Part shown: positions 1 to 49,685 of the stretch, in pieces
Position numbering within the stretch: the stretch's first letter is position 1
Layout: every line of letters begins with the position of its first letter
Assembly: GCA_029881035.1 (NCBI GenBank)
Contig: JAOUNI010000015.1
Span: 1-49,685, forward strand
Source of the DNA: Gammaproteobacteria bacterium
GTDB taxonomy: Bacteria > Pseudomonadota > Gammaproteobacteria > SZUA-229
Direction of reading: 5' to 3'
DNA length: 49,685 nucleotides
Notes under the pieces: model-generated
The model's database searches: none
Told to the model about the DNA's origin: nothing
The model's input: only the letters and a program-made list of their open reading frames with translations
Position numbers and translations under genes: made by a program

Positions 1-1
1 T

Positions 2-595
2 GCGATTGATGAGTATCAGGAGCAGTTGAAGCGTAAAGAATATCTGGATGAGCAGCATAAGGACGTTGTTTCTGCGCTGGAGATTCTGGAAGAAGCGATT
101 GGTAAAATTGATCGCGAGACGCGTACTCGCTTCAAGGATACGTACGATCACGTTAACAGCCGACTGAAAGAAATGTTCCCGCGTCTGTTTGGTGGTGGTA
201 TCGCCTATCTTGAATTGACCGGTGATGATTTGTTGAGTACGGGCGTGACTGTAATGGCCAAGCCGCCCGGCAAACGTATTTCGAACATCCATCTGATGTC
301 AGGTGGTGAAAAAGCACTGACTGCGGTGGCGCTGGTGTTTGCAATTTTTGAACTCAATCCTGCACCTTTCTGTATGCTCGATGAGGTGGATGCACCACTG
401 GATGAGGCGAACGTAGGACGCTTTAGTCAGTTAGTGAAAGAAATGTCTGATCAGATACAGTTCATTTATATCACGCATAACAAGACGACCATGGAGATCT
501 CTGAGCATCTCAGTGGTGTGACCATGCGTGAAGCCGGTGTGTCTCGATTAGTTTCTGTTGATGTTGCCGAAGCGGCGACAATGGCTGCTGTTTAA
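2..595 (+). CDS. smc: Chromosome partition protein SMC, C-terminal part (5' end outside window)
   Basis: The frame is open from base 2, so the gene begins before the window. What remains is the end of the second coiled-coil arm (Lys/Glu-rich, about the first 60 residues) and the C-terminal half of the ABC ATPase head. Visible motifs are the ABC signature LMSGGEKAL, the Walker B segment [15 protein letters not shown] with its D-loop, and the switch histidine in IYITHNK. SMC dimers with ScpAB organise and segregate the nucleoid. The following zipA and ligA reproduce the smc-zipA-ligA order known from Pseudomonas and relatives. Identification is secure; only the N-terminal head, hinge and most of the coil are missing because of the window edge. 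Confidence 0.95.
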
Positions 596-623
596 TTTAA
601 TTGATTTTAATTAGAGATCGATA

Positions 624-3499
<2,876 letters not shown>

Positions 3500-3501
3500 T
3501 A

Positions 3502-4503
3502 TTATATGGCTTCGAGGAAAGCGGTTTTTTTGGGATACTGGTTTAAGTATGCTTCCAGTCCCGGAAATGTTTTTGTGCCATAATTTTCTGGCGGTCTTCG
3601 GCGCAGTAATTTGAAGTCGCCCGCATCAAGAATTACAACAAGACGATCTTGATTATTCTGTAAATCCTGAATATAACTATATTTCCCTTCGAAGTGGTTG
3701 TCTTCGTATTGGTAAACTTTGTTAAAAATGTTGTTAAGGCGGTTTTTAACTTCACACTCAAAAAATTCCGGTGTTTTTCTTAGCAGCTCTTCAGCAGATC
3801 CATAAATTATATGTTCCTTACCGTTTTTATCGACCTGTATGGCGATGCCCGCCAAAACAAATTCAATATAAAGTCGTTCATAACACTTTTCCAGATAACA
3901 ACGATCTGACATCTGGGCAATTAAATCGGCTGTACCGAGCATATGCCCGACCAGATGTGTTTGTTGGTCGGGTAATTTTATTTGAGTTGGAGCGACCTCC
4001 ATACCTGTGTAGTGAACCATATTGGCAGAATATTGAGCCAGTTCACTTCTATTTATTTTATGGAAATAGCGTTGCAGGTATTCGGCGCTTCGGCTCACGT
4101 GTGTCAGTGTGTATTCAGCACCATTGTGGTGTTTGTGATCATGTTTATGACGTATATATCCTGAATCATGGTACAGGGCTGTGATGATGCCGAGAATGGC
4201 TCGGTCTGCACCGATACGTTTTTCTTTTGTGACACTACGATCGTGGCCATTGATTAAACGACTCAGGGCTAACGTCATATCTAAGGTATGTTGTTTGTCA
4301 TGGTATAACGCGTCACAGGGCAGGTAATCAGGATGTTCACCCTCAAACAGCTGATGGCAATCTTCAAAGGCTTTTTGTAATAGCTGGGTATTGAACCCGG
4401 GGTATACGTCATCCAGTATTTCAAGTACGGCCTGTTGTACCTGTTGGCAATCCGAGACATTAACGCTGTTGCTAATATCGTATTGTGATCGTCTGTTATT
4501 CAT
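3502..4503 (-). CDS. HD-superfamily hydrolase resembling class I cyclic nucleotide phosphodiesterases
   Basis: 333 residues, cytoplasmic, with no signal peptide or membrane segment. The metal-binding pattern is clear: YHDKQHTLDM (H68, H72), ALYHDSGY (H112, D113) and a later Asp in LGTADLIAQM (D193). The first motif closely resembles the YHNxxHxxDV signature of class I cyclic-nucleotide phosphodiesterases rather than HD-GYP proteins, since no GYP triplet follows. It lies 112 bases downstream of the CHASE2-adenylate cyclase gene on the same strand, so a role in breaking down the product of that cyclase is a reasonable inference. Another HD phosphohydrolase substrate cannot be excluded. The family is certain; the substrate is inferred. 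Confidence 0.75.
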   Translation of the reverse strand: MNNRRSQYDISNSVNVSDCQQVQQAVLEILDDVYPGFNTQLLQKAFEDCHQLFEGEHPDYLPCDALYHDKQHTLDMTLALSRLINGHDRSVTKEKRIGADRAILGIITALYHDSGYIRHKHDHKHHNGAEYTLTHVSRSAEYLQRYFHKINRSELAQYSANMVHYTGMEVAPTQIKLPDQQTHLVGHMLGTADLIAQMSDRCYLEKCYERLYIEFVLAGIAIQVDKNGKEHIIYGSAEELLRKTPEFFECEVKNRLNNIFNKVYQYEDNHFEGKYSYIQDLQNNQDRLVVILDAGDFKLLRRRPPENYGTKTFPGLEAYLNQYPKKTAFLEAI

Positions 4504-4615
4504 ATTTCGGTGTTTTTATAATTGTAATAAGCCTGTTATAGCCGAAATATTGAATTTTTTATTAATGCTTAATGAATTCAAACAATGTGATTCTGTTTGT
4601 AACCGAGGCCATAGT

Positions 4616-6838
4616 TTATTTACTGGTGTGGGTGAAGGATCCATCCCAGTCTTCGGGGGGTGGGGTTTCACGGTATTCCATGATTCTGTCGAGGTAAATC
4701 TGGTAAATTTTACGTTTTTTGTCGAGGGAGCTGAGGGCAAAGAACTCTCGTTCAGCCTCATCCCAATGTTTTGAACGATAAAATTTCAGAGCGTAGTTGT
4801 ATCGTTTCAGGTCCTGACGAGTCGATTTATCAACTTCTTCTAGTAGGCCAAGAGGTTCATAGATGGCGATTGGTTTATCTTTGCCTTTGACTTTAACGAG
4901 ATCGAGTTCGCGGTATTCATATTCAGGTACTTCGTATCTGGTAGCTTCCCCGACGATGATATCAACACCATAAACTTTGGTCAGGCCTTCAAGACGAGAA
5001 CCAAGATTCACCGCATCGCCCAGAACGGTGTAATCAACCCGGAACTCTGAGCCTTTATTACCAACATTCATATTGCCGGTGTTGACGCCAACACCGATCT
5101 TAATTTCCGGCCAGCCGCGCGCGGCAAACTCCTGCCTAAGGCTGTCCATGCGTTTGGTCATCAGCATTGCCGCCGTTAATGCATGTAGCGCATGTTGCGG
5201 ATCGTTCAGGGGAGCGCCCCAGAAAGCCATGACTGCATCGCCCATGTATTTGTCGATGGTGCCGCGTTGCTGCTGGATGATTTCTGTAATCGGCGTCAAA
5301 AAGCCGTTGATCAGTTCGGTGAGCTGTTTTGGTTCCATGTTTTCTGAGATGGTGGTGAAGCCACGCACGTCGGAGAATAAAACTGACATGTTCTTGATTT
5401 CACCATCCAGGTTAATTTCTTCCATGTTTTTACTCAGTTCATTGACCAGATCCGGTGACACGTATTGTCCAAACAGGTGAGTCAGCTGGCGTTTGCCCCG
5501 CGATTCGATGAAGAAGCCATAAATCATTTGCAGTGTGAACAATACAACGGTGAGTAGTACCGGTGTGGCGATGGGTAATACCATCTGATATTGGGTCCAG
5601 GCAAAGAGATTACTAGCGATCAATAAGCCGGTGATGGAGAGTGAAACAATAACGCCCCAGGTTGCTGATAGCCATGGCAACATAAAAGTGAGCAACAGGC
5701 CTAATATGACGAGTAACAGGAATTCGAAACCTTTGGTGTAGCCCGGTTTATGCATGACTCGTTGGTCGAGGATGCCCTGAATGATATTGGCGTGAATCTC
5801 AACACCGGGATAGGCCGCTTCCAGCGGCGTGGTTCGTAAATCGAGCAGGCCAGGAGCGGATGTACCAAAAAGCGCAATTTTGCCCTTGAGTTTGTCTATG
5901 TCGACAGCTTTGTTGAGTACATCAGAAGCTGATATGTATTCAAAACTCTTTTGTCTGCCTATATAGGGGACCAGTATATTGCCTTTTTCATCAACTGGAA
6001 TATGCAGGTCACCAATTTTGACCCATTCGAGAAACAGCTCATTAGGATCTTCGGTATTGCGCTCAACAATCAGCTCAATTTGAGGTGAGCCAATGGCGGT
6101 ACGTGCCAGTGCCATGGCCAGTGACTCGTGCAGCTGACCATTGTACTCCTGCAGTAGTGGTACGCGCCGGAAGACACCATCATCATCCAGCGCTGGATTA
6201 TCAAAGAAGCCACCGCTGTGGGCGCTGTCCTGTAAAATTTTGAGGTTGGAGGTGTAGCCCGAGGGAGAGAAAAAAGGGATACGTCCTTTCATGTCGTCGC
6301 CGAGGTGTGCCACCGGCTCTGGCAGGTCACCCTTGAGTGAGGTGTTATCATTGTTGAGGAAGACTACACCCATGATGGTTTTTCGGTTAGTCAGGCTTTT
6401 GGCAAACATCTCATCACGATGCAGGGATTTTCTGACTTTTTGGTACTCTTGCTGGAAGTCATTGTTGTGTTGGAGAGCGCCTTTTGACATTTGTTCCAGT
6501 AGTTTGCCGCCTTCATCGAGATCTTCTTCGGCAAAGACAATATCGAAACCGATTTCTTTGATTTTGTAATAATCAAACAGACTGTCATTAATATTAGCCA
6601 TGACATCTCGATTCCAGGGCCAGCGGCCAATTTCACCGAGACTCTTTTCGTCAATATCAATAATGACAACCTGATTGTCCTTTTTCCTGGGTAAAGTGAA
6701 TTTGAGGCGCGCATCATAAGCAAGATTTTCAATGACGGTCAGGGCTGTGAGAGGGTATTTGTCACTGACATGTAGTAAAAACATCAGTGTCAGGGCAAGG
6801 CCCAGAGCATATCGTATATAACGTTGAATCTCTTGCAT
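4616..6838 (-). CDS. CHASE2-domain transmembrane class III adenylate cyclase
   Basis: 740 residues. An N-terminal membrane helix (about 8-25) leads into a periplasmic CHASE2 sensor domain (about 35-345, with IDIDEKSLGEIGRWPWNR). Three membrane helices (about 365-450) and a cytoplasmic class III cyclase domain (about 470-650) follow. Both metal-binding aspartates are present: D490 in LFSDVRGFTT and D534 in KYMGDAVMAF. The purine-contacting pair is K530 and T604 (DYTVLGDAVN), with transition-state residues N611 and R615 in NLGSR. Lys plus Thr at these places is the class IIIb pattern and indicates cAMP production. A short alpha-helical tail ends the protein. An AGGAAG ribosome site precedes the ATG. 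A second CHASE2 protein is encoded at 17971-20697. Confidence 0.92.
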   Translation of the reverse strand: MQEIQRYIRYALGLALTLMFLLHVSDKYPLTALTVIENLAYDARLKFTLPRKKDNQVVIIDIDEKSLGEIGRWPWNRDVMANINDSLFDYYKIKEIGFDIVFAEEDLDEGGKLLEQMSKGALQHNNDFQQEYQKVRKSLHRDEMFAKSLTNRKTIMGVVFLNNDNTSLKGDLPEPVAHLGDDMKGRIPFFSPSGYTSNLKILQDSAHSGGFFDNPALDDDGVFRRVPLLQEYNGQLHESLAMALARTAIGSPQIELIVERNTEDPNELFLEWVKIGDLHIPVDEKGNILVPYIGRQKSFEYISASDVLNKAVDIDKLKGKIALFGTSAPGLLDLRTTPLEAAYPGVEIHANIIQGILDQRVMHKPGYTKGFEFLLLVILGLLLTFMLPWLSATWGVIVSLSITGLLIASNLFAWTQYQMVLPIATPVLLTVVLFTLQMIYGFFIESRGKRQLTHLFGQYVSPDLVNELSKNMEEINLDGEIKNMSVLFSDVRGFTTISENMEPKQLTELINGFLTPITEIIQQQRGTIDKYMGDAVMAFWGAPLNDPQHALHALTAAMLMTKRMDSLRQEFAARGWPEIKIGVGVNTGNMNVGNKGSEFRVDYTVLGDAVNLGSRLEGLTKVYGVDIIVGEATRYEVPEYEYRELDLVKVKGKDKPIAIYEPLGLLEEVDKSTRQDLKRYNYALKFYRSKHWDEAEREFFALSSLDKKRKIYQIYLDRIMEYRETPPPEDWDGSFTHTSK

Positions 6839-6979
6839 GTTTCTTCCTGAATGCGCGTCCTGCGCTATTTTTATTATGGATAGAAGGAAAATAGCAAAGT
6901 TAAGCTATGAAAGCTATAACTCGGGCATCACCTGTTGAAATTATGTATTATTCGCGTTGAGATTGAAGAGGGTAGATGA

Positions 6980-7717
6980 GTGAGTAAAAAGAATATTTTA
7001 TTGGGTGTGAACATTGATCATGTGGCGACATTGCGACAGGCACGGGGCACACGTTATCCGGATCCGGTGCATGCTGCTTTGCAGATCGAGCAGGCCGGTG
7101 CGGATAGTATTACCCTGCATTTGCGTGAAGATCGCCGTCATATTCAGGATAGGGATGTTTATGATCTTAAAGCACGCATGTTGACACGCATGAATCTCGA
7201 AATGGCGATTACTGATGAGATGATCAGGATTGCCGAGGATGTAAAACCGGAAGATTGTTGCCTGGTGCCTGAAAGCAGGCAAGAGTTAACCACGGAAGGC
7301 GGTCTGGATGTGGTTTCACACGCTTCTTCCGTTCGCGATGCCTGCGTACGACTGGGCGAGGCTGGCATCAAGGTGTCGTTATTTATTGATGCCGATATGA
7401 AACAAATTGATGCCGCTAAGGAGGTCGGTGCGCCGGTGATTGAAATTCACACCGGGCATTACGCTGACGCAACAACACGCGAACAAGCTGAGCAAATATT
7501 CACGCAGATTAAAAAATCTGCAATTTATGCAAATAATATCGGATTGCAAGTAAATGCCGGCCATGGCTTAAATTTACAAAATCTCAGGGCCATTGCCGAG
7601 CTTGAAGTTATTTGCGAGTTAAATATTGGTCATGCACTTATTGCAGACGCTGTATTTATGGGGCTGGATCAGTCGGTGAAAAGATATAAACAGATGATGT
7701 ATGAGGCTCGTGCATGA
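6980..7717 (+). CDS. pdxJ: Pyridoxine 5'-phosphate synthase PdxJ
   Basis: 245 residues, normal length. The N-terminal [22 protein letters not shown] and the later [16 protein letters not shown] segment are family signatures. The enzyme condenses 3-amino-1-hydroxyacetone phosphate with deoxyxylulose 5-phosphate to make pyridoxine 5'-phosphate, the last ring-forming step of the DXP-dependent vitamin B6 pathway. A GTG start is used: an ATG four bases earlier runs into a stop after three codons. GAAGAGGG lies about 9 bases upstream. The stop overlaps the acpS start by 4 bases, the conserved pdxJ-acpS coupling of proteobacteria. The upstream 141 bases are a divergent promoter region shared with the cyclase gene. 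Confidence 0.97.
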
Positions 7718-8097
7718 TTGTTGGCACCGGCCTGGATATTGTTGAGATCAATCGTATTCAGTTGATTCATGATCAACATGGGCTGAAATTTGCACAGCGG
7801 ATTCTGTGTGAAAGTGAAATGAATGAGTATCGGGAAAGTAATCACCCGGTACGATTTTTGGCTAAGCGTTTTGCCGCCAAGGAGGCTGCTGCTAAAGCTC
7901 TGGGTACGGGGTTTGCGGCGGGTATCGGCATGAAAATGATATGCATAGGACACGATGCATCAGGCCGGCCATTGATCGAGCTGTCGCAGGCAGCGAAGAA
8001 TCGTGCTGATGAATTAGGGGTGGCGGCATCCTGGCTTAGTATTTCAGATGAAAAACACTATGCCACGGCATTTGTGGTGATGGAACGGTTGAATTAG
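7714..8097 (+). CDS. acpS: Holo-[acyl-carrier-protein] synthase AcpS
   Basis: 127 residues, typical size. It starts [15 protein letters not shown], with the Mg-binding Asp of GxDxVE, and holds the second signature [19 protein letters not shown] with its metal-binding Glu. It transfers the 4'-phosphopantetheine arm of CoA to a serine of acyl carrier protein, which activates fatty acid synthesis. Translation is probably coupled to pdxJ through the ATGA overlap. It converges on the GacS/BarA-type kinase gene, with 18 bases between stop codons and no obvious terminator. Confidence 0.97.
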
Positions 8098-8115
8098 TTT
8101 TTTTGATTCCTGAAA

Positions 8116-10833
8116 TTAAATCATAAGCTCAGAATGATCTGCATTGAGCAATTTTTCAATTTCATCTATAAGTAGATGAGTGTCCGTTAAGTAATTTTCT
8201 GAAATACCATTATTGATATCTAATTCCAGTTGTTCGGCAGCATTCCTCAATGCCGGGGTTCCGCAACAACGCGTGGCACCATGCAGTTTATGTGTTTGTT
8301 GTCTAAGACGTTCGATATTATTATCGGAGAAAGCTTCATTAATAATCTTCATATGTTCAGGTAGTTCATTTAGCAGCATACTGGTCAATTCATTAGCAAG
8401 ATTAATGTTACCAGCTGCTAGTTCGACGGCCTCAGATTTTGAAAATTTTTCTATTTTATGCTGAATGGGTTTAATTTTATTCTGCTGGTGTGTGTTATTT
8501 AATAACCATTGATCAATGGTATTTTGAATGCAGGTTTCATTGAATGGCTTAATCAAAATATCATTTATTCCGCATTGTTCGATACGGTTAGATTCTTTTG
8601 TTGCCATAGCGTTAGCTGTTAGAGCAATGATCACAGTATTGTCATTTTTCTTGTTTGTGCGTATCAATCTGGAGCTTTCATAGCCATCCATATCAGGCAT
8701 TTGTAGATCCATGAATATCATGTCGAAGTCCTGTTTATTCGATAGATCAATGCCCTGATGACCACTTGATGCAGTAGTAACATGAGCACCATTTTTTTTC
8801 AGAATGATTTCAGCGAGTTTTAGATTAATATCATTATCATCAACGACAAGAATATTCAGGCCCGACCAGTCAAAAGTATTTTTTTGAATTGGTTGCATTG
8901 AATTTATTGGTGTTATGTCATGATTAATAAGATTTAATACTGACTGCCGTATAAAATCATGTTTTGCCGAATGAAAAATTGCATCATTAAATCCGAAATT
9001 TTTAATGTTATTAAGTTCTTTGTGAGAACGAGTGCTCGCAATGGCAAGCAAGGGAATATTTAGACTGTGTTTGGGAGTGAGTGATTTTATTTTGTCATCA
9101 TACATACATGATTTACTTAGGTTAACAATAATCAAATCATAGCCCGATAATTCGTCGGGAACTTGAGGGTATATATTGACTATGCAACCCCACGAATCAA
9201 GCATGGTCTGGATTGCCAGGCTACAGGTTTCAAGTGGGTCAATAAGGCATATATGTTTGCCGAGTAGAGAATGGTCGAGGTTGTTCTCCTGTTGTTTGCA
9301 TTTGGCCAGGATGCTCAGTGTAAAAGTTGAGCCCTTGTTGTATTGGCTTTCGAAATTGATGTCGCCATTCAAAAGTAGAGCAAGTTTTTTTGAAATAACC
9401 AGGCCAAGACCAGTGCCGCCAAATTTTCGCTCTATAGACTTATCCGCTTGAGTGAAAGCTTTAAATAGTCGTTCCTGATGTGCTGAGTTCATGCCAATAC
9501 CAGTATCAACGACTGAGAATTTTAGTTTTGAGAATGAGTCGGTTTCAGGTTCAGCGCTTATATGTAATGATACAAAACCTTTTTCCGTAAATTTAATGGC
9601 ATTGCCAATAAGATTAATGAGTATTTGTCTAACACGGGCTGAGTCCGTATTAATGAGGCGTGGAGTGGTGGCGTCGATATAATAGAAAAGATCAATGTCT
9701 TTTTCGTAAGCAACAGGAATTAGTAAATCAATAACTTCTTCAGCAATATCAATAATATTAAATTCTGTGAAATTAACCTCCAGTTTTCCTGATTCGATTT
9801 TTGATAGATCAAGAACCCCATCAATAATATTAAGTAGATTATTGGCTGATTTTTTAATAATTTCAGAATAATCACGTTGCTGGTGCTCAAGATTAGTGCT
9901 CTCTAGTAATTCGGAGAAGCCAAGAATACCTCCTAGAGGAGTTCTGAGTTCGTGGCTCATATTGGCTAAGAATTCAGTTTTAGCTTTACTAGCCTGTAAA
10001 GCATTAGAACGTGCAATATCCAGTTCTACATTTCTGATCTCAAGTTCTTCCATAGTCTCCTGAAGCTCTTTAGTAGACTCTTCAATTTTTGCTTCAAGAT
10101 CCTCACGAGAATTTTGCAGCTCTTCTGCCATGATGTTGACACATGATTCGAGTGTGCCAAGGTCGCCTGATGCCTGGTGATTAATTCGTGTATTATAATT
10201 ACCGGATGATATTTTCTTCACAGCATTAGTAAGAATTTTCACGGGTTTAGATATTTGTTTGCTCAGCCTTAAAGCAAGAAACATGCTGATGGATAAAATA
10301 AAGAGTGTTATCAGACTGCTTTTTGCTATGGTTTTTAATTTTATTGCATTGATATTTGTTGAAGTGAGCGTGATTTCGATGTAGCCAATAATTTCTTCAT
10401 GTTTATTTGGGTTGTTGTCATTGCTATCTAGCGGTTCAATATCTAATGTTTGAGTTCTGATGGGTTCTTTGAATGTCGTCAGTTCTTCAGAGGCGAGTTG
10501 ATGCCAAATAGACTTTTTCATTCGAGACGTATCGTTATCAGTTACTGATATAAGGGGATTATCATCTGCATCGGTTATTTTTATAGTTACTATATCTTCA
10601 TCGGACAGTGTGTATTTTAAAATAGCATCAAGGCTTCTAAGATTGCCGGAGAAGACGCCATATTCTGAGGCGGGCGCTAACTGCCGGGCAATAATATTGC
10701 CATGGCGGACTTGTGAATCTGAAATAAAATCGAGCTGTGACAGTGTAAAATAACTAGTCAAGATAATAGCTACAACCAAAATTGGTAGTAGTGCTAATGC
10801 GATAATATGCTGTCTAATGCCCCAGTTATTCAT
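8116..10833 (-). CDS. barA: BarA/GacS-type hybrid sensor histidine kinase
   Basis: 905 residues. Order: membrane helix (about 8-30); BarA-type periplasmic region (about 31-165, containing APASEYGVFSGN); second membrane helix (about 168-187); HAMP; coiled coil; HisKA-HATPase with H294 in MSHELRTPLGG. A degenerate receiver lacking the acidic pocket follows (about 525-640). Then comes a true receiver with D709 in MIFMDLQMPD and a C-terminal Hpt domain with H848 in THKLHGATR. BarA/GacS phosphorylates UvrY/GacA, which drives the small RNAs that titrate CsrA/RsmA. Its place between acpS and cysM-rlmD fits the gacS neighbourhood of Pseudomonas. Unusually, its start overlaps the stop of a periplasmic-binding-protein gene by 8 bases. 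The region is visibly AT-richer than its neighbours. Confidence 0.92.
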   Translation of the reverse strand: MNNWGIRQHIIALALLPILVVAIILTSYFTLSQLDFISDSQVRHGNIIARQLAPASEYGVFSGNLRSLDAILKYTLSDEDIVTIKITDADDNPLISVTDNDTSRMKKSIWHQLASEELTTFKEPIRTQTLDIEPLDSNDNNPNKHEEIIGYIEITLTSTNINAIKLKTIAKSSLITLFILSISMFLALRLSKQISKPVKILTNAVKKISSGNYNTRINHQASGDLGTLESCVNIMAEELQNSREDLEAKIEESTKELQETMEELEIRNVELDIARSNALQASKAKTEFLANMSHELRTPLGGILGFSELLESTNLEHQQRDYSEIIKKSANNLLNIIDGVLDLSKIESGKLEVNFTEFNIIDIAEEVIDLLIPVAYEKDIDLFYYIDATTPRLINTDSARVRQILINLIGNAIKFTEKGFVSLHISAEPETDSFSKLKFSVVDTGIGMNSAHQERLFKAFTQADKSIERKFGGTGLGLVISKKLALLLNGDINFESQYNKGSTFTLSILAKCKQQENNLDHSLLGKHICLIDPLETCSLAIQTMLDSWGCIVNIYPQVPDELSGYDLIIVNLSKSCMYDDKIKSLTPKHSLNIPLLAIASTRSHKELNNIKNFGFNDAIFHSAKHDFIRQSVLNLINHDITPINSMQPIQKNTFDWSGLNILVVDDNDINLKLAEIILKKNGAHVTTASSGHQGIDLSNKQDFDMIFMDLQMPDMDGYESSRLIRTNKKNDNTVIIALTANAMATKESNRIEQCGINDILIKPFNETCIQNTIDQWLLNNTHQQNKIKPIQHKIEKFSKSEAVELAAGNINLANELTSMLLNELPEHMKIINEAFSDNNIERLRQQTHKLHGATRCCGTPALRNAAEQLELDINNGISENYLTDTHLLIDEIEKLLNADHSELMI

Positions 10834-11761
10834 TGTTTTTATGGTTCATTTTTTCTATTAGCGCCTTCCTGTCTGGTGTGATGATTCCTAATGATTTGGC
10901 AACGTCCTTGTTAATGGATATATCAAAATATGCTGGAAATAAATGACGTGTCTCTATATGTCCATTGTTGTAGTGTTTTATGATGATGTCTGCAATTTGT
11001 TTACCTAGTTGTTCTGTTGAGGTATGTATGGCAGCTAAGGCTCCCGCACGAACAAAACTTTCTGAAAAACCAATAACAGGAACTTTGTGCCTATAGGTAG
11101 TGAGTAGAATGCCTTTAATGGTTCTAGCGTTGTACACGTCTGAGTCGGGCAATGCCAGCAGAATGTCACTGTTTAATAAAGAAGTATTGAGTGCGTCGAT
11201 GATGCTGACGTACTGACTGAGTAATATGGTTCTGAGTGCTAGATTGTATTGTGCGGCACACGATTCTAGTTTTTTTATTAATGCGGTGTTTTGATTGGAC
11301 AAAAGTACGCTAACATTTTTCCATTTACTGTTTAATGATCGTGTCAGTTCAAATTGTTGACAGGCATGTTGAGTCATCGATAGATGTATGGTGTTTTTTT
11401 GATCCTGGTCTTTGTCGGGATCAATCTGTGTATATACACTCAGTCGTGGTGCTGATAGATTTTCCTGATTAACTAGCATAGATGCTTTATCACCTATACT
11501 GATAATTAGCTCGTTGCTTGTGTCGGGAACCGGTTGTTGATCGATATCAATTGTCGTAGCCTGAATTTCAGATTCTTTAAGATGTATAAGAATGCTTTGT
11601 ACGAGCGATTGCTGGTAATGGCTAGTGGCAGAGCTGATGATGACGGGTTGTTGCGCTGCAAAGGTGTATATATTTGTGGAAAGAAGACAGGTAAATAAAA
11701 TCCATCGACGGATATGTGCAGTCGTTTTTTTGATAACCTTTATGAGTAAAATCTGTTCCAT
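10826..11761 (-). CDS. Periplasmic ABC-type substrate-binding-like protein, coupled to the BarA/GacS kinase
   Basis: 311 residues. An N-terminal signal sequence (basic up to RRW, hydrophobic ILFTCLLSTNIYTFAA, about residues 18-36) has no lipobox, so a soluble periplasmic protein is expected. The body has the alternating Rossmann-like halves of periplasmic binding proteins. The C-terminal stretch FDISINKDVAKSLGIITPDR resembles the closing motif of the ABC substrate-binding family PF04392. No permease or ATPase gene is nearby. It lies between a TonB-dependent receptor gene (36 bases upstream) and the kinase gene (8-base overlap), so it more probably presents a ligand to the sensor than to a transporter. 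The fold is well supported; the ligand is unknown. Confidence 0.75.
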   Translation of the reverse strand: MEQILLIKVIKKTTAHIRRWILFTCLLSTNIYTFAAQQPVIISSATSHYQQSLVQSILIHLKESEIQATTIDIDQQPVPDTSNELIISIGDKASMLVNQENLSAPRLSVYTQIDPDKDQDQKNTIHLSMTQHACQQFELTRSLNSKWKNVSVLLSNQNTALIKKLESCAAQYNLALRTILLSQYVSIIDALNTSLLNSDILLALPDSDVYNARTIKGILLTTYRHKVPVIGFSESFVRAGALAAIHTSTEQLGKQIADIIIKHYNNGHIETRHLFPAYFDISINKDVAKSLGIITPDRKALIEKMNHKNNE

Positions 11762-11797
11762 GTGTTAATTGAACATCCTGTTTTTTTAATTAAATAC

Positions 11798-13936
11798 CTA
11801 TTTATATAAGACTGAGTATTCTATGTATCCGGTTAGATTGTGCTCAATAAGCGGACCATTTTCGGCTCTCTGATGATAATTATTGTATTCGTTTAACAGA
11901 TTTTTGACTATTATGGCGAGTTCTGATGTGCTGCTGGCAGTTCTGATTGATCTTGAAAAGCGGGCATCCATGGTTCTATAACTGCTTGAAATGTCGCTTC
12001 CCGGAACATCCAGCCACTGCATTTCATCAACGTAATGGTATTCCAGGCTGCCACTGTAGTGTTCATTAAATTTCTTTATCGCCATGACAGATGTTGTCCA
12101 TTCGGGTGCTGATCTCTCGTATTCTTCTCCCAGATTACTGTTGTTACTGTTTTTAATTTCAAGATAACTGACGTTGCCGATAATACGTGTTGATGAGTCG
12201 GGATTTAGATCAAGCTCCAGTTCGGCCCCATGCACCTCTGTATTGATAAGATTTTTATGTATATACGCGGAGGCTCCAAAAAAATTATCCCACGCAACAT
12301 CGGTATTGTCTGTATGAATTAGACCTTCCAGTTTATCGTGGAAAATGCGGACATTGAATAATAATTGGTCATTCATAAGCTGCCCGAAATAACCTATTTC
12401 CCAGCTGACGATGGTTTCATTATTGATTTCGTCGTTAGGAACCAGCTGCTGGTCAATGAGCGTTACTCCTGTTGGAGCACCGCCACTAGTGAGGTCGTGT
12501 TTGAAAACAGTGTTGCCAAATTCCTCACTGATGAACGGCGAGCGTATCGCACGTGATACGGAAAATCTGAAACTATGTTTATCGTTCAGTTTGTGAATCA
12601 GAGAAATTCTGGGTGATAAATCTCCATCCAGTGATTTGTTGTCTTCATAGGAGGCGCCAAAATTGAGTAGATTGTTTGGATTGATCTGCCATTCGGCATT
12701 ACCAAACAGCTGATAGGTTTCCCTTCTTATGGTGTTCTGATCAGTGAGCCAGTAGGGTGAGCTAGCGATATCCTGCTGCATGCTGGCACCCCAGATCAAT
12801 CTTAAGCTGTCGGTAGTTTGATTGAAGTGGGTGAATTCAATATTGTGTCGCTCAGACTTCAGACTAAAGTCCAAAAATAATTGAAAATCGTCTACAGGTT
12901 GTGGGGTCAGTCCGAGTAAATCGACCAGATACCCGGGAAAGGGTTTTGATATCGATGGATCTACTTTATCCAGAAGATTATAGTAATACTGTAAAATGTA
13001 AGAGTTCTTATTATCCAGTGTTTTTTCTAGTTTGAAAAATTGATGTAAATTTGTAGTTTCACTTTCTCGTAAGGGCTTAATACCAAGGTTTGCAAAAGAC
13101 TCATTAATTTCCAGTTTAGTTTTACCATAACCACCCTGATAGCTCAGCGTACTGTTATTGTCGATTTGATAGTCGATACGGTAGTCGATAGCTCCGGTGC
13201 TGATGTCATCGTGGTTATCCACTTCTTCATCAGAATGTTGAAAAACGCCTATATTTTTTTTTGCATTCAGACCATTATCATTTTGAGTTGATAGGGTTAC
13301 CCGGTAATCCATGTCATCGCTATTGTCGCCATAACGATAGAGTAAGTCGGCAATGTCGTGGTTGCCGGCTCTGAGTTTGGTAAAGTGGCCGGGATCTTCA
13401 GAAGCATGTCGAGTGATGATATTGATCACGGCCAGAAATGAATTGGAGCCATAGGTGGATGAGTTGGGACCACGAGAGACTTCGATACGTTCAATGTCTT
13501 CGACATTGATCGGTAGCATATTCCAGTTGACACCACCTAATAAAGGTTCGTAAATTGAGCGTCCATCAATCAATACCTGCATCTGTTTTGAATACTGATC
13601 GGTATGTCCGTGGTAAGTGACCACCAGCCTGGATTCTTCTCCCCACTCATTGACGCTGTTGCCGACGACGATGCCGGGCACCAGCCTGAGCACTTCAGGA
13701 ATGGTTCTGGCGCCGCTGGCTTCGATGATTTGTCTGTCGATGCTGGTAACGGCCATCGGTGTTTCTGATATGGGCTGTTCCAGACGGCTGGCAGAGAGCA
13801 CCACCGGCATTTCAAAGAACAGGTCGTCCTCGGCGGCCTTCAGTGGCGCGGAGAGTGTTATGGCTATTACAGAGGCAATGGCGGGTGAGTATATATAGTT
13901 TTTTTTGTTGTCAGAGCGCAGTTTGTAGAAACTCAT
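11798..13936 (-). CDS. TonB-dependent outer-membrane receptor
   Basis: About 712 residues from the chosen ATG; an in-frame ATG at 14002 would add 22 residues. I prefer 13936 because MSFYKLRSDNKKNY followed by a hydrophobic stretch ending at SAPLKA makes a normal signal peptide, although no clear ribosome site marks either start. The plug domain is plain (PVVLSASRLEQPISETPMAVTS, then LRLVPGIVVG, QVLIDGRSIYEPL, RIEVSRGPNSSTYGSNSFLAVINIIT partly). The rest is an alternating beta-barrel ending in an aromatic-type strand (TGYIEYSVLYK). Such proteins import siderophores, cobalamin, metals or glycans using TonB energy. The two genes that follow on the same transcript encode a periplasmic binding protein and a sensor kinase. 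Confidence 0.9.
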   Translation of the reverse strand: MSFYKLRSDNKKNYIYSPAIASVIAITLSAPLKAAEDDLFFEMPVVLSASRLEQPISETPMAVTSIDRQIIEASGARTIPEVLRLVPGIVVGNSVNEWGEESRLVVTYHGHTDQYSKQMQVLIDGRSIYEPLLGGVNWNMLPINVEDIERIEVSRGPNSSTYGSNSFLAVINIITRHASEDPGHFTKLRAGNHDIADLLYRYGDNSDDMDYRVTLSTQNDNGLNAKKNIGVFQHSDEEVDNHDDISTGAIDYRIDYQIDNNSTLSYQGGYGKTKLEINESFANLGIKPLRESETTNLHQFFKLEKTLDNKNSYILQYYYNLLDKVDPSISKPFPGYLVDLLGLTPQPVDDFQLFLDFSLKSERHNIEFTHFNQTTDSLRLIWGASMQQDIASSPYWLTDQNTIRRETYQLFGNAEWQINPNNLLNFGASYEDNKSLDGDLSPRISLIHKLNDKHSFRFSVSRAIRSPFISEEFGNTVFKHDLTSGGAPTGVTLIDQQLVPNDEINNETIVSWEIGYFGQLMNDQLLFNVRIFHDKLEGLIHTDNTDVAWDNFFGASAYIHKNLINTEVHGAELELDLNPDSSTRIIGNVSYLEIKNSNNSNLGEEYERSAPEWTTSVMAIKKFNEHYSGSLEYHYVDEMQWLDVPGSDISSSYRTMDARFSRSIRTASSTSELAIIVKNLLNEYNNYHQRAENGPLIEHNLTGYIEYSVLYK

Positions 13937-14051
13937 TATTATTATCATGGGTGGCAACAGATGGCTTGTAATATATACTCTCGACCCTGAGTAGTAAATC
14001 ATTATGCCACGGTGATTTTAGTGGTGTGGCTTCAAAAAATGGGTAAATTCA

Positions 14052-14939
14052 ATGTACAAAACACTGGCTGATTATATTGGTCATACCCCGCTAGTTCGTT
14101 TGCAACGATTACCGGGAGAAACAACAAATACTCTGCTGGTTAAGCTGGAAGGTAATAATCCCGCCGGTTCGGTGAAGGATAGGCCTGCTTTCAATATGAT
14201 TCTTCAGGCTGAGAAGCGAGGCGATATTCATCCCGGGGACACCCTGATCGAAGCCACCAGCGGCAATACCGGTATCGCGTTGGCAATGGCGGCAGCAATC
14301 AAAGGTTACCGCATGGTGTTGATCATGCCGGATAATATGAGCGAGGAGCGGCGCGCGGCCATGAAAGCTTACGGTGCCGAGCTGATTCTGGTGACAAAAG
14401 AACAAAGTATGGAAGGTGCACGTGATCTGGCGTTGCAAATGCAGGCAGAAGGCAAAGGTAAGGTGCTGGATCAGTTCAATAATGTCGATAACCCGAATGC
14501 TCACTACATTAGTACCGGCCCCGAGATCTGGCAACAAACGGATGGTAAGGTGACGCATTTTGTCAGCGCCATGGGTACTACAGGTACCATTATGGGGGTG
14601 TCTCATTTTCTCAAGGAAAAGAACACAAATGTTCAGATTGTCGGTGTGCAACCCGAAGAGGGTGCGAGTATCCCTGGAATCCGACGCTGGCCTGAAGCTT
14701 ATTTACCCGGTATTTTTGAAGCTAGTCGCGTTGATAGATTGCTGGATATTGGCCAACAGGCCGCTGAGCAGACTACACGTGATTTAGCTGCCAAAGAAGG
14801 TATCTTTTGCGGCATTTCATCAGGTGGCGCGGTGGCGGCCATGTTGCAGTTGAGCAAAGAGCTGGAGAATGCGGTGATTGTTTCGATTATTTGCGATCGT
14901 GGTGACCGTTATATGTCTACTGGTGTTTTTCCTGCCTGA
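14052..14939 (+). CDS. cysM: Cysteine synthase B (O-acetylserine/thiosulfate sulfhydrylase)
   Basis: 295 residues, the usual CysM length. It is a fold-type II PLP enzyme with the Schiff-base lysine in NPAGSVKDRPAF (K42), the substrate loop EATSGNTGIALA, and the phosphate-binding GTTGTIMG loop. CysM makes cysteine from O-acetylserine with sulfide or S-sulfocysteine from thiosulfate. The short PLP enzyme followed directly by rlmD (21-base gap) matches the cysM-rlmD order in Pseudomonas. It is transcribed divergently from the TonB-receptor operon; the 115 bases between the two starts must hold both promoters, but I see no convincing motif there. Confidence 0.93.
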   Translation: MYKTLADYIGHTPLVRLQRLPGETTNTLLVKLEGNNPAGSVKDRPAFNMILQAEKRGDIHPGDTLIEATSGNTGIALAMAAAIKGYRMVLIMPDNMSEERRAAMKAYGAELILVTKEQSMEGARDLALQMQAEGKGKVLDQFNNVDNPNAHYISTGPEIWQQTDGKVTHFVSAMGTTGTIMGVSHFLKEKNTNVQIVGVQPEEGASIPGIRRWPEAYLPGIFEASRVDRLLDIGQQAAEQTTRDLAAKEGIFCGISSGGAVAAMLQLSKELENAVIVSIICDRGDRYMSTGVFPA

Positions 14940-14960
14940 TTATTTTTTTGAGTTAATACT

Positions 14961-16307
14961 ATGTCCGATAAACGCCATCGGCGACGGCGTAAACAACGTC
15001 TGCCAGAAGAGACTATCCAGGTCGAAATTGAGTCATTGTCCGCGGAAGGTCGCGGTATTGCGCATGTCGATGGCCGCATCGTTTTTATCGAGCAGGCATT
15101 GCCGGGCGAAACCGTTGCCTTCAAATATACCAAGTTGAGCAAGAATATTGCCGAGGGCCGGGCGGTTGAAATATTGCAGGCTTCGACAGATCGAGTGACA
15201 CCTAAATGTACCGCTTTTGCGATGTGTGGTGGCTGCTCCCTGCAACATATGGATACCACAGCACAGCTTGCATTAAAGCAAAAAACTTTTGAAGATCATC
15301 TGCAGCACATTGGTAAAGTGACTGTAGAAAATTTGTTACCGCCACTGACTGGGCCATTATGGAGTTATCGTCACAAAGCACGTCTTGGTGTTCGTTATGT
15401 GCGGAAAAGAGACCAGATCATGATTGGTTTTCGAGAAAGCAATTCTGCATTTATTACTGATACTGAACAATGTGAAATTTTGCATGCCAGTGTTGGCTTT
15501 CTTCTTACTGAACTGTCTGAATATATGATGCGCATGGAACAAAAGGAGAATATTCCCCAAATCGAGGTGGCCGTCGGGGATAATCAAACTGTACTGGTTT
15601 TCAGGCATCTTGAGTCGTTGCCGGAGAGTGACAGAGAAATTCTACGTGAACTCGGAATTAAACATAATCTGGTAATTTATTTGCAGGCGGGTTCACCGGA
15701 TGATCTGGAAGCGCTGTATCCTCAGGAACCTGAAATGCTTTACTATGAATTACCTAAACATGATGTGCGTATAGAATTTCAACCTTCTGACTTTACCCAG
15801 ATTAATCCTGAAATAAATCGTAGTATGCTAGATCGTGCTATCGATTTTTTACAGTTGAATAAGAATGATCAGGTGCTGGACCTGTTTTGTGGGCTGGGTA
15901 ATTTTTCTTTACCTATGGCGCGAAAATGTGCGCAACTGACTGCGGTAGAAGGTTCGCAGGTGATGGTGAAAAAAGCACGCGATAATGCAGCTAAAAACAA
16001 TATTAATAATGTCGAATTTTTCATGGCGGACCTGTACAGCGATGAAATTGCATCAGCGCCCTGGCTAAAACAAAAATACAACAAAATACTACTCGATCCG
16101 CCGCGCTCGGGTGCCGATGCGGTACTCAGGTATCTCGATAAAATGGGGGCGGAACGTATTGTTTATGTTTCCTGTCATCCAGCGACACTGGCCCGTGATG
16201 CAGGTGTTCTGGTTAATGAATTGGGTTACAGACTCATTGATGCAGGTATCATGGATATGTTTCCGCATACCAAACATGTCGAGTCTATTGCTGTTTTTGT
16301 TAAATAA
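14961..16307 (+). CDS. rlmD: 23S rRNA (uracil-1939-C5) methyltransferase RlmD
   Basis: 448 residues. A basic N-terminus precedes a TRAM domain (about 15-75). The [4Fe-4S] cluster cysteines are visible as CTAFAMCGGC (C83, C89, C92) plus C171 in DTEQCEIL. The SAM-binding domain has DLFCGLGNFSLPMA and LLDPPRSGA, and the catalytic cysteine is in VYVSCHPATLARD (about residue 405). It methylates U1939 of 23S rRNA. In Pseudomonas relA normally follows; here the gene is instead followed by a strong hairpin and the convergent FHA-PP2C-kinase operon. Confidence 0.95.
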   Translation: MSDKRHRRRRKQRLPEETIQVEIESLSAEGRGIAHVDGRIVFIEQALPGETVAFKYTKLSKNIAEGRAVEILQASTDRVTPKCTAFAMCGGCSLQHMDTTAQLALKQKTFEDHLQHIGKVTVENLLPPLTGPLWSYRHKARLGVRYVRKRDQIMIGFRESNSAFITDTEQCEILHASVGFLLTELSEYMMRMEQKENIPQIEVAVGDNQTVLVFRHLESLPESDREILRELGIKHNLVIYLQAGSPDDLEALYPQEPEMLYYELPKHDVRIEFQPSDFTQINPEINRSMLDRAIDFLQLNKNDQVLDLFCGLGNFSLPMARKCAQLTAVEGSQVMVKKARDNAAKNNINNVEFFMADLYSDEIASAPWLKQKYNKILLDPPRSGADAVLRYLDKMGAERIVYVSCHPATLARDAGVLVNELGYRLIDAGIMDMFPHTKHVESIAVFVK

Positions 16308-16349
16308 GATGGTTTGAGTAAAGCGAGTGTAGTATCAGAACAACGAAGA

Positions 16350-16386
16350 TACGCATGTTGAAAAAAATTCAACATGCGTAGTTTTT
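16350..16386. terminator. Bidirectional intrinsic terminator between rlmD and the FHA gene
   Basis: A perfect 13-bp inverted repeat (arms TACGCATGTTGAA at 16350-16362 and TTCAACATGCGTA at 16368-16380) with an AAAAA loop is followed by GTTTTT on the plus strand. It sits between the stops of two convergent genes, so it probably ends both transcripts, more convincingly the rlmD one. Confidence 0.8.
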
Positions 16387-17102
16387 CACTCGATATAAAA
16401 TCCCATTTTCACACCTGCAACTTCAATGATATCGCTATCTTTCAAAGGTTGCGCCTGAGTGCTGACTTCCTGGTCATTAACAAGGGGACGTTTTTCATAA
16501 GAGCCCGCATCGACGACGATGAGGAAGAATCCCAGAGGACGTTGTGTAATGGCGGCAACCTGCACACCGGGTTTGCCCAGAGTGGTCAGGATTTTTGTGA
16601 TCTTCATTCGTTTGCCACTATTAGCACCACTCAATAGCTCTAAATAAGCTTCTTCCTGGCTACTTGCGCCTGCGGCGCCTGCAGAAGCCAGATCAGCGGC
16701 AATTTTTCCAATTGACTGGTTTAATTTTTTACTGGTTTCGCTTGAAACCGGCTGGTCATTCGCATCCGGGCGGATAATCATGGTTTTTTCGAATTCACCT
16801 TCACCGGCTTCTTCGGCTTCATTGATGTATTCCAGGGCATGTTTGCCGATGACGATTTTTTCGCCATTACGTAAAGCGTGTTTGGTAATACGCTGGCCAT
16901 TAATCAGGGTGCCGTTGGTACTGTTTAAGTCTTCAATAAAAGAATCGTTGAGAATGGTCAGGATTTTGGCGTGGGTGCCACTGACGGCGAGATTATCGAT
17001 CTGGATGTCATTGCCCGGTTTTCGTCCAATGGTAATAATTTCCTGATCCAGTTCGTATTCTTTTAGAGGCTTGCCGTCAAAGCTGAGTATTAGTTTTGCC
17101 AT
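16386..17102 (-). CDS. FHA-domain protein with a second, degenerate FHA-like domain
   Basis: 238 residues, cytoplasmic. The N-terminal FHA domain (about 1-95) has the phosphothreonine-binding residues: R27 in ITIGRKPGND, S41 and H44 in VSGTHAK, and N63 in NSTNGT. A linker carries EFEKTMIIRP (T107), a plausible phosphorylation site, and an Ala/Ser-rich spacer. The C-terminal part (about 152-238) looks like another FHA fold (LELLSGANSGKRMKI, LTTLGKPGV, PLKDSDIIEVAGVKMGFY). There GR has become GK and the SxxH pair is absent, so it probably no longer binds phosphothreonine. It is last in the kinase-phosphatase-FHA operon, 35 bases after the PP2C gene. It probably reads the output of that kinase. 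Confidence 0.88.
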   Translation of the reverse strand: MAKLILSFDGKPLKEYELDQEIITIGRKPGNDIQIDNLAVSGTHAKILTILNDSFIEDLNSTNGTLINGQRITKHALRNGEKIVIGKHALEYINEAEEAGEGEFEKTMIIRPDANDQPVSSETSKKLNQSIGKIAADLASAGAAGASSQEEAYLELLSGANSGKRMKITKILTTLGKPGVQVAAITQRPLGFFLIVVDAGSYEKRPLVNDQEVSTQAQPLKDSDIIEVAGVKMGFYIE

Positions 17103-17137
17103 TTCTGTTCCTTAATGCACAATAATTATTATTATGT

Positions 17138-17962
17138 CTATGAGAATAAATCAAAAAATCGAGAAAACAAGCTATTTCTGGCAGGAAATGATTTTAAAGG
17201 TCTTGCCAGAATCACGGAGATATTATCTTTACCCCCGTGTCGATTCGCTTCTTCTATGAGTTCGGTGGCTGCTTTTTCGAGGTTATCACTGTTTCTTTTG
17301 ATGGTTTCGTGGATTAAATCATCTTCGATCATGTCGCTCAGGCCATCGGAGCAGAGCAGGTAGATATCATTGATCTGTACGACATCCTCCTGAATATCAA
17401 TACGCACATTTTCTTCAATACCAATAGCCCGAGTGACCAGATTTTTATTAAGCGAATTTCTGGCTTGCTCGGGTGTGTAAAAACCGCGATCAATTAATTC
17501 CTGCATCAGGCTGTGATCACGGGTAACTTGTTCGAGTACACCGTCTCTAATTCGATATAGGCGTGAGTCACCGACGTGCGCTACAGTAAATCGGTTATCG
17601 TAAAACAGTAATACAACCACTGTTGTGCCCATGCCTCGATATTGCGCATTTTCGCCAGATGAGTCAAAAACATTGGTATTGGCGAGTGTAATGGCATCGT
17701 GAATAGTCATGCTTTCCATGCTGTAACCTGTTTCTTCGTCGGTGCTAGCTTCCTTGATTGATTTGAGTCGGGTGGTAAGAGTGTCGAAGATGGTACTGAC
17801 AGTAATGGCACTGGCGACTTCACCGCCGCGATGACCACCCATACCGTCAGCCAGTATGGCGAGACCTAATGAAGGCTCAGTATTGATAGCATCTTCGTTG
17901 TGATCTCGCACCGAGCCAACGTCAGTTTTCCCTGTAATCTCGATTTTACCTTTTAAGCTCAT
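17138..17962 (-). CDS. PP2C-family Ser/Thr protein phosphatase
   Basis: 274 residues, with no membrane segment. PP2C/Stp motifs in order: GSVRDHNEDA (first metal Asp region), LAILADGMGGHRGGEVAS, GMGTTVVVLLF, VAHVGDSRLYRIRDG, TRDHSLMQEL, YLLCSDGLSDMI and GGKDNISVILA. These supply the metal-binding aspartates. It removes phosphate from Ser/Thr and is encoded 8 bases after the CHASE2 kinase gene and just before the FHA gene. A matched kinase-phosphatase pair is therefore the natural reading. Confidence 0.94.
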   Translation of the reverse strand: MSLKGKIEITGKTDVGSVRDHNEDAINTEPSLGLAILADGMGGHRGGEVASAITVSTIFDTLTTRLKSIKEASTDEETGYSMESMTIHDAITLANTNVFDSSGENAQYRGMGTTVVVLLFYDNRFTVAHVGDSRLYRIRDGVLEQVTRDHSLMQELIDRGFYTPEQARNSLNKNLVTRAIGIEENVRIDIQEDVVQINDIYLLCSDGLSDMIEDDLIHETIKRNSDNLEKAATELIEEANRHGGKDNISVILARPLKSFPARNSLFSRFFDLFS

Positions 17963-17970
17963 AGTGATTC

Positions 17971-20697
17971 TCAGGCCTTTCCTTCAGCAGCCATAATCCT
18001 CAGGCATTTACCAATGTCATCTGCCATTTGTTTTCCGGTTTGATAACGTTTTTCAATATCTTTTTGCAATGCACGATTGATAATGACGCTTACACATCGA
18101 GGTACACTGGGGTTAATGGATTCAGGGCTAGGGTGCGCTTCATTGGCTATTTTGTACATCAGGGCAGCCATTGAATCACCGACAAAGGGAAGTTGCCCTG
18201 TCACCATCTGGAATAACATGACGCCCAGTGAGAACAGGTCGGACTGGCCCTCAACACGTTTACCTGCTAGTTGTTCCGGTGACATATAAGAGGGTGTGCC
18301 TAATACCATGCCGGTTTTGGTTTTGCTCGAATCGGTGATGCGCGCGATACCGAAATCAGTAATTTTTAAACTACCTGATTCTGGATCCCACATAATGTTT
18401 GCCGGCTTTATATCGCGATGTACAACGTTAAAACTGTGTGCATAACCCAGACCCTCAGCAGCCTGTTGCATTAGTGAAAGCACTTTGGTCAGCGGCAACA
18501 GGTTGTCTTTTTTGATATATTTGACGAGGTCAGTACCTTTCAGATATTCCATGGCAATGTAAGCCAGATCGTGTTCATCGCCAGCATCATAGATGGTAAC
18601 AATATTGGGATGATTGAGGCGGCCAGCTGTTTCAGCTTCTCGGAAAAAGCGTTCTTTTACTTCTTTCAATTCATCTTCTTCAAATTCCTGTGAGAGTGCC
18701 ATGGTTTTGATAGCAACTACACGTGAAATTTTAGGATCTTTGCCCAGATAAACAGCACCCATAGCGCCTTTACCCAGTTCTCTTTCAATTTGATATCGTC
18801 CCAGCATAGGCTTTTCAATACTGCCATCATTCAGTACGAGTGTGCCGCCGGGTGAAGAGCTACCACCGCCGAGCATGACGGTTTCATCCATGGCGGTTGC
18901 GCGAGTTGACCGAGTTTTAATATCACGGAAGTTGGCATCATGATCAGCAATATAATTGTAAACAGATTTGGCTTTATTGAATTGGCGTTTTCGTTCATAG
19001 TCCAGCGCCAGGTTATACAGGAGTTCCAGTGCTGATTTATCGGCAGGTAGCTTGCGAAATTTTTCGAAAGCCATATCCAGTTGTCCCTGGCCTTGCATAG
19101 AAAGGCCCAGCATACGATTACTTTCAGCCGATTCAATATCCAGACGAGCTTTGCCTCGCTCTGTAAGCAAATAGCGTTTAGTTGTTAGCAAGATATGGCC
19201 AATGACCAGTAGTAAAGAGGGCGACATTAATTGCACCCACATACCCTGAGTTGTCATCAGCACGTAATGGGTGATAAATAAAATAGTGAACAGGAAAATC
19301 GTAATAATAAAACCGGCTGCAGCACCCATTCGTGGTAATAGCAGCATTAGATATAGAGCGACCAGGAAAAGTGCTGCTAATTGCGCATAAGCCGCCCATG
19401 AAGGCTCAACAAAAAAATCTTCGTTTAATATGCTTGAAATAGAGTGAGCCAGTGTCAGTACCGGCGACATAGCGGGATCGATAGGGGTAACCATGGTGTT
19501 GCCAACGCCAAATGCGGTAGCACCAATGAGTACTATTTTGTCTTTATATTTATTGGCGGGGATTTTCCCCTTAATAACATCATAGAAAGAATCTACTGGG
19601 AAAGCGCTGTTATAACCAACATCGGTGTAGAAAAAGGTCTTCATTTGAGATTCTTCATCCGTTTTAATGGTGAGACGGCCCAGTTGAACATCAGAGCTGA
19701 CCGTTACCTTTATATCATCAATACTAAGATTCAGGCTTTTTGCGGCAAGAATCAGGGCGACAGAAGGGTAAAAGTCGCCATAATAATCGACCACTAATGG
19801 TTCACTGCGGATACCACCATCGACATCCAGAACGCTGACCAGTGCGCCAATATTTAGAGCTATTTCGCCTATGGCTGGAATGGGCGGTAAACCATCAATC
19901 ATAGATAGAGGCTGCCAACCATCCGGATTGCTGGTTGGGTCATCAATAATATTGCTCTCTGGTAACTTGTTACGCTGTACATATTCGGGAAGATTCTGAT
20001 CAGGACGACCAATAGGTTCGCCTAGAATAAATGGCATGGCTAATACAACGTTTCCTGTTTGTTGCATGCTGGTGGCCAGTGTTTTATCTGCATCCAAAGC
20101 GGCTTCAGCTGATGCGATATATTCTTTATAAGCAGCGATTTCTTCGAGCAGCTGATTTTGTAGCGGGGAAGAGGCTACATATTCTTTGATCTTGTCGATA
20201 GCAGCCTGACCATTGGCATCACGCTTATTTTTAACCAGAAGGCGTGAGTCATTAATAATCTGGTCAAGATCTTTGATATATTGAGATATGCCGGAAATAT
20301 GGCCTTCATCAAAGTTCGACTTGAGTTCTCGAATAAATTGTAAACCGGGATCAAGTTGGGGTTCAGTGAAAAAAACTGTTTGTCCAATTGCTTTGGCACC
20401 ACCTTTGGTGAGTAGCTCCTGCATTTGTGCGTGAATGTTACGTGACCAGGGCCAGCGACCTAGATTGGCAATGCTTTCATCGTCAATAGCAATTACAGCG
20501 ATTTTGTCGCTGGCAGTGCGGTTTGATGATTGCACACCAAAATCATAAGCATTGCGTTCGATGCTTTGTATGAAATTAGATCGCATGAAGGCAAGGAAAA
20601 CGATAGTAATTACAAGGCCGACAAACCAGTCGCTTTTCCAAACCCCTTGTTTCATAGTGTCACCCGATTTGTTTTTGTTATTTTTAAACAAACCCAT
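17971..20697 (-). CDS. Transmembrane CHASE2-TPR Ser/Thr protein kinase
   Basis: 908 residues. An N-terminal membrane helix (about 22-42) leads to a large periplasmic CHASE2 domain (about 45-425, with IAIDDESIANLGRWPWSR). Three membrane helices (about 432-505) follow, then two TPR-like repeats (about 525-590). A Thr-containing juxtamembrane segment (ETVML at T606, GTLVL at T619) precedes a Hanks-type kinase domain (about 631-895). Kinase residues: Gly loop GKGAMG, K664 in VAIK, D762 in HRDIKPAN, D781 in DFG, and APE-like SPEQ. The usual bacterial kinase puts its sensor C-terminally; here sensor and membrane helices are N-terminal, with the kinase at the C-terminus. It heads the kinase-PP2C-FHA operon. 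Its sensor type matches that of the adenylate cyclase at 4616-6838. Confidence 0.93.
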   Translation of the reverse strand: MGLFKNNKNKSGDTMKQGVWKSDWFVGLVITIVFLAFMRSNFIQSIERNAYDFGVQSSNRTASDKIAVIAIDDESIANLGRWPWSRNIHAQMQELLTKGGAKAIGQTVFFTEPQLDPGLQFIRELKSNFDEGHISGISQYIKDLDQIINDSRLLVKNKRDANGQAAIDKIKEYVASSPLQNQLLEEIAAYKEYIASAEAALDADKTLATSMQQTGNVVLAMPFILGEPIGRPDQNLPEYVQRNKLPESNIIDDPTSNPDGWQPLSMIDGLPPIPAIGEIALNIGALVSVLDVDGGIRSEPLVVDYYGDFYPSVALILAAKSLNLSIDDIKVTVSSDVQLGRLTIKTDEESQMKTFFYTDVGYNSAFPVDSFYDVIKGKIPANKYKDKIVLIGATAFGVGNTMVTPIDPAMSPVLTLAHSISSILNEDFFVEPSWAAYAQLAALFLVALYLMLLLPRMGAAAGFIITIFLFTILFITHYVLMTTQGMWVQLMSPSLLLVIGHILLTTKRYLLTERGKARLDIESAESNRMLGLSMQGQGQLDMAFEKFRKLPADKSALELLYNLALDYERKRQFNKAKSVYNYIADHDANFRDIKTRSTRATAMDETVMLGGGSSSPGGTLVLNDGSIEKPMLGRYQIERELGKGAMGAVYLGKDPKISRVVAIKTMALSQEFEEDELKEVKERFFREAETAGRLNHPNIVTIYDAGDEHDLAYIAMEYLKGTDLVKYIKKDNLLPLTKVLSLMQQAAEGLGYAHSFNVVHRDIKPANIMWDPESGSLKITDFGIARITDSSKTKTGMVLGTPSYMSPEQLAGKRVEGQSDLFSLGVMLFQMVTGQLPFVGDSMAALMYKIANEAHPSPESINPSVPRCVSVIINRALQKDIEKRYQTGKQMADDIGKCLRIMAAEGKA

Positions 20698-20842
20698 CCC
20701 TGCTCATGATAAATCAGATGGTTTTGCTGTCGTCTTTTTATTCTTCCTTATATAGACGAAAAATATCTGATTATCCTGTAATTATTCTGATTGGGCATAA
20801 CTTATCCTTAATAACCTGTTCTGTTCAAAGACGAAACATGCA

Positions 20843-21784
20843 TTAGTACATATAAGGTTGATTTTTACTTTGTAATAAAATACTGGCCATGGTGGCACCC
20901 ATGCGTTTGGCTAGCCTATCCAGCAAATCATCGGTGACAGTAAAATTAATAATGTCTTCCTCACCAATCACTTCTCTGGCGACATAACCGGCACTAGCTA
21001 GTTCATCGACCAGGCCAATTTCAAGACTTTGCTCGCCGGTCCAGATAAGGCCTGAGAACAGACCTTCAACATCCTGCTTTAAGCGATCACCACGGCCTTT
21101 TTTTACCGCACTGATAAATTGCTGGTGAATGCTTTGTAACATGGTTTTCATATGTTGATTGGCTTCTTCATTAACTGGAGCGAAGGGATCGAGCAAGGCC
21201 TTGTTTTTACCTGCTGTGAGAGTCCGCCGCTCAACGCCGATTTTTTTCATGGCATCAACAAAACCAAAGTTATCCATACGTACCCCAATAGAACCAACGA
21301 TGCTAGCTTTGTCAGCGTAGATTTTATCGGCGGCAGCGGCAACGTAATAACCACCAGAAGCACACATGTCACTGATGACTGCATATAATGGTGTCTCAGG
21401 ATATTTTTCACGCAGGCGAATAATTTCATCATAAATATAGCCTGCTTGTACCGGTGTGCCACCGGGGCTGTTGATACGTAGAATTACACCAGTTGTGTTT
21501 TTGTCTTTAAAGGCATCACGTAGAGCCGTTACGATGTTATCTGAGCTGGCTTTTTCGCCTTCAGCAATCAGTCCAGTCAAGTCGACCAGTGCGGTATGTT
21601 TGGTAGTTAGCTTGGTTGTTGATATCTCGCTATCGGAGAACATCACCAGTAAAGTGATGAGATAAGCGAAAGTGAGTATTTTGAAAAAGATACTCCAGCG
21701 TCGTGCGCGTTTCTGTTCGCGCAAGCTGGATTCAGCTAGTTTTGTGATGAATTTCCTTTCCCAACCTGGATCTTGTTCAGTCAT
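20843..21784 (-). CDS. sppA: Signal peptide peptidase SppA (short form)
   Basis: 313 residues, the single-domain SppA type. A cytoplasmic N-terminus rich in Lys/Arg precedes one membrane helix (about 32-49) and a ClpP-like protease domain. The probable catalytic dyad is S143 in MCASGGYY and K195 in LTAGKNKALLDP; the 52-residue separation equals that of Bacillus SppA. The enzyme cleaves released signal peptides in the inner membrane. It is the third gene of rluC-HAD-sppA on the minus strand, starting 41 bases after the HAD gene. A 145-base gap separates it from the kinase gene. Confidence 0.94.
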   Translation of the reverse strand: MTEQDPGWERKFITKLAESSLREQKRARRWSIFFKILTFAYLITLLVMFSDSEISTTKLTTKHTALVDLTGLIAEGEKASSDNIVTALRDAFKDKNTTGVILRINSPGGTPVQAGYIYDEIIRLREKYPETPLYAVISDMCASGGYYVAAAADKIYADKASIVGSIGVRMDNFGFVDAMKKIGVERRTLTAGKNKALLDPFAPVNEEANQHMKTMLQSIHQQFISAVKKGRGDRLKQDVEGLFSGLIWTGEQSLEIGLVDELASAGYVAREVIGEEDIINFTVTDDLLDRLAKRMGATMASILLQSKNQPYMY

Positions 21785-21825
21785 AGTTTTTTATTGCATG
21801 TGTGGTTATATGAATTTTAAGGTTG

Positions 21826-22482
21826 TTATAAAAAACTCGGTAAATCGGCAACCTTGGTTAGACATAATAAAGGCTTGTGTGCCATGAGTCTATCAGCAGT
21901 GTGAGCACCGTGCGTGACAGCTACGGCATCAACATTAGCATTTTTTGCCATCATTAAGTCGTGCTCACTATCGCCTATCATCAGGGCATGTGCGGCATTT
22001 GTTTGAGTATCTTCGAGAATGCTCAGTAACATTTCAGGATGTGGTTTTGATTGATTCTCACCGGCGCAACGAGTGGTGGTGAAATAATGACTGACTGGAT
22101 ATTCTGTTAGCGAGTGGTCTAGACCAACTCGGCTTTTACCTGTAGCAATTGCCAGGGTAAAGCCTTTATTAAATAATTCATCGAGCATCTCAGTAACACC
22201 ATCAAATAAAGGTGCTGGTACTTTATTTTCATGTAAATAATGATGACGATAGGTATCGGCGATTTGATTGATTAGTGATTGGGATTTATCTGGATGAAGT
22301 CGTTCAATGGCTTCTTTTAAGCCTAAACCGATAACGCTACGAGCCGCTTCTTCAGTGATGTTTTCACCGCACACAATTTGACTCGCTATTTGCAAACTGG
22401 TCGTAATTTGCTCAATCGAGTCGATGAGTGTGCCATCCCAGTCAAAGACGATTAATGAATAAGGCTTATTTAGGCTGTTCAT
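21826..22482 (-). CDS. HAD-superfamily hydrolase, phosphoglycolate-phosphatase-like
   Basis: 218 residues, HAD subfamily IA. Motif I is VFDWDGTLIDS (nucleophile D14, acid D16). Motif II is ATGKSRVGL, motif III the Lys of QSKPHPEMLL, and motif IV is MIGDSEHDLMMA. Proteins in the rluC-sppA position are usually annotated Gph-like, but the cap domain does not fix the substrate, so the specific reaction is left open. The start overlaps the rluC stop by 4 bases, implying coupled translation. Confidence 0.9.
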   Translation of the reverse strand: MNSLNKPYSLIVFDWDGTLIDSIEQITTSLQIASQIVCGENITEEAARSVIGLGLKEAIERLHPDKSQSLINQIADTYRHHYLHENKVPAPLFDGVTEMLDELFNKGFTLAIATGKSRVGLDHSLTEYPVSHYFTTTRCAGENQSKPHPEMLLSILEDTQTNAAHALMIGDSEHDLMMAKNANVDAVAVTHGAHTADRLMAHKPLLCLTKVADLPSFL

Positions 22483-23426
22483 GATTCTAGTTTTTTGAGT
22501 ACACTTTGTAACTCACTGCTCAGCGGTGCTTCGATGACCAGTGCTTTACCTGATGTGGCATGATGGGCAGGTAATTCAATGCGTGAGGCGTGTAAAAATA
22601 AACGCTTGAGGCCGAGTTTTTTCATAGCCTGATTCATTTTATTGTCGCCATATTTATTATCACCAATCACGGGGTGTCCGGCATGAACTGCATGTACACG
22701 TATTTGATGTGTTCGGCCGGTTTCAATTTTAACTTGCATCAGGCTGTATTGATCATAGATTTTTTGTGTTTCAAAGTGACTGACAGCATGTTGTCCCTGA
22801 TCGTTGATTTCAACCATGTGTTCGCCACTGCGTAAGGATTTTTTTAGTGATGCGTTAATGGTGTTAACGCCGTGCCACTGTCCCGCGACCAGGGTGAGGT
22901 AATATTTCCCGAGATCCGATCTGGATTCGTCACGAAACAGTTCATGCAACCAGGTTAAGGTCGTTCTATTTTTTGCAATCAACAGACAGCCGCTAGTTTC
23001 ACGATCGAGACGGTGAGCCAGTTCGAGAAATTGTTCGGGATGTTTTTGTTTTAGCGCTTCAATCACGCCGAAGCTAAGACCGCTGCCGCTATGCACGGCA
23101 ATACCGGATGGCTTGTTGAGCACCAGCAAGTCATCATTTTCAAAAAGCACGGATTCTTCAATCAGCTTGATGACTGAGTCGGGGATGGTGACGCTCAGCT
23201 CATCGTTAATACGTGCAGGGGGGATGCGTACTTTGTCATCAAGCTTTAGCTTGTAAAGAGGTTTTTTCCTACCACTATTGACCCGCACCTGACCACTACG
23301 CAGAAGCTGGTAAATGTGGCTTCGAGGTACGCCCTTGAGCTGGCTCATCAGGAAATTATCGATACGCTGTCCGGCATGGTCGGCATCGATTTGAACTATT
23401 TTGGCGCTTTGACGGTCTGAATTCAT
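22479..23426 (-). CDS. rluC: 23S rRNA pseudouridine synthase RluC
   Basis: 315 residues. An S4 RNA-binding domain (about 18-75, RIDNFLMSQLKGVPRSHIYQ partly visible) precedes the RluA-type catalytic domain with D141 in AHRLDRETSGCLLIAK. The VLNKPSGIAVH segment and RTHQIRVHAVHAGHPVIGDNKYG (parts) are typical. RluC makes pseudouridines 955, 2504 and 2580 of 23S rRNA in E. coli. It is transcribed divergently from rne, an arrangement shared with E. coli and many relatives, and this separates it from RluD. Confidence 0.93.
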   Translation of the reverse strand: MNSDRQSAKIVQIDADHAGQRIDNFLMSQLKGVPRSHIYQLLRSGQVRVNSGRKKPLYKLKLDDKVRIPPARINDELSVTIPDSVIKLIEESVLFENDDLLVLNKPSGIAVHSGSGLSFGVIEALKQKHPEQFLELAHRLDRETSGCLLIAKNRTTLTWLHELFRDESRSDLGKYYLTLVAGQWHGVNTINASLKKSLRSGEHMVEINDQGQHAVSHFETQKIYDQYSLMQVKIETGRTHQIRVHAVHAGHPVIGDNKYGDNKMNQAMKKLGLKRLFLHASRIELPAHHATSGKALVIEAPLSSELQSVLKKLES

Positions 23427-23908
23427 GTCGATTTAGTTAATATGGTGGTAAATGTATGGTTTTGAAGCAATTAGTTGCTTTTCAGGTTGACCGTAGAGCC
23501 GCATTTTGACAGACTTGGCATCGTTTGTACCAGCGTAAGATTTATTTAAGGATTGTACGGCCATATCAACTTACGATCGGTCGTTAAGGAAAATTCCCAG
23601 GCTGTGATAGCGGGATAACGCCACGAAGAGTGTGGCGAGCAGGCCTCATTGGGAGGTCGGCACAATGAATTTACATATTCGCATAGCTGTTCTGGTTGCG
23701 GATAGTGTTAATAAGAGAAAAAAATATTTAATGTATACCTCAGCTTTATTTACCGGAATCAATTTCACGTTGCCTGAACTGGCTGTGTTGGGAGCTTTTG
23801 TAGCTCTATTCAGCGCGCCATTTGTTCGGGCTTTAAGTTATGTGCGCCTACTAGAAATGGCCGCCATCGGTGAATCTGAGCTGAGATCAACCTCAGGTTT
23901 AATGAAAA
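23427..23908 (+). promoter_or_regulatory. Long rne 5' leader and rluC/rne divergent promoter region
   Basis: 482 bases separate the divergent rluC and rne starts. A possible promoter for rne is TTGGCA (23515-23520), 15 bases, TAAGAT (23536-23541); it is only moderate. The transcribed part can fold: CGCCAC/GTGGCG at 23619-23637 forms a 6-bp stem. Just after it GCCTC can pair with GAGGT near 23643-23657, inside a CCCA/TGGG closing pair. Long structured leaders let RNase E control its own mRNA in E. coli, so the same is inferred here. I could not match the E. coli hp2 hairpin base for base. The leader also holds an overlapping reading frame with a good ribosome site (see 23665). Confidence 0.55.
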
Positions 23909-24042
23909 ATGAAAAGAATTTTAATCAATGCGACTCAGAAAGAAGAGATCCGCGTAGCCATGGTCGATGGCCAGCAACTCTACGATCTAGATGTCGAAAT
24001 AGCTTCACAGGAGCAAAAGAAAGCCAACGTCTACAAAGGTAA
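23665..24042 (+). CDS. Possible leader reading frame overlapping the rne start
   Basis: About 125 codons from an ATG preceded at 8 bases by GGGAGG, a better ribosome site than rne itself shows. The first 73 codons contain a hydrophobic stretch ([19 protein letters not shown]). The frame then runs 134 bases into rne in another frame, where the composition turns Arg/Ser-rich as expected for a shadow. I do not recognise the protein. It could be a regulatory leader whose translation affects rne, or chance. The GGGAGG can be masked by pairing with GCCTC upstream. Confidence 0.2.
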
Positions 24043-26470
24043 AATCACCCGCGTAGAACCCAGTTTAGAAGCCTGTTTCGTCGATTACGGCGCAGAACGG
24101 CACGGTTTTCTCTCTTTTAAGGAAATATCACGTAGTTACTTCACCGAGGAAGGCCTTAAGGCGGGTGGTCGCCCGGATATCCGTACCGCCATCGCTGAAG
24201 GCACAGAAGTCGTTGTTCAGATTGAAAAAGAAGAACGCGGCAACAAAGGCGCGGCGCTAACCACTTTTATCAGTCTGGCCGGTCGTTTCCTCGTGCTGAT
24301 GCCGAATAATCCTCGAGCGGGCGGCGTTTCACGTCGTATCGAAGGTGAAGATCGCAGTACCATCCGTGAAGCCATGAGTCAGCTCAACATACCTGATGGT
24401 ATGGGCATGATCGTTCGCACCGGTGGTATCGGTCGTTCAGTTGAAGAGCTGCAATGGGATCTGGATTACCTGTTACAACTTTGGAGTGCTTTCGAGAGTG
24501 CGGCTACCAGCCGTCCTGCGCCTTTCCTGATTTATCAGGAGAGCAATGTCATTATTCGTGCGTTGCGTGATTATTTCAGAAATGACATCAGCGAAGTGCT
24601 GATCGATTCGCCGGATGTTTACGAAACCGCCAGGCAGTTCATCGAGCAGGTGATGCCTAATCGCATCAGCAAGATCAAGCTTTATGAAGATACAGTACCG
24701 ATGTTCAATCGGTTCCAGATTGAGAACCAGATCGAATCGGCCTATCGCCGTGAAGTACAGTTACCCTCGGGTGGCGCGATTGTCATCGATCACACCGAAG
24801 CGCTGATTTCTATCGACATTAACTCAGCACGCGCCACCAAAGGCAGTGATATTGAAGAAACTGCGCGTAATACTAATCTTGAAGCAGCTGATGAAGTTGC
24901 ACGCCAGTTGCGTTTACGTGATTTGGGTGGTCTGGTGGTTATTGACTTCATTGATATGGTATCAGCCAAAAATCAGCGTGATGTTGAAAATCGTTTGCGT
25001 GATGCCGTTGCGATTGATCGTGCCCGTGTACAGATTGGCCGTATTTCACGCTTTGGATTACTGGAAATGTCTCGCCAACGTTTAAAGCCTTCTTTGGGTG
25101 AAGCAACACAGATTGTATGTCCACGCTGTACCGGTAACGGCACCATTCGTACAGTTGAGTCGCTGTCGCTGTCGCTGGTGCGTATTGCTGAAGAAGAGGC
25201 CCTTAAAGAGAGTACCGGTCGTGTTGAGGTTCATGTGCCTGTAGATGTAGCTACCTTTATGTTGAATGAAAAGCGTAAGGCAATTGCAGCAGTTGAGGCT
25301 CAGACAGGTGTACATATACTGGTTATCGCCAGTACAGCACTAGAAACACCTCAATATCGTGTTGAGCGTGTTCGCAAGGCCGATTTGCCTGAAGGTGATG
25401 CTGTGGCAAGTTATCTGCAAGCTGAGGTGATTGATCAAAGCTATCATCCTGATCAGCATAAAGAGAAGTTGATTCAGCCGGAAAAACCTGCTGTGGCTTC
25501 CATTGCACCAGCAAGACCCAAGCCTCCTGCTGAAGCTGCGCCTGCGATTAAAAAACAGAATTCGAAAGGCCTCATTGCTTCAATTTTCTCTCTATTTAAG
25601 AGTGATGAAGAAGAAAAATCTTTAACTAAAGAACAAGAGCTACGCTCATCGCAAACGAGTAGTCGTGGTAGCCGGGGTGGACGAGATAGAAATGCTCAGC
25701 GCAGTAATCGTAGCCGTAGTTCTACACAGACTAAATCACAAGGCAATAAGCAACCAGCTACGAAAGCTGATAATAAACAGGTTGCCACAAAAGAGACAAA
25801 TAAACCTGTTGATACAGTAAAAGATGCGAATGCTGAGCAAGGTCAGTCAAGTCGTCGTGGTCGCCGCGGTGGTAGTCGCCGTCGTCGAGATACTCGAAAT
25901 AAACCGGCTGTAGATGGGCAGAATCCGCAAAATCAGGACTCACAGAGTCAGAACTCGCCTAATCCGGATATTGCAGTGCAGAATCCGCAGTCAAAACAGG
26001 CTTCGGTTCAGGATCAGAAACCGGTGCAGATTAAAACTGAGCAAAATAAGTCTGATCAATCATCTTCTGTTTCTGCGCCACAGCCATCGCCAGTAAAATC
26101 TTCAGATAATTCAGGTGATACTGTGGAAAAACCAAAGCGTGAAATTAGCGGTAACATTTCGCCGTCAGCCAATTCATCGGTATCTGCGCCAGTGACCACA
26201 GTGCCTGCAGTAGCGCCTAAGCCTGCAGTGATACCATCTGCATCAGCTCCAGAAGTTTCTGCACCGATAGAAGCGACTAAGACTGTTACACCAGTGGTTT
26301 CTACATCGCCACCGGTAACAACACCTGTGGTCACAGAGACGGTTAAGCCATCCGCAGCACCAGTTGTACCTACAGTTTCTGCGCCCGTGGAGCCACCTCA
26401 GTCTGTATCAGTTGCACCTGCGTCAGCCGCTGTAAAAGAAAATACTGAGAAATCACCTTCGGGTGAGTAA
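23909..26470 (+). CDS. rne: Ribonuclease E
   Basis: 853 residues. The start [22 protein letters not shown] matches the family. The S1 domain lies at about 37-120, then the RNase H-like and DNase I-like parts. Metal-binding D303 ([12 protein letters not shown]) and D346 (VVIDFIDM) and zinc-link C404/C407 (VCPRCTGNG) fall at the same numbers as in E. coli, so the catalytic half has essentially no net length change up to this point. The C-terminal half is disordered. It holds a short amphipathic segment [12 protein letters not shown] (about 554-565) of the membrane-anchoring type, two Arg-rich blocks (RGSRGGRDR and [14 protein letters not shown]) for RNA binding, a Gln/Asn/Ser-rich part and a Pro/Ala/Val-rich tail. 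It initiates mRNA decay and rRNA/tRNA processing as the degradosome scaffold. Confidence 0.97.
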
Positions 26471-26473
26471 GGC

Positions 26474-26950
26474 TTATATAGAATGATGTTTCTGCAGGTG
26501 GGTAATGAGCCCATCTGCAGCATCTTCAATCAGGTCCAGCACGGTTTCAAAACCATTAATGCCGCCGTAATAGGGGTCAGGGACTTCCTTAACGCTGGTA
26601 TTGTCTGAAAATTTCAGAAACAGGTGGATTTTATCTTCCAGTCCGGCGGGACAGATCGCCTGTAAATTGTCTACATTGCTCATGTCCATAGCAATAACAT
26701 AATCAAACTCTTCAAAATCATTCACTTGAACCTTGCGTGCACGTTGAGAACTCAAATCAAAATTGCGCTTGATAGCTGCTGCCTGTGAGCGAGGGTCGGG
26801 TGGGTTACCAACATGGTAAGCATGCGTACCTGCAGAATCGATATGTATTTTGTCATCAAGCCCTGCTATTTCAACTTTCTGTCTGAACACTCCTTCAGCA
26901 CTGGGTGATCGGCATATATTGCCCATGCAAACAAATAAAACTTTAACCAT
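26474..26950 (-). CDS. Low-molecular-weight protein tyrosine phosphatase
   Basis: About 158 residues from the ATG at 26950, which has AGGAG five bases upstream; an in-frame ATG at 26986 would add 12 residues that do not belong to the family. The catalytic loop CMGNICRS (C8, R14) and the general-acid Asp in VPDPYYGG are present. The family removes phosphate from tyrosines, often in exopolysaccharide control, but no tyrosine kinase or capsule genes lie in this window. It converges on rne, with 3 bases between stop codons. A small TCACC-TTCG-GGTGA hairpin at the end of rne (26453-26466) is the only candidate terminator. Confidence 0.93.
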   Translation of the reverse strand: MVKVLFVCMGNICRSPSAEGVFRQKVEIAGLDDKIHIDSAGTHAYHVGNPPDPRSQAAAIKRNFDLSSQRARKVQVNDFEEFDYVIAMDMSNVDNLQAICPAGLEDKIHLFLKFSDNTSVKEVPDPYYGGINGFETVLDLIEDAADGLITHLQKHHSI

Positions 26951-27085
26951 GTGAACTCCTGCTATGTTTGGCGACATTCTACTCATTACAATCAGTGAAA
27001 CAATGGTTAGGGCTTTATTCGTTAGCGATGAGTCATTGAATCCGTTAATATACGCGGCTTAATTTCGATAATAGTTTGAGCAACC

Positions 27086-28468
27086 ATGCTGCATATATAC
27101 AACAGTCTGACCCGCAAGAAAGAGCTTTTTACCCCCATCGAGCCTGGCAAGGTGAAAATGTATGTCTGTGGTATGACGGTCTATGATTTGTGTCACCTGG
27201 GGCATGCACGCGTGCTGGTGGTGTTTGATGCGGTGACACGCTATTTGCGCAATAGCGGTTACGAAGTAAATTACGTGCGTAATATTACTGATATTGATGA
27301 CAAGATTATCGCTCGGGCCAATGAAAACGGTGAGGACTTTAATGCGCTCACGGCACGCTTCATTCAGGCCATGCATGAGGATGCGGCTGAGCTGGGTGTG
27401 TTGCCACCGGATGACGAACCCAAAGCAACGGCGTCCATGGATGACATTATCGCGATGGTGGAAACGCTGATCGAAAAAGGCCATGCTTACGCGGCGGCTA
27501 ATGGCGATGTTTATTACGATGTCAGCTCATTTGAACATTACGGCCAGCTGTCTGGTAAGCAGCTCGAAGATTTACGTGCCGGCGAGCGTGTTGCGGTTGA
27601 TCCTAACAAAGACGACCCTCTGGATTTTGTTTTATGGAAAGCCGCCAAGCCAGATGAGCCTTCATGGGATTCACCCTGGGGCAAAGGTCGTCCCGGCTGG
27701 CATATCGAATGTTCGGCCATGTCGACCTGCTGCCTGGGTAATCATTTTGATGTTCATGGCGGTGGCCAGGATCTGCAGTTCCCTCACCATGAAAATGAGA
27801 TCGCCCAGTCCGAAGCGGCCACCGGTGAGAAATTTGTTAACCTCTGGATGCACAATGGTTTCGTGCGCATCAATGATGAAAAAATGTCCAAATCACTGGG
27901 TAATTTTTTTACTGTGCGTGAAATTCTGAAGCTGTATCAGGGTGAGGAAATCCGCTATTTTGTTTTGGTCAGCCATTATCGCAGTCCTTTGAACTATTCA
28001 GATCAATTGCTGGATGCAGCGCGGGCCTCGTTAACTCGCCTTTATACTGCCTTGCGCGGCCTGGAAGTGTCGTCGGTTTCATTAATCGAGGATGAGGCAG
28101 AGGTCAGATTCAATAAAGCCATGGATGATGATTTTAATACCCCTGAGGCTATAGCCGTGTTATTTGATCTGGCAGGGCAGGTGAATCGTCTGCGCGAAGA
28201 AGATTCCGCTATGGCGTTGCAAAAAGCAGGCATGCTGAAGAAGCTGGCCAATGTACTGGGTCTGCTTGAGTCTAATCCCGATACCTATTTGCAGGGTGGT
28301 ACGGGTGAAAATGTGAATATTGAGAGAATTGAGGACTTAATTCAGCAGCGGCTGGATGCCAGAGCTAATAAGAATTGGGCAGAAGCAGACCGCATTCGTG
28401 ATGAGCTGCACGCAATGGACGTTGAGCTGGAAGACAAGGATGGAAAGACTATCTGGCGCCGGTCATAA
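27086..28468 (+). CDS. cysS: Cysteinyl-tRNA synthetase
   Basis: 460 residues, standard length. Class I motifs: the HIGH-equivalent HLGH (37-40) next to zinc ligand C28 in [16 protein letters not shown], the [10 protein letters not shown] segment with another zinc cysteine, and KMSKS in [12 protein letters not shown]. The C-terminal helical anticodon-binding part ends [10 protein letters not shown]. It charges tRNA-Cys. The gene stands alone; 135 bases separate it from the divergent phosphatase gene, and about 185 bases separate it from rpsF. Confidence 0.97.
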
Positions 28469-28554
28469 GTTATTTTTTGATAATCGCTGATTTAACATGT
28501 TAAACAGCTGTATACGGTTATTGGTTGCGAACTCGGTGGCCGGAAATCAATCAC

Positions 28555-28583
28555 TTGCATCTGGAGGTGGGCGGCATTAGAAT
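28555..28583 (+). promoter_or_regulatory. Probable sigma-70 promoter of the rpsF operon
   Basis: TTGCAT (28555-28560), a 17-base spacer and TAGAAT (28578-28583). The -10 box matches consensus at five of six positions and the -35 box at its first three. A start near 28590 would give a leader of about 64 bases before rpsF. That leader can pair CCATC (28602-28606) with GATGG (28624-28628). I could not confirm the S6:S18 regulatory motif in it. Confidence 0.5.
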
Positions 28584-28653
28584 ACGCGCCCTAATACAAG
28601 ACCATCCCTTGCTCCACCACATTGATGGGGGGCTATAAACCAAGAGGAATATT

Positions 28654-29091
28654 ATGCGACACTACGAAATAGTGTTTCTGGTTCATCCTGACCAGAGCGA
28701 ACAAGTTACAGCCATGATCGATCGTTATAAAGGCATGATCGAAACAAATGGCGGAAAAATCCACCGAATTGAAGATTGGGGTCGACGTCAGTTGGCTTAT
28801 CCGATCAACAAAATCTACAAAGCTCATTATGCTCTGATGAATATTGAGTGTGACGAAGCGACACGTGAAGAACTTGAGACTGCTTTCCGTTTCAATGATG
28901 CGGTTATTCGTAGCATGATCATGAAATGTGAAGAAGCAATCACTGAAATGTCTCTTTTGGCCAAGGCCAAAGCGGAAGAAGATGCTGCACCAAAACGTGC
29001 ACCAAGAGCTGCTGCTGTTGAGGAATATATCCCTGAAACTGATGATTCGTCTGACTATGAAGATAGCGAAGACGAAGAGTCTGCTGAGTAA
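28654..29091 (+). CDS. rpsF: 30S ribosomal protein S6
   Basis: 145 residues, slightly long because of an acidic tail ([18 protein letters not shown]). The core [36 protein letters not shown] and the KCEEAI helix are diagnostic. S6 binds the central domain of 16S rRNA as a dimer with S18. An AGAGGAA ribosome site precedes the ATG. It is first in the rpsF-rpsR-DUF2232-rplI operon. The E. coli homologue receives added glutamates at its C-terminus; here several acidic residues are encoded directly. Confidence 0.98.
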
Positions 29092-29106
29092 ACGAGGAGA
29101 ATTATC

Positions 29107-29337
29107 ATGTCATCATATTTTAGACGTAAGCGTTATTGTCGTTTTACTGCAGAAGGTATTACTCACGCAGACTATAAAGATCTCGAGTTGCTGAAAGGCT
29201 ATATTTCTGAAAGCGGCAAGATCGTACCTGCACGTGTTACCGGTACTAAAGCTAAATATCAGCGTCAATTGACGCGCGCTATTAAGCAGGCTCGCTATCT
29301 GGCTTTGTTGCCTTATTCTGATAGTCACGGCAATTAA
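29107..29337 (+). CDS. rpsR: 30S ribosomal protein S18
   Basis: 76 residues, normal length. Conserved parts are [35 protein letters not shown] and the C-terminal [19 protein letters not shown]. It is the S6 partner in the platform of the small subunit. It begins 15 bases after rpsF, with ACGAGGAG as ribosome site. Confidence 0.98.
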
Positions 29338-29384
29338 AGATTTGATATTGAAGCGATTTTTGTAAAGAGAATCGCAGCAGATAG

Positions 29385-30278
29385 ATGGTATTTCTGGCGA
29401 GATTAATCCTTAAAGGCCCGAGTCAGGCGGCTTTAGTGGCAGCGACACTGGCGATGTTAGGGGTTCTTCTGGCACCAGCTATCTGGCTGAGTGCCGCTGC
29501 CATAGCCCTGGTGGCTTTGGTTAAGGATGGGCGACAAACACTGGTAGTGATGGTGATGGCAACAGCAGGTACGGTGCTATTTGCTAGTTTGATATTTGCT
29601 TCACCATCAATGGTAATTTATTTTCTGTTAATGGCCTGGCTACCAGCATGGATTGCGTCATTGGTATTACGTACTGTGTCGCTGGCGGCAAGCCTGCAGG
29701 TAATGGCAGGACTAAGTATTGCGGCAATTTTGGGGTTGTATGCCTTTTTCCCGGAAATGGGAGAAATATGGCGCGAGACTCTGGACTTGCTGGTTCAGCA
29801 AGTGCTGGAACAATCACAAGGCCAGCTGAGTCTGCAGGATTTGCAGGAAGTTGAAGAGATGGCGATCAGGATGATTCCTGGCTTTTTGGTAGCCAGTGTT
29901 TTGTTTGGTACCATGATCAGCCTGTTTTTGGCTCGATGGTGGCAGTCAGTGATGCTGAATCCGGGTGGTTTTGCCAGGGAGTTTCAGTCGCTGAACCTGG
30001 GCAAAACGGCGGCTGTAGTAGCAACCGCAGTTGTTATAACAGTGGCGCTAGCAGGTTCAGAATTATGGTATGCCATGTTATTGATTGTTTTGGCATTGTA
30101 TATGACACAAGGTATGTCGATATTACATGCCGTGTTTAAGGGTAGACAGCTGAATAGAGCCTGGTTGTACCTGATTTATCTGGTGATGTTTTTTTCACCA
30201 CAAATGGCGGCAATGTTGATTTTGATTGGAATCACAGATGCCTGGATTGATTTTAGAGGGCGATTGATTACAGTGTAA
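29385..30278 (+). CDS. DUF2232 (YybS-like) polytopic membrane protein
   Basis: 297 residues with about eight hydrophobic segments, for example AALVAATLAMLGVLLAPAIW, MVIYFLLMAWLPAWIASLVL, MVAGLS-type helices and LIYLVMFFSPQMAAMLILIG at the C-terminus. A short amphipathic region rich in Gln/Glu (about 138-165) lies mid-protein. Position between rpsR and rplI is typical of DUF2232 proteins in Gammaproteobacteria. The biochemical function of the family is not established. Co-transcription with ribosomal genes is inferred from the spacing (47 and 34 bases). Confidence 0.85.
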   Translation: MVFLARLILKGPSQAALVAATLAMLGVLLAPAIWLSAAAIALVALVKDGRQTLVVMVMATAGTVLFASLIFASPSMVIYFLLMAWLPAWIASLVLRTVSLAASLQVMAGLSIAAILGLYAFFPEMGEIWRETLDLLVQQVLEQSQGQLSLQDLQEVEEMAIRMIPGFLVASVLFGTMISLFLARWWQSVMLNPGGFAREFQSLNLGKTAAVVATAVVITVALAGSELWYAMLLIVLALYMTQGMSILHAVFKGRQLNRAWLYLIYLVMFFSPQMAAMLILIGITDAWIDFRGRLITV

Positions 30279-30312
30279 TCAGTGGCTCAATTTACTATAG
30301 AGGTTTGGAAAG

Positions 30313-30765
30313 ATGGAAATCATACTGATTGAAAAAATTGATCGACTGGGTGGATTGGGCGATCTGGTTAATGTGAAATCTGGCTTTGCTCGTAATTATC
30401 TTTTGCCAACAGGCAAAGCTAAGGTTGCGACAGCCGAAAACATTGCTGAAGTTGCAGCGCGCCGAGCTGAGCTGGAGAAAAGTGCCGCTGAAGCACTGGC
30501 TGCAGCTATAGCCAAACGTGATCAGCTGGCCAAGCTGGAAGTTAATATTACCTCCAAGTCAGGTACTGAAGGTAAATTGTTCGGTTCAGTGGGTAACTCT
30601 GATATCGCTGATGCTGTGACTGCAGCAGGTGTTGCCATTGCCAAGCGTGAAGTGCGTTTGCCAGAAGGTCCAATCCGTATTGCAGGCAGTTACGAAATCA
30701 CAGTGCATTTGCATGCAGATGTTGATGCGGTTGTGAAAGTGAACGTTATTGGTGATGAAAGTTAA
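30313..30765 (+). CDS. rplI: 50S ribosomal protein L9
   Basis: 150 residues. The N-terminal RNA-binding domain has MEIILIEKIDRLGGLGDLVNVKSGFARNYLLP (in part) with the conserved GFARNYLLP signature. The long connecting helix spans about 41-75, and the C-terminal domain includes GKLFGSVGNSDIADA. L9 binds helix 76 of 23S rRNA at the base of the L1 stalk. A strong terminator follows at 30867-30898, closing the operon. Confidence 0.98.
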   Translation: MEIILIEKIDRLGGLGDLVNVKSGFARNYLLPTGKAKVATAENIAEVAARRAELEKSAAEALAAAIAKRDQLAKLEVNITSKSGTEGKLFGSVGNSDIADAVTAAGVAIAKREVRLPEGPIRIAGSYEITVHLHADVDAVVKVNVIGDES

Positions 30766-30866
30766 GATTTTCTTTTAAAGAAAGAGTTTTTTGTGTCGGT
30801 ATAGTCTCCGGTTGCCTTAATGGTGCATAAAGACTCTAATATTTAAAATAACTTAATATTGTTTAT

Positions 30867-30898
30867 AAAAAAGGCTCACCTTATGGTGAGCCTTTTTT
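30867..30898 (+). terminator. Intrinsic terminator after rplI
   Basis: Arms GGCTCACC (30873-30880) and GGTGAGCC (30885-30892) with a TTAT loop, preceded by six A and followed by six T. It is textbook in form and, because of the A and T runs, could work on both strands. It ends only 22 bases before the dnaB start codon. Confidence 0.92.
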
Positions 30899-30920
30899 GA
30901 TTTTGTGGCACTATTAGCGC

Positions 30921-32312
30921 ATGTCCGATACCATTACATTTCCAGCTTCTACACGCACCGATAATTTGAAAGTTCCACCTCATTCGATTGAGGCTGAACA
31001 GGCGGTTATCGGTGGTTTATTGCTTGATAATCGAGCCTGGGAGAAGATTGCTGATCGTATTCATGAAAAGGATTTTTATCGTCAGGATCACCGGATGATC
31101 TTCAGGGCTATCGGTTTACTGGAAGCAAAATCTCAGCCATTTGATGTGGTTACACTTTCAGAATCGTTAGCACAGAGTGATGAACTTGCGGATGCAGGAG
31201 GCATGGCTTATCTGGGGCGCTTAGCTAAAGATACGCCTAGTGCGGCGAATATTGTTGCCTACGCGGATATCGTACGTGAACGTTCAGTGTTGCGCCAATT
31301 AATTAATGTCGGTACAGATATTGCGTCCAGTGGTTTCAGGCCTGAAGGTAGGGATACTGCCGAATTACTCGAGCAGGCAGAGAAGAGTGTTTTTGCGATT
31401 GCCGAGCAGAAAGTACGTGGTCAAACCGGCGTTAGAGCCATCAGTCAGGTGCTTTCCAAAACCGTAGAGCAAATTGACCATTTGTTTGAAACTAAAGGCG
31501 CTGTCTCTGGTGTGGCTTCAGGTTTTACTGACCTCGATAAAAAAACTACAGGCTTTCAGGCCGGTGATCTGGTCATCGTCGCAGGCCGTCCTTCTATGGG
31601 TAAAACTACTTTTGCGATGAACGTGGCAGAAGCGGCTGCGATATCCGGTGGTCTGCCGGTTGCAGTGTTTAGTATGGAGATGCCCGGTGAGCAACTGGCA
31701 ATGCGTATGATTTCTTCATTAGGTCGCATTGATCAGCATCATATTCGTACGGGTGAGCTAACAGACGAGGATTGGCCACGCATTACCTCTGCAATTTCTA
31801 TGCTTTCTGAAACTAAGTTGTTTATAGATGATACACCGGCGATGTCGCCGAATGAAGTGCGTGCCAGAGCTCGACGTATCAAGCGTGAACATGGTCTGGG
31901 TTTGATTGTGATTGATTACCTTCAGCTGATGCAGGTGTCCGGTGGTAGCGAGAACAGGGCAACAGAAATTTCTGAGATTTCACGTGGTTTGAAAGCACTG
32001 GCTAAAGAATTAGGAATACCGGTAATTGCTTTGTCTCAGCTTAATCGAAGTCTTGAGCAACGCCCGGATAAACGTCCGGTGATGTCAGATTTGCGTGAAT
32101 CAGGCGCGATCGAGCAGGATGCAGATATTATTTTGTTCGTTTATCGCGATGAAGTTTATAACGATGAAAGTCCTGATAAAGGTACGGCAGAAATTATCAT
32201 CGGCAAGCAACGTAATGGCCCAATCGGTAAAGTTCGCCTGACTTTCCACGGTAAATATACCCGTTTTGATGATTTTATGCCGGAAATGTACAGTAATGAA
32301 GGTTTTGAATAG
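30921..32312 (+). CDS. dnaB: Replicative DNA helicase DnaB
   Basis: 463 residues, uninterrupted. The N-terminal helical domain (about 20-120, PPHSIEAEQAVIGGLLLD) is followed by a linker and the RecA-like motor. Walker A is AGRPSMGKTTFAMN, then FSMEMPGEQLAMRM, Walker B LIVIDYLQLMQ, and the arginine-finger region with SDLRESGAIEQDADIILFVYR. It unwinds DNA at the replication fork as a hexamer. No intein is present. No Shine-Dalgarno sequence is obvious in the 22 bases after the preceding terminator. The order rplI-dnaB-alr is conserved. Confidence 0.98.
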   Translation: MSDTITFPASTRTDNLKVPPHSIEAEQAVIGGLLLDNRAWEKIADRIHEKDFYRQDHRMIFRAIGLLEAKSQPFDVVTLSESLAQSDELADAGGMAYLGRLAKDTPSAANIVAYADIVRERSVLRQLINVGTDIASSGFRPEGRDTAELLEQAEKSVFAIAEQKVRGQTGVRAISQVLSKTVEQIDHLFETKGAVSGVASGFTDLDKKTTGFQAGDLVIVAGRPSMGKTTFAMNVAEAAAISGGLPVAVFSMEMPGEQLAMRMISSLGRIDQHHIRTGELTDEDWPRITSAISMLSETKLFIDDTPAMSPNEVRARARRIKREHGLGLIVIDYLQLMQVSGGSENRATEISEISRGLKALAKELGIPVIALSQLNRSLEQRPDKRPVMSDLRESGAIEQDADIILFVYRDEVYNDESPDKGTAEIIIGKQRNGPIGKVRLTFHGKYTRFDDFMPEMYSNEGFE

Positions 32313-32328
32313 GCATTAATGCCAGCTT

Positions 32329-33417
32329 ATGTCTGCGATGAAAACGCATACAAGAATTGCACGGGTCGGTATTGATGCCGAAGCGCTCCGCCATAATCTT
32401 CAACGTGTTAGAGCTTTTTCCCCAAATAGTAAAGTAATTGCTGTGATCAAGGCGAATGCCTATGGTCACGGTGTACAAATAGCGGCCAATGCTTTATCTG
32501 ATGCTGATGCTTTTGCTCTGGCTACACCCAACGAAGCTATATTCCTGCGCCAGTTAGGCGTTTCTAAACCTTTGATTGTATTGCAGGGTTTTTTAACGAT
32601 TGAAGAACTAATTGCTTTAGCTGATCTTAATATTCAACCTGTTATTCATCAATCTGAACAAATCGATTTATTGGAACAATGCTCCGATGTTAAGCTCAAC
32701 GTCTGGTTAAAGATCGATACCGGTATGCATCGTCTCGGTATGTCGCTGAAAGTGGCGGAATCTTCGTGTCATCGATTACAGGTTTGCACATCAGTAAGTG
32801 AAGTTCGTTTGATGAGTCATTTTGCTAATGCTGACGAACCAGATCATCCAATGAATTATGAGCAATGGTCGGCTTTTAGCCATTTGCATGAAACATTTAA
32901 GCAGGTAGAAGCCAGCATGGCCAATTCTGCTGCGTTAATCACTATGCCGAACAGCCATTTGCAATGGGTCAGGCCAGGTATTATGTTGTACGGCTCATCA
33001 CCTCTGAAAAATAAGACCGCCAGTGAGCTGGATTTGAAACCCGTCATGCAGTTTGAATCGAAACTGCTGGCTGTACAGTCGCTTAAACAGGGCGATAAGA
33101 TTGGTTATGGTAGTACCTGGCAATGTCCAGAGGACATGAAAGTAGGTGTGGTTGCAGCGGGTTATGCTGATGGTTATCCACGGCACGCTAGAACGGGCAC
33201 ACCGGTATGGATTAATAACAGCTTATGTCCTTTGCTGGGACGCGTTTCCATGGATAGCCTCTGTGTTGATCTTCGGGGTGTAGACGCTAAAATTAATGAG
33301 CGTGTTGTACTTTGGGGCAAAGAATTATCTGTGGATGTAGTGGCTGAGCACGCGGGTACTATTGCTTATGAGCTTTTATGTCATGCGGGTGCAGGATTTA
33401 TGTCATCAGTAGAGTGA
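32329..33417 (+). CDS. alr: Alanine racemase
   Basis: 362 residues. The PLP lysine is K41 in VIAVIKANAYGHG. Further motifs are LKIDTGMHRLGM, MSHFANADEPDH, RPGIMLYGSSP and the catalytic-tyrosine region KIGYGSTWQ, followed by VAAGYADGYPR and RVSMDSLCVDL in the C-terminal beta domain. It supplies D-alanine for peptidoglycan. ATG at 32329 is used; the fourth codon is also ATG and cannot be excluded, as neither has a clear ribosome site. It starts 16 bases after dnaB and probably shares its transcript. Confidence 0.96.
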   Translation: MSAMKTHTRIARVGIDAEALRHNLQRVRAFSPNSKVIAVIKANAYGHGVQIAANALSDADAFALATPNEAIFLRQLGVSKPLIVLQGFLTIEELIALADLNIQPVIHQSEQIDLLEQCSDVKLNVWLKIDTGMHRLGMSLKVAESSCHRLQVCTSVSEVRLMSHFANADEPDHPMNYEQWSAFSHLHETFKQVEASMANSAALITMPNSHLQWVRPGIMLYGSSPLKNKTASELDLKPVMQFESKLLAVQSLKQGDKIGYGSTWQCPEDMKVGVVAAGYADGYPRHARTGTPVWINNSLCPLLGRVSMDSLCVDLRGVDAKINERVVLWGKELSVDVVAEHAGTIAYELLCHAGAGFMSSVE

Positions 33418-33502
33418 CAGTTTGTAAATAATTAGTCTATTCTAATCAGATGAAATTATTTTTAAGTGATGTGTATTGATACGCATATTTATGGAGTAGA
33501 AA

Positions 33503-34594
33503 ATGATTAAGAAGAAATTATTAGTTGCAGTGCTGATGGCTGCCTCGGTTTCATTAGCGAGTTGTGGTGGTAGTACGGCAATGTTCCGTGGTGATATTAG
33601 CCGCACAGGAATGATGGCAAGTTCAGGCCCAACTTCATTAGATAAGTTAGCCTGGAAGCACAATTTTCCCGACAAGGTTTATGCATCACCAGTAGCTGAT
33701 GATACCAATATATATATTGGTAGTAACGATGGTCTGTTGTATGCGCTAGATCAGAGTAGCGGCAAAATTCTGTGGAGTTTTAGAACAGGTGCTAATGTTG
33801 AATCATCGGCCGCACTTGCAGATGGTTATGTGTTTATTGGTAGTTGGGATAATAATTTGTATGCAATTGATTCTGATACACGTGCTGAACACTGGACGTT
33901 CCCAGTCAATGGTCCAATTTCATCTTCGCCCGTGATAAATAATGGCATTGTTTATGTGGGTGGTGAAGATGGAAATATGTATGCCATTGATATTGAAACG
34001 GGCCGAGAAAAATGGAAATTTGATGCTAAGGGTGCTATCTATACCTCGCCAGCCATTAAGGGCGAGCTTATATTTTTTGGTACGCTCAAAGGTGTGATGT
34101 ATGCGGTGAATGCAGAAACAGGGAAAGAGTTCTGGCGTTTCCCAACGCGTCATAAAATTCATTCCTCGCCAGCTGTGGACGATAATAATGTTTATTTTGG
34201 TAGTGATGATAAACATATTTATGCGGTTAATATACGAACTGGTCAGCAGACATGGCGGAAGAAAACAGCAGGCCAGATATTATCTTCACCTGCATTAAGT
34301 GGTGATCGAATAATTTTTGGTAGCAAAGATGGTTATATTTATGCGTATAACAAAGACGACGGTTTCCGTGAATGGGAATATCGCACTGAAGGTCCTGTCT
34401 TTTCATCACCTGTAATTGCATCAGGGGTAGTTTATATTGGTAGCACTGATCGAAATCTCTATGTGCTGAAAGAATCTGATGGCAGTTTTATGTGGAAATA
34501 TACCACCGAGGATAAAATTTTCTCAGCACCTGTAGTGAGTAATGGAAAAGTCTTTTTTAACAGTGTTGATGGTTCCTTATATGCGGTTCAATAA
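33503..34594 (+). CDS. Lipoprotein with an eight-bladed PQQ-like beta-propeller (BamB-like)
   Basis: 363 residues. The signal peptide ends in the lipobox SLASC (C21). The rest is eight regular repeats of the form SSPV..G.VYIGS.DG.LYAL...TG...W.F, starting near YASPVADD and ending FSAPVVSN. These are PQQ-like propeller blades as in BamB. Family relatives include the outer-membrane assembly factor BamB and soluble dehydrogenase-like proteins; no quinone-binding or metal residues stand out, so a structural or binding role is more likely. BamB normally sits next to der/hisS, not next to alr, so I do not call it bamB. A TATGGAGTAG ribosome site precedes the ATG. Confidence 0.85.
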   Translation: MIKKKLLVAVLMAASVSLASCGGSTAMFRGDISRTGMMASSGPTSLDKLAWKHNFPDKVYASPVADDTNIYIGSNDGLLYALDQSSGKILWSFRTGANVESSAALADGYVFIGSWDNNLYAIDSDTRAEHWTFPVNGPISSSPVINNGIVYVGGEDGNMYAIDIETGREKWKFDAKGAIYTSPAIKGELIFFGTLKGVMYAVNAETGKEFWRFPTRHKIHSSPAVDDNNVYFGSDDKHIYAVNIRTGQQTWRKKTAGQILSSPALSGDRIIFGSKDGYIYAYNKDDGFREWEYRTEGPVFSSPVIASGVVYIGSTDRNLYVLKESDGSFMWKYTTEDKIFSAPVVSNGKVFFNSVDGSLYAVQ

Positions 34595-34695
34595 AGAAAC
34601 TCATAAACATTAAATAATGAGGTTTTATCATAGACCGTTAAATGTTCAAATCAGTTCTTTAATATGTAGTTAATAATAAACAGAAGGAGTGTTCT

Positions 34696-37110
34696 ATGAA
34701 GTTTAAGTATGTTGCACCAGCAATATTAATGGGCTTGTCAGCCTTAATTACGGGTTGCAGTGGAGGTGGAGGTGATAGTGCTGTAGCTGCACCGAAGACC
34801 TTAAGTGGAACCGCTGCAGCTGGAGCACCTATCATTGGCCAGGTCACTGTTAAAGGTGCTCTTGGTAATACCAAATCAGCATTGATAGAAGCCAATGGTA
34901 ACTATAATGTAGATGTTTCGGGCTTAACTGCTCCTTACAGATTGCGCGCTGAAGGCACGGTCGGTGGTCGTACCTATAGACTGCATTCCTATGCAGAAGC
35001 TGCGGATGTCGGTGGCAATGTAAATATTACGCCGTTTACTGATCTGATCGTCGCTAATGCGGCATCAATGATTGCAGAACAATATTTCAATTCGAATACA
35101 CCGGTAGATCTGGATCCCGTTGAAGTAGAAGCGCAGGAAGCAGCACTGCAGGCCAAGTTACAAAATGTATTTACTACCTTGGGTGTAGATGCAGCCATTA
35201 ATCTATTAAATTCAACTTTTAGTGCTGACCATACAGGGCTTGATGCCGCACTGGATATTGTGAATGTTGAAGTGGATCCATTGCTTAATGTAGCGACTAT
35301 TACCAACCTGATAGAAAATACATCTATTACAGATAGTATTGTTGATACAGCCGATAATACAACCACATTGACAGTGACTGATCCTGCGGCATTAACCACA
35401 GCGGTGAGTGATACTCAGGCCATTGCCAATATCTTCACCGGCATGACAACCGCATTTGCCAGTGGTCTGCCGACTCAGGTAGCCATTCAGGACTACTTTG
35501 CAAGCACCTTCTCCATGTCGGATATGAACAAGGCCCTGTTCCTGACAGATGTCACTACTGATCCCAGCATGATTGGCTTCACGCTTAGTAACGTGGTGGT
35601 GAAAAATCTGGATTCCTCATTAGGTACTGCTGAAGTGGTGTTCAATGCGGGTTTCAATGGCTATGTTGAGCCCGATCCAATCAAGTGGTATGTGGTTAAA
35701 GACGCTACTCTCGGCTGGCAGTTTAATGGTGATCAGCGCATTGTAGAAGCCTATTTCAATTTCCATTGTAATGATTATGATGGTGCAGGTGGCTGGACTG
35801 GCTCTTGTGGTATCAATACTCAGTTCTGGGATAACGACACGACCAATAACGGAACAGGTGGTACATTTATCGCATCGGGTACCGTGAGAATCATTGATGG
35901 TACTGACGGCGTAACTGAAAAAGCTATTGTCTATCTTGGTACACCGGCAGGTTCGGCACCGGGTGATGTGCAGGTTTACAATGAATCTATGACTAACTAC
36001 TCGGGTGACTGGAAAGGTTTTGGTACCGCTATAGGCGAAATTGATCCCAGCATTTTCGCAGTGGGTGACATCATTGAATATAATGCCTACACTCAGGCAC
36101 TGGATATTAGCATCCCAACTGCACCTGCAATCGCACCGGGAGTTGTGCCTGTGGCAACCTATACAGATGCCCTGTTATTTGTCCCATCGAGTGTGGGTAA
36201 ATATCCAACTGCAACTTTAGCTGCGCAAACAGCTATCAATAACTTCACCATGGGTAGCAATCTGACCGTTGCCTGGAACCTGGTAGCAGGCACCCGTAAC
36301 GATGAAGTAAAGGTTATGCTCAGTGACAGCATGGGTAATTCAATCGAAACCTGGATTAAAAACACTGGTTCTACCACGAACAGTATGACCTTTGCATCAA
36401 CTGAACTGGATGCAACAGCTGCATCCGGTGCAGGTCTTGACCCTAATGCAACGACATACGAACTTCGTGTAAGAATCTACACCACTGATCAAATTACCGG
36501 TCAGCAGCACTCAAGAGATTATACCGCCAATATTCCTGGTCCAGCTGCGACTGGTGGCGGTGGTGGCGGTGGTTCATCACTGGTCTGTGGTTATGAGTCT
36601 GGCTGGAATGATTTAGCTGATGCTGGCCTGGGTGCACCAATTAATCCTAATAGTTTTGCAGAGTATGAAACTGTATTGACTGATTGTGGTACTGCACAGG
36701 CATTTACGGTCGCAGATGTAGCTGGTTCTGTTTTGGTTGACTCAGGTGAAACTACAACATTTAATGACTCTGCCAATGCTGGCACATTGGCGGATCCAAA
36801 AACTGGTGTTTTTGATGATGGTGCAGGATTTGTTATTGATTTTGAATGGTATGTGGAAGACGCTACCTGTTCAGGTTGTACACACAGTTATGTAGTTGTG
36901 TATACAGATTCCACAATGGATGTTGATCTGCCAGCTGGTTTCTCTCTCAGGGAAACAAGTGCTCTAATGAGTGTGACAGGAACACCTGGTATTGCGGGTG
37001 CTGTTTATTCGTTTAATAAATATTCAGAACAGTCAAATTACGGCGATATGATGCGCTCAACTGGAACTGATGGCGAAATCTGGTCATCACCAGGTAATGT
37101 ATTACAGTAA
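34696..37110 (+). CDS. Large surface or periplasmic lipoprotein of unknown function
   Basis: 804 residues. The lipobox LITGC (C21) is followed by a Gly/Ser/Asp spacer. A carboxypeptidase-regulatory-like beta-sandwich repeat follows (about 35-115: LSGTAAAGAPIIGQVTVKG, GNYNVDVSGL). The middle is Asp/Thr-rich (about 120-400). Two further beta-rich parts come next, separated by a glycine run in ATGGGGGGGSSLVCGYESG (about 617-635). The final part holds a cysteine pair in EDATCSGCTHSY. The composition (few Lys/Arg, many Asp/Thr/Ser/Ala) is that of exported marine-type surface proteins. I do not recognise a catalytic motif. GAAGGAG lies before the ATG, and a good terminator follows the stop. It begins 101 bases after the propeller lipoprotein and may be co-transcribed. 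Confidence 0.75.
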   Translation: MKFKYVAPAILMGLSALITGCSGGGGDSAVAAPKTLSGTAAAGAPIIGQVTVKGALGNTKSALIEANGNYNVDVSGLTAPYRLRAEGTVGGRTYRLHSYAEAADVGGNVNITPFTDLIVANAASMIAEQYFNSNTPVDLDPVEVEAQEAALQAKLQNVFTTLGVDAAINLLNSTFSADHTGLDAALDIVNVEVDPLLNVATITNLIENTSITDSIVDTADNTTTLTVTDPAALTTAVSDTQAIANIFTGMTTAFASGLPTQVAIQDYFASTFSMSDMNKALFLTDVTTDPSMIGFTLSNVVVKNLDSSLGTAEVVFNAGFNGYVEPDPIKWYVVKDATLGWQFNGDQRIVEAYFNFHCNDYDGAGGWTGSCGINTQFWDNDTTNNGTGGTFIASGTVRIIDGTDGVTEKAIVYLGTPAGSAPGDVQVYNESMTNYSGDWKGFGTAIGEIDPSIFAVGDIIEYNAYTQALDISIPTAPAIAPGVVPVATYTDALLFVPSSVGKYPTATLAAQTAINNFTMGSNLTVAWNLVAGTRNDEVKVMLSDSMGNSIETWIKNTGSTTNSMTFASTELDATAASGAGLDPNATTYELRVRIYTTDQITGQQHSRDYTANIPGPAATGGGGGGGSSLVCGYESGWNDLADAGLGAPINPNSFAEYETVLTDCGTAQAFTVADVAGSVLVDSGETTTFNDSANAGTLADPKTGVFDDGAGFVIDFEWYVEDATCSGCTHSYVVVYTDSTMDVDLPAGFSLRETSALMSVTGTPGIAGAVYSFNKYSEQSNYGDMMRSTGTDGEIWSSPGNVLQ

Positions 37111-37132
37111 AACATAGTTAAGTTATGAGTAG

Positions 37133-37160
37133 AAAAGCCATCCTTCGGGGTGGCTTTTTT
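37133..37160. terminator. Terminator with TTCG tetraloop between convergent genes
   Basis: The stem is AAAAGCCATCC (37133-37143) with GGGTGGCTTTT (37148-37158), with one G-T pair and a stable TTCG loop; T continues to 37160. It ends the lipoprotein transcript and, because of the flanking A run, could also serve the nuclease gene on the other strand. Confidence 0.9.
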
Positions 37161-37190
37161 ATTGTCTGAATGAGGCAGAATTTGGTATTT

Positions 37191-40013
37191 TCAGGCTTCC
37201 CAGCTACTTTTTCGGCACAAGCCTTCAAAGTGACAATAGCTGCAAGTGGTCATATCACCCCAGGCGGGTAATTTTTTTTCTTGCTGAATCATATTGAGCA
37301 TAATTTTGAGTCGGTTAAGAACGTCATTTTTTATAGATGTAAGTGCTTCACCTGAAAGCGTAGCGCCTTCCTTTATTTTAGTTTTTGCATCATCGAGTAT
37401 CAGATAAATAATATTGTTTGCGGCTTCATCGAGTAGGGCATAGGTAGTGAGTTGGATGTTTTCACCGCAATCGACCTCATCCTGACTAGCAGAGCTGCCG
37501 GTTTTGTAATCGATAATGCAATGTTCACCATTATTATCGATGTGACTGCGGTCAATACGATCCAGTCGGCCAAAAATAGTGGTTGCTGGAGCAATTTCTT
37601 TTTCGATATTTTCTTCGGTGCTGTAAATAGACCAGTTATTTTGCTGTTCAATTTGCCAGTCAATATAACTGGGAATGTGTTTCAGCCATCTATGTAACCA
37701 GCTGCGATGAAGTATATTATTTTCCAGGTCAGTTTCAAAAATTATACTGGATGTTTTAGTTAAGTGCGCAATGGCTTGATCACGATTTTTTGTGGTGACC
37801 GGTTCTGGAAAAGGCGGCGGCAGTATCTCAGCCTGTTGATGAAAAGCCTGTAGCGCTCGGTGAACCCGTTCACCATAGTCCGATTTTTTTAATTCTTCAC
37901 TGATTTCATCAGCAGGTTTCAGTTTGAGCATGTCTCCCGAAAAAAACTGATACGGACAATTGATCAAACGTTGATGCATGCCAGCTGAAATACGTTTTGG
38001 AAATAAGTCTTTTGGTGCGGAGGGTGCGGCCTGTTTTGCACGTTCGGGTAAGGCCTCGGTATCACAAACCATGACGCCGTTATATTTCAAAAGCAGTTCA
38101 GCCAGTTCGTTATTGGCCAGTGATTGGTTAAAGCATAACTGGTGAAAATTTTCTAAGGCTTCTATCCAGGGTGAGGGCGGAATTTTCTCGCCATTGGTTT
38201 CTGATTTATAAGTAATTAAAGTTTGTTTGCTATTGCTTAGTAGCTGCTGAAAAAATTGCAGACGTTGTGCGCACATGGTGTCCCATGTAGTGAGTCCGAG
38301 AGACTTTTTTACTTGTTGATTAAAGAAAGGCGAACTGGGCGGGGAGCCGGGCATAAATTGACGATCGGCTGCGGCGATCACCAGTTTGTCGAAGTTTCTT
38401 AATTGCGCCTGCTCCAGCGTCATGAGTTGCACGGGCGATGCTTCCGTCTGCGGGCTGAACATGTGCTCTTCCAGAGACATGCCTAGCCAGATTCTGAAAT
38501 CATCCCATAGTAATGGTGGGTTACTGTAAGCCAGGCTGTGCTTCATATCGCCGAGTGTCTGCATGATGCGCATGCCGGCCGGATCCTGTGAGAACATCTG
38601 TTCCAGCCCCAGCAGTTTTACGTTGTCGAGCAGGGCGTCAAGAAAAACCTCCAGTGGATATTTTTTCTTTGAATGATAGAGCAGGCTCAGTGGTTTGGCG
38701 TTGTGCTCAAGCTGGTTGAGCACGGCAACTATATTGTCGTAGGCATCCCTGGGCCAGTGTCCGAGTTTTTTCAGGCGATAGTGGAGGTGTTCTTTGTAGC
38801 GGGCCAGGCCTCGAGCGATACCTTCATGCTGGATGATATCTTTTTCCAGGCGGTAAACATTATTCAGTAATTCGTCACGATAGTTATCAGTGTCATTGTT
38901 AAGCCGAACAAAATGGGACTTGAGAAAATCCAGCATCGGGCGGTAATCAAAATCTTCTTCAATGCACTCCAACCAGCGCTCTAGTACAGCCGCGGCGCTG
39001 GTGGTGGCTAACGACCAGCCTGCAATATCTTGCAAGGGTACATTAGATCTTTCCAGTAGCGCTCGTAATCGGCGTGAGAGTTTTCGGTCTTCAGAAACAA
39101 TGCCGATCCTTTTATCTCCAGAGATTAGCCACTTTCGTATTTGCAGATCAATGGCGCAAGCTTCATTTTCAATTTCTTTGCAGGCATAAATCGAAAATGG
39201 CAATGCCTGATCCTGTTGGATTGATTTGAATTGCTCAACTCTGCTTTTCAGTGGTGCTTCGTTATAAGCGAAGGCATGGTGAAAAAACTGTTGGGTGTAA
39301 CTGGCTGCGGAAGAGGGCTGTTCTACTTCATGGCATTGCCTGGAGTTTTTCAATGATTGAATAAATTGTTTTTCACACGGTAATAATTGTTCATTGCCAA
39401 GGTTGTAACAGTAGAAATTATCAGGTAGTTGATGGTGAGCTTCGTGTAGGCGGAGGACATAGGCACTGGAACTATCCAGTAAAACATTAGCCTGTAATTG
39501 TTGATGCCAGGCATGCCATAACGTATGTACCAGATGGGCTTCCTTTTGTAACTGTGGGTGAGTCTGCTCAATGGTATAAGCATGTTGAACAGTTTTCAGC
39601 CATTCATCAGTGAATTGGTTGATGCTTGCGTGATGTAAGTTAAGTTCATCGAAAAATTTGAGTAGCGATAATGAAACCTGCCATTTATTTTCTTCATTAA
39701 ACAATGACGGAAACTGTTGCAAGGCTTCGATAAACATCAGGCGACGTGCCTGTTCGGAAATAATGGTGTACTCAGAGTGATCAGGCAGAGTGATGTTCGT
39801 GTTGATCCATTCTTTAAGTGTACCGATCCAGGGCGGAATAATAGCATCGTAACCGAAGTTTTTTATCTGGCGCAATAATTCGGCACGAAAGCTCTGGCCA
39901 GTACTATTATTCGGAAGAAAAACGGTGACTGAATCCAGTTGAGGGAGAGAAGGTTTAAATTGTTCGAGCAGCTGCGCTACAGCTATTTCCATACTAGTCT
40001 GATGATGACTCAT
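37191..40013 (-). CDS. AddB-like PD-(D/E)XK nuclease / DNA repair protein
   Basis: 940 residues. The N-terminal two thirds resemble an inactivated UvrD-type helicase (SVTVFLPNNSTGQSFRAELL where a Walker A would be; later IGIVSEDRKLSRRLRALLERSN and LMTLEQAQLRNFDKLVIAAAD). The C-terminal nuclease domain (about 690-940) has GRLDRID and IIDYKTGSS, the Asp and Lys of the PD-(D/E)XK site. The cysteines LINCPYQFF and CSYCHFEGLCRKS fit an AddB-type [4Fe-4S] clasp. It probably takes part in end resection and recombination with an AddA/UvrD-like helicase, but no such gene is in the window. fdxA is 9 bases upstream on the same strand. Confidence 0.85.
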   Translation of the reverse strand: MSHHQTSMEIAVAQLLEQFKPSLPQLDSVTVFLPNNSTGQSFRAELLRQIKNFGYDAIIPPWIGTLKEWINTNITLPDHSEYTIISEQARRLMFIEALQQFPSLFNEENKWQVSLSLLKFFDELNLHHASINQFTDEWLKTVQHAYTIEQTHPQLQKEAHLVHTLWHAWHQQLQANVLLDSSSAYVLRLHEAHHQLPDNFYCYNLGNEQLLPCEKQFIQSLKNSRQCHEVEQPSSAASYTQQFFHHAFAYNEAPLKSRVEQFKSIQQDQALPFSIYACKEIENEACAIDLQIRKWLISGDKRIGIVSEDRKLSRRLRALLERSNVPLQDIAGWSLATTSAAAVLERWLECIEEDFDYRPMLDFLKSHFVRLNNDTDNYRDELLNNVYRLEKDIIQHEGIARGLARYKEHLHYRLKKLGHWPRDAYDNIVAVLNQLEHNAKPLSLLYHSKKKYPLEVFLDALLDNVKLLGLEQMFSQDPAGMRIMQTLGDMKHSLAYSNPPLLWDDFRIWLGMSLEEHMFSPQTEASPVQLMTLEQAQLRNFDKLVIAAADRQFMPGSPPSSPFFNQQVKKSLGLTTWDTMCAQRLQFFQQLLSNSKQTLITYKSETNGEKIPPSPWIEALENFHQLCFNQSLANNELAELLLKYNGVMVCDTEALPERAKQAAPSAPKDLFPKRISAGMHQRLINCPYQFFSGDMLKLKPADEISEELKKSDYGERVHRALQAFHQQAEILPPPFPEPVTTKNRDQAIAHLTKTSSIIFETDLENNILHRSWLHRWLKHIPSYIDWQIEQQNNWSIYSTEENIEKEIAPATTIFGRLDRIDRSHIDNNGEHCIIDYKTGSSASQDEVDCGENIQLTTYALLDEAANNIIYLILDDAKTKIKEGATLSGEALTSIKNDVLNRLKIMLNMIQQEKKLPAWGDMTTCSYCHFEGLCRKSSWEA

Positions 40014-40022
40014 TAGCGCAGA

Positions 40023-40346
40023 TTATCGCTCCAGGTATTTCAGCTTACCTTCAACGCCATCCCAGTCGTCAGCATCATCAGGTGGGCTTTTGCTCTCATT
40101 GATTACCGGCCATTCACGACTGAGTTCTTCGTTCAGGGCCAGAAAGGCCGCCTGATCAGATGGCAGGTCATCATCGGCATAAATCGCATTTGCTGGGCAC
40201 TCAGGCACACATAAGGTGCAATCAATGCATTCTTCAGGATCGATAACCAGAAAATTAGGACCTTCATGGAAGCAATCGACGGGACAAACATCGACACAAT
40301 CAGTGTATTTGCATTTAATGCAATTTTCACCCACTACATAAGTCAT
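40023..40346 (-). CDS. fdxA: 7Fe ferredoxin FdxA
   Basis: 107 residues, the common FdxA length. The first cluster motif is [18 protein letters not shown], the Azotobacter ferredoxin I pattern for a [3Fe-4S] cluster. The second is [16 protein letters not shown], for a [4Fe-4S] cluster. The acidic C-terminal extension is typical. It is a low-potential electron carrier in the cytoplasm. It is transcribed divergently from galU and followed after 9 bases by the nuclease gene, whose product itself seems to carry an Fe-S cluster. Confidence 0.95.
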
Positions 40347-40490
40347 ATTCTGGCTCCTAACAAGTCACAATTTATTAAACTAAACGGTAGAAAAAATAGC
40401 AGGAGAAATACTATCACAGTGAAAAGCTGCAGGGTGATCGTAGATGGTCTAAAATCGGTGAAATTTTTTGATTTATGACAAGGATAAATA

Positions 40491-41363
40491 ATGATAACAA
40501 TAAAAAAAGCCGTATTTCCTGTTGCCGGACTGGGTACTCGATTTTTACCAGCGACTAAAGCCGTCGCCAAGGAGATGTTGACTATCGTTGACAAACCTTT
40601 GATTCAATATGCAGCAGAAGAAGCGGAAAAAGCCGGTATTGATACACTGATTTTTGTTGTTGGTCGAACTAAAAACTCCATTATTGACCATTTTGATAAG
40701 GCTTATGAGCTGGAAAGTGAATTAGCACTTCGCAACAAGGATGAATTACTGAAAATAGTACAAGACACTGTACCTACCGGTGTCAGTTGTGTTTTTGTTC
40801 GTCAACCAGAAGCTCTAGGACTTGGTCATGCGGTATTGTGTGCAGAAGCGATTGTCGGCAATGAACCATTTGCAGTTATTCTGCCGGATGATCTGATCGA
40901 TAATGAAGGTGATAATTGTATACAGCAAATGATTGCTGTTTATGACAAGTACAAAGCCTCGGTGATTGGGACTCAAACCATCGACATATCAGAAAGTGAT
41001 AAATACGGCATGGTTGCCGGGCCAAAAATTGAAGAGCGTTTATCCATGGTTGATGAAATCATTGAAAAACCGGCACCTGCTGAAGCGCCATCTGATCAGG
41101 CCATTGTCGGACGTTACATTCTCACTCCTGCTATTTTTGACATATTGAAAACCACTGTGCGTGGTGCTGGCGGTGAAATTCAGTTGACCGATGGTATTGC
41201 TGCGCTACGCAAGCGAGAAGAGGTTTATGCCTATAGCTTTGAAGGTAAACGTTATGATTGTGGCAGTAAGATCGGTTATCTGGAAGCTACTGTAGACTTT
41301 GCGCTCAAGCATGAAGAGTTAGCAGATGAATTTAGACAATTCTTAAAACAGTTTAATGTTTAA
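40491..41363 (+). CDS. galU: UTP-glucose-1-phosphate uridylyltransferase
   Basis: 290 residues. The nucleotide-binding N-terminus has FPVAGLGTRFLPATKAVAKEML. Other conserved segments are QPEALGLGHAVLCAE, FAVILPDDLIDN, VGRYILTPAIFDIL and GGEIQLTDGIAAL. It makes UDP-glucose for surface polysaccharides and galactose metabolism. The start is preceded by AAGGATAA. A weak TTCTTT/AAAGAA hairpin near 41395-41410 after the stop is the only terminator candidate. Confidence 0.96.
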   Translation: MITIKKAVFPVAGLGTRFLPATKAVAKEMLTIVDKPLIQYAAEEAEKAGIDTLIFVVGRTKNSIIDHFDKAYELESELALRNKDELLKIVQDTVPTGVSCVFVRQPEALGLGHAVLCAEAIVGNEPFAVILPDDLIDNEGDNCIQQMIAVYDKYKASVIGTQTIDISESDKYGMVAGPKIEERLSMVDEIIEKPAPAEAPSDQAIVGRYILTPAIFDILKTTVRGAGGEIQLTDGIAALRKREEVYAYSFEGKRYDCGSKIGYLEATVDFALKHEELADEFRQFLKQFNV

Positions 41364-41692
41364 AACGGTTGCGCAGAGTAGAGCTATATATATGTTCTTT
41401 TTTGAAAGAATATTTTAAATCTCTATGGGATTGTACGTTGCATAACGGGTAAAATTTGATACCATTCTAAATCTAAACAATTATTGTTCGTGTCTCGCGG
41501 TGTCCCACATCGTTAAAATTCTAATCATATTAATCAATTGATTCAGGTCAATTATTCAATGATTGACTGGTAGACGGACTTGACTCTGGCGGCCATCAGA
41601 GGATCATTAGTACATAAGAAGATTCTAATATTCATTAATTTGAAATTTAGTTGGATCAATGAATTAGCGATAAATTAAAGAGGAGAAAAGCA
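41364..41692. other. 329-base intergenic region upstream of the octaheme cytochrome operon
   Basis: No reading frame. It contains an odd palindrome AACAATTATTGTT (41476-41488), an FNR-like dyad (41538-41551) and, at its end, the AGAGGAGAAAAG ribosome site of the DUF302 gene. It is AT-rich and probably holds the operon promoter. I could not place a convincing -10 box at the exact class II distance from the FNR-like site; TAGACG at 41571 is the nearest, and poor. Confidence 0.5.
41538..41551. promoter_or_regulatory. FNR/Anr-like binding site
   Basis: TTGATTCAGGTCAA matches the FNR consensus TTGAT-N4-ATCAA at nine of ten defined bases. It is embedded in a perfect dyad AATTGA-N6-TCAATT, like the extended consensus. 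It lies 142 bases before the DUF302 start, in the only long gap ahead of the octaheme cytochrome operon. FNR-type control of a terminal reductase under low oxygen is the obvious inference. Confidence 0.6.
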
Positions 41693-42229
41693 ATGAAATA
41701 TATTATTGGTGCATTAGCGATGCTTGTTCTGGTCGCGGTTATTGCCTTGACACAGGCACAAAATCTGATGTTTAACATCACCCCGAGTCCATATGGGGTT
41801 GAAGAAACAGCGGCTCGCATACAGGAAAATATCCAGCGTATGGAAGGGCGAGGCTGGGCGCTTTCGGGTCTGAGAAATCCAGCCGCAGCAGTGGCAGCGA
41901 GCGGTTCAAATGTACCTCCCGTTCTGCTGGTTGAAGCCTGCAGTACAAAATACTCAGGGCCGTTGCTGAAAATAGAAAACAGCCGTATTTACTCTATTCT
42001 GATGCCATGTACCATCACGGTATACAAGAATGATGATGGTTCAACCTCAATCGGCACCATGAACGCCGGCCTGATGGGCTGGTTGTTTGGTATCAGTGAC
42101 ATTATGGATGAAGTTTTTGCTGATCAGCAGGCGTTTATTACCTTTGATCCAAGCCGGCCTGCTCCTCCGTTGATTAAAGGGCGTCCTGGTGGCGGTGGTG
42201 GTGATGGCAAACCTGAAGCAGGTTGCTAA
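41693..42229 (+). CDS. DUF302-family membrane-anchored or exported protein
   Basis: 178 residues. An N-terminal hydrophobic segment (about 2-22, IIGALAMLVLVAVIALTQAQ) is a signal peptide or anchor. The following domain resembles DUF302 (VEETAARIQENIQRMEGRGWAL, then LLVEACSTKYSGPLLK, IYSILMPCTITVYKND, GWLFGISDIMDEVF). It ends in an unusual tail of Gly and Pro finishing with Cys (GRPGGGGGDGKPEAGC). DUF302 proteins are often found beside sulfur-oxidation and redox genes, but their role is unsettled. It is first in the octaheme operon. A strong AGGAG site supports the start. Confidence 0.75.
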   Translation: MKYIIGALAMLVLVAVIALTQAQNLMFNITPSPYGVEETAARIQENIQRMEGRGWALSGLRNPAAAVAASGSNVPPVLLVEACSTKYSGPLLKIENSRIYSILMPCTITVYKNDDGSTSIGTMNAGLMGWLFGISDIMDEVFADQQAFITFDPSRPAPPLIKGRPGGGGGDGKPEAGC

Positions 42230-42285
42230 CGGCTAATCGAATACAAACAATAATCAGCGAAAGCTGTTATTCGAGGAAATATGTT

Positions 42286-43959
42286 ATGAATATACCAGCA
42301 AAGAAAATTTACCGAGGATTGCTCCTGATCGGTTGTTTTCTGGCGTCAAGTGTCAGTGCCAATGTTGCCCCCGCAGAACCTGCGGCGGCAGCTGCTGCAT
42401 CGACCGCACCTGCAGTGGTGATGGTCGAAGAAACTGAAGCCAGAAAAAGCACATCAACAGCGGATCACTCCAAGTTTGAAGAACTGAAGAAGAATTTTAA
42501 AAACGGCCCTGAGGTTACAAAAGCCTGTCTCACCTGTCATACCGAGGCAGCTCAGCAGGTACACAGTACCAAGCACTGGACCTGGGAGTTTTTAAATCCA
42601 GCCACCAAACAGAAATTGGGTAAGAAAAATATTATCAATAATTTCTGTACCTCAGTGACATCGAATCAGACTTTCTGTTCTGCCTGTCATGTGGGCTACG
42701 GCTGGAGTGATGATAAATTCGACTTCACTTCAGAAAATAATGTCGACTGCGTGGTTTGTCATGACACTACCGGCAAGTACAAGAAGCTGCCGGGACTGTC
42801 TGGTCATCCCAATTACGAAGTCATGGAGTGGCCTCCTCATTCCGGCAAGTTCCGTGAGCCGACAGATCTGAAAACGATTGCACAAAAAGTCGGTAAAACC
42901 AGCCGTGCAACCTGTGGTGCCTGTCACTTCTACGGTGGTGGTGGTGATGCGGTCAAACATGGTGACCTCGACAGTTCGTTGAAAGAGCCACAGAAATACC
43001 TCGACGTCCACATGGATGCCAAGGGCCTGGATTTCTCCTGTGGTAAATGCCATCTTAGTGATTCACATGAAGTGAGTGGTAGTCGTTATGCGCCTACTGC
43101 GGTTGATGATAACGGTGCGCTGATGCGTGGTGATAAAGGTGACAGAAATCCTACCACCTGTGTGGCCTGTCACGGTAAAGCACCACATCCTCCCGGTACT
43201 GCCGCAGTTGAAAAACTGAATTCGCACACCGACAAGATTGCCTGTCAGACCTGTCACATTCCTGCCTATGCACGTGGCAACAAGGCCACCAAGATGACCT
43301 GGGACTGGTCAACTGCCGGCAAGCTGGATGAAGAAGGCCATCGCATACAGAAACGTGGCAGCGACGGCAATGTTATCTATGACAGCAAGAAGGGTGATTT
43401 CACTTTCGAGCGTTACGTTATTCCTGAGTATGTCTGGTTCAACGGTGAAGTTAAGTTCACCCTGTTCGGCGACAAGGTTGATACTAACAATGTTGTGAAA
43501 ATCAACGAGTTTCAGGGTTCCGCAGGCGATCCGGATTCACGTATCTGGCCAGTAAAAACCTTCCGTGGCAAGCAGCCTTATGACGTTGGTAATGAAACCC
43601 TGGGTGTGTTCCATACTGCTGGTGGCGATGACTCAGCCTTCTGGGGTAACTATGACTGGGACAAAGCGATGGCATGGGGCATGAAAGCCATGGGTGTTGA
43701 ATACAGCGGCGAAATGGTTTTCGTTGAAACTGAAATGAGCTGGCCTATTACCCACATGGTCGCACCTAAGGAAGATGCCTTGAAGTGTGATCAGTGTCAT
43801 AGAGAAAATGGTCGTTTACAAAATATCGGTGGTGTATACATGCCCGGTACCAACAACACTCCAATGCTTGACTGGCTAGGTTATGCCGCTGCCCTGATGG
43901 CGCTGATTGGTGTATTAATTCACGGTGGCATTCGCTACTACATGAGTAAGAGAGGTTAA
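42286..43959 (+). CDS. Octaheme c-type cytochrome, tetrathionate reductase (OTR) family
   Basis: 557 residues from the ATG at 42286, chosen because GAGG precedes it and a normal signal peptide (about 1-25, ending VSA) follows. There are eight CxxCH heme sites, beginning at about C81, C131, C155, C210, C252, C292, C320 and C501. A long heme-free stretch lies between the seventh and eighth, and a C-terminal membrane helix (about 530-548) ends the protein. This is the layout of the Shewanella OTR family, which reduces tetrathionate, nitrite and hydroxylamine in vitro; the physiological substrate is not known. The protein should face the periplasm, tethered by its C-terminus. A cytochrome b gene follows after 4 bases and probably feeds it electrons from quinol. 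Confidence 0.9.
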   Translation: MNIPAKKIYRGLLLIGCFLASSVSANVAPAEPAAAAAASTAPAVVMVEETEARKSTSTADHSKFEELKKNFKNGPEVTKACLTCHTEAAQQVHSTKHWTWEFLNPATKQKLGKKNIINNFCTSVTSNQTFCSACHVGYGWSDDKFDFTSENNVDCVVCHDTTGKYKKLPGLSGHPNYEVMEWPPHSGKFREPTDLKTIAQKVGKTSRATCGACHFYGGGGDAVKHGDLDSSLKEPQKYLDVHMDAKGLDFSCGKCHLSDSHEVSGSRYAPTAVDDNGALMRGDKGDRNPTTCVACHGKAPHPPGTAAVEKLNSHTDKIACQTCHIPAYARGNKATKMTWDWSTAGKLDEEGHRIQKRGSDGNVIYDSKKGDFTFERYVIPEYVWFNGEVKFTLFGDKVDTNNVVKINEFQGSAGDPDSRIWPVKTFRGKQPYDVGNETLGVFHTAGGDDSAFWGNYDWDKAMAWGMKAMGVEYSGEMVFVETEMSWPITHMVAPKEDALKCDQCHRENGRLQNIGGVYMPGTNNTPMLDWLGYAAALMALIGVLIHGGIRYYMSKRG

Positions 43960-43963
43960 GGCA

Positions 43964-44560
43964 ATGAAAAGAATCTATATTTTCAAGCGCTTTGAACGCT
44001 TCTGGCATTGGTCCCAGGCCGCGTTGATCATCACCATGTTGGTCACAGGTTTTGAGGTGCATGGGTCCTATGATCTGCTGGGCTTCAAAACCGCAGTAAC
44101 CACGCATACGACTGCGGCCTGGTCACTGGTCTGGTTGTGGGTATTTGCCATCTTCTGGCACTTCACCACGGGTGAGTGGAAGCAATACATTCCAACTACC
44201 GATAAGGTGGCAGCAATGTTCCGTTATTACCTGACTGGCATCTTCACCGATGCACCACATCCGTTCAAACAGACGAGGTTGAGCAAACATAATCCTTTGC
44301 AAAAACTGGCCTATCTGTTTGTCCTGGCTGTGATCAATCCATTGATCTGGATCACCGGCTGGTTCTACCTGTTCTACAACGACTGGGCCGCCTGGGGTGT
44401 TGATTTCCTCAATCTTGAATACGTCGCCTTCTTCCATGTTGTCGCCGCATTCATGATGCTGATCTTCGTCATCGCTCATATTTACCTTGGCACAGCGGGA
44501 CACACCCCGACTGCGCACATCAAAGCGATGATTACGGGTTGGGAAGAAACTGAGGATTGA
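43964..44560 (+). CDS. Cytochrome b561-like membrane subunit, electron donor to the octaheme cytochrome
   Basis: 198 residues with four membrane helices (about 18-38, 50-72, 113-138, 152-178). Histidines in FERFWHWSQAAL, VTTHTTAAWS, IFWHFTTGEW, YVAFFHVVAAF and VIAHIYLGTAGHT are suitable for ligating b-type hemes. It resembles the b subunits of Ni-Fe hydrogenase, formate dehydrogenase and thiosulfate reductase. Placed 4 bases after the octaheme gene, it most likely passes quinol electrons to that cytochrome. The next gene overlaps its stop by 4 bases. Confidence 0.88.
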   Translation: MKRIYIFKRFERFWHWSQAALIITMLVTGFEVHGSYDLLGFKTAVTTHTTAAWSLVWLWVFAIFWHFTTGEWKQYIPTTDKVAAMFRYYLTGIFTDAPHPFKQTRLSKHNPLQKLAYLFVLAVINPLIWITGWFYLFYNDWAAWGVDFLNLEYVAFFHVVAAFMMLIFVIAHIYLGTAGHTPTAHIKAMITGWEETED

Positions 44561-45480
44561 TTATCACTAGTCGTTCTACAAAGTGGTGGAGCCCGGGCCT
44601 GTCCCGGGCTTTCGCCATTATGATTATGCTGTTTTTGTCGGCACTGGCACAGGCAGAAACCAGCATCGTAATTCCACATGTTGGTGAAAGAGCCAGAGAG
44701 CAATTTCAGCAATATCAGTATTCGCCAAAACATAAGGCTTTTGCGATTGCACCTGGTGGTGCTTGGTACTGGTTGACCGAACTCGAGAGTGAAGAACAGG
44801 CGGAACAACAGGTGTTACAAAACTGCCAGGAAAACACTCAGCAAAAATGCGTTCTCTATGCGCTTGATAACCGCATTGTTTTTGACGCAGATAAATGGCC
44901 CAGCCTTTGGGGGCCTTATGCTGATGCGGCCACCGCGAGCAAGGCGACCGAAGGTGTTAATGTTGGACAGCGCTTTCCCGATTTAACCTGGCGAGATAAC
45001 AAGGATAAACAGATTCCACTGTCGTCTCTGAAAGGCAAAATCACTTTTTTGCACTTCTGGGGTTCATGGTGTCCTCCCTGCATGCGCGAGTTCCCCTCGC
45101 TCAATAAACTGCAGGCGGAAATGAAAAAACGTTATCCCGATGATGTGGCGATGGTCTTGATGCAATTGCGCGAGCCTTTTGAAAAATCAATCGAATGGGC
45201 GCAGCAATATGGCTTTTCTGGTATGCCGTTGTACGACTCGGGTGTTAAGGATAGTGAAACTACAACGCTAATGCTGAAAGATGGCAGGCAGGTGAAGGAC
45301 AGGGAGATTGCGCGTGTTTTTCCCAGTACCTATGTGCTCGACCGAAATGGACTGGTACTATTTTCACACTATGGTCCAGTGGGTGACTGGCTGGACTATG
45401 TTGCTTTTTTTGATCATGCAGTAAAAACTGGCGCTAGTGCATCGACTGGCACAAAATATAGGGGTAAGCCAGGCAGTTGA
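44557..45480 (+). CDS. Exported TlpA/thioredoxin-like protein with an N-terminal DUF4189-like region
   Basis: 307 residues if the TTG at 44557, overlapping the previous stop, is the start. The N-terminus (basic to residue 17, then AFAIMIMLFLSALAQA) forms a complete signal peptide, which supports it. A start at the ATG at 44620 would leave the signal without a basic region. Residues about 55-112 (KAFAIAPGGAWYWLTELESE) resemble DUF4189-like domains. Residues about 133-290 are a TlpA-type thioredoxin fold with redox pair C172/C175 in WGSWCPPCMREFP. In this operon it probably keeps heme-binding or substrate cysteines reduced in the periplasm. A perfect hairpin lies inside its first codons (44590-44610). 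Confidence 0.85.
   Translation: MIITSRSTKWWSPGLSRAFAIMIMLFLSALAQAETSIVIPHVGERAREQFQQYQYSPKHKAFAIAPGGAWYWLTELESEEQAEQQVLQNCQENTQQKCVLYALDNRIVFDADKWPSLWGPYADAATASKATEGVNVGQRFPDLTWRDNKDKQIPLSSLKGKITFLHFWGSWCPPCMREFPSLNKLQAEMKKRYPDDVAMVLMQLREPFEKSIEWAQQYGFSGMPLYDSGVKDSETTTLMLKDGRQVKDREIARVFPSTYVLDRNGLVLFSHYGPVGDWLDYVAFFDHAVKTGASASTGTKYRGKPGS
44590..44610. repeat. GC-rich inverted repeat inside the first codons of the TlpA-like gene
   Basis: The arms AGCCCGGG (44590-44597) and CCCGGGCT (44603-44610) enclose a CCTGT loop. The 8-bp stem is much GC-richer than its surroundings and has no T run after it. It lies between the two possible starts of the gene, so it may be an mRNA processing or stabilising hairpin between cistrons. 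Confidence 0.7.
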
Positions 45481-45511
45481 TCAGAATGAAAAGACGAACG
45501 GAGTGATGCAA

Positions 45512-46519
45512 ATGCAAAAAATATTTGAATTCATTACGGGGCTTTTTTCGGACAGGCAGATCCACTTAACTGACCTGGATACAGGTTACAGTCTTGCAGA
45601 AGCCATTGATCAGGTTGTCGATGGTATCGATACAAAATTGCGCCTTGTGCCGGGTTACCGGAAAAAGTTACAGAAAGAAGTTGCGGGTTCATTGGAATAC
45701 ATCAGTCAGCTGGTTGATCAAATCCCGGGGCCGATCAATGTCAGTCGTAAAAACTTCGTCAGTGACCCAGAGGTTCGTGCTTACTTTTCCACCACCGACA
45801 CATTGCAGAACATTTTTAGCTGTGGCAACGAGTTGCAAACATTTTTCGACCAGCCGGAAAATGCGGCACTCGATGTCTGCTGTGCACTGTTATGTGCTAA
45901 TAAAGAAGAGAAAAAAATTATCGGACTGGCACTTGAGCATGAAGTTTTACAGCGCGATGTGGTGCAAACGGCAATTAGTTTTTCAGATTATAAAGTATTG
46001 TCGCCAGCCATTGATGCCAATGGAGTGCGTAGTGGTATCAAGAAATGTATTTTTGGTGGTCTGGTGACTTACGCATTACAGCAAATCGCTAATATTAAAA
46101 TTGAACGCCGTGATCTGATACACAAACGTCGTATTCTTTATGCGCAGCTCCGGTCAAGACAGACTGCTGGCAATGGCCTGAGTACCATGCTTGCGCAGGC
46201 TCATCTTGATTCAGAACAACATGCCAACCTCGCTGTCGAGCTTAAGGAAGCAGAAACCCGGCTGGAGAATATAACGGGTGATAGAGATGTGTTTTCATTT
46301 TATCTGGAAGAAATCAGAAAAGTGCTAGCGCAGCCTGAAAAGTTTATTCAGATCAATACAGTCTGTTTTCATCTTAATGACATGGGAATCAAACTCGAAG
46401 GTGAAGCGGCACAATCTGTTAATGCTGTCTGTTTTGCAGAGCTCGAAATTGTCAACGTGATGAAACGTGTCGTGGCGGTCATTTGTTATAACAAAAATGA
46501 TATCAACTGTGGAGACTAA
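45512..46519 (+). CDS. Unrecognised cytoplasmic protein, last gene of the octaheme operon
   Basis: 335 residues from the ATG at 45512, which has GGAG eight bases upstream; the frame is open from 45437 but the earlier codons overlap the TlpA-like gene. No signal peptide or membrane helix. It looks mainly alpha-helical, with a probable coiled-coil part (about 205-275: RRDLIHKRRILYAQLRSRQ, ELKEAETRLENI). Several cysteines are present, including DVCCALLCANKEE, but no known metal motif. I do not recognise the family. The 31-base gap after the TlpA-like gene and the terminator after it make it part of the same operon. Helical bundle chaperones or regulators are possible, but this is not supported by a motif. 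Confidence 0.65.
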   Translation: MQKIFEFITGLFSDRQIHLTDLDTGYSLAEAIDQVVDGIDTKLRLVPGYRKKLQKEVAGSLEYISQLVDQIPGPINVSRKNFVSDPEVRAYFSTTDTLQNIFSCGNELQTFFDQPENAALDVCCALLCANKEEKKIIGLALEHEVLQRDVVQTAISFSDYKVLSPAIDANGVRSGIKKCIFGGLVTYALQQIANIKIERRDLIHKRRILYAQLRSRQTAGNGLSTMLAQAHLDSEQHANLAVELKEAETRLENITGDRDVFSFYLEEIRKVLAQPEKFIQINTVCFHLNDMGIKLEGEAAQSVNAVCFAELEIVNVMKRVVAVICYNKNDINCGD

Positions 46520-46547
46520 TTTAGCTGTATATCATGCAGGGATTTGT

Positions 46548-46571
46548 AGTTAAAAATCGTGATTTTTAACT
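46548..46571. repeat. Perfect AT-rich inverted repeat
   Basis: The arms AGTTAAAAATC (46548-46558) and GATTTTTAACT (46561-46571) are separated by GT. It lies 28 bases after the last gene of the octaheme operon and just before the true terminator. It may be an operator or an additional 3' hairpin. Confidence 0.8.
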
Positions 46572-46582
46572 CGAATAGAAAT

Positions 46583-46612
46583 AAAAAGGCCAGCAAAAAT
46601 GCTGGCCTTTTT
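46583..46612 (+). terminator. Intrinsic terminator ending the octaheme cytochrome operon
   Basis: The stem is GGCCAGC (46588-46594) with GCTGGCC (46601-46607) and an AAAAAT loop, preceded by AAAAA and followed by TTTTT. It closes the transcript just before the tRNA-Asn fragment. Confidence 0.92.
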
Positions 46613-46618
46613 ATTGTA

Positions 46619-46666
46619 TGGCTCCTCGACCTGGGCTCGAACCAGGGACAAACGGATTAACAGTCC
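46619..46666 (-). pseudogene. 3' half of a tRNA-Asn(GTT) gene: probable attachment-site remnant
   Basis: Read on the minus strand, the 48 bases give the anticodon loop region GGACTGTTAATCC (anticodon GTT), the variable region, the T arm CCTGG-TTCGAGC-CCAGG, the 3' acceptor strand TCGAGGA, the discriminator G and an encoded CCA at 46621-46619. This closely follows E. coli tRNA-Asn. The 5' half is missing: upstream there is no TCCTCGA to pair with the acceptor strand and no D arm. Integrative elements that insert into tRNA genes leave exactly such 3' copies at their far end. Since the fragment points left, the element should lie to its right, with the complete tRNA-Asn at the other end, outside the window. 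Confidence 0.85.
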
Positions 46667-46752
46667 GACCTGCTGACTTATAGTCGAATTAAGTCATTGA
46701 TTATATTAGTGAAAGACGAAGAATTATAAGCGATTTTTCTATTCAGTTTTCC

Positions 46753-46939
46753 CGAACTCTCAAAATCCGAACGTATACCGAAAATCTTCTGGCATCGACC
46801 CCCCGAAATAGTGTCGAAATTGGGCATTCTCCATAGCTAGATTGCCAATCTCGACAATGAGTTACATCCGATCGAAACTGACCCGAACTCGAACATTTAC
46901 CGAAAACCTTTTTGAAGGCTGTCGCTGATCGAAGTCGAA
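46753..46939. repeat. Array of CGAA words, four pairs at 11-bp spacing
   Basis: CGAA occurs at 46753, 46768, 46779, 46804, 46815, 46873, 46884, 46890, 46901, 46930 and 46936. Four pairs have the form CGAA-N7-CGAA (46768/46779, 46804/46815, 46873/46884, 46890/46901). A larger diverged duplication is also visible: CCCGAACTC at 46751 and 46882, TACCGAAAA at 46776 and 46898, and GAAATAG further on. It looks like an array of protein-binding sites at the end of a mobile element. Confidence 0.7.
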
Positions 46940-46986
46940 ATAGAGTGGCCATTTGTGTGGCGCGGGTATGGGTCATGAGGGAATTT

Positions 46987-47008
46987 GGGTTTGGCTAGGG
47001 TTTGGCTA
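46987..47008. repeat. Two tandem copies of an 11-bp unit
   Basis: GGGTTTGGCTA is repeated exactly at 46987-46997 and 46998-47008, with a further GG after it. The unit length equals the spacing in the CGAA array just to its left. Confidence 0.85.
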
Positions 47009-47228
47009 GGATTTTCCTATGGCAATCCCTGCGGTGAACTCTATGCGCTAGGGGGGCTTGAGTAGTGAAACTCAACTTGGAAAGACGGTCGATAGTGGTC
47101 ATTTGTAATGTGGATACCTAAAAGGACATGAGAGTAATATCTCTAATCATGCAAATAAGCTGATTATCTGTTTTAATTTTATAGGATCCAAGTTGGGTAC
47201 CTCGTGAATAACATAATCCCCTCGTTAC

Positions 47229-48395
47229 TCATGATTGCTTGCTGGTGTCTATGATGCCGGCTGGGCCTGTAAGTGCACGCTGGATGAGATCAGCCTGACG
47301 TTTGACGCCCATTTTGCTGAAGCATGATTGCAATTGTGATCTCAGTGTATTCTTGCTGATATGCAGCATTTCCGAGATGCTGTCCAGCGTATTGCCCAGG
47401 CAGAGCAGGGTGGCCAGCCTCGCTTCAGATCGGGTCAGACCGTACAGTGATTGTATGCGTTCAGACGATAGTTCGAATGGCTGTTTATTGGTTGAAATCA
47501 GGACGAGTGCAGATTTTCGGCCAGTTGGGGTGTTGTATCGATCCTTGTTAATCGGCATGACGAGCACAGAGAGTATGTCGCCTGAAGGTATATGCTGATA
47601 GCGCATCGCGCCCCCACAAAGCGGTGAGCCAGGGTTAACCTCATGTGTCGCCGAGTAAATCAAGCATTGAAATTGTTTGTGCTCTGCAGGTGAATCTAAC
47701 TTAAGCCTGTTCCTGGCAATGCTCAGATAAGGCTTGTCAGTGATGAATGCCTCTGCGTTCGCATTCATGAAAAGTATGTTCTCCCGATCATCAACCAGTA
47801 ACAGCGGGCAATTCAGTTGATCGAGTGCGCTGTGTGAATTCGCTGTCTCGGCCCTGGAGTCACTGAGTCTGCCGATGATCTTCAGTGAACGTGAGATGTG
47901 CGGCTCCAGGTAGCGGAGAATGCTCAGGGCATCAGTGCTGAACTCGCCTCGTGCTTTGTCTCTATTTAGTGCCATATAGCAGACTGAGTTACTATCTAAG
48001 TGGATGAGCCCACCTATGCCGTAATGTAGCCCCATGGGCTTAATGTAATCGTTATAGTATTCGAGTTTTTGATATTCAACATAGGGAAGAAGGTGATGTG
48101 TGCATGAGAGAATGTTGTTGTTATCGAGAAAATTGTTTAGCCAGGGATCGATATGAATGAAATGCTGTAAGTAGCTTTCGATTCCTTCCAGGTTGCGGTT
48201 ATGTTGAAAATACGAGGTGACATGATTGGTGTTCTTGTCGATCACGCGGAAGAAGCCCTGTTCTGCGCCTAATTGTGCGGTGAGGTGTGCCAATGTCTCG
48301 TTCCACAGCGCCGGTTCAAGCGCAGAGTCGTAGATCTGCGTGATCAGGCCCTGAAGCTGATCTTGTGATATTGACAGTTTTCGCTGCGAGGTCAT
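47229..48395 (-). CDS. LuxR-type (GerE helix-turn-helix) transcriptional regulator
   Basis: 388 residues. The N-terminal two thirds contain a PAS-like sensor region (about 195-310, CPLLLVDDRENILFMNANAEAF) after a GAF-like part (about 15-170). The C-terminal DNA-binding domain (about 318-380) reads LTRSEARLATLLCLGNTLDSISEMLHISKNTLRSQLQSCFSKMGVKRQADLI in outline, the LuxR/GerE four-helix fold. It is not a response regulator (no receiver Asp), and the classical acyl-homoserine-lactone-binding pattern is not visible. Its ATG overlaps the stop of the hydrolase gene by 4 bases (ATGA), so both come from one transcript. A perfect palindrome lies upstream of that transcript. Confidence 0.88.
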   Translation of the reverse strand: MTSQRKLSISQDQLQGLITQIYDSALEPALWNETLAHLTAQLGAEQGFFRVIDKNTNHVTSYFQHNRNLEGIESYLQHFIHIDPWLNNFLDNNNILSCTHHLLPYVEYQKLEYYNDYIKPMGLHYGIGGLIHLDSNSVCYMALNRDKARGEFSTDALSILRYLEPHISRSLKIIGRLSDSRAETANSHSALDQLNCPLLLVDDRENILFMNANAEAFITDKPYLSIARNRLKLDSPAEHKQFQCLIYSATHEVNPGSPLCGGAMRYQHIPSGDILSVLVMPINKDRYNTPTGRKSALVLISTNKQPFELSSERIQSLYGLTRSEARLATLLCLGNTLDSISEMLHISKNTLRSQLQSCFSKMGVKRQADLIQRALTGPAGIIDTSKQS

Positions 48396-49237
48396 CTTGA
48401 TGACATCCTCGTTGTAATGTTTTCCAGTATTTGTCTCCAGTGCGAGAGAATAAAATAATGCCCCTGGTCAGCCAAGAAGTGTGTGTTGTCTGTGTGCAGT
48501 GACTCTGCCAGGTATTTCCCGATTTCAACGCCGATGTTCCTGTCCTTATTACCGTGCCAGAGTTCAACCTGGGCGTGGATATCTTTTAAGGTGAATGGCC
48601 AGGGCTGCACCGTATTTTTCAGGTCGAAGACCAATCCCATCGGCCCCTGCTTCAGTGCATATTCCAGGCTATCCAGGTAAGGCGTAAGTATGTTCGCATT
48701 GTTGAATATGGCCTGGTCTTCCTCTGGCATGGGTGCGCTTAACACGCTCCATGCAACATCTACTGATTCTGTCAGTGGTTTCAGTTGTTCAGTCACCGCA
48801 CCAATGTCTGTAGCCGCCAGATCGTACAGGGGTTTGAAATCGGGAGACAGGTGCGCCTGCATAGCAGGTGTGTCGTAATCGGCCAGGCCACCGACGATGG
48901 TAAGCCCGTCAACCCGGTCGCCAAGAAAATGGCTGCAGGCAAATGCATAGATGCTGCCAATAGAGTAGCCCAGTACATGGAACCGATCTATCTGCAAACC
49001 ATCTGCAAGGGTCGCTATTTTCTCTGCCCAGTCCCTGAGATTGCCCTGGGCACTGACGGGGGTATCACCGTAACCCGGTCGGTCCGGCGCAATGATGCGT
49101 AAACCCAGTTCCCTGGCTATTTCGTCAGCGGGTGCGATCTCCATTCCTGAACCGGGAGTACCATGCATGTAGATCATGGCAAGACCATCAGGGTCGCCAT
49201 AACCATGCCACGTGGGTAAGGTCGGCTCGCTACGCAT
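48392..49237 (-). CDS. Alpha/beta-fold hydrolase
   Basis: 281 residues, no signal peptide. The catalytic set is visible: oxyanion segment YMHGTPGSG, RPGYGDTP, nucleophile S92 in LGYSIGSIYAF, probable acid D232 in HGNKDRNIG, and H260 in DQGHYFILSHW. The fold includes esterases, lactonases and dehalogenases; the residues do not decide between them. It is translationally coupled to the LuxR-type regulator. Supplying or destroying the regulator's ligand is a possibility but is inferred only from the pairing. Confidence 0.88.
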   Translation of the reverse strand: MRSEPTLPTWHGYGDPDGLAMIYMHGTPGSGMEIAPADEIARELGLRIIAPDRPGYGDTPVSAQGNLRDWAEKIATLADGLQIDRFHVLGYSIGSIYAFACSHFLGDRVDGLTIVGGLADYDTPAMQAHLSPDFKPLYDLAATDIGAVTEQLKPLTESVDVAWSVLSAPMPEEDQAIFNNANILTPYLDSLEYALKQGPMGLVFDLKNTVQPWPFTLKDIHAQVELWHGNKDRNIGVEIGKYLAESLHTDNTHFLADQGHYFILSHWRQILENITTRMSSR

Positions 49238-49275
49238 AAGTTATCAGTTACCTGAGCTAGATTTTTTTATCATTT

Positions 49276-49293
49276 TTCATCCATATGGATGAA
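49276..49293. promoter_or_regulatory. Perfect 18-bp palindrome, candidate operator
   Basis: TTCATCCATATGGATGAA reads the same on both strands. It lies 39 bases before the hydrolase-LuxR operon and about 180-195 bases before the divergent secreted-protein gene. The size and symmetry suit a LuxR/GerE-type dimer site, so autoregulation is a natural guess. Confidence 0.65.
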
Positions 49294-49470
49294 GAAAGGT
49301 ATATGCCACCACAATAAAATCGCGAGTACAAGCGTTTTTTTAAGGGTATTGTTTATATTAGCAAGTTCTTATCGATCAAATTTGAAACGATGAGTTCGAT
49401 TCCAGTACAGGTATTAGCTGGGGCTGGCGAGTGTGAGAATAGTGGCCGTGTTTAGGAAGAGGTTATGTGT

Positions 49471-49685
49471 ATGAAATTTGCAGTGAGACTAACAATCTTT
49501 ATGGCTCTATTTCAAAGTGCTGGCAATGTGCTTGCGGAGAATAAATTGAGTGTTTATACCAAGCTCGATGGTGAAAAGATTACGTTCTCTGACGGCTCGG
49601 GCAATGTGAATCTCGGTTGCAGGGAAAGTTATTGTGCCAGTGTCGCAGGTAAGTACAGCCATCCGCATAATATCCAGCAGCATAA
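49471..49685 (+). CDS. Exported protein of unknown function, 3' end outside window
   Basis: The frame is open to the end of the window, with 71 complete codons. ATG at 49471 is chosen because GAGG precedes it by 8 bases; another in-frame ATG lies two codons earlier at 49465. A signal peptide is clear (MKFAVRLTIFMALFQSAGNVLA). The mature part begins ENKLSVYTKLDGEKITFSDG and has a cysteine pair in LGCRESYCAS. Too little is visible for a family call. It is divergent from the hydrolase-LuxR operon. Confidence 0.7.
   Translation, partial: MKFAVRLTIFMALFQSAGNVLAENKLSVYTKLDGEKITFSDGSGNVNLGCRESYCASVAGKYSHPHNIQQH

Follow-up and report, generated by a model that had tools for sequence, protein, structure and literature searches.

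We infer that positions 46619-46667, near the right end of the window, are the displaced half of a tRNA-Asn attachment site, probably left behind when DNA was inserted at a hotspot that lies between galU and tRNA-Asn and has grown as an additive, layered island. The window is the whole stretch of DNA that was analysed (49,685 nucleotides) and makes up all of contig C19 of genome G000, a 99-contig, 2.69-Mb draft that is listed as 98.4% complete. The features on which the argument rests are:

40491-41363, plus strand: galU, the last conserved backbone gene on the left (TIGR01099 above cut-off), syntenic in G002 and G003
41693-46519, plus strand: accessory operon encoding a DUF302 protein, an octahaem c-type cytochrome (TIGR04315), a cytochrome b561, a TlpA-like protein and gene X
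45506-46519, plus strand: gene X, the last gene of the operon, of no known family
46580-46615, plus strand: terminator stem-loop, a 16-bp perfect inverted repeat with a copy beside the intact tRNA-Asn on contig C56
46619-46667, minus strand: tRNA-Asn 3' fragment, 49/49 identical to the intact tRNA-Asn at C56:990-1065
46668-46688, minus strand: weak likeness to the tRNA 5' half (14/21 positions, with a 7-nt deletion)
46668-47228, no strand: repeat-rich non-coding stretch (shuffle test), the putative left end of the insertion
47229-48395, minus strand: LuxR-type transcriptional regulator (PF00196), putative cargo
48392-49237, minus strand: alpha/beta hydrolase (PF12697, PF00561), putative cargo by position
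49465-49685, plus strand: secreted-looking protein whose reading frame runs off the contig, putative cargo by position

Read on the minus strand, the fragment corresponds to positions 28-76 of tRNA-Asn(GTT), and the 49/49 match bears out that it holds just the 3' half of the gene together with the encoded CCA; its location was predicted correctly, whereas its end, earlier set one base short at 46666, lies at 46667. ARAGORN made zero complete tRNA calls in the window, and the Rfam tRNA model scored the fragment at 24.2 bits, under its 29-bit threshold. When the region was compared by blastn with its own genome, it matched C56:954-1038 (85 bp, 96% identity, E 1.9e-34), a stretch that takes in the terminator as well as the tRNA half, and since a match of this strength excludes chance, the fragment can be regarded, at the level of sequence, as confirmed to be a real piece of tRNA-Asn. 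Its break may be less clean than first described, because a weak likeness to the tRNA 5' half persists in 46668-46688 (p 0.0004 in the ungapped test, 0.03-0.05 in the gapped one).

The terminator and the repeat-rich stretch beside the fragment are also as originally described. The terminator on its left has a perfect 16-bp stem, with arms at 46580-46595 and 46600-46615, and the stretch on its right is repetitive above chance, as its repetitiveness was matched by none of 100 dinucleotide shuffles and by one of 51 other stretches of the same size; none of the sister loci compared has a match to 46668-47228. Between gene X and the terminator there is a second inverted repeat, also perfect, with 11-bp arms (46548-46571).

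The intact partner is found on C56, a contig of 8.1 kb, at positions 990-1065 of the minus strand. This contig carries X' (a second copy of gene X, truncated where the contig begins), a terminator and tRNA-Asn, followed by two genes that we take, from their sequence and from the general features of these families, to be aspC and uvrB. The C19 and C56 copies share 82 of 85 bases, with the tRNA half (49/49) and the terminator core identical and the three differences falling in the linker. Because uvrB is single copy in the genome, occurring only on C56, this contig most likely belongs to the genome as its flank and is not foreign. The last base of the window (49685) is also the last base of C19, and no other contig of G000 matches the end of either C19 or C56. 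Since synteny of the window with G002 and G003 extends as far as galU, and since G002 has the order galU-terminator-tRNA-Asn-aspC-uvrB, we read C19 and C56 as the flanks of a single locus that an insertion has split, a join made by synteny and not by sequence. The predicted intact tRNA-Asn is thus present in the same genome, and sister synteny places it to the right in the expected orientation. The synteny with G002 and G003 likewise implies that the fragment and the intact gene lie on the same chromosome; if the genes are ordered galU-tRNA-aspC, as they are in the sister species, the fragment lies downstream of the tRNA gene, both are on the minus strand, and the insert is between them. Together with the insert-free locus of G002 and the variable inserts and recurrent tRNA fragments of the family (see below), this gives good support to an insertion on the right side of the fragment, which would amount to at least ~4 kb (3.0 kb on C19 and 0.95 kb on C56, the middle being unassembled).

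The original prediction called for comparison with a relative that lacks the insert, and the sister species G002 is such a relative: there galU is followed by 18 bp, the terminator, tRNA-Asn, aspC and uvrB, so that only ~55 bp separate galU from the tRNA gene. The order galU-terminator-tRNA-Asn-aspC-uvrB is the conserved one, and galU itself is 85-86% identical in G002 and G003. Elsewhere in the family (our comparison is between species, with one genome per species) the galU-tRNA interval measures 0.7 kb in G008, 1.75 kb in G003, 2.6 kb in G012, 3.7 kb in G014, 7.5 kb in G018 and 13 kb in G029. Its contents, from ~0.05 to at least 13 kb of DNA with accessory genes, are unrelated among genomes. 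In G001 the interval is 23.6 kb and includes chemotaxis-type genes; this may be a rearrangement rather than an insert. On the basis of this comparison, the gap between galU and tRNA-Asn can be described as a hotspot of an ordinary kind, at which insertions have occurred repeatedly in this bacterial family. Within the otherwise syntenic backbone of the window, one long plus-strand reading frame (34696-37110) is without an equivalent in the stretches of G002 and G003 that were compared.

Partial tRNA-Asn genes are also found in relatives. G024 has a 3' fragment of 48 bases 6 kb from its intact tRNA, G026 has one of 46 bases whose intact partner is unassembled, G003 has a tRNA 3' end with a terminator 1.5 kb from the intact tRNA, and G004 has a short tRNA-Asn 3' remnant. 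The fragments of G000, G024 and G026 all begin in the anticodon arm, at about positions 28 to 32; among the crossover sublocations that have been described for tRNA islands is the anticodon loop (PMC4383910). Two smaller observations concern these loci. In G003, the 1.5-kb insert encodes a TehB-like methyltransferase and has a similar GGTTCCC...GGGG motif near each end (L097:7476 and 8853). In G004, a sequence beside the tRNA-Asn remnant (L060:228-342) resembles tRNA-Cys(GCA) and folds into a cloverleaf whose variable arm is long; neither ARAGORN nor Rfam at its gathering threshold called it.

On the left of the fragment, the operon that had been described as orderly is not stable backbone: inserted between galU and the terminator, it too is accessory DNA, is not at that place in G002 or G003, and is shared within the genus only with G004. 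Its octahaem cytochrome belongs to the tetrathionate-reductase family. Within the genus X and TlpA occur, besides G000, only in G004, where X lies upstream of the terminator and the tRNA-Asn remnant with one further small ORF between; the five-gene order recurs, more diverged and away from tRNA-Asn, in G025. Since the operon lies inside the hotspot and X and TlpA are so restricted, it probably represents the older of two layers of accessory DNA, with the LuxR side as the younger. A search for a second half-site (tRNA-Asn or terminator remnant) between galU and the operon gave nothing above shuffles. X and X' are copies of one gene, 80% identical in amino acids, at the two junctions, and therefore the locus is layered. 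Gene X matched no Pfam or PHROG family, its only homologues being distant plasmid ones at ~24-31% identity, and a structure prediction from two sequences reached a mean pLDDT of 34.

On the right of the fragment, the prediction that the LuxR gene is cargo gains support from its absence: no homologue was found at E <= 1e-15 in six same-genus genomes, and the best one elsewhere in the family has 27% identity. The hydrolase gene overlaps the LuxR gene by 4 bp, and profile searches of the secreted-looking protein gave no convincing family; by position alone, both the hydrolase and the secreted-looking protein are putative cargo as well.

The series of events that would account for this arrangement is as follows. 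The attP of an incoming element would have carried the 3' half of tRNA-Asn, and a crossover in the anticodon arm through a tyrosine integrase would have rebuilt the tRNA at the right end of the element, while the previous 3' half stayed behind at the left end. The LuxR gene, the hydrolase and the secreted-looking protein would then be the left end of the element, and X' with its terminator copy the right end; the left operon would be an earlier layer at the same hotspot, making this an accretion (additive) island, and the integrase would either lie in the unassembled middle or have been lost. There are points against this explanation. A simple single insertion does not predict X and X' at both junctions, the join between C19 and C56 rests on synteny, the bases just past the break keep some likeness to the tRNA 5' half, no half-site that could belong to the earlier layer was found between galU and the operon, and no integrase was found on C19, on C56 or within 20 kb of tRNA-Asn in the family genomes compared.

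As for the last point, a tyrosine integrase had been predicted beside the intact tRNA-Asn, and none turned up on C56 or in the 3 kb of C19 past the fragment. All four tyrosine recombinases of the genome are encoded elsewhere: two are XerC/XerD-like by size and score, one is an integron integrase (TIGR02249) and one is on a phage-like contig. In some 20 family genomes no integrase was found within 20 kb of tRNA-Asn, which is weak evidence of absence as many contigs are short; among the tRNA-Asn contigs of these genomes only those of G010 (41 kb away) and G012 (22 kb away) have one.

One may also consider a segmental duplication of X, terminator and tRNA-Asn, through unequal crossing-over or DNA from a related species, after which the left tRNA decayed from its 5' end; no integrase would be involved, and the genes between would have come by other routes. 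The presence of X beside the terminator at both junctions, the residual likeness to the tRNA 5' half past the break and the lack of a visible integrase all fit such a history. However, X and X' differ with a dS of ~1.27, about the divergence of orthologues from sister species (~1.3 for uvrB), and agree at only 54 of 103 fourfold sites (~52%), whereas the tRNA half, although non-functional, is identical at 49 of 49 positions, with the decay confined to the 5' half (Fisher p 1e-4). Because of this contrast, the half-site appears to have split from the working tRNA much later than X and X' separated. An element carrying X' beside its attP would explain the difference, which a single old segmental duplication would not, unless gene conversion refreshed the half-site. 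In addition, other genera of the family have tRNA-Asn fragments that begin at similar positions but have no X next to them. We thus consider duplication unlikely.

Another alternative is that the hotspot, family-wide, keeps gaining inserts bordered by tRNA 3' ends without an adjacent integrase, the DNA being moved in trans or otherwise, and that X is a recurring tRNA-proximal gene; this we regard as quite improbable. Mixed assembly, in which C56 or the right part of C19 would come from another binned strain or species, is very unlikely. The draft is in 99 contigs, and the divergence between X and X' is as large as that between orthologues from different species, but uvrB is found once, only on C56, the listed contamination is 0.23%, the C56 genes are about as related to the sister species as the backbone genes of the window are, and the fragment lies inside C19 whatever C56 is. 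Finally, a coincidental match or an unrelated structured RNA, which might be suspected as the Rfam tRNA model stays below threshold and leader and sRNA families score weakly, has a negligible chance of being correct, since the region agrees at 82 of 85 bases with the intact tRNA-Asn and its terminator, and the weak leader matches fall on the terminator.

Insertion at the tRNA gene, the reading that we favour, resembles several known systems. As in Islander-type tRNA islands (PMC4383910), an intact tRNA is accompanied by a displaced 3' fragment of the same orientation on the far side of the insert, the break is in the anticodon arm and accessory genes lie between. Islander-type islands are defined by a tyrosine integrase gene inside and a length of 2-200 kb (PMC4383910); here no integrase was found in the assembled parts, the insert measures at least ~4 kb with its middle unassembled, and copies of X are present at both junctions. 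With the additive fGI-2 at tRNA-Lys of Methylophilaceae (PMC10872708) the locus shares a single tRNA gene with inserts that vary among relatives, repeated tRNA 3' ends and layered growth at one site, but the repeats here are up to 49 bases long as against 20, species and not strains were compared, and only one open insert is seen in G000. The additive traits are nevertheless recognisable: the galU-tRNA interval ranges from ~55 bp to 13 kb with unrelated genes in eight genomes, to which G001 may be added unless it is rearranged there, and tRNA 3' ends lie at insert borders in G000, G003 and G024, with remnants in G026 and G004. Tycheposons, which combine a tRNA border with a tyrosine recombinase (tRNA-Met in PMC10872708), likewise have accessory genes bordered by a tRNA gene, but here the tRNA is tRNA-Asn and no tyrosine recombinase was found in the incomplete element. 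From this comparison, an additive island at a tRNA gene is the description that fits the locus best; its location in this lineage is new, while the phenomenon in general is well known. The original island reading is thus largely borne out, with changes to its left boundary and to the integrase.

For a gammaproteobacterial family known here from drafts, these results fix one half-site, both flanks and an insert-free relative for a galU/tRNA-Asn/aspC accretion hotspot. They also show that neither the octahaem-cytochrome operon nor the LuxR gene should be counted as core, both being better regarded as accessory. The point of interest is what moves DNA into a site that has no integrase seen beside it.

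Several candidates for the element or its source were rejected. The phage-like contig C35 (L140), which carries tail-type genes, a tyrosine integrase and a ParB-like gene, has no match to the tRNA-Asn region. A viral contig with an exact 49-bp match, considered as an attP, proved to be a phage tRNA array with an intact tRNA-Asn, and the plasmid and phage matches were to tRNA-Asn genes or were short, with no integrase in view. As a separate observation, contig C82 (L139:1-4488) carries the integron integrase (TIGR02249, 3493-4488) along with small ORFs that are set apart by attC-like repeats at 2031, 2502 and 2897, and is a chromosomal integron in the genome of the window.
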